50,399 nt of DNA from Candidatus Baltobacteraceae bacterium. Its GTDB lineage: Bacteria; Vulcanimicrobiota; Vulcanimicrobiia; Vulcanimicrobiales; Vulcanimicrobiaceae. Below the pieces are notes generated by a model. The model had not been told where the DNA came from. It saw nothing but the letters and a program-made list of their open reading frames with translations, and did not search any database. Made by a program: the position numbers and the translations under genes. The DNA lies in assembly GCA_036559195.1 (NCBI GenBank), contig DATBTN010000067.1:1-50399 (forward strand). The letters are read 5' to 3'. Of this stretch, positions 1 through 50,399 are shown piece after piece. Position 1 is the first letter of the stretch. Each line of letters begins with the position of its first letter.

Positions 1-5
1 CGCCC

Positions 6-34
6 TTGCATATAGCCATCGAGGGGGGTATAGT
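6..34 (+). promoter_or_regulatory. sigma70-like promoter of the dcw operon
   Basis: A TTGCAT hexamer (6-11) and a TATAGT hexamer (29-34) are separated by exactly 17 nt, a good match to a housekeeping promoter. Transcription would start near position 41, inside the TGGTG repeat block, so bound MraZ would cover the start site. This is read from sequence only. Confidence 0.7.
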
Positions 35-58
35 GGTGCAAAGTGGTGCACGGTGGTG
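34..58 (+). promoter_or_regulatory. MraZ operator (three TGGTG direct repeats)
   Basis: TGGTG occurs at 34-38, 44-48 and 54-58 with 5-nt spacers, giving an exact 10-bp period on one helix face. A weaker GGGAG follows in phase at 64-68. MraZ proteins are known to bind three or more short G-rich direct repeats with 5-nt spacing upstream of their own gene. The repeats overlap the expected transcription start of the adjacent mraZ gene, which suggests autorepression of the dcw operon. Confidence 0.8.
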
Positions 59-73
59 ACTAGGGGAGGGTAG

Positions 74-517
74 ATGCACGCGGATTTACCGCGCTTTACG
101 GGGTCGGCTGAGCATGCTCTTGATGACAAGGGCCGTCTCATCGTACCCGCGCGGTATCGCGAGCGCCTCGGGACCGGGTTCATTTTGACGATCGCTCAGC
201 CCGATCCGTGCCTGGCCCTCTACCCGGCGGCCACCTGGGCGGAATTCTGCGACCGGCTCGAGAGCGCTCCCCGTAAGGACGAGCGCTACCGGCGTTTGGT
301 CCGCCACCTCTTCGCAAACACCGAGGAAGTCGCGTGCGACTCCCAGGGTCGCTTGCTTATCCCAACCGCGCTGCGCTCGTACGCGAAGATCGAACGCGAC
401 GTGATCTCGATCGGGTCGCTCACGCGGGTCGAGGTTTGGGCCAAAGAGCGCTATGCCGAGCACGCCGTCCCGGGGGACGAGGTCGCGGAGTTTATGGCCG
501 ACCTCGGATTGTATTGA
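74..517 (+). CDS. mraZ: MraZ, transcriptional regulator of the dcw cluster
   Basis: 147 aa, the normal length for MraZ. Two SpoVT/AbrB-like half-domains are visible, each with the family signature: DDKGR at residues 17-21 followed by LIVP, and DSQGR at 89-93 followed by LLIP. MraZ forms a ring-shaped oligomer that binds phased direct repeats in its own promoter and represses or tunes division and wall genes. The start ATG is preceded by a G-rich ribosome-binding site (GGGGAGGG, 63-70). It is the first gene of the 15-gene wall/division operon, and its three-box operator lies immediately upstream. Confidence 0.96.
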   Translation: MHADLPRFTGSAEHALDDKGRLIVPARYRERLGTGFILTIAQPDPCLALYPAATWAEFCDRLESAPRKDERYRRLVRHLFANTEEVACDSQGRLLIPTALRSYAKIERDVISIGSLTRVEVWAKERYAEHAVPGDEVAEFMADLGLY

Positions 518-532
518 CGGCCGGGTGCGCGC

Positions 533-1405
533 ATGAATCACACACCGGTCTTTCTGGAGCCGGCACTCTCGTATTTGGCGATCCGGCCGGATGGGATCTA
601 CGTCGATGCGACCTTCGGTGCGGGCGGTCATTCGCGTGGGATCCTGGAGCGGCTCTCCGGTGGCCGCTTGATTGCGCTGGATGCCGATCCGTCGGCGATC
701 GAGCGTGCGGCAACCATTACCGATTCCGCATTTTGCTTCGTGCCGGGCAACTTTCGCGAGCTCTCGCCCATCCTCGACGAGCTGGGGGTCGCGCAGATCG
801 ACGGCATCTTGTACGACTTGGGGGTTTCGTCAATGCAGTTTGATGAAGGCCAGCGCGGCTTTTCGTTCCGCGAGGACGCACCGCTCGACATGCGCATGAA
901 CCCGCATGCCGGCAAGAGCGCTTACGACGTCCTGATGACTGCGAGCGAGACCGAACTCGCAGATATCTTCTTTTATTACGGTCAGGAACGCGCCTCGCGG
1001 CGGATCGCCCGCGTGATCGTGGCGCGCCGCACGAGCGGAACGCTGCCCGCAACCACGATCGAGTTCGCCCAGATGGTCAGCGGGCTGCTGCACCGTCCGG
1101 GCAAGCGCGAACGCATCCATCCGGCAACGCGCGTCTTCCAAGCCTTGCGCATCGCGGTCAACGACGAACTCGACGCGCTTAAAGACGGGCTCGGCGCGGC
1201 GGTCGGACGCTTGCGCGGCGCCGGGCGTATCGTGGCCATTAGTTTTCATTCGCTCGAAGACCGCATCGTCAAGCACGCGTTGCGTGAGGACGATCGGCTC
1301 GAAGTTCTCACCCGCAAGCCGGTCGCACCCGACGAGGCCGAGATCGCCCGAAACCCTCGCGCGCGTAGTGCTAAATTGCGCGCCGCCCAACGGAAAGCTA
1401 GCTAG
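533..1405 (+). CDS. rsmH: 16S rRNA (cytosine1402-N4)-methyltransferase RsmH
   Basis: 290 aa. RsmH (MraW) methylates N4 of C1402 in the ribosomal P site using S-adenosylmethionine. The SAM-binding motif DATFGAGGHS is at residues 25-34. The family motifs YDLGVSSMQFD (about 94-104) and FHSLEDRIVK near the C-terminus are intact. It follows mraZ by 15 nt, which is the standard dcw order. No strong Shine-Dalgarno sequence is visible before the ATG, so translation may be coupled to mraZ. Confidence 0.96.
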   Translation: MNHTPVFLEPALSYLAIRPDGIYVDATFGAGGHSRGILERLSGGRLIALDADPSAIERAATITDSAFCFVPGNFRELSPILDELGVAQIDGILYDLGVSSMQFDEGQRGFSFREDAPLDMRMNPHAGKSAYDVLMTASETELADIFFYYGQERASRRIARVIVARRTSGTLPATTIEFAQMVSGLLHRPGKRERIHPATRVFQALRIAVNDELDALKDGLGAAVGRLRGAGRIVAISFHSLEDRIVKHALREDDRLEVLTRKPVAPDEAEIARNPRARSAKLRAAQRKAS

Positions 1406-1410
1406 CCTCT

Positions 1411-1851
1411 ATGATCGCTCACCAACGCCTCGACGCCCGACCGCATATTCCCAACGTGCGCACCGCGAAGAACGCGACCGAACGGCGCCGCGGCCGCGCC
1501 AGCCGCGCGCGGTATGCGGGATTCACGCGGTTCTGCGCCGTGCTCGCTATCGTGCTCGCCGGCGTGATGGGATACGTCGTGTTGATGACGCACTTAACGA
1601 GCATGAACTACGCGCTCTCGCGCGCGGAACGCCAACGGACCGCCCTGCAGGCAGAGACGCTGCGCTTGGACGATCGGCTCGCACGCCTGCGGTCCGACGA
1701 CCGCCTGGCCGCCATCGCCGCGAGTCTGCACATGCACGATCCGCAACAATTCGCCATCGTCAAACTCCCGCCGCCGGTAGAGACGCGCGCTGGTTCGCAC
1801 CTCGCGCTGCTCTCGAATTTTGCCGGCTGGCTCAACCAAAGCACGCGATAG
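1411..1851 (+). CDS. ftsL: FtsL-like division protein
   Basis: 146 aa. The layout is typical of FtsL: a basic cytoplasmic N-terminus (residues 1-40), one transmembrane helix (about 41-59), then a heptad-like periplasmic segment rich in Leu, Arg and Glu (about 65-98) that should form a coiled coil. FtsL sequences are too divergent to recognise by motif, so the call rests on topology and position between rsmH and ftsI. It normally acts in the FtsQLB complex that activates FtsWI. The start lies 5 nt after rsmH. Confidence 0.8.
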   Translation: MIAHQRLDARPHIPNVRTAKNATERRRGRASRARYAGFTRFCAVLAIVLAGVMGYVVLMTHLTSMNYALSRAERQRTALQAETLRLDDRLARLRSDDRLAAIAASLHMHDPQQFAIVKLPPPVETRAGSHLALLSNFAGWLNQSTR

Positions 1852-1873
1852 CCGGACCCAAGGACACGTAGCG

Positions 1874-3628
1874 GTGCATCAACGGCATTTCGCGCGCATC
1901 GGACCACGTCGCGCGAAGGCGATTTTTTACTTTTTCCTCCTCGTTGCGGGCTTCCTCACGTGGCGCCTGTGCAAAGTGCAAGTGATCGACGGACCGGTCC
2001 TCGCGAAGGAGGCGCTGGCGCAACGCTCGGATAGCGTCGACGTCTTCGCGCGCCGCGGCAGCATTCTCGATCGCGAAGGCAACGTGCTCGTGCGCTCGCT
2101 GCCGTCGGAATCGGTCTACGCCGTTCCGCACGATATCGCCGATGCCGATACGACCGTGGCCAAACTGCGCGGCGTCTTCGGCAAACTCGACGCGCAGACG
2201 GTCGCGAGCCTGCACGACAAGCATCTATGGTTTACGTGGATCGCGCGCAAGATTCCGCACGAGCAGGCCGACCGCGTCGCCGCGTTAAGTATCCCGGGCG
2301 TCGCGCTGAAAGAAGAAGACACGGGGCTACGCGTCGATACCGCCGGACAGATGGCCTCGACCGTCCTGGGCTTCGTCGGCATGGACGAAAACGGACTCGA
2401 CGGCGTCGAGTACGCCTTCGATTCGCTGCTGCGCGGTGCGTCCGGGAAGGTGGTGCTCGAGACCGATCAATTCGGCCGGCCGATTCCGTTCGGACACGAG
2501 CAGACGATCAAAGCGGCGAAGCCCGGCATGACGCTGCAGCTCACGCTCGATTCGTATCTGCAATACGTCACCGAGACGGCGCTCGACGCTCAAGTCAAGA
2601 AGTTCCACGCGCAAAGCGGCACCGCGATCGTGATGGATCCGTGGACCGGCGCGGTGCTCGCCATGGCGAACTCCCCGCATTTCGACCCGAACACGTACTG
2701 GAAATTCCCGGCCGGCGACTTGCGCGATCGAGCCGTGATGGACGCCTACGAACCCGGCTCTACCTATAAGCTCGTTACGGCAGCCGCGGCGATCGATAGC
2801 GGCAAGGTGAGCACGTCGGAACTCTTTCCCTCGATCGGTCCGCTCGAGGTCGGCGGACGCCGCATCTACAACGCCGTGGACGGATTGACGCCCAGCTCCG
2901 CGGGCGACACGCTCGAAACGATCATCGCCGATTCGCTCAACGTCGGCGCGGCGAAAGTCGCGATCGCGATCGGCGGCAAGACGTTCTACGCCATGGAGCA
3001 GCGCGCTGGTTTCGGCGAACCGACCAAGATCGGATTACCCGGCGAAAATCCGGGCATCGTGCCGCCGCCCTCGGAGTGGAGCGGCAGTTCGCTCGCGACC
3101 ATGTCGTTCGGACAAGGCGTTTCGGTCACGCCCATCGCTATGGCGCGCTTTTACAGCGCGATTGCCAACGGCGGGCTGCTATTGCGGCCGCGAATTCTGC
3201 ACGCGATTCTCAACCCGAAGGGCGAGGTCGTCTACGAGTATCGGCCCGAACTCGTGCGGCGCGTCTTCTCGAAGCACACCGCGAAGGTTCTCAAGAGCTT
3301 TTTGCGCGCGGTCGTCGTGCACGGAACCGGCAATCCGGCCGCGCAGATTCCCGGATACGCCACGGCCGGCAAAACCGGTACCGCCGAAGTCGTCGAAAAC
3401 GGGCGCTACGAGCCCGGCGCCTACGTTGCGTCGTTTATCGGCATGGTCCCCTACGATCGTCCGCGCTACGTCATCTTCGTAAAAGTCGAGCGTCCGGTGG
3501 GATCGATCTACGGCTCCGAGGTCGCCGCGCCCGCGTTCGTGCAGATCGCGAAGGCCGCGATGCTGCACGCCGGCGTGCTCCCACGCTTGGTCCCCCCGCC
3601 GAGCGCGTCGAAACAGGCTCCACGATGA
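1874..3628 (+). CDS. ftsI: Peptidoglycan transpeptidase FtsI (class B PBP3)
   Basis: 584 aa from the GTG at 1874, chosen because AAGGA lies 10 nt upstream; an in-frame extension to 1820 would overlap ftsL. One N-terminal membrane anchor (about residues 15-32) is followed by the PBP dimerisation domain and the transpeptidase domain. All three catalytic motifs are present: S296-T-Y-K299, S354-L-N356 and K500-T-G502. FtsI crosslinks septal peptidoglycan together with FtsW. Its stop overlaps the murE start (ATGA). No C-terminal PASTA domain is visible. Confidence 0.95.
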   Translation: MHQRHFARIGPRRAKAIFYFFLLVAGFLTWRLCKVQVIDGPVLAKEALAQRSDSVDVFARRGSILDREGNVLVRSLPSESVYAVPHDIADADTTVAKLRGVFGKLDAQTVASLHDKHLWFTWIARKIPHEQADRVAALSIPGVALKEEDTGLRVDTAGQMASTVLGFVGMDENGLDGVEYAFDSLLRGASGKVVLETDQFGRPIPFGHEQTIKAAKPGMTLQLTLDSYLQYVTETALDAQVKKFHAQSGTAIVMDPWTGAVLAMANSPHFDPNTYWKFPAGDLRDRAVMDAYEPGSTYKLVTAAAAIDSGKVSTSELFPSIGPLEVGGRRIYNAVDGLTPSSAGDTLETIIADSLNVGAAKVAIAIGGKTFYAMEQRAGFGEPTKIGLPGENPGIVPPPSEWSGSSLATMSFGQGVSVTPIAMARFYSAIANGGLLLRPRILHAILNPKGEVVYEYRPELVRRVFSKHTAKVLKSFLRAVVVHGTGNPAAQIPGYATAGKTGTAEVVENGRYEPGAYVASFIGMVPYDRPRYVIFVKVERPVGSIYGSEVAAPAFVQIAKAAMLHAGVLPRLVPPPSASKQAPR

Positions 3629-5088
3629 ACGCTTCGGCGCGCTCCGTCGACCTGGCAACGCTCGTTCTTTCGCTTCCACAGGCCACGCGTGTGATCGGCG
3701 AGCGCTCGCGCGCGCTCGCGAGTATCGCGATCGACTCGCGCGCGGTCAAGCCCGGTGCGCTCTTCGTTGCGTTGCGCGGCGAACGCACCGACGGTCACCG
3801 CTTTATCGCGCAGGCGGTCGCGGCCGGCGCGGTCGCGATCGTTTCGGAAGAGCTGCACGACGTCGCGCCGGCAACGCTCGTCATCGTGCCGGATTCCACG
3901 CGCGCGCTCTCGCGCATCGCCAATGCGTTCTACGGCCGGCCCACGCGCGATCTCACCGTCGCGGGCGTCACCGGTACCAACGGCAAAACCACGACCACGC
4001 AGATGCTGGGAGCGGTTTTCGCGGCGGCCGGATTGCCGACCGGTACGATCGGCACGATCGGGGCCCAGTTCGGCGAGCAACATTGGCAGCTCGAAAATAC
4101 GACCCCGCTCGCCAACGAACTCTTCGGACTCTTCGCCGAGATGCGCGATCTCGGCGCGCGCGCGGTCGCGATGGAAGTCAGCTCGCACGCGCTGGCGCTC
4201 GCACGCGTCGCCGACGTGCGCTTTCGCGTCGCGGCGCTAACCAACGTCACGCGCGACCATCTCGACTTTCACAAGACCTTCGACGCCTACGCTCACACCA
4301 AGCGCAAACTCTTCGATCAGGCCGAGCGATGCGTCTTCAACGCCGACGACGAACTCGGCGCGCTGTGGGCGCGCGAACTGCGCGGCCGCAAGTCGGTGCT
4401 CACCTACGCGCTGCACGCCTCGGCCGATATTCGCGCCGAATCGGTCGTCGTGCGCGCGGACGGCAGCTCGTTTCGCAGCGCCGGCCAGGAGTTTTCGATT
4501 CGGATTCCCGGTCGCTTCAACGTCGCTAACGCCCTCTGCGCGATCGCGGTCGCACGATCGCTCGAAATCGACGATGCCAAGACGGCGGCGGGCTTAGCCT
4601 CGTTAGCCGGCGTTCGCGGCCGCATGGAGCACGTGCGCGGAGCCGGCATCGATGTCGTCGTGGACTATTCGCATACGCCCGACTCGCTGGAGAACGCCTT
4701 GCGCGCGCTGCGCGAAACGACGCGCGGATCGTTGATCGTGGTGTTCGGCTGCGGCGGCGATCGCGATCGCGGCAAACGGCCGCTCATGGGCGCCGTCGCC
4801 GCGCGACTGGCGGATTTCACGATCGTGACATCCGACAATCCGCGCCACGAGCCGCCGCAGTCGATCGTCGACGAAATCGGACCCGGGCTCGGGAACGCTC
4901 CGCACGCGATCGAGTTGGATCGTCGCGCGGCGATCGAGCAGGCGATCGAGTCGGCGCGTGCGGGCGACGTGGTGCTCGTCGCCGGTAAGGGACACGAGAC
5001 CTACCAACTCGTCGGCGGCGAGGTGCTGGAATTCGACGACGCGACGGTCGCGCGCGATGCGCTCGCACGCCGCGAGTCCCGTGCATGA
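3625..5088 (+). CDS. murE: UDP-MurNAc-tripeptide synthetase MurE (meso-DAP type)
   Basis: 487 aa. MurE adds the third stem-peptide residue to UDP-MurNAc-L-Ala-D-Glu in the cytoplasm with ATP. The Mur-ligase P-loop GVTGTNGKTT is at about residues 114-123. The DNPR motif at 404-407 is the signature of enzymes that use meso-diaminopimelate rather than lysine, so the wall is expected to be DAP-type. The start overlaps ftsI by 4 nt (ATGA), and the stop overlaps murF the same way. Confidence 0.96.
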   Translation: MNASARSVDLATLVLSLPQATRVIGERSRALASIAIDSRAVKPGALFVALRGERTDGHRFIAQAVAAGAVAIVSEELHDVAPATLVIVPDSTRALSRIANAFYGRPTRDLTVAGVTGTNGKTTTTQMLGAVFAAAGLPTGTIGTIGAQFGEQHWQLENTTPLANELFGLFAEMRDLGARAVAMEVSSHALALARVADVRFRVAALTNVTRDHLDFHKTFDAYAHTKRKLFDQAERCVFNADDELGALWARELRGRKSVLTYALHASADIRAESVVVRADGSSFRSAGQEFSIRIPGRFNVANALCAIAVARSLEIDDAKTAAGLASLAGVRGRMEHVRGAGIDVVVDYSHTPDSLENALRALRETTRGSLIVVFGCGGDRDRGKRPLMGAVAARLADFTIVTSDNPRHEPPQSIVDEIGPGLGNAPHAIELDRRAAIEQAIESARAGDVVLVAGKGHETYQLVGGEVLEFDDATVARDALARRESRA

Positions 5089-6449
5089 CGCTCACGCTCG
5101 AGGCCGCCGCCAAAGCGACCGCCGCGACCGTGCGCTACCCGGAGCGTTTCCCGGCGCAGTTACGCGTCGCCACCGATACGCGCACGCTGCGCAGCGGCGA
5201 TACGTTTCTGGCCTTACGCGGCGAGCATTTCGACGGGCACACGTACGTGGAAGCGGCGGTTCGCTTGGGTGCGGCGGCGCTCGTGATCGACGAACCGCAA
5301 GCGCAACTCGAGAACGTGCCGACGCTGCTGGTCGAAGATACGAAGCGCGCCTTCATGGCGCTCGCGGAAACCGTGCGATCGGAGTATCGCGGCCGCGTCG
5401 TCGCGATTACCGGGAGCGCCGGCAAGACGACCACCAAATATCTGCTCGCACAACTGCTCGGCGCGGGCTACGGCGACGCGCGGGTGTTGGCGTCGCCCGG
5501 CAACGAAAACAACGAGATCGGCGTAAGTAAGCTCCTGCTGCGCGCGACGGACGAGTACGAAGCGATCGTCGTCGAGATGGGCGCGCGTCACGAGGGCGAG
5601 ATCGCCGAACTCGTCGCGCTCGCGCATCCGCACGTCGGCGTGCTCACCAACATCGGTGAGGCGCACCTCGAAACCTTCGGCTCGCACGAAGCGCTGGCGC
5701 AGACGAAGTGGGGACTTTTCTGCGAAGGCGCGCAAGCGGTCCTCAACGCCGGCGACGACATCTCGCGCCGCCGCGCCGGCGAACTGGCGACGCCCGCGCG
5801 CTGGTTCGGCGTGGGCGAGCCCGGCGAGCTGCCCGGCGTTTACGTTGTCGACGATCGGACGCTGGCGATTACGGACGGCTCGCATCCGCAGCGCGCGAAC
5901 GTGCAAACGCGGCTGCCCGGCGCGCACAATCTGGCGAACTTGGCGGCCGCGATCGCGGCCGCTCAAGTGCTCGGCGTTTCACTCGAAACCATCGTCGAGG
6001 CGCTCCCGGGATTGCGGCTGCCGGCCGGCCGCTACGAGTCGATCGAGGCGGCGGGTTCTCCGCGCATCATCTACGATGCGTACAATGCGAACCTCTCGGG
6101 AATGTTGGCGGCGCTCGACGCGTTTGCGAGCGAGCGCGGCGAGCGCCGCATCGCGGTGCTCGGCTCGATGGCGGAGCTGGGACCCGGCGCCGCGGCGATG
6201 CACGAACGCGTCGGCGAGCGCGCCGCAACGGCTGCCGATACCTTGCTTGTCGGCGGCGAATACGCCGAGTCGCTTGCTCGGGGAGCAGAGCGCGCAGGAC
6301 TCTCCTCGAAGCGCATCGTCCGCTTCGCGACGAACGCCGAGGCCTCGCACTGGTTGCGCGAAAATACAAACGACGAAGACGTCGTCTTGCTCAAAGGTTC
6401 GCGCATCTATAAGCTGGAGGAAATCGTCCGGGAATTGCACGCGTCATGA
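5085..6449 (+). CDS. murF: UDP-MurNAc-tripeptide-D-Ala-D-Ala ligase MurF
   Basis: 454 aa. MurF attaches the D-Ala-D-Ala dipeptide made by Ddl, completing UDP-MurNAc-pentapeptide. The N-terminal uridine-binding domain (about 1-85) is followed by the ATPase domain with P-loop GSAGKTT at 110-116, and then the C-terminal Rossmann-like domain with the segment IIYDAYNAN. It overlaps murE and the CofE-like gene by 4 nt on each side. Confidence 0.95.
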   Translation: MTLTLEAAAKATAATVRYPERFPAQLRVATDTRTLRSGDTFLALRGEHFDGHTYVEAAVRLGAAALVIDEPQAQLENVPTLLVEDTKRAFMALAETVRSEYRGRVVAITGSAGKTTTKYLLAQLLGAGYGDARVLASPGNENNEIGVSKLLLRATDEYEAIVVEMGARHEGEIAELVALAHPHVGVLTNIGEAHLETFGSHEALAQTKWGLFCEGAQAVLNAGDDISRRRAGELATPARWFGVGEPGELPGVYVVDDRTLAITDGSHPQRANVQTRLPGAHNLANLAAAIAAAQVLGVSLETIVEALPGLRLPAGRYESIEAAGSPRIIYDAYNANLSGMLAALDAFASERGERRIAVLGSMAELGPGAAAMHERVGERAATAADTLLVGGEYAESLARGAERAGLSSKRIVRFATNAEASHWLRENTNDEDVVLLKGSRIYKLEEIVRELHAS

Positions 6450-7150
6450 CGCGACCCTTAGCCATCGATCGACCCGAGTTGCCGCCTGGAATCGTGGCGA
6501 TTCCCGTGCGGACGCAACTCGTGCGCCCCGACGACGACCTCGCGGCGATCGTCGAGCGTTCCGTGCGCGGCATCGCGCGCGCGGGCGACGTCATCGCCAT
6601 CTCCGAGACGGCGGTGGCGATCGCTCAGGGTCAAGCCGTGCGCGCGGAGTACGTGCGACCGAGCAAACTCGCCTATTATCTTTCGCGGCGCGCCGGCGCG
6701 CTCGCGACGGTCAACCAGCCGGAGTCGCTGCAAATCGTGATCGATCAGGTCGGCCCGTGGCGGGTACTCTTCGCGTCGGTCATGCACGTGCTCGGACGAG
6801 CGATCGGCAAACGCGGCCTCTTCTACGAAGTGATGGGCGAGGCGATCACCGCGATCGACGGCTACACGGGAACGATGCCGCCGTTTGAAACCGCGATCGT
6901 CTTCGCGCCGCAGAATCCCGATGCGTTCGCGCAATCGGTTTACGAGCGCACCGGGGCCGGCTGCGCGGTGGTCGACGCGAACGATCTCGAAAAGGCCAAA
7001 GTGCTCGGCGCCTCCGCCGGCGTCGCGCGCCGGCACGTGGAGGTCGCGCTGCTCTCCAATCCGCACGGCAACGGCGACGAACAGACGCCGATCGTGGTCT
7101 TGAAATGGCGCGCGGTCGGAGAGAATCCGCTCTTCGAGGCGGCCGTCTAA
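6446..7150 (+). CDS. CofE-like (F420-0:glutamate ligase family) protein in the dcw operon
   Basis: 234 aa. The sequence resembles the coenzyme F420-0:L-glutamate ligase (CofE/FbiB N-domain) family: a beta strand leading to VAIPVRTQLV, GDVIAIS at 47-53, and a C-terminal segment with an acidic VVDANDLEK. Characterised CofE enzymes use GTP to add gamma-linked glutamate to F420-0. No other F420 biosynthesis gene is in the window. The reading frame overlaps murF (ATGA) and mraY (TAATG), so it is translated together with lipid I synthesis genes. I infer a role near the peptidoglycan precursor, perhaps an amino-acid ligation, but the substrate is unknown. Confidence 0.7.
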   Translation: MTRPLAIDRPELPPGIVAIPVRTQLVRPDDDLAAIVERSVRGIARAGDVIAISETAVAIAQGQAVRAEYVRPSKLAYYLSRRAGALATVNQPESLQIVIDQVGPWRVLFASVMHVLGRAIGKRGLFYEVMGEAITAIDGYTGTMPPFETAIVFAPQNPDAFAQSVYERTGAGCAVVDANDLEKAKVLGASAGVARRHVEVALLSNPHGNGDEQTPIVVLKWRAVGENPLFEAAV

Positions 7151-8106
7151 TGCGCGCCGTTGCGCTCCCGATCGTCGCCGGTTTCCTGATCGCGCTCGTC
7201 GCGGGCGCGATCGTGCTGCCGCTGCTGCGCCGCCTGCAATTTCGTCAACAAGCGTACGAAGATGCGCCGCAGACGCATCGCGCGAAAACCGGAACGCCGA
7301 CCATGGGCGGTATCGCGTTCGTACTCGCGCTCGTGCCGATCGTCGCGACGTGGCGCGCGCCGCTCGCCGTCGAACTCTTCTTGTTGGTGCTCGCCTGCGC
7401 GGCCGTCGGATTTATCGACGATCTGTTCTCTATTCTGCGCGGAAAGAATCTGGGGCTGCGCGCGCGCACCAAATATCTGGCGACGGCCTTGATCGCGATC
7501 GTGTTTTTGCGCGCGCTCTCCGACTCGTACGCGATTTTTCCGCGCGACGTGATCTTTCACGCCGGAACCTACGTGCTCGCCGCGCCGCACTGGCTCTGGC
7601 TGATCCTCGGGATTCTCGCGATCACGGGCACGATTCACGCCGTGAATCTCACCGACGGGCTCGACGGTCTCGCGACCGGAACGATGATCCCGCCGGCGAT
7701 CGTCCTCGCGACGATCGGTTTCCAATTCGCGATTCCCGCCGCCGCTCAAGCCTCGCTGCTCACGGTCGGCGCGTGCTTGGCATTTCTGCTGTTCAATCGC
7801 CACCCGGCGAAGCTCTTCATGGGCGACACCGGCTCGCTCGCACTCGGAGCGCTGCTCTCCGGCATCGCGATTCTCACGGGCGAGATGCTCCTACTCATCG
7901 TCATCGGCGGCGTCTACGTGGCCGAGGCGCTCTCGGTCATCGTTCAAGTTGCCTACTTCAAGCGCACGGGCGGGAAACGGATCTTTCGCATGAGCCCGCT
8001 CCACCATCACTTCGAGTTGGGCGGCTGGCCGGAGACGCGGGTAACCGGACGTTTTTGGCTCGCCTCCGCCGCGCTCTCCGCTCTAGGATTGGCAATCGTT
8101 CGATGA
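7150..8106 (+). CDS. mraY: Phospho-MurNAc-pentapeptide transferase MraY
   Basis: 318 aa, multi-spanning membrane enzyme that transfers phospho-MurNAc-pentapeptide to undecaprenyl phosphate, forming lipid I. Family motifs are intact: KTGTPTMGG at 46-54, the catalytic Asp pair D90-D91 in GFIDDL, NLTDGLDGLA starting at N166, and the HHHFE loop near the C-terminus. The ATG at 7150 overlaps the stop of the CofE-like gene (TAATG); an upstream in-frame extension to 7105 lacks support. The stop overlaps murD. Confidence 0.96.
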   Translation: MRAVALPIVAGFLIALVAGAIVLPLLRRLQFRQQAYEDAPQTHRAKTGTPTMGGIAFVLALVPIVATWRAPLAVELFLLVLACAAVGFIDDLFSILRGKNLGLRARTKYLATALIAIVFLRALSDSYAIFPRDVIFHAGTYVLAAPHWLWLILGILAITGTIHAVNLTDGLDGLATGTMIPPAIVLATIGFQFAIPAAAQASLLTVGACLAFLLFNRHPAKLFMGDTGSLALGALLSGIAILTGEMLLLIVIGGVYVAEALSVIVQVAYFKRTGGKRIFRMSPLHHHFELGGWPETRVTGRFWLASAALSALGLAIVR

Positions 8107-9506
8107 GTACGCCGCGTCCGCCGCTGACCTTCGACGCACAGGAGACGATCCTCGTCATCGGGCTCGGCCGCAGCGGTCAAGCGTCGGTCGAGGTCCTGCG
8201 CGCGCGCGGTGCGGCCGTCTGCGCCGTCGATGAAAAACCGCGCGCCGAGTTAGCCGGCGCGATCGCGCACCTCGAGGCTCGGGGCGCGCGGTTTATCGAA
8301 CCCGCGGCGCTTGACGCCGCGCTCCCGCACTTCACCTCGGCGGTGCTTTCGCCGGGCGTTCCGCTCAACGGCGCGCTCGTGCGCCGCGTTCAAGCCGCCA
8401 ACGTGCCGGTCTTTAGTGAGATCGAGGTCGCCTCGCGTCTCTGCAAGGCGCCGATCGTGGCCGTGACGGGGACGAAAGGCAAGTCGACGACGACCTCGCT
8501 CATCGGTCACTTGCTGCGATCCGGCGGCGGCCGCGTCTTCGTTGGCGGAAACATCGGCAATCCGCTCATCGCCGAAGTGGTGGACGCGACCGCGAACGAT
8601 TGGGTCGTCGCCGAAGTCTCCTCGTTTCAGCTCGAGTCGATCCGTTCGTTTAAGCCGCGCGTCGGCGTGATCCTCAACATCTCGGCCGATCACCTCGACC
8701 GCTACTATTCGATGGACGAGTACGCGGAAGCCAAGTTCCGCATCTTCGCCAATCAAAGCGAGCGCGATGCGTTTGTGGGCAACCTCGACGACGATCGCCT
8801 CGCGGCCCTGCACTGGCAGGAGGATTCCAACCGCGTGCGCGGCCGCCAACTGTGGTTCACGATGTCGGATCGTCACGAACGCGCGACGATGTATCTGCGC
8901 GACGGCGCGCTCGTCTACGCACCGATCACCGGCGATCCGCGCCCGGTCGAGATCATGCGCCGCGACGAGATTCCGCTCGCGGGCGAACACAACGTGCAGA
9001 ACGTTATGGCCGCACTGCTCGCCGCGCTCGCTACCGGCCTGGATCCGCATCTCTTGCGCGAAGGCGTCATGAGCTTCGCGCCGATGGCCCATCGCCTGCA
9101 GCCGATCGGCGAGTTCGACGGCGTGCTCTACGTGGACGATTCGAAAGCGACCAATCCCGGAGCCGTCATCGCCGCTCTGCGCGCCTACGACCGCCCGATC
9201 GTGCTCATCGCGGGCGGGAAATCGAAGAAGACCGACTTTTCAGAATTGGGCGAGAGCATCGACGCGCGCGCGAAAGCCGTCGTGCTCATCGGCGAGGCGG
9301 CGGCCGAGATCGGCTCCGCGATTCGCCGCGCGCCGAAGTCCAAGGCACATTCGATGGAAGAAGCCGTGCACGTCGCCCGCTCGCTCGCACGACCGGGTGA
9401 CGTCGTGCTGCTCTCGCCGGCCTGTGCGTCGTTCGACATGTTCGCATCGGCCGAAGATCGCGGCGAACAGTTCGCGGCCGCCGTGCTGGAAGCGAAGGTC
9501 GTATGA
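8103..9506 (+). CDS. murD: UDP-MurNAc-L-Ala-D-Glu ligase MurD
   Basis: 467 aa. MurD adds D-glutamate to UDP-MurNAc-L-Ala. An N-terminal Rossmann fold carries GLGRSG (about residues 20-25), and the ATP loop GTKGKST is at 123-129. The C-terminal domain contains YVDDSKATNPGA, the typical MurD segment that contacts ATP and substrate. The ATG at 8103 overlaps the mraY stop, and the ftsW start overlaps the murD stop. A much longer in-frame extension upstream runs through mraY and is not coding. Confidence 0.96.
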   Translation: MSTPRPPLTFDAQETILVIGLGRSGQASVEVLRARGAAVCAVDEKPRAELAGAIAHLEARGARFIEPAALDAALPHFTSAVLSPGVPLNGALVRRVQAANVPVFSEIEVASRLCKAPIVAVTGTKGKSTTTSLIGHLLRSGGGRVFVGGNIGNPLIAEVVDATANDWVVAEVSSFQLESIRSFKPRVGVILNISADHLDRYYSMDEYAEAKFRIFANQSERDAFVGNLDDDRLAALHWQEDSNRVRGRQLWFTMSDRHERATMYLRDGALVYAPITGDPRPVEIMRRDEIPLAGEHNVQNVMAALLAALATGLDPHLLREGVMSFAPMAHRLQPIGEFDGVLYVDDSKATNPGAVIAALRAYDRPIVLIAGGKSKKTDFSELGESIDARAKAVVLIGEAAAEIGSAIRRAPKSKAHSMEEAVHVARSLARPGDVVLLSPACASFDMFASAEDRGEQFAAAVLEAKVV

Positions 9507-10678
9507 AGGCCGCCGCTCGAACCGCGCGCGCGCCGCGCGTCGATCCCGCGCATCGGGAAGAAGCGCTGCGCTCGTTCGTAGCGGCGCCGCCCGACATGGT
9601 CCTTTTCGGCGCGGTCGCGACCCTCGTGGCTATCGGCCTCGTCATGATTTTCAGCGCCTCGAGCACCACCGGCTATGCCGACTATCGCGATACCGCGTAT
9701 TTTCTCAAACATCAATTGATCTTCTTGGTCGCCGGCGGAGCGATCGCGTACGGCGTCTATCGCATCGACTATCGCCGCCTCAAAGGCATCGCGCCGTACG
9801 TGCTGGTGCTTTCGATTGTGAGTTTGGTGGTGGTGCTCGTACCGCACGTCGGCGTCGTCGTCGGCGGCGCGCGCCGCTGGATCGGCGCGGGCTCGATCTC
9901 GCTCCAGCCTTCGGAGTTTGCGAAGATCGCGCTCGTGCTCTATCTCGCTGCGGCGCTGGCAACGCGTGGCGAGCGAATCACCTCGCTGCCGCGCGGACTT
10001 TTTCCGCTCTGCCTGCCGGTCGCCATTATGGCCGTGCTGGTGCTCAAAGAGCCGGACATGGGAACGGCGAGTTTGCTCGTTATGACGGCGTTCGCGCTCT
10101 TCTTCGCGGCCGGCGCGCGCATCGAACATCTGACGCTGATTCTGCTCGCCACGGTGCCGCCGGTCGTTGCGACGATTCTCGCGAGCCCCTACAAGCGCGC
10201 GCGCATCTTCGCCTTCATCGATCCGTGGAAAGACGCACAGAACACGGGCTTCCACATCGTTCAATCGCTCTTCGCGCTCGGAAGCGGCGGAATCTTTGGC
10301 GTCGGACTCGGCCAATCGCGCGCGAAGTTCTTCTATCTGCCCGAACAGTACACCGATTTTATCTTCTCGATCCTGGGCGAAGAGCTGGGCCTCATCGGCG
10401 CGGTCGGGGTGGTGGTGCTCTTCGCGCTCTTCGCCTACCGCGCGATCCGCATCGCGATCGCGTCGCCGGATCGGTTTGGATTCTTTCTGGTCGCCGGCGC
10501 GACCGCGATGATTACGATCCAAGCTTTCATTAACATCGGCGTCGTCACGTCGTCGTGGCCGGTAACCGGCGTGCCCCTTCCGTTCATCTCGTTCGGCGGA
10601 AGTTCGCTCATCGTGAATCTGATCGCGGTTGCCTTGATTATGAACGTCGGTCGCTACCGGCGCGTCAATCTCAAATAA
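9503..10678 (+). CDS. ftsW: SEDS-family peptidoglycan glycosyltransferase FtsW
   Basis: 391 aa with about ten predicted membrane helices. FtsW polymerises lipid II at the septum with FtsI. Recognisable SEDS segments are GGARRWI, LQPSEFAKIA, KEPDMGT, the loop PWKDAQNTGFHIVQS (with the conserved Asp needed for activity in SEDS proteins) and the C-terminal PLPFISFGGSSL. Position between murD and murG supports FtsW rather than RodA. The N-terminus has about 30 mainly basic cytoplasmic residues before the first helix. Confidence 0.95.
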   Translation: MKAAARTARAPRVDPAHREEALRSFVAAPPDMVLFGAVATLVAIGLVMIFSASSTTGYADYRDTAYFLKHQLIFLVAGGAIAYGVYRIDYRRLKGIAPYVLVLSIVSLVVVLVPHVGVVVGGARRWIGAGSISLQPSEFAKIALVLYLAAALATRGERITSLPRGLFPLCLPVAIMAVLVLKEPDMGTASLLVMTAFALFFAAGARIEHLTLILLATVPPVVATILASPYKRARIFAFIDPWKDAQNTGFHIVQSLFALGSGGIFGVGLGQSRAKFFYLPEQYTDFIFSILGEELGLIGAVGVVVLFALFAYRAIRIAIASPDRFGFFLVAGATAMITIQAFINIGVVTSSWPVTGVPLPFISFGGSSLIVNLIAVALIMNVGRYRRVNLK

Positions 10679-10680
10679 GG

Positions 10681-11712
10681 ATGGAACCGACGATCGCGCA
10701 GCGGATCGCGCGCCAGGCGCAAGCCTGCGGTGCGATGGGCTCGCCATTGTATGCGGCCTTGCTCGCGCAGGCTGCCGATGCTTCGGGCCGTCCCGGACCG
10801 CTGCGCGATCTGTTGAACGCCAACGCCGAGCGTTCGAGGATCGGCCTGCGTTTGATGGGCGCGCTGCACGCCTGCGCGCTCGACGGCACCGCGCCTGCGC
10901 TGGCGGCGCATTTTCCGTCGGCCGGGGGCGACGGCGATCCGGCGGCGGCCTGGCGCGCGGCTTCGGAGCTGTTCGCTGCGCAGCCGGCGCGCGTCGCGCG
11001 CTTGCTCGAGCGCGTGCCGCAGACCAACGAAGTGGCGCGCTCGATGCCGCTGATGGCCGCGTCGCTGGCCGCCGTCGCGCGCCGGCCGTTGCCGATGCGA
11101 ATCTTCGAGGTCGGGTCGAGTGCGGGTCTGAATCTGCGTTGGGATTCGTACGGGTACGCCGGCGCGGGCTGGGCGTGGGGCGATGCGGCTTCGCCGCTGC
11201 AGCTTCGCAACCGCATCGCGAGCGGCCGCCCGGCGAATCTCGAGGCGCACGTCGAGATTGCGGAGCGTCGCGGCTGCGATCTCAATCCACTGGATCCGTG
11301 CGATCCGGCACACCGGCAAGAACTGCTGTCCTTCGTGTGGGCCGATCAGGTCGAGCGGTTCGATCGTTTGCGGGCGGCGCTGCTCGTCGCCGAACGCGTC
11401 GCCGTTGCGATCGATCGCGCCGACGGCGTTGAATGGATCGAGCGCGTACGACCCTCGGCCGGCTCGCTGACCGTCGTCATGCACTCGGTCGTTACCGAAC
11501 ACTTGCCGCGCGCGATGCGCGACGCGTTGCGCGCGGCCATAGCGCGGGTGGGAGCGCGCGCCGCGGACGATTCGCCGGTCGCCTGGATTGCCATGGAGCC
11601 TGGAGAGGGTGCGTACGAAACGCGCGTGAGGCTCTGGCCGGAGAGTTGGGAACGGCTCGTCGCGCGCTCCGACGGACACGCGCAGGATATTCGCTGGAGC
11701 GAGGCCGCATGA
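10681..11712 (+). CDS. DUF2332 family protein embedded in the dcw operon
   Basis: 343 aa, recognised as a DUF2332-type protein of unknown function. The segment IFEVGSSAGLNL (141-152) resembles the glycine-rich motif I of Rossmann-fold, SAM-dependent methyltransferases, so a methyltransferase-like fold is possible; that is inference. Other conserved-looking parts are RGCDLNPLDP, FVWADQ and VMHSVVTEHLP. No signal peptide or membrane helix is present. It starts 2 nt after ftsW and overlaps murG by 4 nt, so it is co-translated with lipid II synthesis genes. DUF2332 is not a standard dcw component. Confidence 0.75.
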   Translation: MEPTIAQRIARQAQACGAMGSPLYAALLAQAADASGRPGPLRDLLNANAERSRIGLRLMGALHACALDGTAPALAAHFPSAGGDGDPAAAWRAASELFAAQPARVARLLERVPQTNEVARSMPLMAASLAAVARRPLPMRIFEVGSSAGLNLRWDSYGYAGAGWAWGDAASPLQLRNRIASGRPANLEAHVEIAERRGCDLNPLDPCDPAHRQELLSFVWADQVERFDRLRAALLVAERVAVAIDRADGVEWIERVRPSAGSLTVVMHSVVTEHLPRAMRDALRAAIARVGARAADDSPVAWIAMEPGEGAYETRVRLWPESWERLVARSDGHAQDIRWSEAA

Positions 11713-12824
11713 ACGTGCTCTTTGCCGGCGGCGGCACGGGCGGTCATCTCTATCCCGCGATCGCAATCGCCGACGCGCTGCGCGCGCGCGCGAACGTACG
11801 ATTCGTCGGTACGGCCGATCGCTTGGAAGCCTCGATCGTGCCGCAGGCGGGCTATCCACTCGCGTACGTTACGAGCCGTCCGCTCGCGCGAAAGCTTTCG
11901 CCGACGACGCTGCTGACGGTGGGCGCGAACGCGCTCGGCATCGCCCAAGCGTTGCGCACGCTGCGCGCGGCGAGGCCCGACATCGTTATCGCCACCGGCG
12001 GGTATGTCTGTTTCCCGGTCGTCGTCGCCGCGCGCATCCTGCGGCTGCTGCGCTTGAGTTCCGCGCCGATCGCGTTGCTCGAGCCAAACGCGCGCCCGGG
12101 CTTGACCAATCGTCTCTTGGCGCCGCTCGTCGACGAAATTTGGGGTGCCTTTCCCGCCGGCGACGGCGCGTTTGCCGCCAACTACGTTCGCACGGGTATT
12201 CCGGTACGCGCGAGCCTGCGGCGGCACAACAATCGCATCGAGGCCGCGCGGCGGCTGGGGCTGGATCCCAATCGCCGCACGCTGCTGGCGATCGGCGGCA
12301 GTCTCGGCGCGCGTTCGATCAACGAGGCGGTTGCGGCGCTCGTCACGCGGCGAGCGTTGCCGCGCGATTGGCAAGTGCTGCACGTCAGCGGCGAGCGCGA
12401 CTACGCATACATGCAGGCCGAAGAGCGCGAACTGTTCGGCGACAACCACGCGGTGCTCGTGCCCTATCTGCCCGATCTGGCCGACGCCTACGCGGTGAGC
12501 GATCTCGTGTTGGCGCGTTCGGGCGCGTCGACGCTCGGCGAACTCGCCGCTCTCGGCTTGCCGTCGATTCTGGTTCCATATCCGTTCGCCGCCGAGGAGC
12601 ATCAACTCGCCAACGCAACGGCCTTCGAGCGAGCCGGCGCCGCGGCGATTCTTCCGGATCGGGAGTTGGGAGCCGACGCGCTCTGGTGGACGTTCTCCAA
12701 GCTGCTCGAATCGTCGCGCTTGCCGGCGATGCGTACGGCCGCGCGCGCGCTGGCTCCCGGCGATCCGGTCGCTACGATTCTCACGCGGATAGAGGCGCTG
12801 CTTGCGCGAAGGGAACGTGCGTGA
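11709..12824 (+). CDS. murG: Lipid II synthase MurG (GlcNAc transferase)
   Basis: 371 aa. MurG transfers GlcNAc from UDP-GlcNAc to lipid I on the cytoplasmic membrane face. The N-terminal glycine loop GGGTGGH is at 7-13, and the second domain has GGSLGA and the UDP-binding stretch RSGASTLGELAALGLPS followed by PYPFAAEEHQ, a GT28 signature. The ATG at 11709 overlaps the DUF2332 stop, and the stop overlaps the murC GTG. Confidence 0.96.
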   Translation: MNVLFAGGGTGGHLYPAIAIADALRARANVRFVGTADRLEASIVPQAGYPLAYVTSRPLARKLSPTTLLTVGANALGIAQALRTLRAARPDIVIATGGYVCFPVVVAARILRLLRLSSAPIALLEPNARPGLTNRLLAPLVDEIWGAFPAGDGAFAANYVRTGIPVRASLRRHNNRIEAARRLGLDPNRRTLLAIGGSLGARSINEAVAALVTRRALPRDWQVLHVSGERDYAYMQAEERELFGDNHAVLVPYLPDLADAYAVSDLVLARSGASTLGELAALGLPSILVPYPFAAEEHQLANATAFERAGAAAILPDRELGADALWWTFSKLLESSRLPAMRTAARALAPGDPVATILTRIEALLARRERA

Positions 12825-14182
12825 CGCAGCGTTTGCATTTTGTGGGAATCGGCGGGATAGGTATGAGCGCGATCGCTCGAATCCTGCTCGCGCGCGGTGA
12901 GACGATCTCGGGCTCCGACGTGAAGGAGTCGCCGATGCTCGATACGCTGCGCGCCGAAGGGGCGCACGTGTTCGTAGGGCACGACGCGGCTAATATCGCG
13001 CAAGCGCGCGCGCTCGTCGTGAGTTCGGCGATCGACGTTGCGAATCCGGAGTATCGCGAGGCGCGAGCGCGCGAGATTCCGATCTTCCGGCGCGGGGAGA
13101 TGCTCGCGCAGCTCGTGCGAGCGGGGCGCGGAATCGCGATCTGCGGTACCCACGGTAAGACGACCACGACCGCGATGACGGCTTCGGTCTTGCGGCTGGG
13201 CGGCGTCGATGCGAGTCTGGTGCTCGGCGGGATCGCGATCGACACCGGCACCAACGCGCACAACGGCTCGGGCCCGTGGTTTTTAACCGAGGCCGACGAA
13301 TCGGACGGATCGTTCGCGCTCCTCGAACCGAGCGTCGCCGTCGTCACCAATATCGAAAACGATCATCTGGCAAGCGACGAAGAATTGCCGAAGCTGGTCG
13401 ACGATTTCGAGCGTTTTCTCGGCAAACTTCCCGAAGACGGGACGGCGATCGTCGGTATCGATAATCCGCAGAGCGCCTCGCTGCTCGGCCGAGCGCGCGG
13501 TGCCAAGACGGTCACCTTTGGATTTGCGGGTGACGCGGACGTGCGGCCGGCAACGCTCACGTTCGCGAATCTCGGTTCGGTTTTCGACGTCCTGGCAGGG
13601 GATATGTGCTTGGGAACCGTCGAGCTGAACGTTCCGGGGGCGATCAATATCGCCAACGCCCTCGCAGCGATCGCGGTCGGGCGCGCGCTCGAAATCCCCT
13701 TCGTGCAGATCGCGCGCGGGCTGCGCGCGTTCAACGGCGTGCGCCGGCGTTTCGAGATCCTCGCGCGCAACGCGCGCATGATCGTCGTCGACGACTACGC
13801 GCACCATCCGACCGCCGTGCGTGCGACGATCGCTGCGGCCCGTCAATACCATCGCGGGCCCATCGTGGTCGCGTTTCAGCCGCACCGCTACTCGCGCACC
13901 GCGTATTTGGCGGCGCAGTTTGCCGACGCGCTACGCGGTGCGGATTCCGTCTATCTGACGCCGATCTACGCCGCTTCGGAGCAGCCCGTGGACGGCGTGA
14001 GCGAACGCTCGATCGGCGAACCGCTGCAGGCCGGTGGAACGCACGTGTGCTACGCATCCGACGTTGCCGACCTGCCCGAACTCCTGCTGCGCGATGCGCC
14101 CGACGGCGCGCTCGTCTTGATGCTCGGCGCCGGGAATATTACCACCGTCGCGGCGCGTTTGGCGCGCGAGTTCGCGGAGTGA
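12821..14182 (+). CDS. murC: UDP-MurNAc-L-alanine ligase MurC
   Basis: 453 aa from a GTG start inside a GTGA overlap with murG. MurC adds the first stem residue, L-Ala, to UDP-MurNAc. The N-terminal dinucleotide-like loop GIGGIGMS is at 9-16, and the ATP loop GTHGKTT is at 109-115. The C-terminal domain has DDYAHHPTAV, and then FQPHRYSRT, both typical of MurC. Confidence 0.96.
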   Translation: MTQRLHFVGIGGIGMSAIARILLARGETISGSDVKESPMLDTLRAEGAHVFVGHDAANIAQARALVVSSAIDVANPEYREARAREIPIFRRGEMLAQLVRAGRGIAICGTHGKTTTTAMTASVLRLGGVDASLVLGGIAIDTGTNAHNGSGPWFLTEADESDGSFALLEPSVAVVTNIENDHLASDEELPKLVDDFERFLGKLPEDGTAIVGIDNPQSASLLGRARGAKTVTFGFAGDADVRPATLTFANLGSVFDVLAGDMCLGTVELNVPGAINIANALAAIAVGRALEIPFVQIARGLRAFNGVRRRFEILARNARMIVVDDYAHHPTAVRATIAAARQYHRGPIVVAFQPHRYSRTAYLAAQFADALRGADSVYLTPIYAASEQPVDGVSERSIGEPLQAGGTHVCYASDVADLPELLLRDAPDGALVLMLGAGNITTVAARLAREFAE

Positions 14183-15135
14183 CGGCGAGCGTTCTTCACG
14201 CGGCGGATCGCGAAACGCTGCGCGCGATCTGCGGCGCCGGCGTGGCGTTCGACGAACCGCTCGCGCCCTTCACGTATTGGAAAATCGGAGGCCCGGCGGA
14301 CGCGTGGATCGTCGTCGAGAACGAGGAGCAGCTCGCGGCGCTGATGCGATTCTGCGCGAAACGCCGCGTGGCGTGGCTCGCGCTTGGCAGCGGCAGCAAT
14401 CTGCTCGTCGGCGACGGCGGCATCCGCGGGCTCGTGCTGCGGCTGGCGGGGGATTTCGCAAACATCGTCGTCACGCACGACGACGCGACCGTCGTCGTGC
14501 ACGCGGGGGCGTCCGGCAATATGCCGCTGCTCACGGCCAAGGCCGCCGCGGTCGGCGCCGTCGGCGTGGCTTCGCTCGCGGGAATACCGGGAAGCGTGGG
14601 CGGCTCGCTGCGCATGAACGCCGGAACCGATCGCGAGATGGGTGACTTCGTGCGCGAAGTGTGGGTGCAGTCGCCGGGTAAACCCGATCCGCATCCGGTG
14701 ACGGTGCAGTATTATTACCGGCACACCTCGCTCTCCAGCGACGCGATCGTGGCGCGAGTGACGCTGGTCTTCGAGAAGGGCGACGCCAAGCGCGTGCGCG
14801 AGGAGATGCAGGCACGCCTGGTGCGCCGCAAAAACACTCAGCCGCTGGCGCTCCCCAACGCCGGCTCGTGCTTCCGCAATCCCGAAGGCGACAAGGCCGC
14901 CCGGCTGATCGAGGCGCTCGGCGCTAAGGGATGGCGTGAAGGCGGCGCGGAAGTCTCACCCCTGCACGCCAACTTCATTAACAACGTCGATCGAGCGAGC
15001 GCGCGCGACGTTGCGACGCTGTTGGCGCGCGTACGGCACGGCGTTTTCGAGCGCTTTGGCGTCGAATTGCAACTCGAAGTGCATCTCGTCGGTGAATTTA
15101 CCGATTCCGATGACGTCTGTGAGCGAGCTACGTGA
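14179..15135 (+). CDS. murB: UDP-N-acetylenolpyruvoylglucosamine reductase MurB
   Basis: 318 aa, GTG start in a GTGA overlap with murC. MurB is the FAD enzyme that reduces UDP-GlcNAc-enolpyruvate with NADPH to UDP-MurNAc. The FAD-binding segment LGSGSNLLVGDGGIRG and AGIPGSVGG are clear. The likely catalytic serine is S230 in NAGSCFRNP, and the tail has the conserved Glu in LQLEVHLVGEF. murA is not in the window. Confidence 0.96.
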   Translation: MTASVLHAADRETLRAICGAGVAFDEPLAPFTYWKIGGPADAWIVVENEEQLAALMRFCAKRRVAWLALGSGSNLLVGDGGIRGLVLRLAGDFANIVVTHDDATVVVHAGASGNMPLLTAKAAAVGAVGVASLAGIPGSVGGSLRMNAGTDREMGDFVREVWVQSPGKPDPHPVTVQYYYRHTSLSSDAIVARVTLVFEKGDAKRVREEMQARLVRRKNTQPLALPNAGSCFRNPEGDKAARLIEALGAKGWREGGAEVSPLHANFINNVDRASARDVATLLARVRHGVFERFGVELQLEVHLVGEFTDSDDVCERAT

Positions 15136-16064
15136 CGAGTAAGAAACCCAAGGTCGCCGTCGTGATGGGCGGGGCCAGCGCCGAACGCGAGATCTCGATT
15201 CAGACCGGATCGGGCGTTCTGCGCGCGCTGCAGTCGCTCGGCTACGAAGCAAAATCGCTCGACTACGACGCCGGGTTTATTGAAGCGATCCGGCGGCTGG
15301 AACCCGACGTGGTCTTCAACGCGCTGCACGGTCCCGGCGGTGAAGACGGGCAGATTCAAGGCGTGCTGGATTTCTTGCAGATCCCATACACGGGCAGCGG
15401 TCTCGAAGCGGCGGCGCTCGCCATGGACAAGCATCTCACCAAGAAACTGCTCGCGGCCGAAGGGCTGCCGACGGCGCCGTGGGATCTCTTCGACCTCTCG
15501 GGCGGCACGCTGCCGCTGTTGCCGGGATCGCTCGATCTGCCGCTGGTCGTTAAACCGCGTTACGAAGGCAGCAGCGCCGGCGTGACGATCGTGCGCTCGC
15601 ACGAACAGTGGACGCAAGCCATGATCGACGCGGCGGCGCGCTACGACGAGGTCATGGCCGAGGAGTTCGTTGCGGGCCGCGAGTTCACGTGCGGCGTTCT
15701 CGGCGAGGAGGCGCTGCCGATCGTCGAGATCGTCTCGAACAAGGACGAGTTTTACACCTACGAGGCAAAATACGGCGCCGGCGGCAGCACGCACATCGTG
15801 CCCGCGCGTATCGACGACGATCTCGCGGCCCGCATGCAGATGCTCGCGCTTTCGATGCATCGGCTGATCGGTCTACGCGACTACTCGCGCACGGATTTCA
15901 TCGTCAGCAACGAGGGCCGCCCCTACATCCTCGAGGTCAACACCCTGCCGGGACTCACTCCCACAAGCCTGCTGCCCGATGCCTGCAACGCCATCGGCCT
16001 CAGCTACGAAGCCCTCATCGCCCGCCTCGTCACCTACGCCCACGCCCGCAATCCCGCCATCTAA
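15132..16064 (+). CDS. ddl: D-alanine-D-alanine ligase
   Basis: 310 aa, GTG start overlapping murB (GTGA). This ATP-grasp enzyme makes the D-Ala-D-Ala dipeptide used by MurF. Conserved segments include GGASAERE near the N-terminus, NALHGPGGEDG, PYTGSG, KPRYEGSSAGV and the metal/ATP site ILEVNTLPGLT. It is the last gene of the wall operon here; instead of ftsQ-ftsA-ftsZ, an unrelated amidohydrolase follows. D-Ala would come from the alanine racemase gene at 22.8-23.9 kb. Confidence 0.95.
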   Translation: MTSKKPKVAVVMGGASAEREISIQTGSGVLRALQSLGYEAKSLDYDAGFIEAIRRLEPDVVFNALHGPGGEDGQIQGVLDFLQIPYTGSGLEAAALAMDKHLTKKLLAAEGLPTAPWDLFDLSGGTLPLLPGSLDLPLVVKPRYEGSSAGVTIVRSHEQWTQAMIDAAARYDEVMAEEFVAGREFTCGVLGEEALPIVEIVSNKDEFYTYEAKYGAGGSTHIVPARIDDDLAARMQMLALSMHRLIGLRDYSRTDFIVSNEGRPYILEVNTLPGLTPTSLLPDACNAIGLSYEALIARLVTYAHARNPAI

Positions 16065-16096
16065 AACCCCACGCTGTCATCTAAAGGAAGCCTTAC

Positions 16097-17494
16097 ATGA
16101 CGCACGATCCGCTCTCATGCCGCTGTCCGCACGTTCCGTACTCGGACAGAATTTTCGCACAAGCGGAGGCGTACTTCGGCCGACGCGCGTTTTTGATCGG
16201 CGCGGCGGCGGCGAGCGCGGCGATCTTCCTACCGTGGCGCGCCCGAGCCGCGCAAGGTCAGACCATCGTGTTGAAGGCCGCGCATCTTTTCGACGGGCAT
16301 ACGCTGCACACGCCGGGCGTGCTCGTGCTCAAAGGCGACCGCATCGTTTCGATGACCGCCGGCGACGCGGGCTCCGATGCAAAGACGATCGACCTGGGCG
16401 CGGCGACGATCATGCCGGGACTCATCGACTGTCACACGCACGTAGCCGCGCGCGTCGTTCCGGACACGTACTTACTCGCGCTGCTCCCGCCGCACACGGC
16501 TGCGGATAACGTCGCGGAAGCCTCGCTCTACAGCATCCGCAACGCGCAAGTGATGCTGCGCAACGGATTTACCACGATTCGCGACGTCGGCGGCGGAGCC
16601 GGCATCGATTTGGCGCTGCGCAACGCGATCGCTAACGGGGCGATCGTCGGACCGCGCATTCTGGCGGCCGGCCCGTCGCTCTCGATCACCGGCGGGCACG
16701 GCGACACGAACGATCTGCCGGAGTTCGTGCACGTCGATCAGCCGATCGAATCGGGCGTATCGTACGGCCCCTACGGCTTTCGCGAGCGAGTGCGCGAACA
16801 CGTCAAACGCCACGTCGATCTCATTAAGATCCTTGCAACCGGCGGCGTGCTCTCGTACGGCGACGTGTGGGATATTCCGCAGTTTAATCTCGACGAAGTT
16901 CAAGCGGTCGTCGACGAAGCGACCAAGTTCGAACGCAAAGTGGCCGCGCACGCGCACGGCGACAAGGGCATCGCGATCGCCGTCAAGGGCGGCGTGCACT
17001 CGATCGAGCACGCGACCGGCGTGGGCGAAGCCACGCTCAAAGAGATGCAGCAGCGCGGCACGTATCTCACGCCCACGATCTGGGCGCTCGATTCGATACT
17101 TCAACCGGGCAATCCGAACAAGATCTCCGCGCAGTCGATCGCGAAGGCCGAACTCGCCAAGCAATTGCGCGACGAAGGCATGCAGCGCGCGGTCGGCACT
17201 TCAGTAAAGATGAGCTACGGCACCGACGCCGGAGTGTTCCCGCATAAAGAAAACAACCGCGACTTCGCGCTCATGGTGCATCACGGAATGAGCGCCATCG
17301 ACGTGTTGCGTTCGGCAACATCGAGCGCCGCCGACCTGCTCGGCACGCGCGATCGCGGCGTTCTCGCCCCCGGCAAACTCGCCGACATCATCGCCGTCCC
17401 CGGAAACCCCAGCGAAACCATCACCGCCGTCGAGCACCCCTCTTTCGTCATGCTGAACGGCAAACACATCGCGATCGACGCACTGGCAACGTAG
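16097..17494 (+). CDS. Tat-exported metal-dependent amidohydrolase
   Basis: 465 aa, imidazolonepropionase/Xaa-Pro-dipeptidase-like branch of the amidohydrolase superfamily. An N-terminal twin-arginine signal (R29-R30 followed by AFLIG and a hydrophobic stretch ending ARA at about 51) suggests folded export. Likely metal ligands are H113 and H115 (HTH), K244 in LIKILATGG (a candidate carboxylated Lys), H285, H305 and D377 in GTDAG. A good ribosome-binding site (AAGGA) precedes the ATG. Such enzymes often hydrolyse dipeptides or lactams, but the substrate cannot be read from sequence. It faces the glycosyltransferase gene tail to tail, 7 nt apart. Confidence 0.85.
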   Translation: MTHDPLSCRCPHVPYSDRIFAQAEAYFGRRAFLIGAAAASAAIFLPWRARAAQGQTIVLKAAHLFDGHTLHTPGVLVLKGDRIVSMTAGDAGSDAKTIDLGAATIMPGLIDCHTHVAARVVPDTYLLALLPPHTAADNVAEASLYSIRNAQVMLRNGFTTIRDVGGGAGIDLALRNAIANGAIVGPRILAAGPSLSITGGHGDTNDLPEFVHVDQPIESGVSYGPYGFRERVREHVKRHVDLIKILATGGVLSYGDVWDIPQFNLDEVQAVVDEATKFERKVAAHAHGDKGIAIAVKGGVHSIEHATGVGEATLKEMQQRGTYLTPTIWALDSILQPGNPNKISAQSIAKAELAKQLRDEGMQRAVGTSVKMSYGTDAGVFPHKENNRDFALMVHHGMSAIDVLRSATSSAADLLGTRDRGVLAPGKLADIIAVPGNPSETITAVEHPSFVMLNGKHIAIDALAT

Positions 17495-17501
17495 GTTTCT
17501 T

Positions 17502-19007
17502 CTAGATATAGGCTCTCGACGTTTTCCAAACGTCGGCAAGCGGCTTGCGAATACCGCGACAGACGGCGATCGGCAGATGTTGTTCGCTCGTAATCGCCCA
17601 GCGGGAATGAAACGTCGTGACGACCGTCCGGCTGGTGTAAAGATGATCCGAAGCGAAGCACGTACCACCCATCTGCACGAGGACGTTTCCGCTGTATCGG
17701 CGCGTGCCCCAGAGCCAGTACTGATTGTGCACGCTGATGACTGGAATACCCGGCGCGAAGAACTCGACCGCTGAAGCCCCGCCGTAATTGTCGCCGAGCA
17801 CCACGGCTTGAGCGCGATCGCTCGGCGGCAGCGCCTCGTAGACGCGTTTCACGGTTTGCGCCAGCTCCGGCCAGCCGTGCATGTCGGCCCAGTCGCCCGG
17901 CAACGCGCCTTCGTCACGACCGCGTTCGGTCTGCGTCGCCGTCTGCGAAATGTGCAGCGCGCCGCTCAGCGAGGCGGAATAGCGCACGAATGTCGCCTCG
18001 GGAAGCACGGGAAGCGCCATCGGTGCGAGCGCGATCCCGACGATCAGCACCACGGCGACCGCCGCATAGCGTGCGATCCGGCTCGCGCGCGTCCAGCGCT
18101 CGCAAACCACGGCACCGGCCGCAATCAGGATCGGATAGACGTCGGCCGGATAGTAATGCTTTCCGTGAAAGATCATCATCTCGGCGATCAACAGCAGATA
18201 CGCGTAGCCGAGAAATCTGAAGTTCGCCGTGCGAAGCAGCCAAACGAGCCCGGCGATCCAAACGACGGCCAGAACGACGCCCGTGATGATCGCTTCCTGC
18301 GCCAGATAGAGCAGCGGACTAACGTTGACGTTCTTTCCGTTCTGCCCGGCCTCGAGCAGCGCCAGCATCGGAAACCCGTAGGACCATTGCCACAGAAAAT
18401 TCGGCAGCGCGATCAGCGCCGCCAGTAGCGCGCCGCCGGCGGCCCAGCGCGAAAAGAGCAATCGCCGCTGCGGCGTGAGCAGCAGCCCGAGCGCCAGCGC
18501 CGCGATGAAAAACACCACGCTGTACTTGCTTTCGATCGAAATGCCGGCGACCAGCCCCGCAGCCAGCCACAGCCGCGGATCGGCGCCGTTCGAAAGACGT
18601 ACGACGATGAGCGCCAGCAGCGGCCACGTTACCAGGCCAACGGTATCGGGGGAAAGCTTCGTACCAAAGCTCATGAGCACGCCGGTGAAGAACACGACGA
18701 GAGCCGCGAGGATTTGCGCGAACGACGCGGCTCCAAATTCGGCAACGAGCAGGCACGTTACATAGACGCACGCTCCCGCGAAGAGCGCGGGAACGGCGCG
18801 CAGCAGAATCAGCGAATGCCCGAAGAGTTGCGTCATCGCCGCGAGCAGCGGAACGACGGGCGGCTGATCGACGTAGCCGAGCTGCGGGTGAAGGCCGCAG
18901 ATGATAAAGTACAGTTCGTCGCGGAAGAAGCCGTAATGCGGATTCGCAACGAGATGCACGAGAAATGCCGCAACGCCCGCAATCAAGGGGATCGAACGCG
19001 CGCTCAC
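17502..19007 (-). CDS. GT39-like membrane glycosyltransferase
   Basis: 501 aa with about ten hydrophobic helices, of the ArnT/PMT_2 type that uses polyprenyl-phosphate sugars on the outer face of the membrane. The acidic pair D30-E31 in FFRDELYF, in the first extracytoplasmic loop, is the expected catalytic motif, followed by GYVDQPPVVPLL, which is usual in this family. The last 170 residues form a soluble extracytoplasmic domain. Acceptor and sugar are unknown. No neighbouring glycan genes are present. Confidence 0.85.
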   Translation of the reverse strand: MSARSIPLIAGVAAFLVHLVANPHYGFFRDELYFIICGLHPQLGYVDQPPVVPLLAAMTQLFGHSLILLRAVPALFAGACVYVTCLLVAEFGAASFAQILAALVVFFTGVLMSFGTKLSPDTVGLVTWPLLALIVVRLSNGADPRLWLAAGLVAGISIESKYSVVFFIAALALGLLLTPQRRLLFSRWAAGGALLAALIALPNFLWQWSYGFPMLALLEAGQNGKNVNVSPLLYLAQEAIITGVVLAVVWIAGLVWLLRTANFRFLGYAYLLLIAEMMIFHGKHYYPADVYPILIAAGAVVCERWTRASRIARYAAVAVVLIVGIALAPMALPVLPEATFVRYSASLSGALHISQTATQTERGRDEGALPGDWADMHGWPELAQTVKRVYEALPPSDRAQAVVLGDNYGGASAVEFFAPGIPVISVHNQYWLWGTRRYSGNVLVQMGGTCFASDHLYTSRTVVTTFHSRWAITSEQHLPIAVCRGIRKPLADVWKTSRAYI

Positions 19008-19020
19008 GTACGTCGTCCGT

Positions 19021-19063
19021 CCTTCGACGAGCTCAGGATGACATGGACAAGCTCAGGATGACC
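19021..19063. repeat. Dispersed extragenic palindromic repeat, copy 1
   Basis: A unit beginning CCTTCGACGAGCTCAGGATG (19021-19040) is followed directly by a shortened second unit with GACAAGCTCAGGATGAC (19046-19062). The same core recurs at 25827-25853 and, inverted, at 48811-48850. All copies lie between genes. The core is partly palindromic around GAGCTC. It looks like a mobile extragenic repeat of the REP kind, common in high-GC genomes. Confidence 0.7.
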
Positions 19064-19075
19064 TGCCAAAAGCGC

Positions 19076-19495
19076 TTAGCGCGTTAAGAGCGCGTCGTCG
19101 CGCTCGAGAACGTCGAAGAGCGGCGTTTGCGCGGGGAGGCCGACGGCGCTCGGATAGCGCGTTTCGAAATCCGCCCGATCCTTGAGGTCGGCGAGCGTGC
19201 GATTGACAAGCAAGCGATTGATGGCCTCGTAACGTGCGGGGTCCGTGTGCTTGCGCAGCCACGCGGCTACGTCGTCATCGCTCTGCGCGAGCGCTACCAC
19301 GGCGCGCAGATCGTCTTCCTGGATGTCGAGATGCTCCAGAAGCCGAGTACTGAAGCCTTCCATCCGATAGTCGCCGGCATTGCCGCCGGGAAGCGCCGCT
19401 CGCAGTTTGTCGACGGTCCGCGCCATCATCACGAGGCCGTTGATCTGCTCGTGGGGGCTCCGAGGGGGCTGTTTGGTTAAATCTAGCGGTTCCAT
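19076..19495 (-). CDS. DUF5069 family protein
   Basis: 139 aa from the ATG at 19495. This start is chosen because the family begins with a stretch like LDLTKQPPRSPHE, seen here at residues 4-16; the in-frame extension to 19579 would run into citrate synthase. DUF5069 proteins are small, soluble and uncharacterised. No catalytic motif or signal peptide is visible. It is transcribed divergently from citrate synthase with less than 90 nt between the starts. Confidence 0.75.
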   Translation of the reverse strand: MEPLDLTKQPPRSPHEQINGLVMMARTVDKLRAALPGGNAGDYRMEGFSTRLLEHLDIQEDDLRAVVALAQSDDDVAAWLRKHTDPARYEAINRLLVNRTLADLKDRADFETRYPSAVGLPAQTPLFDVLERDDALLTR

Positions 19496-19581
19496 GAGGC
19501 GGTAGTTCAACGCCGCCGGTCCGTTTGCATGGAAACGGGCGGATTGGCTCAAACTCTCAAGGGCTACGGAGGACCTCAACC

Positions 19582-20757
19582 ATTTCTACCACCGGTATCA
19601 CAGTCGATCGCGGGCTCGAAGGCGTCGTCGTCGGGAGCACGTTACTTAGCAATGTCGAGGGCAAAGAAGGTCGACTGACCTATCGCGGCTACGACATTCA
19701 CGATCTCGCGCCGAAGGCGACGTTCGAAGAAGTCGTCCATCTGCTGCTGCGCGGCCACCTGCCGACGCCGGCGGAATTGGATACGCTCAAGAAAGAGCTC
19801 GGTTCGCGGCGCATGCTGCCCGGGCCGTTGATTGCGGCGATGCAAGGCGCGCCGAAGGACGCCTGGCCGATGGACGTGTTGCGCACGATCGTTTCGGGCC
19901 TCGCGCTTTTTTCGCCGGTCAACCCGTACGGCGCGCACGAGTCGACCGTTTACACGGCGATTGAACTGATCGCGAAGATGCCGACGATCGTGGCGACGTG
20001 GGATCGCATTCGTCGCGGGCTCGACCCGGTCGAACCGCGCACGGACCTTTCGCAGGCGGCCAACTTCTTATACATGTGCAAGGGCGAAGAGCCGGGGCAC
20101 GTTGCGGAGGATGCGCTCGACACCTATCTCGTTCTGCTAGCCGATCACGGCTTTAACGCATCGACGTTTTCGGCGCGCGTGACCGCCTCGACGAAAGCGG
20201 ATATTTACGCCGCGATCACGTCGGCGCTCGCGACGCTCGAGGGCGAGGCTCACGGCGGCGCGGCTAGTGCCGTCGGCCGGGTGCTGCTCGAAGTCGGGCG
20301 CCCCGATCGTGCCGAGATCTACGTGCGCGAAGTGCTCGCCCGCGGCGAACGAATCATGGGCATGGGGCATCGCGAGTACAAAGTGCGCGATCCGCGCGCG
20401 CAGCATCTTGAGGAAGAATCCAAAGCTCTCGCCGCCAGCGGCGATCCCAAGTGGTACCAGATCGCGCGCGCGCTCGAAGACGCATCCAACAAGGTGCTCC
20501 AAGAAACCAAGCCCGACCGCCGCATCTACGCAAACGTCGACTTCTATTCGGCGCCGCTCTTTTACAGTCTGGGATTTCCCGGCGACGAGTTCACGCCGCT
20601 CTTCGCATGCGGACGAATCGCGGGCTGGAGCGCGCACGTGCTCGAGCAGCTCGCGGACAATCGCCTGATCCGTCCCCAAGTGCAGTATACGGGGCCGCCC
20701 GTGCATCCGTTCGAACCGATCGAACAGCGCACGGAAAACGGAACCTCGCCGGTTTAG
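19582..20757 (+). CDS. Citrate synthase, probable AUU start
   Basis: 391 aa if translation begins at ATT 19582. This site has GGAGG at 19568-19572 with a 9-nt spacer and yields an N-terminus STTGITVDRGLEGVV that fits type-II citrate synthases. The only in-frame canonical-type start is TTG 19525, which lacks a Shine-Dalgarno and adds 19 residues translated across the GGAGG. Catalytic residues are H224 (EAHGG), H263 (MGHREY) and D320 (NVDFYS). The enzyme condenses acetyl-CoA and oxaloacetate; a methylcitrate synthase role cannot be excluded. hisA follows 11 nt later. Confidence 0.88.
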   Translation: MSTTGITVDRGLEGVVVGSTLLSNVEGKEGRLTYRGYDIHDLAPKATFEEVVHLLLRGHLPTPAELDTLKKELGSRRMLPGPLIAAMQGAPKDAWPMDVLRTIVSGLALFSPVNPYGAHESTVYTAIELIAKMPTIVATWDRIRRGLDPVEPRTDLSQAANFLYMCKGEEPGHVAEDALDTYLVLLADHGFNASTFSARVTASTKADIYAAITSALATLEGEAHGGAASAVGRVLLEVGRPDRAEIYVREVLARGERIMGMGHREYKVRDPRAQHLEEESKALAASGDPKWYQIARALEDASNKVLQETKPDRRIYANVDFYSAPLFYSLGFPGDEFTPLFACGRIAGWSAHVLEQLADNRLIRPQVQYTGPPVHPFEPIEQRTENGTSPV

Positions 20758-20768
20758 GAGAGCAACGG

Positions 20769-21488
20769 ATGATCGTGATTCCCGCCATCGACCTGCGCGG
20801 CGGAAAAACCGTGCGCATGCAGCAAGGGGACCCGTCGCGCGAGACCGCCTACGACGGCGATCCGGTCGCGCGAGCGAAAGCCTTCGTAGCTGCGGGCGCG
20901 CGGCGGTTGCACGTCATCGATCTCGACGGCGCGTTCGGCTCGGGCGAGAATCACGACGCGATCGCGCGGATCTGTCGTGCGGTCGACGTGCCCGTGCAGA
21001 CGGGCGGCGGGATCCGCACGCTCGCGCAGGCGCAAGGGCGTCTCGACGCCGGAGCGAGCTACGTCATTCTCGGCACGCTCCTGATCGAAGACGAGCGTAT
21101 CGCGCGCCATATCATCGGGCAACTCGGCGAAAAAGTTATCGCGGGAATCGATGCGCGCGGCGCGATGATCGCGACGCACGGCTGGCAGGAACGTACGCCG
21201 GTCAATCGGGATGCGCTCGTCAAACGCGTCGCCGCCTGGGGCGTCGCGCGCGTGATTCACACCGAGATCGGCCGCGACGGAACGGGCGATGGTTTCGATA
21301 TCGAGGCGTTGCGCGCGGTTGCGGGCGATGCGCCGATCAAAGTTACCGCGAGCGGCGGTGCGCGAACGATCGCGCATTTGAAAGAGCTGCAGGCGGCGGC
21401 ACCCGCGAGCGTGGATGCGGCGATCGTCGGACGCGCGCTCTACGAGGGCACGCTCGATCTGAGCGAAGCGATAGCCGCGGTCGGCTAA
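20769..21488 (+). CDS. hisA: Phosphoribosylformimino-AICAR-phosphate isomerase HisA
   Basis: 239 aa TIM barrel that isomerises ProFAR to PRFAR in histidine synthesis. The N-terminal catalytic Asp is D8 in IPAIDLRGG; the second Asp sits in IGRDGTGDG. Phosphate-binding loops TGGGIRT and TASGGAR are intact. The start ATG has AGGAG upstream (about 20757-20761), overlapping the citrate synthase stop. No other his gene lies nearby, so hisA is separated from the pathway and probably co-transcribed with citrate synthase. It overlaps the following convergent gene by 4 nt. Confidence 0.93.
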   Translation: MIVIPAIDLRGGKTVRMQQGDPSRETAYDGDPVARAKAFVAAGARRLHVIDLDGAFGSGENHDAIARICRAVDVPVQTGGGIRTLAQAQGRLDAGASYVILGTLLIEDERIARHIIGQLGEKVIAGIDARGAMIATHGWQERTPVNRDALVKRVAAWGVARVIHTEIGRDGTGDGFDIEALRAVAGDAPIKVTASGGARTIAHLKELQAAAPASVDAAIVGRALYEGTLDLSEAIAAVG

Positions 21489-22768
21489 TTCCCTCTGGGC
21501 GTCGCGCGCGGATGCGGGACGTGTTCGACGGGTTCCGCGATCGGGCGTACGACGATTGGATGCACGACGATGGGATGAACGGGAATCGGCCGCGGCGGCG
21601 CCGCGGGCTGCGGCGCTTCGCGAGCGCGTACGGCCGCCGGTGCGGGTACCGAGATGGGCTCGCTGCGGCGGCCGACCGGCTCCGTGTGGCGCGGCGATCC
21701 CACGACATACGGTGCGGGACCGGGCTGTTGCGGGCGGGGCTGCTGCGGCTGCGTGTAGATGCCGATGAAGATCGGATACGGTACGAACGTTTGCCGGCCG
21801 TTCCATGCGGTATATACGGCGGTTACTTCGCAGGACGAAATGGTGTAGCCGACCGGCACGGGGACGTTCGCCTGATAATACGTTCCGCTGCCGGCGTTCC
21901 ACAACGGATAATCGAAACCGAGCCCGCAAAGCTGGAGATAGGCGCTGCCGCCCGGCGGCGCGATCAGCGTGAAACGCATCGAGTCGCCGATGCGATAATC
22001 GCTGCTGCCGTTATTGTAGAATTGATACGGAACGCCGTACGGTTCGTTTCCGGTTTGGGCTCCGTCGACGGTCGTCTCGAAGCTCCACGTTTGGCTGAAC
22101 GGCACGCCGCCGGCGTCGCCCGAAAAAACGACCGTGTGCGCGCCGGGCGTCAGACTCGAGCGAGGAATGTAGGCGATCGTTTCGCCGTCGAACGTCGCCT
22201 GACTCGTGACGTCGCTGCCGTCTACGTGCAAGTTCACGCCGGTGCGGGACGCGATGCCCGAGACTAGCGACGCGCCGATCGACGGGTAGCCCGTACCGAC
22301 GCGCGCGCCGGCAGGCGGACTCAGGCCCCCTACGCGTGGCGTCGCGCTCGATTGCGCGGAATGCGTCGCGATGGCGACCACGTTGCTTTGCCGATCGTAG
22401 CCGACGATCGCCCCAAGCGCTTGCGAAACGAAGCGCAGCGGCACGTACGTCTTGAGCGCGACGACGCGTGCCGGCACGTCGAGCATACGTATGCGGCCAT
22501 CGACCACCGCTCGTCGCGAGCCGATCGGCAACGAGAGGCGATGCGCCGGCGTCGAGGCGGTGACGCTGCGAGTGGTTCGATCGTAGGCGACGACGGCTCC
22601 GAGCGACTCGAAGATCGCGCGCATCGGCACGAGCACGCGCCCGCGTTCGACGATCGCCGCGACCCCAAGCGCGTGGTCGTTGAGGACGATTTGAACGGGG
22701 CGCGCGGAAGCGGTGCCGGTCCCGAGAACGGCAAGAGCGGCCCCTGCGGCTAGCCACGTCCCGATGAT
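21485..22768 (-). CDS. Secreted copper-amine-oxidase-N domain protein; start unclear (AUC or frameshift)
   Basis: About 427 aa. Signal-peptide-like core (GTWLAAGAALAVLGTGT, ending ASA), then a copper-amine-oxidase-like N-terminal domain with VQIVLNDHALG, VLVPMRAIFESLG and a second VPLRFVSQALG repeat. A middle Ig-like region and a Pro/His/Val-rich tail repeating HPIVV follow. Between the alr stop (22780-22778) and the signal peptide there is no in-frame ATG, GTG, TTG or CTG, only two ATC codons (22768, 22765). An ATG at 22788 in the +1 frame encodes MKRKGEQ, an ideal basic n-region, so a 1-nt deletion near 22769 is the simpler explanation. The domain usually anchors proteins in the cell envelope. 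Confidence 0.7.
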   Translation of the reverse strand: MIGTWLAAGAALAVLGTGTASARPVQIVLNDHALGVAAIVERGRVLVPMRAIFESLGAVVAYDRTTRSVTASTPAHRLSLPIGSRRAVVDGRIRMLDVPARVVALKTYVPLRFVSQALGAIVGYDRQSNVVAIATHSAQSSATPRVGGLSPPAGARVGTGYPSIGASLVSGIASRTGVNLHVDGSDVTSQATFDGETIAYIPRSSLTPGAHTVVFSGDAGGVPFSQTWSFETTVDGAQTGNEPYGVPYQFYNNGSSDYRIGDSMRFTLIAPPGGSAYLQLCGLGFDYPLWNAGSGTYYQANVPVPVGYTISSCEVTAVYTAWNGRQTFVPYPIFIGIYTQPQQPRPQQPGPAPYVVGSPRHTEPVGRRSEPISVPAPAAVRAREAPQPAAPPRPIPVHPIVVHPIVVRPIAEPVEHVPHPRATPRGN

Positions 22769-22777
22769 TGCTCTCCC

Positions 22778-23941
22778 TTACGCTTCATAGAACGTACCCG
22801 CGAACCGGGAAGTTTCTTCGTAGCGTCGCGGAATCTCGGCCGGGATGCGGGTGACGATCTCGTAGTTGATCGTCTGCGCCCAGCGGGCCCAATCGTCGGC
22901 TCCGATCGTCGCCTCCCCGTCGCGCCCGATGAGGGTCACGCGGCTTCCGGCCGCGGCGGCCGGCGCGCCGCTGAGGTCGAGCATCGTCATATTCATGCAG
23001 ACGCGGCCGACGATCGGGCAGCGAACTCCGGCGACGGCAAATTCGCCCTGATTGGAGAGCAGGCGCGGGATGCCGTCGGCATACCCCAGCGGCACCACGC
23101 CGATGCGCATGCGGCGCGGAGCGTGGTAGCTTCCGCCGTAGCCGACCGACGTGCCCGGCTCGACCCATCGCGTGGCGACGAGGGTGCTGGTAAACGCGAG
23201 TGCGGGTTCGAGCACCAGCCCGCCGGGCGTCATTGCCGCGTGCGTCTGCGTCGATGGCCAGAGGCCGTAGAGCGCGATTCCCACGCGCACCAGATCCAGT
23301 CGCGTCTGCGGCCAGAGCATAGCGGCGGCGGAGGCGGCGATATGCCAAACGGGCTGCGCGCCGCGCGCCTCCAAAAGCGGAGCGGCCTGCGCTCGCACTT
23401 TCGTGAAACGATCGAGCTGCTGCTGCGTGAAGGGTGAATCCAGCTCCTCGGCCGAGGCCAAATGCGAAAACACGCCGTCGATGGCAAGTTCGGGCTTACG
23501 CAGATAGGCGTCGATCGCGCCGGGCGCGGCGGTGGCATCCAGGCCCAGGCGCGTCGCGCCCGTATCGATTTTGACGTGAACGGGAAACGGCGCGTTGCGT
23601 TTGCGCGCGGCCTGCGCTACGCCATCCGCGTACGCGCCCGTATCCCATAACGCGATCGCCGTCTTCGCGCCGAGGGCCGCATCGAGATCGGCCGGCGGAA
23701 CGGGACCGAGCACGAGCAGCGGCGCGGTGACGCCGCCGTCGCGTAAGGCAACGGCTTCGTCGAGCGAGTAGACGCAGATGCGCGATGCAACGTCTTCGAT
23801 CGCGAGCGCCGATGCGACCAGCCCGTGGCCGTAGGCATTGCCTTTCACGACGAACGCGCACTTGGCCGGCGCGACGAGCGCGCGCAGATTGCGGGCGTTC
23901 TCGCGCAGCGCCGGCAGCGAGATGCGGACTTCGCCGATCAC
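22778..23941 (-). CDS. alr: Alanine racemase
   Basis: 387 aa PLP enzyme interconverting L- and D-alanine; it supplies Ddl. The PLP lysine is K33 in VVKGNAYGHG (most family members have Ala where this one has G34). The second catalytic residue, Tyr, is Y268 in SVGYGGSY. The C-terminal beta domain has RCPIVGRVCMNM. The start is GTG at 23941, 4 nt after the stop of the preceding membrane-protein gene, so the two are probably co-translated. The secreted copper-amine-oxidase-N gene follows in the same operon. Confidence 0.95.
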   Translation of the reverse strand: MIGEVRISLPALRENARNLRALVAPAKCAFVVKGNAYGHGLVASALAIEDVASRICVYSLDEAVALRDGGVTAPLLVLGPVPPADLDAALGAKTAIALWDTGAYADGVAQAARKRNAPFPVHVKIDTGATRLGLDATAAPGAIDAYLRKPELAIDGVFSHLASAEELDSPFTQQQLDRFTKVRAQAAPLLEARGAQPVWHIAASAAAMLWPQTRLDLVRVGIALYGLWPSTQTHAAMTPGGLVLEPALAFTSTLVATRWVEPGTSVGYGGSYHAPRRMRIGVVPLGYADGIPRLLSNQGEFAVAGVRCPIVGRVCMNMTMLDLSGAPAAAAGSRVTLIGRDGEATIGADDWARWAQTINYEIVTRIPAEIPRRYEETSRFAGTFYEA

Positions 23942-23945
23942 GCGA

Positions 23946-24413
23946 TTACGCGGACCGCCCGCGTACGATGTAAGCGACGGGTAACCCGAAGAAGATGCAA
24001 TGCCGGATCAGCGCGAGCGCGAAGTCGCGAACGCCCGGCAAGTGAAAGTTGTTGTCGCCGAGCAGGACGATTTGCATCACGACGTAGACCACGAGGCCGA
24101 ACGCGATGCCGGAGACGGCGGGATGGGCGTCGATCGCCGAACGCGTCTGCGCGAGGTAGGCATAGCCGATCGCCCACGCGATGCTGACGACGAGATGGAT
24201 GAAGAGTCCCAGCCACGCGAAACCGGTCGAAGCGAACGCCGTTTTCCCGATGGCGGTGGAAGCGATAAATTGCCAAACGGCGAGCATGCTGCCGTGCTGT
24301 GGCGCGACGCTCGTCGCATAGATGAAAAGGTCGAAAAGAATGCCGCCGGCGATTCCGGCGAGCGCTCCCGCCGTTAAAATGCGCCCCCAACGAACGTTTG
24401 CAACGGATGCCAT
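23946..24413 (-). CDS. Four-helix membrane protein of unknown function
   Basis: 155 aa from the ATG at 24413; a TTG at 24437 would add eight residues and is less likely. Four hydrophobic stretches are visible (about residues 12-30, 60-82, 95-115, 125-148). I do not recognise the family. It sits directly upstream of alr, with 4 nt between stop and start, so it shares a transcript with the racemase. No catalytic motif is evident. Confidence 0.7.
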   Translation of the reverse strand: MASVANVRWGRILTAGALAGIAGGILFDLFIYATSVAPQHGSMLAVWQFIASTAIGKTAFASTGFAWLGLFIHLVVSIAWAIGYAYLAQTRSAIDAHPAVSGIAFGLVVYVVMQIVLLGDNNFHLPGVRDFALALIRHCIFFGLPVAYIVRGRSA

Positions 24414-24514
24414 AGCCGGGCTGGTTCGACCAGGCAAGCGTGAGGCCTTGGACGCGCGCTTTTTTAGGCGCGCTTAAGGTGCGCCCCAGCTTGGTTGGCT
24501 AGCATGATGGAACT

Positions 24515-24814
24515 ATGCGCCGTTGGGTTGAATCGCTGACTGCCGCCGACCTCATCATTTGGTCGACGACCTTCGCTCTGGCTGCCGTACTCGCGCTCGG
24601 CATATCGTACGCGGTATGGAGTCATCTGCCGGGGTCGGCATCGGTCGCGCTCCTGCGAGTCGCTCAGATCGCGCTGGGAGCGGGCACGCTGTTGATCGGT
24701 CTCGCGATACCGGCTCGAACGATGCGGGTCTTCGCGATTGGATTCGCGGTGGGCTTGGTCGCGAGCGTCGGCTTCGTCGTCCACGTATTCGCAACGGCCC
24801 ACGCCGGTCTGTAA
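24515..24814 (+). CDS. Small three-helix membrane protein
   Basis: 99 aa, with hydrophobic segments at about residues 13-35, 45-66 and 70-94 and few charged residues. Unrecognised family. It stands alone between the divergent alr operon and the convergent exported hydrolase gene, whose end is 9 nt away. An inverted repeat GCGCGC/GCGCGC around a T-run (24454-24473) lies upstream and could form a hairpin, function unknown. Confidence 0.55.
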   Translation: MRRWVESLTAADLIIWSTTFALAAVLALGISYAVWSHLPGSASVALLRVAQIALGAGTLLIGLAIPARTMRVFAIGFAVGLVASVGFVVHVFATAHAGL

Positions 24815-24823
24815 ACGATCCGG

Positions 24824-25711
24824 CTAGATCGCCGCGAGCGCGGTGGTCTGCAAGAATAACGAATACCAGTTAAACTTCTGCATGAGTTCGTCGTGCGCGA
24901 CCGACGTGGTCAACGCAAACGTCGGCTCGCGCGTCTGCAATTGCGCGAGGGTCATCGTGTCCGCGAGCCGCACGACGAGATTGGGCCGCGCTCCCTGCAT
25001 CATCGCCATCAATACCACGTTGCCCGTGCTCGTATCGTCGGTGCAGAGGCTTAGGAAATGATGGTTCGGCGCCGCTTTCTGCCAATGTGCGAACGCATCG
25101 TAGTTTCCGTAGGCCGCATCGAAGAGGATCACGTCGTCGATCGAGTCATTCATGCCGCCGCGCGCGAGCGCTCCGCCGAGACCGCCGTAACCGCCGCTGT
25201 GCGCCGTCATCACGATTCGACCCACCTGCGCCGACGGAACGGTCCCCGACGCGCGCAAGAACTCGGCTGCCTCGTGCACGAAGCGCGCGAAACCGCCCGC
25301 GTCGAGTTCGAGCTTGCCGTCGCCCGAGTCGGGAGCATCCCGGGGGCCTTGCGGGACCAGCAGAATCGCGTTGCGCCGGCTCGATGCGACCTGTTCGCGT
25401 AGCCGGTAGCGCGTGAGGACCGTCGCGACGTCGTTGTTCCAGCCGTGGAAGTGCACGATAAAGTCGGTGCTCGGCCCCGGCCGAAAACCGCTCGGAATGA
25501 AGATGCCGACCGTACTGTCACTATAGGAAGCGGCGGCGCTGTAGAGTTTGCCCTGGTAGGTGTGCCCTGCCGCCCGGCTGGCGTGGGGGAACGGGGCGCT
25601 GGCGAACGGCCGCAGGATCGTCTTTCCAAGGCCGCTCGACTCGTCGGCCCGTGCTAGGAGCGGGGCGAGCGGGGCGGCCGCCAGGCCTGCGAGGAGCATT
25701 CGTCGATTCAT
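24824..25711 (-). CDS. Exported alpha/beta hydrolase-like protein
   Basis: 295 aa from the ATG at 25711 (an in-frame ATG two codons upstream, 25717, is an alternative). The N-terminus MNRRMLLAGLAAAPLAPLLA with Ala-Arg-Ala is a signal peptide, possibly Tat (RR followed by a hydrophobic core). The mature part has VHFHGWNND, an oxyanion-hole type HG motif, and TAHSGGYGG, a nucleophile elbow with a candidate catalytic Ser. This pattern resembles secreted polyester or feruloyl esterases, but substrate is unknown. An isolated gene. Confidence 0.65.
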   Translation of the reverse strand: MNRRMLLAGLAAAPLAPLLARADESSGLGKTILRPFASAPFPHASRAAGHTYQGKLYSAAASYSDSTVGIFIPSGFRPGPSTDFIVHFHGWNNDVATVLTRYRLREQVASSRRNAILLVPQGPRDAPDSGDGKLELDAGGFARFVHEAAEFLRASGTVPSAQVGRIVMTAHSGGYGGLGGALARGGMNDSIDDVILFDAAYGNYDAFAHWQKAAPNHHFLSLCTDDTSTGNVVLMAMMQGARPNLVVRLADTMTLAQLQTREPTFALTTSVAHDELMQKFNWYSLFLQTTALAAI

Positions 25712-25752
25712 TGGCATCCTTCCAGTAGAAAAGCGTCGGCGAGAAAAGTGGC

Positions 25753-25781
25753 TTGCACTCTCACCTTGAGTCTGCTAAAAT
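25753..25781 (+). promoter_or_regulatory. sigma70-like promoter of groES-groEL
   Basis: TTGCAC (25753-25758) and TAAAAT (25776-25781) are separated by exactly 17 nt. Start of transcription would fall near 25788, directly at the CIRCE-like inverted repeat. A strong housekeeping-type promoter controlled by a repressor is the usual arrangement for CIRCE-regulated chaperonin operons. Confidence 0.75.
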
Positions 25782-25788
25782 TCCTGAG

Positions 25789-25815
25789 CTGGCACTCCAA
25801 TACGGAGACTGCCAG
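25789..25815 (+). promoter_or_regulatory. CIRCE-like operator (HrcA site) before groES
   Basis: Arms CTGGCACTC (25789-25797) and GACTGCCAG (25807-25815) are separated by 9 nt and pair with one mismatch. The 9-N9-9 layout and the GCACTC core match CIRCE, the HrcA operator. It overlaps the predicted transcription start. No hrcA gene is in the window, so the repressor identity is inferred. Confidence 0.72.
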
Positions 25816-25826
25816 CCCCTCGCCAG

Positions 25827-25853
25827 CCCTTCGACAGGCTCAGGGCGGCGACC
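25827..25853. repeat. Dispersed extragenic palindromic repeat, copy 2
   Basis: CCCTTCGACAGGCTCAGGG (25827-25845) and its flank match the core found at 19021-19063 and 48811-48850. It lies in the groES 5' leader, between the CIRCE-like element and the ribosome-binding site, so it is transcribed and could fold as a hairpin (CCCT/AGGG ends pair). Confidence 0.65.
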
Positions 25854-25896
25854 ATTGGGCGATATCGAGCCGTACCAATTTCTTTCGGAGGTTTTC

Positions 25897-26193
25897 GTGA
25901 ATCTCAAGCCTTTGGGCGATCGCGTGGTCGTCGAGCATGTTGAGCAGTCCGAGAAGAGCGCCGGCGGCGTTTTTCTTCCCGATACTGCCAAAGAGAAACC
26001 GCAAGAGGGCATGATCCGTGCGGTTGGCACCGGCCGCACGCTTGACAACGGCACCACGCTTCCGATGAGCGTGAAGGTCGGCGATCGCGTCATCTATTCG
26101 AAATATTCGGGCAGCGAAGTTAAAGTCGACGGAAAAGACGTTCTCATCATTTCCGAAAAAGACGTTCTCGCCATCGTTCCGGCCGGCGCATAA
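25897..26193 (+). CDS. groES: Co-chaperonin GroES
   Basis: 98 aa, full length, from a GTG start 5 nt after GGAGG (25887-25891). GroES caps the GroEL cavity during ATP-driven protein folding. The mobile-loop region [19 protein letters not shown] and the roof [11 protein letters not shown] are typical. groEL follows after 18 nt. Regulation is expected through the upstream promoter and CIRCE-like operator. Confidence 0.97.
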
Positions 26194-27879
<1,686 letters not shown>

Positions 27880-27902
27880 TTGCGCTCGCGCGCAACGAAC
27901 GA

Positions 27903-27932
27903 AAAAGACCATCGGGCGACCGGTGGTCTTTT
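27903..27932 (+). terminator. Rho-independent terminator after groEL
   Basis: Perfect 9-bp stem AAAAGACCA (27903-27911) / TGGTCTTTT (27924-27932), with an inner CGG/CCG extension. The last arm ends in four T residues. Its near symmetry would allow it to work in both directions, but the only gene it directly follows is groEL. Confidence 0.8.
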
Positions 27933-28024
27933 CAATTGGTCGATTCCGGGCCCTTCGAGCTTCGGCGCGAGCGATAGTTCGGATCGAAGGAGCAGGTTGC
28001 GACCGATGCGCAGAATAGACGTGC

Positions 28025-29833
28025 ATGGCCCAAGAAGCGATCGTGAACGATTTTACGCTCCGGGTGGCGACGGTCAACGGTTCCGGAAGCCAATCCTCTA
28101 ACCTCGTGCTCGCCACCGCGATCTTTCGGCTCGGCATCGCGGTCGCACCTAAAAACGTCTTCCCGTCGAATATCGAAGGCTTGCCGACCTGGTTCGACGT
28201 TCGGGTTACTCCGCAAGGCTACCAATGCCGCAGTCGCGAGATCGACGTGCTCGTCGCGCTCAATCCCGCGACGTGGCAGAGCGACCTCGCAAGCGTCCGT
28301 CCGGGCGGCGTCATCGTCCACGAATCCGCCTACCCGATGACGACCCTGCGCGACGACCTCACGTTTTACGCCGTGCCGTTCGGCGAGCTTGCGAAGTCGC
28401 ATTTCGATGCCGGACCTCTGCGCAAATATCTCGTCAACATGGTCTACGTCGGCGTCGTTGCCGAACTGCTGGGCATTCCTATCGAGTCGATCGAAGCGGC
28501 CGTGCGCGGCCAGTTCAGCAAAAAACCGGCCGCAGCCGAGAAAAATATGGTTGCCGTGCACGTCGGCGTCGAGTACGCGCGAGCGAATCTCCGCAAGCAC
28601 GACCCTTACCGGCTCGAAGCCGTCGCGGGCGGAACCGACGGGTTGATGTTTATGGACGGCAATCGCAGCGCCGCGCTCGGATGCGTGATGGCCGGGTGCA
28701 CCGTCGCCGCGTGGTATCCGATCACGCCGTCATCGTCGCTCTGCGAAAACTTCATCGCGCTTTGCGATCGTTATCGCGTCGACCCGCAGACCGGAAAGCG
28801 AAAGGCGGCGATCGTACAGGCCGAGGACGAACTCGCGGCAATCGGCATGGTCTTCGGCGCGACTTGGGCCGGGGCGCGCGCGATGACCTCGACGTCGGGG
28901 CCGGGAATCTCGCTGATGGCCGAGTACGTCGGCTTCGGCTATTACGCCGAGTTGCCGGGCGTGATCTTCGACGTGCAGCGCGTGGGGCCGTCGACCGGTC
29001 TCCCGACGCGGACGATGCAGGGCGATGTCGCGTTTGCCTACACGCTCTCGCACGGCGACACCAAACACATCGTGCTCTTGCCGGCCACCGTGGGGGAGGC
29101 CTACGCGTTCGCGATGCAGGCGTTCGATTTGGCGGATCGTTTTCAAACACCCGTCTTCGTATTGAGCGATCTCGATCTCGGTATGAACCCTTGGATGACG
29201 CCGCCGCTGCCCTATCCGGAGCGCGACTTCGATCGCGGCAAGGTGTTGAACGCGCACGATCTCGCGCAACTCGAATCGTGGGGCCGGTATCGCGACGTCG
29301 ACGGGGACGCAATCCCCTATCGCACGCTGCCGGGAACGGATCACCCGAATGCGGGCTATTTCACGCGCGGTACGGGACACGACGAAGCGGCCCACTATTC
29401 CGAAGACGCGGCGACCTTCGCACGCAACCTCGATCGGCTCGTGCGCAAGCACGACGCGGCGCGCGCGGCCGTCCCGCAGCCGATCGTCGATGAGGCGGGT
29501 CACGCGGTCGGCTTGATCGCATACGGAACCACGCATCATGCGATCGTCGAGGCGCGCGATCGCCTGAACGATGCGGGCATTCCCACCGATTACCTGCGCG
29601 TCTGCGCGCTGCCGTTCGCGCCCGAGGTCCAAGCGTTCGTGGAACGCCACGAACGCGTCTACGTCGTCGAGCAAAACCGCGACGGGCAGCTTCACACGCT
29701 GCTGCGCTCGGAGCTCGCAACGCACGCCATCGAGCGCTTGCGGTCGATTCGCCATTACAACGGCGTTCCGATCGACGCGCGCGCGATTATCGATCCGCTC
29801 GTAGATGCCGAGCGCGCGGCCGTCACGGCTTAG
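28025..29833 (+). CDS. korA: 2-oxoacid:ferredoxin oxidoreductase, fused gamma-alpha subunit (KorA-type)
   Basis: 602 aa. Residues 1-190 form the gamma domain (VATVNGSGSQSSNLVLATAI), fused to the alpha domain, which carries YPITPSSS at 231-238. This architecture matches 2-oxoglutarate:ferredoxin oxidoreductases such as the mycobacterial KorA. With KorB it converts a 2-oxoacid, probably 2-oxoglutarate, plus CoA to acyl-CoA and CO2 and reduces ferredoxin. A GTG at 28043 is an alternative start with a shorter N-terminus. No ferredoxin-like delta subunit gene is adjacent. korB follows after 8 nt. Confidence 0.87.
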   Translation: MAQEAIVNDFTLRVATVNGSGSQSSNLVLATAIFRLGIAVAPKNVFPSNIEGLPTWFDVRVTPQGYQCRSREIDVLVALNPATWQSDLASVRPGGVIVHESAYPMTTLRDDLTFYAVPFGELAKSHFDAGPLRKYLVNMVYVGVVAELLGIPIESIEAAVRGQFSKKPAAAEKNMVAVHVGVEYARANLRKHDPYRLEAVAGGTDGLMFMDGNRSAALGCVMAGCTVAAWYPITPSSSLCENFIALCDRYRVDPQTGKRKAAIVQAEDELAAIGMVFGATWAGARAMTSTSGPGISLMAEYVGFGYYAELPGVIFDVQRVGPSTGLPTRTMQGDVAFAYTLSHGDTKHIVLLPATVGEAYAFAMQAFDLADRFQTPVFVLSDLDLGMNPWMTPPLPYPERDFDRGKVLNAHDLAQLESWGRYRDVDGDAIPYRTLPGTDHPNAGYFTRGTGHDEAAHYSEDAATFARNLDRLVRKHDAARAAVPQPIVDEAGHAVGLIAYGTTHHAIVEARDRLNDAGIPTDYLRVCALPFAPEVQAFVERHERVYVVEQNRDGQLHTLLRSELATHAIERLRSIRHYNGVPIDARAIIDPLVDAERAAVTA

Positions 29834-29841
29834 GAGAGATC

Positions 29842-30867
29842 ATGACCGCAACGAACGTCAATATCATCGGCCTCACCCGCGACGTGTACAAGGGCTTGCC
29901 TTCCACGCTCTGCGCGGGCTGCGGCCACAATTCCATTACCAATCACTTGATCAAGGCGCTCTACGAGTACGGCGTGCAGCCGCACCGGCTCGCCAAGATG
30001 AGCGGTATCGGCTGCTCCTCAAAGACGCCGGCCTACTTCGTGGATAGCGCGCACGGCTTTAACAGCCTGCACGGACGCATGCCTTCGGCGGCGACGGGCG
30101 CGAAACTCGCCAACCGCGAGTTGCTGGTCCTCGGCATCAGCGGCGACGGCGACACCGCGAGTATCGGTTTGGGACAGTTCGCGCATATGATTCGCCGCAA
30201 TATCGATTGCACGTACATCGTTGAAAACAACGGCTGCTACGGCCTAACGAAAGGGCAATTTTCGGCGACCGCGGATGTAGGCTCTTCCTCGAAGGGCGGC
30301 AAGCGCAACGAGTACGAAACGATCGACATCTGCGGCGTCGCGCTGGAACTTGGCGCGACGTTCGTCGCGCGTTCCTTCTCCGGCGACGGCAAGCAATTGG
30401 TCCCGTTGCTCGAGGCGGCTTTCTCGCATCGCGGAACCGCGATACTCGACATCGTCAGTCCGTGCGTGACCTTCAACGATCACGAAGGATCGACGAAGAG
30501 CTACGCGCACGTGAAGGAACACGGTTTCGCGCTGCACGCACCGGACTTTATAGCCGGCAGCCAAGAGATCGTCGTCGACTACGAACCCGGCGCGGCGCAA
30601 GACGTCGAGTTCGAGGACGGTTCGCACGTGATTTTGCGCAAGCTGGACGTGGAACACGACGTGACCGATCGGCTCGGTGCGTCGCGCATCCTTCATCAAA
30701 CGCGCGAGCGCGGCGAACTGCTCACCGGGCTGCTCTACGTGGATACCAAGTCGCGCGATTTCTGCGAGCGCGAGGCGATGCCGTCGGCGCCGCTCGCGCA
30801 CCTCGGGTCGTCGGAGCTGCGTATCGGCCGCGACGATTGGGCCGCGCTGATGGCGGCCGGCGGATGA
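29842..30867 (+). CDS. korB: 2-oxoacid:ferredoxin oxidoreductase beta subunit (KorB-type)
   Basis: 341 aa thiamine-diphosphate subunit. C24 and C27 in CAGCGH, together with a further Cys in GIGCSS, are the expected 4Fe-4S ligands. The TPP-Mg motif is GDGD at 101-104 followed by N129-N130 in NNGCYGLTKGQ. The preceding GGAG provides a ribosome-binding site. The stop overlaps the start of a small secreted-protein gene, so the three genes form one transcript. Substrate assignment (2-oxoglutarate versus pyruvate) is by family resemblance only. Confidence 0.88.
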   Translation: MTATNVNIIGLTRDVYKGLPSTLCAGCGHNSITNHLIKALYEYGVQPHRLAKMSGIGCSSKTPAYFVDSAHGFNSLHGRMPSAATGAKLANRELLVLGISGDGDTASIGLGQFAHMIRRNIDCTYIVENNGCYGLTKGQFSATADVGSSSKGGKRNEYETIDICGVALELGATFVARSFSGDGKQLVPLLEAAFSHRGTAILDIVSPCVTFNDHEGSTKSYAHVKEHGFALHAPDFIAGSQEIVVDYEPGAAQDVEFEDGSHVILRKLDVEHDVTDRLGASRILHQTRERGELLTGLLYVDTKSRDFCEREAMPSAPLAHLGSSELRIGRDDWAALMAAGG

Positions 30868-31259
30868 TCCGCGCGGCGATCGCGCTGGCGGCGGCAATCG
30901 CGACGGCGGGTACGCCCACGCCGCCGCCTCGACCCGATCCGATTCGGATCGATCGCTGCCACGTAAGCTACCTCGGGAACCCCCACGGTTTCTCGCTCGG
31001 CGAGACGGTCGGCCCGGTGCGGATCAACTTCACGAACGTCGGCAACGCGCCGGTCTCCGCCGTAACGTTTACGATTGCCCTGGGTTCCAAACGCGCCAGC
31101 GTTCGCGACACCGGCACCTTCTCGCCGCACGTATCGATCGAGCATCTCTACGACGCGTTCCGCGGCACCGAGGTGGGCCCGTCGCACGAGCCGCAGCCGC
31201 TCTGTGCGGTTCGCTCGGTCGAATTCGCCGACGGTTCCGTACTCCAAATCTCGCGGTAG
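30864..31259 (+). CDS. Small secreted protein of unknown function
   Basis: 131 aa, ATG overlapping the korB stop (ATGA). The first 17 residues are a signal-peptide-like Ala-rich stretch, followed by a Pro-rich linker (TPTPPPRPDP). The mature part has two cysteines (C at DRCHV and PLCAV) that could form a disulphide, and a beta-sandwich-like pattern with VRINFTNVGNAPVSAV, reminiscent of domains that interact with other envelope proteins. Unrecognised family. Confidence 0.6.
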   Translation: MIRAAIALAAAIATAGTPTPPPRPDPIRIDRCHVSYLGNPHGFSLGETVGPVRINFTNVGNAPVSAVTFTIALGSKRASVRDTGTFSPHVSIEHLYDAFRGTEVGPSHEPQPLCAVRSVEFADGSVLQISR

Positions 31260-31265
31260 GAGGAG

Positions 31266-31271
31266 TATAAT
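31266..31271 (+). promoter_or_regulatory. Consensus -10 box before a small secreted-protein gene
   Basis: A perfect TATAAT lies 24 nt upstream of the ATG at 31295. The -35 position 17 nt upstream reads TCCAAA, a weak match. Transcript start would be about 31278, leaving a short leader that contains GGAGG (31280-31284). Confidence 0.45.
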
Positions 31272-31294
31272 GGAGGTCGCGGAGGCGCCCTTTC

Positions 31295-31714
31295 ATGGTG
31301 AAACGATCCATCGCAATCACGCTCGTTTTCGCCGGTCTTCTGGCCGGATGGCCGACCCCGGCGGCCGGCTCGGGACCCTCGTACGGTGAGTTGATGAGCG
31401 CGCTCAAGAACGGCCCGTCCGAGGCCGAGAAGTTTCGCGCGATGATGGGGAACCTCACCGCCGGCGAGTTTCATCTCACGAACGTGACGGGATTACTGGC
31501 GGGCAACGCCGATCAAACGGCGTTTACGACGGCGCTAAAAAAAGATGCCGGCGATATTGCGGATTTGCGCGAGACGCTCGCGCACACGACGCTCACGGGC
31601 AGCGACGGCATCGTCGAGATGCTCGCGACGCTGCTCAAGGGGCAGGATCTCACCGTCGGCCGCATCGTCGCAGTGGACGTTCAAGGCGCTCAGATCACGC
31701 TATTTTATCAGTAG
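31295..31714 (+). CDS. Small secreted protein of unknown function
   Basis: 139 aa. Signal peptide MVKRSIAITLVFAGLLAGW, with a likely cleavage site after PAAG-S. The mature part is mostly helical and has no recognised motif. GGAGG (31280-31284) lies 10 nt before the ATG. The last 20 nt overlap, in opposite orientation, the end of the APC permease gene. It may belong to the kor transcript or use its own TATAAT. Confidence 0.6.
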   Translation: MVKRSIAITLVFAGLLAGWPTPAAGSGPSYGELMSALKNGPSEAEKFRAMMGNLTAGEFHLTNVTGLLAGNADQTAFTTALKKDAGDIADLRETLAHTTLTGSDGIVEMLATLLKGQDLTVGRIVAVDVQGAQITLFYQ

Positions 31715-33056
31715 GCGACGCGCGCGAGCGGCGCAGCCAGATGAAATAAATCGGCACGGCAACGAATAGAATGCCCAATCCCCACACGCTGTTCGACGGG
31801 TATTTCACGAACGTGTCGACCACGACGCTCCACGCGACGATGAGAAAAATCGCGGTCGTAATCGGGTGGCCGGGCACCTTAAAGCCGACCGCGCCATCGA
31901 TACCGCTGCTGCGATCGCGGCGGCGAAAAATGAAGAGCGCGATTGCGGCCAGCCCGAAGAAGACGTAGTCGACCGACGTCACGTAGTTGAGGATCTGGCT
32001 GTAACTCCCCGAGAGCGTGATGACGATCGCGAAGAGTCCTTGCAGGCCGATCGCGATCATCGGCACGCGCGTGACGGGATGCACCCAGCCGATCTGCTTG
32101 AAAAAGAGTCCGTCGGTGGCCATCGCATGGTAGACGCGCGGCGAAACCAAAATCTGATTGCTTAAAAAACCGAGCGTTGAGAGTGCGACGGCGAGCGCGA
32201 TAAGGCGTTCGCCCATCGCACCCATGGCGACGCGCATGACGTCGGAGGCGGGGGTGTCACTGTTCATCAGCGCGTGCGCGCCGAGGACGTGAACGCAAAC
32301 GAAATTGACGAGCAGGTAAAGAACGACGACGCCGCCCACGCCGTAAAGCATGCCGCGCGGCAGCGATTTTGCCGGGTTCTTGAGTTCGCCCGTCATAAAC
32401 GTGGACGTCTGCCAGCCGCTGTAGGCGAAGAGCACCGGGATCATCGCCACGCCCATGGCGCTAAAGAGCGCGAACGTCGTTGAAAAACCCATTACCGGCA
32501 GCGCGGCTTGCGCTTGCGGGTGAGCGAAGAGCCCGAATCCGATTAGCGCGCCGATCGCGCCGATCTTCAGGATCATAAAGGCGTTTTGGAAGTTGGTCGA
32601 CTCGCGTACGCCCAGACAGTTCACGATCGTGAGTACGCTCAAGACGATCACGGCGAGCAGTTTGGGCTCCACGTGCAATCCCGTCAGCGGCGTGAAATAG
32701 CCGGCAAACGTTACGGCCGAGGCGGCCATGCCGCCGCTCTGCGAAACGATCAGCAGCGTCCAGCCATACATGAACGCGATGACGGGGTGGTAGGCGTCGC
32801 GCATGTACGCATAGAGACCGCCGTCGGCCGGGCGGCGTGCGGCTAGCTCGGCGAACACGAAGGCGCCCAGGATTGCAACCGCGCCGCCCAGCGACCAGAC
32901 GAGCATGATGAGTCCGGGGGTGTGAACGCGCGCCGCGACGACCGAGGGGTTCCGAAAGATCCCGGAGCCGATAATGCCGCCCATGACGATGAGCGCGGCA
33001 TCGAAAGAGCCCAGCCGCCGAAGCAGCGTCCGCTGCTTTACCGGTATCGCGTCCAT
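31695..33056 (-). CDS. APC-superfamily amino acid permease
   Basis: 453 aa with twelve predicted helices. The helix-1 motif GGIIGSGIF (26-34) is the amino-acid-binding unwound segment of LAT/APC-type transporters. It probably exchanges or imports an amino acid; the substrate cannot be read. The start overlaps the end of the upstream hydrolase gene by 19 nt, so it is the last gene of the alcohol dehydrogenase-hydrolase-permease operon. Confidence 0.85.
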   Translation of the reverse strand: MDAIPVKQRTLLRRLGSFDAALIVMGGIIGSGIFRNPSVVAARVHTPGLIMLVWSLGGAVAILGAFVFAELAARRPADGGLYAYMRDAYHPVIAFMYGWTLLIVSQSGGMAASAVTFAGYFTPLTGLHVEPKLLAVIVLSVLTIVNCLGVRESTNFQNAFMILKIGAIGALIGFGLFAHPQAQAALPVMGFSTTFALFSAMGVAMIPVLFAYSGWQTSTFMTGELKNPAKSLPRGMLYGVGGVVVLYLLVNFVCVHVLGAHALMNSDTPASDVMRVAMGAMGERLIALAVALSTLGFLSNQILVSPRVYHAMATDGLFFKQIGWVHPVTRVPMIAIGLQGLFAIVITLSGSYSQILNYVTSVDYVFFGLAAIALFIFRRRDRSSGIDGAVGFKVPGHPITTAIFLIVAWSVVVDTFVKYPSNSVWGLGILFVAVPIYFIWLRRSRASPTDKIA

Positions 33057-33835
33057 CGGGCGATGATTCCGTGCCCGCCGCGGTACACCTCGGCCGCGAA
33101 CGCGCGAACCAATTGAGTAAACTCATCCGGCTTGCGAAGCGGCGCGACATGGTCGCTGTGGCGGATCACGGCGACCCGCGCGTTAGCGGCGCGTGCGAAG
33201 GTTCGCTCGTCGGTGCGAAAGAGCATATCCCACTCGCCGTTGACGATGAGTGCGGGTTTGTCGTAACCGCGCAGCCGGTCGCTAAAGGAGACGCCGCGGC
33301 CGGCGCGGCTCACGTCCGCGAAGACCGAGCGATTGAACGGCAGCGGGATGATCGTTCGCGCGATCTCGCGCGGCAGCGTCAAGCGAAAGAGCAACGAGAG
33401 CGCGCGCTGGAGCGCGCCCGTCGGGATTCCCGAGGTGGCGCGCATCGTCCAATCGTATGGATGGCGCAGCCATCCGCTCAGATCGAGCGTGCAATCCGCC
33501 AGCACGAGTCCGGCCGTGCGCTCCGGCGAGTCGTGTGCGAGCTGCATCGCGACGTAGCCGCCCAGCGAGTATCCGATGACGATTGGCGGCCGCCCCAACA
33601 CATCGTCGATCACGTGCGCGAGCAGCGCCTCGACTAGCGGCAGCTCGAACGACAGTTCCGCGAGCGCCCCATGACCCGGAAGATCGAGCGTGGCGACCCG
33701 ATACTCGCCGGCCAGTGCCAGTGCGTGCGCGCGCCAAATCTCGCGCCCCAAACGGATGCCGTGTATGAAGAGCAGCGGCGGATTTCGCGCGTCACCGTAG
33801 AGCGTGTACGCGTGATCGAACGTGCGCGCGTTCAC
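33038..33835 (-). CDS. Alpha/beta-fold hydrolase
   Basis: 265 aa cytoplasmic hydrolase. The nucleophile elbow is GYSLGG with S90, the oxyanion motif IHGIRLG is at about 24-30, an acid candidate is the Asp in NGEWDML, and the base is the His in RHSDHVAPL. The GTG start at 33835 overlaps the stop of the alcohol dehydrogenase gene (GTGA). Family resemblance is to 3-oxoadipate enol-lactonase/PcaD-like enzymes, but the substrate is unknown. Confidence 0.8.
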   Translation of the reverse strand: MNARTFDHAYTLYGDARNPPLLFIHGIRLGREIWRAHALALAGEYRVATLDLPGHGALAELSFELPLVEALLAHVIDDVLGRPPIVIGYSLGGYVAMQLAHDSPERTAGLVLADCTLDLSGWLRHPYDWTMRATSGIPTGALQRALSLLFRLTLPREIARTIIPLPFNRSVFADVSRAGRGVSFSDRLRGYDKPALIVNGEWDMLFRTDERTFARAANARVAVIRHSDHVAPLRKPDEFTQLVRAFAAEVYRGGHGIIARWTRYR

Positions 33836-34872
33836 CGCACTTCGAGCAGTACCTTGATCGCCGATCGTTCGTCCATCGCTTTATAGCCTTCCGCAACGCG
33901 CTCCAGCGGCAACGTGAGATCGAAGACCGGCGACGGGTCGATGCGCCCCGCGACGATTGCATCGAGCAGCTCGGGAATGTAGGCGCGCGCCGGTGCGAGC
34001 GCGCCGCGCAGCGAGACGTTGTTGAGAAAGAGCGTGCGCAGCGGCGGCGTCTGCACGTTGGCCGGAACGCCGACGAAGGCGACGATACCGCCGGGTCGCG
34101 CGAGTTCGATCGCCAGATCCATGCTCTCTTGATTCCCGACCGCCTCGACGACGCTGCTCGAACCGCCCTTGGTCAGCTCGCGAATAGCTTCGCCGACGCC
34201 GGCGTCGTGTGAGTTGAAGGTGTGGGTCGCGCCGAAGCGTTTGGCGATCTCCAATCGTTTGGCGTTGTGACCGACGGCGATCACTCGTTCGGCGCCGATC
34301 TGTTTGGCGGCGGAAAGTACCGCGCAGAGTCCGACCGCGCCGTCGCCGACCACCACGACGGTTCCACCGGCCTGCGTTTGCGCGCTCACGACGCCGTGAT
34401 GCCCCGTGGGCAGCACGTCGGTGAGCGCGGTGCTGGCGGTCAGTTTTTGCGGGTCGTTTGCGAGCGCTTCGTCCATGCGCACCAGCGTTCCGTCCGCATA
34501 AGGAACGCGCACGGCCTGCGCTTGCGCGCCGTTGGCGTCGTCGCCCCAGTTGGTCATATGCACGCACGACGTTTGCAGTCCGGCGCGGCAGTATTCGCAC
34601 GTGCCGTCGCTCGAAACGAACGGCGCGATCACGTAGTCGCCCTTCTTGACGCTGCGTACGTCGCGGCCGATCTCCTCAACGATACCGAGAAATTCGTGGC
34701 CGGTTCGGTCGCCTGGAGTCCATTGCGTAATGCCGCGGTAAAACCAAAGATCCGACCCGCAGATCGCGGCGCGTACGACGCGCACGATGGCGTCGGCGGG
34801 TTCTTTGATGACGGGGTCGGCAACGGTCTCGAGGCGCACGTCGCCGGCGCCGTGATAAACGGTGGCTTTCAT
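33832..34872 (-). CDS. Zinc-dependent medium-chain alcohol dehydrogenase
   Basis: 346 aa from the ATG at 34872, chosen because the MDR family begins like MKATVYHGAGDVRLE; a long in-frame extension to 35172 crosses the divergent gene and is rejected. Catalytic zinc ligands are C38, H59 and E60. In the structural-zinc lobe only C92, C95 and C103 are present; the first of the usual four cysteines is replaced (GT at 90-91), so that zinc may be absent or loosely bound. The NAD(P) fold has VVVVGDGAVG. It heads a three-gene operon. Confidence 0.85.
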   Translation of the reverse strand: MKATVYHGAGDVRLETVADPVIKEPADAIVRVVRAAICGSDLWFYRGITQWTPGDRTGHEFLGIVEEIGRDVRSVKKGDYVIAPFVSSDGTCEYCRAGLQTSCVHMTNWGDDANGAQAQAVRVPYADGTLVRMDEALANDPQKLTASTALTDVLPTGHHGVVSAQTQAGGTVVVVGDGAVGLCAVLSAAKQIGAERVIAVGHNAKRLEIAKRFGATHTFNSHDAGVGEAIRELTKGGSSSVVEAVGNQESMDLAIELARPGGIVAFVGVPANVQTPPLRTLFLNNVSLRGALAPARAYIPELLDAIVAGRIDPSPVFDLTLPLERVAEGYKAMDERSAIKVLLEVR

Positions 34873-34951
34873 AACGAAGAGCAAGAACCCGAACGGGCGT
34901 ACATGGTGGCACCGAACGGGAACGCCGAATAATGCGCACGAAGGCTCGGGC

Positions 34952-35461
34952 ATGTTGATTTCGACGCTCGCACTCGCGCTCGCACTGGGAGGCGGGGGCT
35001 CGGCCCTCGCGCAAGCACCGGCTTCACCGGTGGCCGCTCCGCTCAATAACGGCCCGTGCCTGGACTCGGCCGTCGCCGTGCCGCGCACGCTTAACGGAAC
35101 GGGTAAGCGCTCGGAAGTCGTGCGCATCGACAAAGTCATCGCGACCTCGACGTTTATCGACGGCGAGATCATCGGCTATCTCTACACGCGTCAGGACGGC
35201 ACGACCTATCTGGGCCAACGTAAGAGCGACTACATGTCCGGTGCCGACAGCACGGCGATCAACGCCGTCTTTGCCTCCACCCACCTGCCAGACGCGACGG
35301 TCACGCAGTTCCCGCCGATTCGCCGTTTCGGGGTAAAGACCAACTATCAAGAGATTTTCCAGGTCCGGATTCCGACTCCGGCGCTGGAGCCGCTCCACAT
35401 CGGACTCCAAGCGTGCGTCGCCTGGCCGGCCGGAACGGCCCTGCCCGATCCCATTCCCTAG
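34952..35461 (+). CDS. Secreted protein of unknown function
   Basis: 169 aa from the ATG at 34952, chosen because it begins a clean signal peptide (MLISTLALALALGGGGSALA, cleavage near AQA). An in-frame extension to 34862 would overlap the divergent dehydrogenase start. The mature part has two cysteines (GPCLDS and QACVAW) and a YLYTRQDGTTYLGQRKS stretch. Unrecognised family. It lies upstream of the heat-shock operon hsp20-lon. Confidence 0.6.
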   Translation: MLISTLALALALGGGGSALAQAPASPVAAPLNNGPCLDSAVAVPRTLNGTGKRSEVVRIDKVIATSTFIDGEIIGYLYTRQDGTTYLGQRKSDYMSGADSTAINAVFASTHLPDATVTQFPPIRRFGVKTNYQEIFQVRIPTPALEPLHIGLQACVAWPAGTALPDPIP

Positions 35462-35477
35462 CGTCCAAAATCCAAAA

Positions 35478-35504
35478 TTAGCAGTCTCTGCATCCGATTG
35501 CTAA
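35478..35504 (+). promoter_or_regulatory. CIRCE-like operator before hsp20-lon
   Basis: Arms TTAGCAGTC (35478-35486) and GATTGCTAA (35496-35504) with a 9-nt spacer match the CIRCE consensus (TTAGCACTC-N9-GAGTGCTAA) at 16 of 18 arm positions. It lies 21 nt upstream of the hsp20 ATG. Together with the groES element it suggests a shared HrcA regulon. Confidence 0.78.
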
Positions 35505-35525
35505 TGGCCGGGGTTTTACGAACCG

Positions 35526-35957
35526 ATGGATCCTGACGACCCTCGCTCCGAATTCGAACGGCTCTTCGCCGAATTGGTGCGGCGTCCGCGCGGCGGGCGT
35601 TTCGAACCCAACGTCGACGTGGTGCATGACGAAGCGGGCGGCCTCTTGCTTGTGAAAATTGAGATCGCCGGCGCCGACGCCGAGAGTCTGCGGATCTTCG
35701 TGGACGAGCGCCATCTCTTTATCTCAGGCCGCCGTGCGGCCGCGGCGCATCTGCGTACCGGGTCCTTCCTGCAAAAAGAGATCGAGTACGGCGATTTCGT
35801 CAAGAAAATCCATCTTCCGATCGCCGTTCAATACGGGGACGTAACTGCAACCTACGGAGACGGCATGCTGACGATCGCATTGCCGATCGCCGAGCGCGAG
35901 TATATTCCAACTACGCGCACCGAAATTCGCCTGATCGTTAAAAGGATTCTCGTTTAG
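35526..35957 (+). CDS. Small heat-shock protein Hsp20
   Basis: 143 aa alpha-crystallin family holdase that binds unfolding proteins. The alpha-crystallin domain spans about residues 25-125, with PNVDVVHDEAGGLLLVKIEIAG, and GDGMLTIALPI as the conserved G-x-L strand. The C-terminal I-x-I/V-type anchor is not distinct. lon begins 2 nt after its stop. The CIRCE-like element upstream indicates heat-shock control. Confidence 0.9.
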   Translation: MDPDDPRSEFERLFAELVRRPRGGRFEPNVDVVHDEAGGLLLVKIEIAGADAESLRIFVDERHLFISGRRAAAAHLRTGSFLQKEIEYGDFVKKIHLPIAVQYGDVTATYGDGMLTIALPIAEREYIPTTRTEIRLIVKRILV

Positions 35958-35959
35958 AA

Positions 35960-38434
35960 ATGCCCGCGCCAGCGAAACGCTCTTCCATCGTGCCCGCGAA
36001 CTCCATCGGCATTTTGCCGCTGCAGGAGGCGGTGCTCTATCCCAACACGGTCATTCCGCTCGCCGTCGTCAAGAAGCCCGGCATCGCGCTGGTCGAAGAG
36101 GCCCTGCGCGAAGGAAAGCCCATCGGGCTGACCGTGCTGAAGCATCGCGAGATCGAAAATCCCGGTCCCGACGACATTCAGCTCATCGGAACGATCGGCA
36201 CCGTGCAGAAGATGCTCAAGGTTCCCGATGGCACCTTACGCTGCATCGTCGCGGGTCAGTCGGTCTTCAAGATCGAGAAGTTCACGCAAGAAGAACCGTA
36301 TATGGTCGCGACCTATACGGAGCTCCCCGATGTCACGCGCGAATCGGAAGAGCTCACCGCGATGCAGCGCAATCTGGCCACCCTATTTCAGAAGCTCTTG
36401 GGATATTTGCCGCAAGCTCCGCGTGAGATGGAGATGGAGGTCCAGAATATCACGGACCCCAATCTGCTCACCTACTTCGTGGCTTCGACGATGCGGCTCG
36501 ATACCGCCGATCGCCAGGCGATTCTCGAAGAACGCCAGACCGACAAGCGCATGCGCAAGCTGACGATGCTGCTCACCAAAGAGCTGGAAGTCGTGGAGCT
36601 CGGTCACAAGATTCAATCCGACATTCAACGCGAGATGGAAAAGAACCAGCGGGAGTTCTATCTTCGCCAACAGTTGCGCGCTATTCAGGAAGAATTGGGC
36701 GAAGTCGATCCGCAGCAAGCCGAGACCAACGAGCTGCGAGCGAAGATCGATGAAGCGCAGATGCCCGAAGACGCGAAGAAAGCCGCCGACCGCGAGCTCG
36801 AACGGCTTTCAAAAGTTCCGCAGGCGAGCCCCGAGTATAGCGTCATCCGCACGTATTTGGATTGGCTCGTGCAGATGCCGTGGAACAAAGAGACGACCGA
36901 TCACATCGACATCAAAAAAGCGCGCGAGATTCTCGACGAGGATCATTACGATCTCGAAAAAATCAAAGATCGCATCATCGAATACTTGGCGGTCGGAAAA
37001 CTCAAGCGGCGCTTGACCGGTCCGATCCTGTGCTTCGTCGGTCCGCCGGGCGTCGGCAAGACCTCGCTCGGGCAATCGATCGCCCGCGCGATGGGCCGCA
37101 AGTTCGTGCGTCTCTCGGTTGGCGGCGTGCGCGACGAAGCCGAGATTCGCGGACACCGCCGCACCTACATCGGTTCGATGCCGGGAACGATCGTTCGCGC
37201 GATCCGCGATTCGGGAACGCGCAATCCGGTGATGATGATCGACGAAATCGACAAGGTCGGTTCCGACTATCGCGGCGATCCGCAATCGGCCTTGCTCGAG
37301 GTGCTCGATCCGGAACAGAACAACAGTTTTCGCGATCACTATCTCGATCTGCCGTTCGATCTTTCGCAAGTGCTCTTCGTCTGCACCGCAAATAGCCTCG
37401 ACACCATTAGTCCGCCGTTGCGCGATCGTATGGAGATCATCCAGCTCGCGGGCTACACCGAACTCGAGAAGGTTCAAATCGCCAAACGCTACCTCGTCAA
37501 GAAGCAGCGCCTGGCGAACGGTCTGAAAGATTCGCAAGTGCAGATCAGCGACGCCGCGCTCAAAGCGGTCATCGGCGACTACACGCGCGAAGCCGGCGTG
37601 CGCAACCTCGAGCGCGAGGTCGGCACGGTTTTCCGCAAAGTCGCGCGCAAGATTGCCGAAGACTCGCGCTTCAAGGCGCGCATCAAGCCCGAAAACTTGG
37701 CGGAATACCTGAGCCGCCCGCGTTTTTACAACGAGGTCAAAAAACGCGTCGCTTCGGTCGGCGTGGCGACGGGGATGGCCTATACGCCGGTCGGCGGCGA
37801 TATTCTCTTCATCGAAACGCAGGCGATGCCCGGCACGGGTAAACTCGTGCTTACCGGACAGCTCGGCGACGTGATGAAGGAAAGCGCACAGGCCGCCGTC
37901 TCGTTCCTGCGTTCGCGCTCGGGCGAACTCGGATTGCCCGACGAGTACTTCAGCAAACACGATCTGCACATCCACGTGCCGGCCGGCGCGACGCCGAAGG
38001 ACGGCCCGTCCGCGGGTATCGCGCTCGCAACCTCGATCACCTCGATGCTCACGGGCATCAAGGTCGATCCCGACCTCGCGATGACCGGCGAGATTACGCT
38101 GACCGGGCAAGTCTTGCCGATCGGCGGCCTAAAAGAGAAGGTGCTCGGCGCGAAGCGCGCCGGCATCAAGAAGATTCTTCTGCCGAAACGCAACGAGATG
38201 GATCTCGACGACATTCCGAAGGAAGTTCGCGACACGATGACCTTCATTGCGGTCGAGGAGCTTTCCGAGGTGCTTCATCACGCGCTCGGCAAACGCGTGA
38301 TCACGCCCGTGGAGCTCGGACGCGACGAGCGCGGCGCGAGTAACGTCGTGCCGATGCGCCGCAGCGCGGTGAAGCGAGTTCGCGTGGAGCGCAAACGCCG
38401 CAATGGAGCGCTGACGACAACGCGCAAGCGCTAG
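35960..38434 (+). CDS. lon: ATP-dependent protease Lon
   Basis: 824 aa, full-length LonA. An N-terminal substrate-binding domain (about 1-300) is followed by an AAA+ module with Walker A GPPGVGKT at 361-368 and Walker [10 protein letters not shown]. The protease domain carries the Ser-Lys dyad S684 (GPSAGIA) and K727 ([12 protein letters not shown]), 43 residues apart as in E. coli Lon. The C-terminus is a basic tail. Lon degrades damaged and some regulatory proteins. It is co-transcribed with hsp20 (2-nt gap), pairing holdase and protease. Confidence 0.97.
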
Positions 38435-38450
38435 GCGCCCCGCCGAATGA

Positions 38451-39011
38451 CTACACGATCGCTAGGATCTTATCGTAGTTTGGGGTGCATTCGGTGTAGG
38501 TTGCGGCTTCGTGGTTGAAGACGTTGAACTCCGCTAGCGGGCGGGCGTAGATGTGGAACGTCGTGGTCTCGGGGACGAGGGCGATGCAGCGGTGGAGTTC
38601 TCGATCGTTGGAACGGAGATCGACGTCGCCCGGAGCGAGGGCGACGTCGTCTTGGCGCGCCAAAGCGGCATAGCCCCGACGCGTGCCGTCGTCGGTGCGC
38701 AGGTAGTTTTCAATCTGCATGGCCCCGTCGACCAGCGTGAGCCAGCAACGGCGCCCGCCGTGGTCGTGGATCGGCGTGGAGGCGCCCGAGGGCCAGTAGA
38801 GCGCGAGCAATTCGAAATCGTCGTTACGGAAGAGCAGCGTGCGCGTATAGGCGCGCGGCTGCGACGTCGCGAGCGCAATCGGCAGGATCGGTTTCGCGGC
38901 TGCCGCGATGCGGAGCAATTCGCCGACCGCTCCGTCGCGGCAGCGTTGTAGATCCAGCTCGCACAGACCGGCCACGAGCGCCTCGAGTGGGCGTGCTTCG
39001 ACGTTATGCAT
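38451..39011 (-). CDS. Cysteine dioxygenase-like cupin enzyme
   Basis: 186 aa. The iron-binding three-His set of thiol dioxygenases is present: H82 and H84 in PIHDHGG and H140 in RELHRC. Family members oxidise cysteine or related thiols such as 3-mercaptopropionate to sulfinates with O2 and Fe(II). The aligned positions correspond closely to the known mammalian cysteine dioxygenase ligands. It is divergent from a serine-pyruvate-type aminotransferase. The exact thiol substrate is unknown. Confidence 0.85.
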   Translation of the reverse strand: MHNVEARPLEALVAGLCELDLQRCRDGAVGELLRIAAAAKPILPIALATSQPRAYTRTLLFRNDDFELLALYWPSGASTPIHDHGGRRCWLTLVDGAMQIENYLRTDDGTRRGYAALARQDDVALAPGDVDLRSNDRELHRCIALVPETTTFHIYARPLAEFNVFNHEAATYTECTPNYDKILAIV

Positions 39012-39045
39012 GGGGGGTAGTCGTTCGCGGCGGCGATGCGAATGC

Positions 39046-39170
39046 CCGGCCCGGAGATATGCTGGTAAGGATCAGGGTTTCTCCGGGCCGGCCATCCGCG
39101 CTGATAACGCGGGGAGTAACCGGCGAGTTCCGAGACGCCGGGAGGCGGAGCCGCCTAACGCGAAGCGCGT
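39046..39170 (+). ncRNA. Five-hairpin structured 5' leader (candidate cis-regulatory RNA)
   Basis: Five consecutive inverted repeats fill the leader of the aminotransferase gene. Stem 1 pairs 39046-39057 with 39080-39091 (12 bp, no mismatch, 22-nt loop). Stem 2 is CCGCG/CGCGG (39096-39112), stem 3 CCGGCG/CGCCGG (39120-39141), stem 4 AGGCGG/CCGCCT (39143-39156) and stem 5 ACGCG/CGCGT (39158-39170). The only G-rich ribosome-binding-like stretch (GGGAGGCGGAG) is inside stems 3-4 and no Shine-Dalgarno is near the ATG. I do not recognise a known riboswitch class. Confidence 0.5.
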
Positions 39171-39177
39171 CCCAGTC

Positions 39178-40401
39178 ATGAAAAAGAACCTGTTGTTCAT
39201 CCCGGGTCCGGTCACGGTTTCGGAGCCGGTACTCGCGGCGATGAGCAAGCCGATGATCGATCATCGCGGCCCCCAGTTTGCGGCGATGCTCGAACGGCTA
39301 ACGGAGCGGTTGCGCCCGATCTTCGGAACGGCCGGCGACATCGTGTTTCTCGGCTCGTCGGGGACCGGCGGGCTCGAAGCGGCGGTGACCAACGCGTTCT
39401 CGCCCGGCGAACGGCTATTGGCCTGCCCGGTCGGCGTGTTCGGCCGGCGGCTGATTGCTATCGCCAAGACGTTCGGCTGCGACGTCGAGGTTCTGGAAAC
39501 CGAGCTCGGCCACGCGCTCGACGCGCGCGCGCTGGCCGCGCGGCTGCGCGACGACCCGGAGAAAAAGATTGCCGGCATCCTGCTCACGCACAACGAGACC
39601 TCCACCGGCGTCCAGAACGATATGGAAGCGATCGCGAGCGCGACGCGCGAACACGGCGCCATTACGATCGTCGACTCGGTCAGCGGCCTCGGTGCGACGG
39701 AATTCAAAATGGACGAATGGGGCTTCGATCTCGTGATCGGCGCTTCGCAAAAAGTGTTGGCCGCGCCGCCGGGTATCGCCATGATCGCGGCGAGCGATCG
39801 TGCGTGGCGCAAGATGGAACGCGTAACGACGCAGCGATTCTACTTCGATCTGCTCAAGGCGCGCGAGTCCGCGCGGGTTGGTCAGACGCCGTGGACGCCG
39901 CCGGTTTCGATTTTTTATGCGCTCGACGCGTCGCTCGCGCGGATCGAAGCGGAGGGGCTGGAGTCGATCTGGCGTCGCCACGATTGCTACGCGAAGGCCA
40001 TCCGCGCGGCGTTCGAGGCGCTCGGAATGCCGGTCTTCTCGCAGCCCGGCGCTCATTCGGTGACCGTCGTGGCCGCCCGCCTTCCGGCGGGCGTCGAAGC
40101 GGCGACGTTGTTGCGGAAACTGCGCGAGGAGCGCGGCGTCGTACTCTCCGGCGGTCAGCTCGAACTCAACGGGAAGATCGTGCGCATGGGAACGATGGGC
40201 GACGTCTCGCAGACCGACGTCCTCGGCGCGATCGGCGCGCTTGAAATCGCGCTGCTCGAGTACGACGTGCCGATACCGATCGGTGCGGGCGTTCAGGCGG
40301 CGCTGCGCGTGTTTCTCGATCTCGAGCCGGGAGCTATACCCGGTGGCGCGCGAAAAATGGATGCGCGAACGGTCGCGCAAACCATGGCAGCGCGCCGTTG
40401 A
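39178..40401 (+). CDS. Serine-pyruvate/alanine-glyoxylate type aminotransferase
   Basis: 407 aa class-V PLP aminotransferase. The start at 39178 gives the family N-terminus MKKNLLFIPGPVTVSEPVL. The PLP lysine is K192 in GASQKVLAAPPG, preceded by VDSVSGLGA. It would transfer an amino group between serine or alanine and glyoxylate or pyruvate. The last 68 nt overlap the convergent cvpA gene on the other strand, so the C-terminal tail (beyond about residue 385) is unusual. The structured leader upstream is the likely control region. Confidence 0.87.
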   Translation: MKKNLLFIPGPVTVSEPVLAAMSKPMIDHRGPQFAAMLERLTERLRPIFGTAGDIVFLGSSGTGGLEAAVTNAFSPGERLLACPVGVFGRRLIAIAKTFGCDVEVLETELGHALDARALAARLRDDPEKKIAGILLTHNETSTGVQNDMEAIASATREHGAITIVDSVSGLGATEFKMDEWGFDLVIGASQKVLAAPPGIAMIAASDRAWRKMERVTTQRFYFDLLKARESARVGQTPWTPPVSIFYALDASLARIEAEGLESIWRRHDCYAKAIRAAFEALGMPVFSQPGAHSVTVVAARLPAGVEAATLLRKLREERGVVLSGGQLELNGKIVRMGTMGDVSQTDVLGAIGALEIALLEYDVPIPIGAGVQAALRVFLDLEPGAIPGGARKMDARTVAQTMAARR

Positions 40402-40870
40402 TCGCCCCGTCGATGTGGGCGTTGGGTTGCGTCGCATAGCCGACGAGGGTCGAGTGATGAAGATCGGTGCGAAGATCGCGCGAGAGTGGAAAGAACAGGA
40501 CGACGTAGAGGATCAGCCACACTAACACGGCGCCCTTGATGAAGCCGACGGCCGCGCCGAAGAGGGCGTTGCCGAAGCCGAGCACGGGAAGTTTGGCGAC
40601 CGCGTTGAGTGCCCAGGCGATCAAGAGCACGGCGGCATACGTCGCGAAGCCCGTTGCAAACATTCCGACCACGTGCGCCGAGCCCGGCGAAAGGTGCACC
40701 GTCTTTTCCAGGAACGGATCGAACGCGCCGTTGTAATACCACGGCGTGATTAGCGCGAGCACGAGCGCGATCGCGCCGGAAAGCTCGGAAACGAAGCCGC
40801 GCTTAAATCCCTTGATCGTCGCGATCGCGAGGATGGCGGCGATGATGATGTCCGGCCAGGTCACGCTCAT
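40334..40870 (-). CDS. CvpA family membrane protein
   Basis: 178 aa with four predicted helices and the CvpA N-terminal pattern WPDIIIAAILAIATIKGFKRG. CvpA proteins are needed for colicin V production and for envelope stress tolerance in some bacteria, but the molecular role is unclear. The start overlaps the pheT stop by 4 nt, so it is the last gene of the pheST transcript. The end overlaps the convergent aminotransferase gene. Confidence 0.83.
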   Translation of the reverse strand: MSVTWPDIIIAAILAIATIKGFKRGFVSELSGAIALVLALITPWYYNGAFDPFLEKTVHLSPGSAHVVGMFATGFATYAAVLLIAWALNAVAKLPVLGFGNALFGAAVGFIKGAVLVWLILYVVLFFPLSRDLRTDLHHSTLVGYATQPNAHIDGAINGALPWFARPFAHPFFARHRV

Positions 40871-43233
40871 TCCCGAATCACGATTCCGAGGTCGTCCTTC
40901 AAAACGGCGAGGGCTCGAGCGATTGCAGCGTCGGCTTCCTGATCGGTAATCGTCGCGTCCGTGCGCTGCAGATGCACGCGCACGGCGAGACTCTTACGAT
41001 CCGCCGCGACGTTCTTGCCGCGATACTCGTCGAACGCGCGCACGCCGGTGCAGAGTTCCCCGATCGCTTGCGCGATCGTCTTGGAGACTTCGTCGGCCGC
41101 AACGTCGAGCTCGCAGATCAGCGCGAGATCGCGATAGGTGGACGGGTACTTCGATGGCGCTTTGTAGACCGGCGCTCGAAACTCCGGGATGTTCTCGAGA
41201 TAGATGCTGCAGACGTAGACCGGCAAGCGTACTTCGAAAGTCTTCGCTACGCGCGGGTCGATGCGGCCGACGTTTGCAATCTCGCGCCCGTCCAGCATCA
41301 ACACGGCGGTCTTGCCCGGGTGCATACCGTTGCGTTCGTCGCGCGTAACCGCGATGTCGGTGCGGCCGGTGAGCGTGCGGATCAGCGCTTCGCAATCGCC
41401 TTTGAGCGATAAGAAGGGCGTGTCGCGCCACGCTGGCTCCTCGACGGGTTCCACCGTGAACGCGAAGGCAAGCGCGGGCGCCTCCGCCGGCGTCGATTCT
41501 TCTTGGTAGAAGACGTGGCCGATCTCGAAGACGCGAGCCGGCGCGTCGATTCGGGCGAGATACGAGAGCAGACCGGGCCCGAGCGCGTAGCGCAAAAAGC
41601 GCTGATCGGCCGAGAGCGGATTGCGAACCTCGACCGGCCGCGCGCTCGGTTCGATACCGGCGCGGCGAAGGCGATCGAAAACGTCGGCGCCGTGCAGAGC
41701 GTACGAAACGATCTCGCGGTAGCCGAGCGCGCTGAGCGTACGCGCGAGCATGCGTTCGAGTTCGTAGTCGTGGCTGGCGATGCCGTGATCGGGGATCGTC
41801 GGGATCGCTCCCGCGAGACGGTCGTAACCGGCCATCCGCGCGATCTCTTCGACGACGTCGGCACTCATCGTCACGTCGCGGCGAAACGGCGGCGCGCTCA
41901 CCGGCAGCGTCGATCCCTCGAGCTTGCCGACGGCGAAACCGAGCGCATCGAGGTGCTCGCGAATCTCTTCGATCGGGAGATCGAACCCGAGCAGCCGTTT
42001 GACGTCGCGCACGTCGAACGCGATCGGCGAAGGCGTCTCGACGGAGGCGCCGAAGGCGCGCGGCGCGTGCGCGGAGGCACCCAAGCGTACGAGCAGCGCG
42101 GCGGCGCGCGCGGCGCCGAAGTCGGTGAGCGCCGGTGCGAGCGCTTTTTCGTGACGCGTCGACGCATCGGTACGAAAGCCGAGGGCCGCGCTCATGCGGC
42201 GAATGCGCGGACCGTTAAAATTTGCGCTTTCGAGCAAAATGGCCGTCGTGGTCTCGCTCACTTCGCTCGTTTTGCCGCCCTTAAGTCCGGCCAATCCTTG
42301 AACTCCGTCGACGCTCGCGATGACGAGCGCTTGCGGCGTCAACTCGTGCTCGGCGTCGTCGAGCGTGACCAGCCGTTCGCCCGGCTTCGCGTCGCGCACG
42401 ATCAGGTGGTGGTGCGGAATCGCCGCGTCGTCGTAAAAGTGCAGCGGCTGTCCGACCTCGAGCATGACGTAGTTCGAGACGTCGACGACGTTGTTGATCG
42501 GGCGCTGCCCCGCCAGCGCGAGACGGATTCGCAGCCACGCCGGTGCGGTGCCGACGGCGATTGCGCTGAAGCGCTGCGCGACGAAGCGCACGCAATCCGG
42601 CGACTCGATCGTCACCTGCGGCGCATCGGCACCATCGTCGATGGTTCCCGGATTCTCGAACGAGGGGGCGCGCAGCGCGACGCGGCCGGAGGCGGCCAAC
42701 TCGCGCGCGAGTCCGATCATCGACATCGCATCGACGCGGTTGCTCGTGATATCGACGTCCAGGACCGCGTCGCTCAATCGGAAGAGGTCGACGACGTCGG
42801 CGCCGAGCGGAGCGTCGGGGTCGAGCTGCATGATGCCGTCCTCGAACCACTCCGGCGGCAATGCGAGTTCCTCGGCCGAGCACATCATGCCCTCGGATTC
42901 GAGCCCCCGCATTTTGCGTCGCTCGATCTTGATCTGCGGGAGCTGCGCGCCGATCGTCGCGACGGCGATGACTTGCCCGACCGCGACGTTGGTCGCGGCC
43001 GTGGCGATGGTGAGAAGCGCGTCCCCGGCGACGTCGATTTTTCCAACTTGGAGCCGGTCGGCATTGGGATGGCGTTCGAGTTCGACGATCTTTCCAACGA
43101 CCACGCCCGAGATCGCCGGACGATGCTCGATGGCATCGACGGGAAATCCGAGTTGCGCGAGCAAGCTCGCGATGCGTTGGGGATCCGCGGGCAACTCAAC
43201 GTAGTCGCGCAGCCAGGCGATCGGTACGCGCAC
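40867..43233 (-). CDS. pheT: Phenylalanine-tRNA ligase beta subunit
   Basis: 788 aa, full length. The N-terminal tRNA-binding EMAP-II-like domain (about 38-150, HPNADRLQVGKID) is followed by B3/B4 with the editing site, B5, the catalytic-like core, and the FDX-ACB anticodon-binding domain at the C-terminus (from about 695, with YPSTYRDLALI). With PheS it charges tRNA-Phe. The start overlaps the pheS stop by 1 nt. Confidence 0.97.
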   Translation of the reverse strand: MRVPIAWLRDYVELPADPQRIASLLAQLGFPVDAIEHRPAISGVVVGKIVELERHPNADRLQVGKIDVAGDALLTIATAATNVAVGQVIAVATIGAQLPQIKIERRKMRGLESEGMMCSAEELALPPEWFEDGIMQLDPDAPLGADVVDLFRLSDAVLDVDITSNRVDAMSMIGLARELAASGRVALRAPSFENPGTIDDGADAPQVTIESPDCVRFVAQRFSAIAVGTAPAWLRIRLALAGQRPINNVVDVSNYVMLEVGQPLHFYDDAAIPHHHLIVRDAKPGERLVTLDDAEHELTPQALVIASVDGVQGLAGLKGGKTSEVSETTTAILLESANFNGPRIRRMSAALGFRTDASTRHEKALAPALTDFGAARAAALLVRLGASAHAPRAFGASVETPSPIAFDVRDVKRLLGFDLPIEEIREHLDALGFAVGKLEGSTLPVSAPPFRRDVTMSADVVEEIARMAGYDRLAGAIPTIPDHGIASHDYELERMLARTLSALGYREIVSYALHGADVFDRLRRAGIEPSARPVEVRNPLSADQRFLRYALGPGLLSYLARIDAPARVFEIGHVFYQEESTPAEAPALAFAFTVEPVEEPAWRDTPFLSLKGDCEALIRTLTGRTDIAVTRDERNGMHPGKTAVLMLDGREIANVGRIDPRVAKTFEVRLPVYVCSIYLENIPEFRAPVYKAPSKYPSTYRDLALICELDVAADEVSKTIAQAIGELCTGVRAFDEYRGKNVAADRKSLAVRVHLQRTDATITDQEADAAIARALAVLKDDLGIVIRE

Positions 43234-44282
43234 TAGCGCGATCCTCCGTTAGCGAGTTGTTTCAAAAAGTCCGGATCGTTTTCGAAGAAGCGACGGATGT
43301 CGTCGATATCGTAGCGCACGATCGCCAAACGCTCGAGTCCGAAGCCGAACGCCCAGCCGCTATAGATTGCGGGGTCGTACGCCATTTCGCGCAGCACGTT
43401 GGGATGCACCATGCCGGAACCGCCGAGTTCGATCCAGCCCGAGCCGCCGCACATCCGGCACGTTCCGCCGTTGCCGGCGCACGTCGGACAGGTGGTATCG
43501 ACCTCCGCGCTCGGTTCGGTAAACGGAAAGAAGGACGGGCGAAAGCGCACTTGCTGCTCGGGACCGAAGAGTTCGCGGCACATTTCGGTCAACATGCCTT
43601 TGAGGTGTCCGAAGTGGATCCCCTCGGCGACGAGCAGGCCTTCGATCTGATGGAACATGTACGAATGCCGCGCGTCGACCGCATCGCGCCGGTAACACTT
43701 TCCCGGCGTCACGACCGCGATCGGCGGACGGTGCAGCTGCATCGTGCGAATCTGCATGGGTGAGGTGTGCGGCCGCAGCAACAGCGAATCGGTGAGAAAG
43801 AACGAATCGAAGCCTTCTCGTGCCGGATGATCCGGGGGAATGTTGAGCGCGTCGAAGTTGTAGTAGTCCGGCTCGATCTCAGGACCGAGGACGACCGCAA
43901 AACCGTGACGGCGGAAATACGCGCAGATGTCGTCCATCACGCGGCGAATCGGATGGATGGATCCGCGCGGCGGTTCGATCGAGGGGAACGTGACGTCGAT
44001 GCGCTGGGCGAGTTCGGCATCGAACGCCCGCAATTCCAGGCGCGACGATCCGTCGAGCAGCGCCGATTCCATGGCCTCGACCGCCTCGTTGATCGTTTTA
44101 CCGGCGCTCGGGCGTTCTTGCGGCGGCAGCGCGCCGATCGTTCGCCGTACGAGCGTGACCTCGCCGCTGCGTCCCAAAAAGGCGACGCGCACGGCATCGA
44201 GGCTCTTTTCGTCGGTCGCGCGCGCGAGTTCCGCATCGAAGCGGGCGCGCAATTCGTTTAATGTCTGGCCTAATTCGCTCAT
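43233..44282 (-). CDS. pheS: Phenylalanine-tRNA ligase alpha subunit
   Basis: 349 aa from the ATG at 44282; a GTG two codons upstream (44288) is also possible. A coiled-coil N-terminus precedes the class-II aminoacyl-tRNA synthetase core. Motif 2 is near RRDAVDARHSYMFHQIEG, and motif 3 is GFGLERLAI. A zinc-ribbon-like insertion has four cysteines (CPTC and CRMC), as in many PheS proteins. An intrinsic terminator sits only about 30 nt before the start. Confidence 0.97.
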   Translation of the reverse strand: MSELGQTLNELRARFDAELARATDEKSLDAVRVAFLGRSGEVTLVRRTIGALPPQERPSAGKTINEAVEAMESALLDGSSRLELRAFDAELAQRIDVTFPSIEPPRGSIHPIRRVMDDICAYFRRHGFAVVLGPEIEPDYYNFDALNIPPDHPAREGFDSFFLTDSLLLRPHTSPMQIRTMQLHRPPIAVVTPGKCYRRDAVDARHSYMFHQIEGLLVAEGIHFGHLKGMLTEMCRELFGPEQQVRFRPSFFPFTEPSAEVDTTCPTCAGNGGTCRMCGGSGWIELGGSGMVHPNVLREMAYDPAIYSGWAFGFGLERLAIVRYDIDDIRRFFENDPDFLKQLANGGSR

Positions 44283-44306
44283 TCGCACTCAAGAATAGGA
44301 AACGGG

Positions 44307-44334
44307 CACGAAAAAGCGCCCGGACTCCTACGAT
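44307..44334 (-). terminator. Strong intrinsic terminator just upstream of pheS
   Basis: On the minus strand GCGCCCGGA pairs with TCCGGGCGC across a 10-nt loop and is followed by TTTTT. It lies between the small ORF at 44377-44478 and pheS. Either it terminates the small-ORF transcript or it is an attenuator controlling readthrough into pheST. No T-box consensus is seen in the leader. Confidence 0.8.
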
Positions 44335-44376
44335 TCCGGGCGCTCCTGAAATTCTCTCTTTTCGCGGGGTGTCAGG

Positions 44377-44478
44377 TCAGGTTGGAGCCGGGGTCGGATG
44401 CAACTGCCGGTAAATCAAATAGGCGTTGATCGATCCCGTGGTGGCAAAGAGTTTCCAGAAGAAATCGCAGCTAGCCAT
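44377..44478 (-). CDS. 33-residue protein, YqzL-like, in the pheST leader
   Basis: 33 aa. The core CDFFWKLFATTGSINAYLIY resembles, from memory, the F-x-W-x-x-F-x-x-TG-x-[IV]-x-AYLLYK pattern of the tiny YqzL proteins of Firmicutes. AAGGAG sits 12 nt before this ATG. A longer in-frame version to 44562 would translate the Shine-Dalgarno and is less likely. A promoter with an extended -10 lies upstream and a terminator downstream, before pheS. The FFWKLF stretch has three Phe codons, so it may instead be a leader peptide for pheST attenuation. Confidence 0.55.
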   Translation of the reverse strand: MASCDFFWKLFATTGSINAYLIYRQLHPTPAPT

Positions 44479-44539
44479 CGGCTCTGTATAGTCTCCTTCT
44501 TTGCGGCTGTTGGCTCCGCACGCCCGTGCGAATGTCCGC

Positions 44540-44548
44540 AGTATAGCA
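44540..44548 (-). promoter_or_regulatory. Extended -10 promoter for the pheST leader
   Basis: On the minus strand TGC is followed directly by TATACT, an extended -10 element. No convincing -35 is seen at the standard distance, as is usual for this type. Transcription would start near 44533, about 55 nt before the small ORF. Confidence 0.5.
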
Positions 44549-44635
44549 CGTGACTTTTGCACCGGGTAGTCTTGACTTTTTTCTCCGCCGGGACTGCCTT
44601 GACAGCCGATAACTAAAGGGTTTTTGGCCGTTTCC

Positions 44636-45403
44636 TTACCGGCGCTTGGTCGCTTCGTAGAGCGCGATGGAGCCGGCCACGGCGGCGTTGAGCGATTCGG
44701 TTCGGCCGCTCATCGCGATGGCGGCGATTCGCGTGCAGATGCCCTGCCAGGGGCCCAGCCCGTGGCGCTCGTGCCCCACGAGCAGCAGCGTGCGATCGGT
44801 GACGGCGGCGTGGTCGAGCGGCTCCCCTTCCATCGCGAGACCGATGGCCGTCCAGCCTTCTGCCGCCGCGCCGACCTCGGGCGCCGACGCGAGGGCGACC
44901 TCGAGCCGAAAGAGGGCTCCCATAGCCGCGCGCACGACCTTGGGATGATGCGGCTCGACGCCGCCCGAGCCGAAGATGACGCGATCCACGCCGAAGGCCT
45001 CGGCCGAGCGCAGCAGCGTGCCCGCATTGCCGGGGTCGTTGAGGTCGGCGAGGACGAGCACCACGCCCGGTTCGGCCAGCACGCGGTCCAGCGGCGCGAG
45101 CGCGAGGGGAGCGACGGCGAGCAGGCCCGTCGGCGAGTCGAGATCCGAGAGTTTGCCGAAGGTACGCCGGTCGACCAGAAAGGTCTCGACGCCCGCGGCC
45201 TCGATCTCGCGTGCGAGCGGGTGGGCCTCGTAGGCTTCCTGCGTGACGTACAGCGCGGCGAGCGGGTTTCCGCTGCTCCATGCCTCGGCGAGCAAGGTCG
45301 GTCCCTCGAACGAGTAGGCGCCGTGCGTGCGGCGTCCCTTGCGCGCCAGCAGCTCGCGCGCGTACTCGACGCGCGGGTTATGCGCGCCGAGCGGCGTTGG
45401 CAC
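44636..45403 (-). CDS. TrmH/SpoU-family RNA 2'-O-methyltransferase
   Basis: 255 aa. An N-terminal substrate-binding domain (about 1-95) is followed by a knotted SPOUT domain with the three family motifs: DLNDPGNAGTLLRSAEAFG, LLLVGHERHGL and SLNAAVAGSIALYE. Such enzymes methylate ribose 2'-OH in 23S rRNA (RlmB-like) or tRNA; which target applies here is open. The start overlaps the preceding small membrane-protein gene by 26 nt. Confidence 0.88.
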   Translation of the reverse strand: MPTPLGAHNPRVEYARELLARKGRRTHGAYSFEGPTLLAEAWSSGNPLAALYVTQEAYEAHPLAREIEAAGVETFLVDRRTFGKLSDLDSPTGLLAVAPLALAPLDRVLAEPGVVLVLADLNDPGNAGTLLRSAEAFGVDRVIFGSGGVEPHHPKVVRAAMGALFRLEVALASAPEVGAAAEGWTAIGLAMEGEPLDHAAVTDRTLLLVGHERHGLGPWQGICTRIAAIAMSGRTESLNAAVAGSIALYEATKRR

Positions 45404-45578
45404 GCAGAATCATCCAGATGACGCCGGCCAGCAATGCCGAGATCGTGACCGCGACGCGGTCGTTGAAATGGTGAGGCACGACGAACTTCAGCATGAGGAA
45501 CGTGATGACGGCGAAGATCGCCAAGAAGGCCAGCAGCCAGCGAAGTTCGCCGAGCGGAGAAGACGGTGGGGTGCGCAC
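45378..45578 (-). CDS. Small two-helix membrane protein
   Basis: 66 aa from a GTG start at 45578. Two hydrophobic stretches (about residues 13-32 and 42-59) are separated by a short polar loop (PHHFNDR). Unrecognised. It overlaps the RNA methyltransferase gene and is divergent from the Nudix gene with 48 nt between starts. Confidence 0.55.
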   Translation of the reverse strand: MRTPPSSPLGELRWLLAFLAIFAVITFLMLKFVVPHHFNDRVAVTISALLAGVIWMILRANAARRA

Positions 45579-45626
45579 GCCCCTTTCTTACGAGGCGCGC
45601 TCGCGCTTTTCCGTTAATGAGCGCGC

Positions 45627-46160
45627 ATGGAGAGAACGCCCAAGACCGTGGCAACGCGCGAGATCTATGCCGGCCGCATCTTCGAGGTTCGCGTCGATAC
45701 CGTCGAGTTCGCCGGCGCGCGTCGCGAGATCGACGTGGTCGAGCATCGCGGTTCCGTTGCCGTCCTCGCGCTGCCGGCTCCCGATAGCCTGCTGCTGGTA
45801 CGGCAGTACCGGCATCCCGCCGGCCGCGAGCTCTGGGAGATTCCGGCCGGGATGATCGAGCCCGGCGAGGAGCCGGCCGTCGCCGCTAGGCGCGAACTAC
45901 TCGAGGAGACCGGGTATCGAGCGGCTCGCATCGCGCCGATGTTCGGTCTCTACCCGACGCCGGGGTTTTGCACCGAACTGCTTCACCTCTTCGTCGCGGA
46001 GGGGCTGGAGGCGGGCAACGCCGCTCCCGACGAGGACGAACGGATCGATTTGCAGGCGTTCGGACTCCCGCAAGCGCTTGCGATGCTTGGCGACGGCACG
46101 ATCTGCGACCTCAAGACCGCCGCAGCCCTGCTATGGCTTGCTCGGAAGCGCCATCAATAA
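45627..46160 (+). CDS. Nudix hydrolase, ADP-ribose pyrophosphatase-like
   Basis: 177 aa. The Nudix box runs from G75, with GEE at 80-82 and R89-E-L-L-E-E-T-G96, the metal-binding helix. The N-terminal segment (REIYAGRIFEVRVDTVEF) is that of ADP-sugar pyrophosphatases, which cleave ADP-ribose to AMP and ribose-5-phosphate. Substrate is assigned by this resemblance only. A hypothetical gene follows 98 nt downstream. Confidence 0.88.
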   Translation: MERTPKTVATREIYAGRIFEVRVDTVEFAGARREIDVVEHRGSVAVLALPAPDSLLLVRQYRHPAGRELWEIPAGMIEPGEEPAVAARRELLEETGYRAARIAPMFGLYPTPGFCTELLHLFVAEGLEAGNAAPDEDERIDLQAFGLPQALAMLGDGTICDLKTAAALLWLARKRHQ

Positions 46161-46258
46161 ATTCGGCGAATCATCCGATAACGTACTTTACGGAGCGCCA
46201 CGGCAGTTTTATCTGCCTGGGCGATTCTTGGCATGGAAGCGGCACTGGGGAGGCACGC

Positions 46259-46537
46259 GTGGAGACTCCTAGCGACATCAACGCGGTTCTGAAACACTTA
46301 TTGCGTAACGAAGACGCGGACGCGTCGGCGCCCTCACGACTGGCGGCCGAGGACGAGGCCTACCTCACGCGGCTCGTGGCGGCGATTCGATCCGGCAAAT
46401 CGGCGGTGCTCATCGTTGAAGACTCCGACGAGAAGCTCAAGTATATGTTCAGCAATGCGACGCGCGCCGAAGCGGTCAGCATGCTCGGCAAAATTATCGA
46501 GGCGACGGGCCGGCGAATCGCCAACGGCGACGATTAA
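46259..46537 (+). CDS. Hypothetical 92-residue protein
   Basis: 92 aa from the GTG at 46259, chosen because GGGGAGG (46247-46253) lies 5 nt upstream. A longer in-frame extension into the Nudix gene is not supported. The protein is acidic and helical with a central beta stretch SAVLIVEDSDEKLKYMF. Family unrecognised. A GGCAG/CTGCC hairpin lies in its leader at 46202-46217. Confidence 0.6.
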   Translation: METPSDINAVLKHLLRNEDADASAPSRLAAEDEAYLTRLVAAIRSGKSAVLIVEDSDEKLKYMFSNATRAEAVSMLGKIIEATGRRIANGDD

Positions 46538-46554
46538 AAACTCCGGACCGCTTT

Positions 46555-47967
46555 TTAGGTTTTGGGCCTCGATCGCAAGAGGAGGCCGTCGATCTTTCCA
46601 TCGGGCGTGAGCGTGAAGTCGTAGTCGTACGTTCCGCCTTCGAAGTGCGTGAGAAACACGTACACGGTATCGCCGCCCTGTTGATAGCTCGAGGTCGGCG
46701 TTATCGAGAGGAGCTTCCCGAGCGCTTTTACATTCGTCTTCGCAACGAGATCGTCGGTTAGATACTCGTTGAATTTTTGCGTGAGCTGCGTGCGATCGAT
46801 GTTAACCGCGGCCAGTTTGACCAGCCAATCTTTCGCGCGTTCGACGACCACGCTATCGACGTGCGCCGGCGGCAGCGGGGCGACGACGTCGAGAATATCG
46901 CTGGCCACTTTCTCAGGCGCAACGGTGCTGTCGCTGCCGAATCCGTCGCAGTTGGCCAAAACGATCACCGCGATGTGCTCGTCGGGAAGCAGCGCGTTCA
47001 TCGCGTGATACCCGGCGATCTCGCCATTGTGCCAGATATACCGATGGCCGCCGCGCTGGTCGATGACCCACCCCATGCCGTACGCCATCGCGCCGGGCGC
47101 GCCGCTGGGCGTCCACAGAGCCGAGACGCTATCGACGTTGAGCAAGAGCGGCATGCCGATATCCCATTTCGAGAGATCGAAGACGTTGGTTACCAGGCTG
47201 CCGGCTCCAAAAAGCCAGGTTGGATTCCAGGGTTTTACCGGAACGAAACGCCCGTTGACGCGCGTGTAGCCTACCGCGTGGGCCGGCGAAATGCCCTGAT
47301 CGCCGGCGACGAACGTGGATGACATCAGCAGCGGTTCGAAGATCTTCGTCTGCAGGTAGACCGAATACGGGACGCCGCTCACGCGCGAGACGACGAGCGC
47401 CGCGACCATGTAGTTGAAGTTGTTGTATTCGAATTTGGTGCCCGGATCGAACGACGGTTTCATCGTATCGACCGCTTTGATCAACGCATCGAACTTAATC
47501 GGACGGGTCAGATCCCCGGTGATGCCGGGCGCGTGCGTGTAATCGGGCAGACCGGAGGTTTGCTGCAGCAGCTCCTTGAGCGTTGCGTTACCGGCGACGG
47601 TGAGTTCCGGCACGTATTTCGTGACGCGATCGTCGAGCGAGAGCTTTTTGTTTTGCGCTAAGAGCAGGACGGCTGCAGCCGTGAACTGCTTGCTGATCGA
47701 TCCCGCGAAAAACTCGGTCGCGGCGCCCGCGCGGACGCGCTTGGCGATGTTCGATACGCCGAAGCCGTGCGCGTAGACGAGTCGGCCGTCCTCAACGATT
47801 CCGATCCCGAGACCCGGGGTCCGGTTGCTCGAAATCTCCGCATTCGCGATACGGTCGACCGCGCGGGTCTGATCCGCGGTAAAGACGCGCACTACGGCGG
47901 CCTGCGCGACGATCGGGAAGGCCGATAGCAAACTCAGCGCTAGTATGGAGCCGAACCATCTCCGCAT
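46555..47967 (-). CDS. Secreted serine beta-lactamase-like hydrolase (class C/esterase type)
   Basis: 470 aa with a signal peptide ending near AQA (residue 23). The SxxK motif is S90-I-S-K93, and the YxN motif is Y181-N-N183 in FEYNNFNY. A HxG-type segment (WHNGEIAGYHAMN) follows. This family includes class C beta-lactamases, DD-peptidases and esterases; the sequence alone does not show antibiotic hydrolysis. The last 100 or so residues form an extra domain. Periplasmic or extracellular. Confidence 0.83.
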   Translation of the reverse strand: MRRWFGSILALSLLSAFPIVAQAAVVRVFTADQTRAVDRIANAEISSNRTPGLGIGIVEDGRLVYAHGFGVSNIAKRVRAGAATEFFAGSISKQFTAAAVLLLAQNKKLSLDDRVTKYVPELTVAGNATLKELLQQTSGLPDYTHAPGITGDLTRPIKFDALIKAVDTMKPSFDPGTKFEYNNFNYMVAALVVSRVSGVPYSVYLQTKIFEPLLMSSTFVAGDQGISPAHAVGYTRVNGRFVPVKPWNPTWLFGAGSLVTNVFDLSKWDIGMPLLLNVDSVSALWTPSGAPGAMAYGMGWVIDQRGGHRYIWHNGEIAGYHAMNALLPDEHIAVIVLANCDGFGSDSTVAPEKVASDILDVVAPLPPAHVDSVVVERAKDWLVKLAAVNIDRTQLTQKFNEYLTDDLVAKTNVKALGKLLSITPTSSYQQGGDTVYVFLTHFEGGTYDYDFTLTPDGKIDGLLLRSRPKT

Positions 47968-48018
47968 GGCCTAGGGGTTCGGTGCGAGGGTAAGCCGGCC
48001 CCTCGCCCCGGACGCGGG

Positions 48019-48528
48019 CTACGACGTATACTTTTGGACCCGGCCGATTTCGGACTTCAGGGCGTGGATATTCTTTTTGGCGATCGACTGCAACTGCGGA
48101 TTGCGGCCCGATTTCACCTCGTGCATATTGGCATCGAGCGCCTCACGGTCGTCGATTACTACCGCTCGCACGAAACTGCGATCGAAGGTCCTGCCGTTTT
48201 CGGAAGAGATCTGCGAGTAATGATACCTGGCCACGAGCGTCGGCTTCGTCGGCGGGGCGACGCCGTTAGCCTTGGCGACTTGCCTCAGCGCGCGATTGTC
48301 GGCGTTCGCATCGGCGGCCATCGCTTGCCCCACGGCTCTAAGGGCACCGGTCGTCGCCTTATGTGCGCCGATCGACCCGATCGCGTAGCGGCCTAGCTGC
48401 GTTTGAATCGCGGTCTGTAAATACGCCGCATCTGCCGGCGAAAGTGAGGCGGCGCGCGCCAGCGCCGGAGCGCTTGCTATGGCGAGTGCGAGGGTGGAAA
48501 CGATAGTGACTTTTGAAATGAGTCTCAT
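48019..48528 (-). CDS. DUF4142 family exported protein
   Basis: 169 aa from the ATG at 48528, which begins a clear signal peptide (MRLISKVTIVSTLALAIASA). The mature part resembles DUF4142, a ferritin-like helical family of unknown function with conserved segments such as AAYLQTAIQTQLGRY and FDRSFVRAVVIDDREAL. It is isolated between the lactamase-like gene and the terminator of the rplT operon. Confidence 0.75.
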   Translation of the reverse strand: MRLISKVTIVSTLALAIASAPALARAASLSPADAAYLQTAIQTQLGRYAIGSIGAHKATTGALRAVGQAMAADANADNRALRQVAKANGVAPPTKPTLVARYHYSQISSENGRTFDRSFVRAVVIDDREALDANMHEVKSGRNPQLQSIAKKNIHALKSEIGRVQKYTS

Positions 48529-48608
48529 AATAAATATATCACCACCCGGCGCATGAGTTTCACGCAGCGCTCGCTTCCCGGTTGGACGACCGGAGCGTAC
48601 GCTGCAAA

Positions 48609-48647
48609 AAAAACCTGCGGCATCCATCGAGGGCGCCGCAGGTTTTT
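48609..48647 (-). terminator. Intrinsic terminator of infC-rpmI-rplT (bidirectional)
   Basis: Thirteen-base arms AAAAACCTGCGGC (48609-48621) and GCCGCAGGTTTTT (48635-48647) pair perfectly across a 13-nt loop. On the minus strand the stem is followed by eight U residues. It is about 200 nt after rplT. The interval 48648-48852 contains no ORF I can support; it holds only a dispersed repeat. Confidence 0.8.
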
Positions 48648-48810
48648 GAGTTGCAAGACGAGGGGCCTATGTATTCGCTGGACCACCCGTGAGACAGAGT
48701 TCGAGAAACGCTACGAATTGTGTCGACATCAGCATTCTCATGTCCACAGTATTCCCCGAATCGCACCCCATCACACGCACCAAATGCCCGCTTGCCCCCC
48801 CCCTCGACGT

Positions 48811-48850
48811 TGTCATCCTGAGCTTGTCGAAGGACGACCATGTCGAAGGA
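48811..48850. repeat. Dispersed extragenic palindromic repeat, copy 3 (inverted)
   Basis: TGTCATCCTGAGCTTGTCGA is followed by a repeated AAGGACGACCATGTCGAAGG, the inverse of the unit at 19021. As at 19021 a truncated second unit is attached. It lies just after rplT, within the 3' trailer upstream of the operon terminator. Confidence 0.7.
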
Positions 48851-48852
48851 CG

Positions 48853-49212
48853 TTACTTGCCGACCGCTTTTTTTGCGACGCTCAGGAGCGAGCCGAATGC
48901 CTTGGTGTCGGAGACGGCGAGTTCGGCCAGTGCCTTGCGATTGAGCGTGACGCCCGACTTCTTCAAGCCGTTCATCAGCACCGAATACGAGAGGCCCTCC
49001 TTGCGGGCGGCCGCGTTGATGCGGCTGATCCACAGCGAGCGAAAATCGCGCTTGCGGACGCGGCGATCGCGGAACGCATAGGAGAGTGAGTGCAGCAGCG
49101 CTTCGTTCGCAACGCGATAGTTGCGACGGCGCGCGGCGCGGAAGCCCTTGACGAGCTTCATTACCTTGCGGCGGTGTTTGAGGCCGTGAACGCCACGTTT
49201 GATACGAGCCAT
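48853..49212 (-). CDS. rplT: 50S ribosomal protein L20
   Basis: 119 aa, normal length. It begins with the L20 signature MARIKRGVHGLKHRRKVMKL (here Leu where Arg/Lys is more usual), and the conserved FRSLWISRINAAARKEGLSYS is intact. It binds 23S rRNA early in 50S assembly and in some bacteria represses the infC operon. Start 16 nt after rpmI. Confidence 0.97.
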   Translation of the reverse strand: MARIKRGVHGLKHRRKVMKLVKGFRAARRRNYRVANEALLHSLSYAFRDRRVRKRDFRSLWISRINAAARKEGLSYSVLMNGLKKSGVTLNRKALAELAVSDTKAFGSLLSVAKKAVGK

Positions 49213-49228
49213 TGTTTAGAAGCCTCCC

Positions 49229-49435
49229 TTACACCAAGTACGGAATCGTCGGCGCGAGGCGCTTGAGATCGCCCTTGAACACCGGTTGATCCTTGCGGAA
49301 ATTGCGTTTGCGCTTGCGCGTCCGTTTGCTCATGATGTGACCGCAACCGCTGAACTGGTGGCGATGCATCACTTTGCCGTTCGCGCTGACCTTCACGCGC
49401 TTGGCGGTTCCCCGGTGGGTACGAATTTTAGGCAC
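49229..49435 (-). CDS. rpmI: 50S ribosomal protein L35
   Basis: 68 aa, basic, with the L35 signature MPKIRTHRGTAKR. The GTG start at 49435 lies inside the infC coding sequence: the last codons of infC and the first of rpmI share GTGCCTAA, giving an 8-nt overlap that would couple translation. The middle carries SGCGHIMSKRTRKRKRN. Confidence 0.97.
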   Translation of the reverse strand: MPKIRTHRGTAKRVKVSANGKVMHRHQFSGCGHIMSKRTRKRKRNFRKDQPVFKGDLKRLAPTIPYLV

Positions 49436-50078
49436 TGGTAGGCTCCTCTGTCTTGACGTCCGCGTCGTGTTCCGGCTCGCGATCCTCGTCCGTCTCGTGC
49501 TCGGGCTCGACCTCGTGGGCGTGGTCGTGCTTATCGTGCGCTGAGAGGAACTTCGGCGGTCCGGTTGGCACCGCGCGCGGTGCCAAAATCATAAACATAT
49601 TCTTGCCTTCGAGTTTCGGTTCGCGCTCGACGATCGCGATCGGTGTCATATCCACCGCCATCCGGTCGAGCAGCCGACGGCCGAAGGCCGTGTAGGTAAT
49701 CTCGCGCCCGCGAAACATGATCGTGACTTTAACTTTGCTGCCGTCCTGCAGCAGACGTTCGGCCATGCGGGCCTTGGTCTCGTAGTCGTGAGTCTCGATT
49801 TTAGGCCGCAGCTTCACTTCTTTGAGTTCGAAGTTTTTCTGCTTCTTGCGGGTATCTTTGTCTTTCTTCTGCTGTTCGTATTTGAGGCGGCCGTAGTCGC
49901 CTATTTTGCACACCGGCGGTTGCGCCGTGGGCGAGACTTCGATCAGATCGAGACCGGAGACTCGCGCGCGAGCCTGAGCATCCTCGGTCAGCATAATTCC
50001 GAGCTGTGCCCCGTCCTCGTCGATGACGCGAACCTGGCGAATCCTAATCTGGTCGTTTATACGCAGCGGTCGAGCTAT
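49428..50078 (-). CDS. infC: Translation initiation factor IF-3, AUA start
   Basis: 216 aa. The conserved N-terminus ARPLRINDQIRIRQVRVID is present only if translation begins at ATA (50078-50076). An in-frame TAA lies 12 nt upstream of it and no ATG, GTG or TTG falls between. AAGGAG ends 6 nt before the ATA, ideal spacing. infC of E. coli likewise uses a rare start (AUU) that IF-3 itself discriminates against, an autoregulatory device. The C-terminal domain is typical, ending in an acidic tail of about 40 residues rich in Glu, Asp and His. It heads infC-rpmI-rplT. Confidence 0.95.
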   Translation of the reverse strand: MARPLRINDQIRIRQVRVIDEDGAQLGIMLTEDAQARARVSGLDLIEVSPTAQPPVCKIGDYGRLKYEQQKKDKDTRKKQKNFELKEVKLRPKIETHDYETKARMAERLLQDGSKVKVTIMFRGREITYTAFGRRLLDRMAVDMTPIAIVEREPKLEGKNMFMILAPRAVPTGPPKFLSAHDKHDHAHEVEPEHETDEDREPEHDADVKTEEPTSA

Positions 50079-50088
50079 GAGTCTCTCC

Positions 50089-50320
50089 TTTTAACTGAGA
50101 TTGCACTTCGCGCAATCTCCGGCACTCCGGTCCGCTTCCGACACGTTGCGTCGGAATCGGCCCTGCGCGCCCCCACCCCTGACTTCGCGGGTGGGACCCC
50201 GATTTTTTAACTGAGATTGCACTTCGCGCAATCTCCGGCACTCCGGTCCGCTTCCGACACGTTGCGTCGGAATCGGCCGTGCGCGCCCCCACCCCTGACT
50301 TCGCGGGTGGGACCCCGATT
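50089..50320. repeat. Two tandem copies of a 116-bp structured unit in the infC leader
   Basis: Copy 1 spans 50089-50204 and copy 2 50205-50320; they differ at one base (50163 C versus 50279 G). Each unit contains three hairpins: GATTGC/GCAATC, TCCGAC/GTCGGA and CCCACCC/GGGTGGG. On the plus strand the last stem is followed by six T residues, like a terminator pointing away from infC. On the minus strand TTGCGC and TTAAAA stand 15 nt apart in each unit, a weak promoter-like pair. No protein is likely encoded. Confidence 0.85.
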
Positions 50321-50328
50321 TTTTAAAC

Positions 50329-50356
50329 AAAAAAAAGGCGTCGCCGAAGCGACCCC
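50329..50356 (-). terminator. Intrinsic terminator upstream of the infC leader
   Basis: On the minus strand GTCGC-TTCG-GCGAC (50353-50340) forms a UUCG-capped stem, extended by two further G-C pairs beyond a mismatch, and is followed by eight T residues (50336-50329). It should end the gene lying beyond the window edge. If so, the infC promoter must lie within the tandem units. The last 43 bases of the window hold no visible feature. Confidence 0.75.
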
Positions 50357-50399
50357 ATCGATTGGAACCTACCGGCGGTCCCTCGGATGAAGACCGGAT

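Follow-up and report, generated by a model that had tools for sequence, protein, structure and literature searches.

The closest described kind of element to the one reported here is the family of BOX, RUP and SPRITE repeats of Streptococcus pneumoniae, which resemble it in being modular, highly structured, dispersed, non-coding and sometimes arranged in tandem. These pneumococcal repeats are enriched between convergent genes, and a BOX element has been found between T-box attenuators within a 5′ UTR (PMC3049150). The latter arrangement is similar to that of our unit, which follows an attenuator in the infC leader. In contrast to the pneumococcal repeats, the unit is enriched in sense orientation directly before start codons.

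Two further groups of systems invite comparison. The ERIC/IRU and REP/BIME repeats of enterobacteria are also around 100 to 130 nt long, palindromic, intergenic and transcribable within operon mRNAs. However, the unit differs from them in sequence and lineage, has three separate hairpins and shows a strong orientation bias, and, unlike the case of REP/BIME, a RAYT (Y1) transposase is absent from 95 of the 99 genomes of its family, its own included. Riboswitches and RNA thermometers that sequester the Shine-Dalgarno (SD) sequence are likewise structured 5′ UTRs at a ribosome-binding site, a likeness that extends to the short type of RNA described below, in which a conserved stem holds the GGAG, 10 nt away from the start codon. 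They differ from our elements, which have no known ligand or Rfam family and whose downstream genes share no pathway. Finally, the L20 leader (Rfam RF00558) and other ribosomal protein leaders place structured RNA upstream of infC-rpmI-rplT, but our unit matches neither RF00558 nor any other Rfam family, lies before many unrelated genes and is absent from most of the family's infC leaders.

Repeats dispersed in bacterial genomes tend to be interpreted as parasites that sit at neutral sites. Here we describe a structured RNA that occurs repeatedly at a gene's most sensitive point, right before the start codons of essential genes, in one orientation and with its base pairing kept. If functional, it would represent a dispersed repeat that has been adopted as a portable expression module.

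Two structured units in the infC leader

The window, by which we mean the whole 50,399-nucleotide stretch of DNA that was analysed, closes with an infC-rpmI-rplT operon, which is read from the minus strand (the mRNA sense at this locus). The first-pass annotation of this DNA had described two tandem, near-identical units lying between a terminator and the infC ribosome-binding site and ending at the latter, and this arrangement is confirmed. The units form a head-to-tail direct repeat on the minus strand (50089-50204 and 50205-50320), each 116 nt long, with 115 of 116 positions identical (99%). Unit A ends directly next to the infC SD (GGAG, 50085-50088), and on the far side of the units is an intrinsic terminator (hairpin at 50338-50355 followed by a T run). 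The three stable stems that had been proposed for each unit also hold. On the minus strand each unit folds into three hairpins (−59 to −62 kcal/mol; z = −4.4 and −5.3), and none of 200 shuffled sequences was as stable, which supports the reading of the units as structured non-coding RNA in the infC 5′ UTR. The features of the locus are as follows.

48853-49212, minus strand: rplT (L20), Pfam Ribosomal_L20
49229-49435, minus strand: rpmI (L35), Pfam Ribosomal_L35p
49428-50078, minus strand: infC (IF-3), Pfam IF3_N and IF3_C, with an AUA start codon at 50076-50078
50085-50088, minus strand: infC SD, GGAG, read from the sequence
50089-50204, minus strand: unit A, the 116-nt repeat copy adjoining infC
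50097-50119 (unit A) and 50213-50235 (unit B), minus strand: hairpin P3 (GAGAUUGCGCGAAGUGCAAUCUC), helix 6
50121-50171 (unit A) and 50237-50287 (unit B), minus strand: hairpin P2 (GGCGCGCAG...CGGAGUGCC), helices 2-5
50172-50200 (unit A) and 50288-50316 (unit B), minus strand: hairpin P1 (GGGGUCCC...GGG), covarying helix 1
50205-50320, minus strand: unit B, the 116-nt repeat copy adjoining the terminator, with one substitution relative to unit A
50329-50355, minus strand: intrinsic terminator of a conserved infC attenuator (GGGGUCGCUUCGGCGACGCC and a U run), from the sequence and an alignment of 21 leaders
50329-50399, minus strand: 3′ half of the conserved infC attenuator leader, whose 5′ half and putative promoter lie on the neighbouring contig C59 at 131-263 and beyond (locus L002)

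We built a covariance model of the three hairpins (R1) from 14 copies. Units A and B are both members of its seed alignment, and it matches them as such at 50094-50200 (minus strand, 104.7 bits) and 50210-50316 (minus strand, 99.4 bits), respectively. Counts of the GNA motif place a GNA/GNA internal loop in P2. Separately, the AUA start codon of infC is kept in most of the family's infC genes that we read, which fits the classical autoregulation of IF-3 via rare start codons.

Distribution across one family

Nucleotide searches of 60 relatives returned weaker copies in other genera and at unrelated places, some of them in tandem. With the R1 model, we found copies in at least 33 of 99 genomes of the same Candidatus Eremiobacterota family, and none among the best candidates from the other sampled families of the order or phylum. 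These multi-genome searches scored the best 25 to 40 candidates per genome, and genome-wide counts are therefore lower bounds. Scanning 84,980 species genomes with a sequence pattern yielded 28 stretches, nearly all of them in Candidatus Eremiobacterota MAGs. Three matches outside the phylum (an Acidobacteria MAG, Streptomyces and Geothrix) were discarded, as two had no match to the covariance model and one was at chance level. Rfam scans of the window and of the start of C59 (E values up to 1) matched the unit to no family, including RF00558, and our search of the literature on Eremiobacterota together with intergenic repeats or riboswitches found nothing. The three-hairpin unit is a structured RNA element, not catalogued before, whose copies are dispersed within a single bacterial family. 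Five loci (L107, L117, L124, L083 and L123) carry shortened copies without the apical part of P2 that keep P1, the base of P2 and P3; these are natural deletion variants.

Evidence for RNA structure

The covariance analysis suggested by the first-pass annotation strongly supports the structure. Across 83 copies, whose alignment was fitted to the model and hence leans toward the structure, 93.4% of paired cells hold standard pairs and double changes occur in 30 of the 35 pairs. Double-change cells number 450, compared with 106 ± 12.5 in shuffled alignments and at most 79 in slid controls, and none of 500 shuffles reached the observed compensatory changes by any of five measures. The MAFFT seed alone already has 21 pairs with double changes. 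Helix 1 (P1) is paired in 96.2% of cells among the 83 copies, and helix 6 (P3) has double changes in 9 of its 10 pairs.

Pairing is also maintained between copies that stand before the same gene within a genus. Among such same-gene pairs, 53 of the 64 paired positions that had changed on both sides still pair, and the tuf leaders can be aligned along their flanks too. That pairing is kept in same-gene copies within genera points to selection at the site, beyond spread alone.

Position relative to genes

Copies are strongly oriented. Of the 73 loci with a called downstream gene, 60 have that gene on the strand of the element (versus 13; P = 2 × 10−8). The start codon lies a median of 18 nt past the element (54 loci, with some start codons read by eye), typically a few to about 30 nt beyond it, and many insertions are within operons, right behind the upstream stop codon. 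Some 13 loci are either antisense or located between convergent genes, the convergent contexts numbering only 3, and these loci are unexplained by a strict 5′-UTR function.

The downstream genes are mostly housekeeping genes. Those identified with HMMs include ftsH, atpD, rimP, rpoD, rpsE, rpmC, gyrA, obgE, smc, the RNase J gene, lpd, rpsA, adk, gatB and infC; pdhA is also among the downstream genes, and tuf, like a few others, was identified by reading the sequence. Several recur across genera: rpoD in four, rimP in three, and infC, ftsH and lpd in two each. In some copies the SD is inside the 3′ arm of P3, so that P3 could sequester it.

From these sequence comparisons, we consider that the unit is probably a dispersed, lineage-specific 5′-UTR hairpin module that affects, in cis, either translation or mRNA stability. 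Co-transcribed with its gene, the hairpin array would insulate the downstream ribosome-binding site and/or shield or process the mRNA, and would in this way set the expression level of the cistron, while P3 may sequester the SD where the SD lies in its 3′ arm. Recombination would amplify the module locally.

Gain, loss and the possibility of a mobile repeat

Copies differ in their presence even between close relatives. In genome G100, the element lies between the dnaG stop codon and the rpoD SD, whereas the corresponding sites in G097, G102 and G041 are empty. Among the rpoD leaders of 30 close relatives, G046 alone has the element, and 20 further rpoD leaders include a truncated trace in G094 only; we therefore rejected the rpoD leader as a conserved site. 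Copies within one genome share an identity of 0.61, only slightly above the 0.56 for copies from other genera, which speaks against our main reading. Across genera, mean identity is 0.50 for copies before the same gene and 0.56 for copies before other genes. Same-gene copies in different genera are thus no more alike than others, and clustering by gene across genera was rejected, which is why we do not claim a conserved ancestral three-hairpin regulon. Together with the empty sister sites, this lack of likeness by gene points to rapid gain or loss and to repeated placement before genes of the same kind. Ready natural experiments are available in sister genomes of which one has an insert before a given gene and another lacks it.

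The same patchiness is what a small MITE- or REP-like mobile repeat would leave if it were purely parasitic, with its structure kept for mobility, its position a tolerated insertion and any effect on the gene incidental. We regard this explanation as rather unlikely. It draws on the patchy distribution and the empty orthologous sites, a MITE trait seen here in G100 versus G097, G102 and G041 and in G046 versus its relatives, as well as on insertion behind stop codons or terminators, tandem arrays and truncated copies. It is at odds with the strong sense orientation, the narrow range of distances to the start codon, the rarity of convergent contexts and the pairing that fixed sites retain within a genus. 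The only clear alignment of an empty site has A-rich flanks, and we recognised no clear target-site duplication in it. The unit has three internal stems, not terminal inverted repeats. A Y1/RAYT transposase as the mobiliser was rejected given its absence from the own genome and from nearly all genomes of the family, as noted above, which also counts against a REP-like element. The first-pass annotation had taken hits scattered across unrelated intergenic regions as the sign of a mobile repeat. Matches in relatives are indeed scattered before unrelated genes, but they are oriented and packed against start codons, not random.

The dispersed palindromic stems could in principle act as DNA sites instead, either as protein binding sites or as single-stranded DNA hairpins. 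On the sense strand, G·U pairs outnumber A·C pairs by 270 to 24 (82 to 24 when pairs with high G·U content are left out), so the sense strand is the strand whose pairing is kept, which fits RNA best, though G·T pairs in single-stranded DNA could be an alternative. Copies are, moreover, oriented and placed before start codons, and a DNA-level element is in our view very unlikely.

Copy number at infC

In its own genome, the three-hairpin unit is found at infC only, as judged by blastn and the R1 model. The sole further blastn match, at the very start of contig C59, was rejected as a second locus, because C59 is the neighbouring contig and overlaps the end of the window by 199 nt. Its first bases are the end of one unit; a full unit follows, and after it comes the flank seen in the window. 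C59 therefore independently supports at least two units, and two copies are seen in two contigs. Relative to the outer copy of the window, C59 has one substitution, one indel and one T/A difference, and the substituted base is that of the window's inner copy. These differences suggest variants in the sampled mixed population, or errors at the contig ends.

The duplication, as distinct from the element itself, is accordingly very unlikely to be an assembly artefact, even though the window stops 79 nt past the repeat and the overlap with the neighbouring contig contains those three differences. The window contig spans both copies with a real substitution between them, C59 begins inside one copy and runs into another, and other genomes also have tandem arrays, which we found at three other loci in relatives. 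The recurrence of such arrays makes the recombination and copy-number variation once suggested for the junction repeats plausible. At infC, the element may have arrived between the conserved attenuator's terminator and the SD, and would then have been duplicated by unequal recombination.

The conserved infC attenuator

The role first proposed for the units, that of a leader dedicated to infC which senses L20, IF-3 or some other ribosomal factor, is highly improbable: IF-3/L35/L20 operons are classically autoregulated and the unit precedes infC in two genera (in the window and at L120, an IF-3 gene by Pfam, where it lies directly past that locus's terminator), but it is absent from all 29 relatives' infC loci first sampled, precedes dozens of unrelated genes and shares the infC leader with a different, conserved attenuator that already occupies it.

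This attenuator lies immediately upstream of the units, and its leader is conserved in 21 to 22 genomes of the family. The conserved region comprises a promoter-like TTGAC/TATRNT pair, then GCCGAAGYAG, a hairpin of the form CACCGGAUGCC..GGGC..AUCCGGU, a third helix and, last, the terminator. The consensus structure is predicted to pair GCCGAAG with GCUUCGGC of the terminator hairpin, which would make antiterminator and terminator mutually exclusive. Double changes occur in 13 of its 27 pairs (21 leaders), and the attenuator leader at L120 has no Rfam match at E values up to 5. The infC attenuator is a better candidate than the unit for a leader that responds to L20 or IF-3.

A related short 5′-UTR RNA

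The pattern formed by P1 and the base of P2 (GGGGNCCC..GGGGGYGYGNAG) occurs in 70 of the 99 family genomes, with up to about 50 matches per genome, a forward count that overlapping matches inflate; its reversed control gave essentially none. Most of these matches belong to a shorter type of RNA, which consists of a helix P0 with a CCYMGGGGA loop, P1 and a short P2 ending in CGGAGCGCC, followed by the start codon. A second covariance model (R2) found this short type in at least 64 of 148 genomes, and it is far commoner than the three-hairpin unit. Its pairing reaches 98.6%, with controls far below, and its loci had no match in an Rfam scan. Of 80 copies, 45 have the start codon 0 or 1 nt past the modelled end. 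In 67 of 80 the 3′ GNA motif has G as its variable base, giving a GGAG roughly 10 nt ahead of the start codon; the corresponding base is mixed in the three-hairpin unit, whose SD is elsewhere.

Short-type RNAs precede many genes; those checked include dnaN, mreB, atpA, purC and rpsS in the own genome, with gapA, alaS, rpsH and rbfA among those in relatives. The copies in the own genome are located as follows.

C1:9022-9136: short-type copy (L230)
C31:21765-21874: short-type copy (L233)
C31:27976-28090: short-type copy (L234)
C33:12265-12375: short-type copy (L235)
C47:26124-26237: short-type copy (L238)

The infC unit is not a member of the short type, as it gives a partial match to R2 over P1-P2 only (12.7 bits, E = 0.14). 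Conversely, the R1 model matches the P1-P2 part of short-type loci at 19 to 28 bits, making common descent of this core plausible. We tentatively suggest that the infC unit and the short type may form one superfamily of 5′-UTR RNAs with a shared core of P1 and a GNA/GNA P2, which could have spread through the family as portable translation-initiation regions, possibly under common post-transcriptional control by some factor. In that case, each short-type copy would come with its own GGAG, set at a constant 10 nt from the start codon, and a single genome could have up to dozens of housekeeping genes preceded by one. The short type and the infC attenuator may matter more than the three-hairpin unit. 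If functional, the short type would constitute a large, uncharacterised class of 5′-UTR RNA in a poorly studied phylum.

Two other repeats were also observed. A third type combines P1, with a GCUUUGC-like loop, and P2 (L205, L212, L232, L237, L245, L248 and L253), is often followed by a further GGGGNCCCC hairpin and occupies varied intergenic spots, including sites beside tRNA genes. In the window at about 48770-48815, and also at loci L223 and L036, a hairpin-like GTCATCCTGAGC...GAAGGAC sequence lies between genes; it recurs in intergenic regions of relatives and looks like a separate dispersed repeat.
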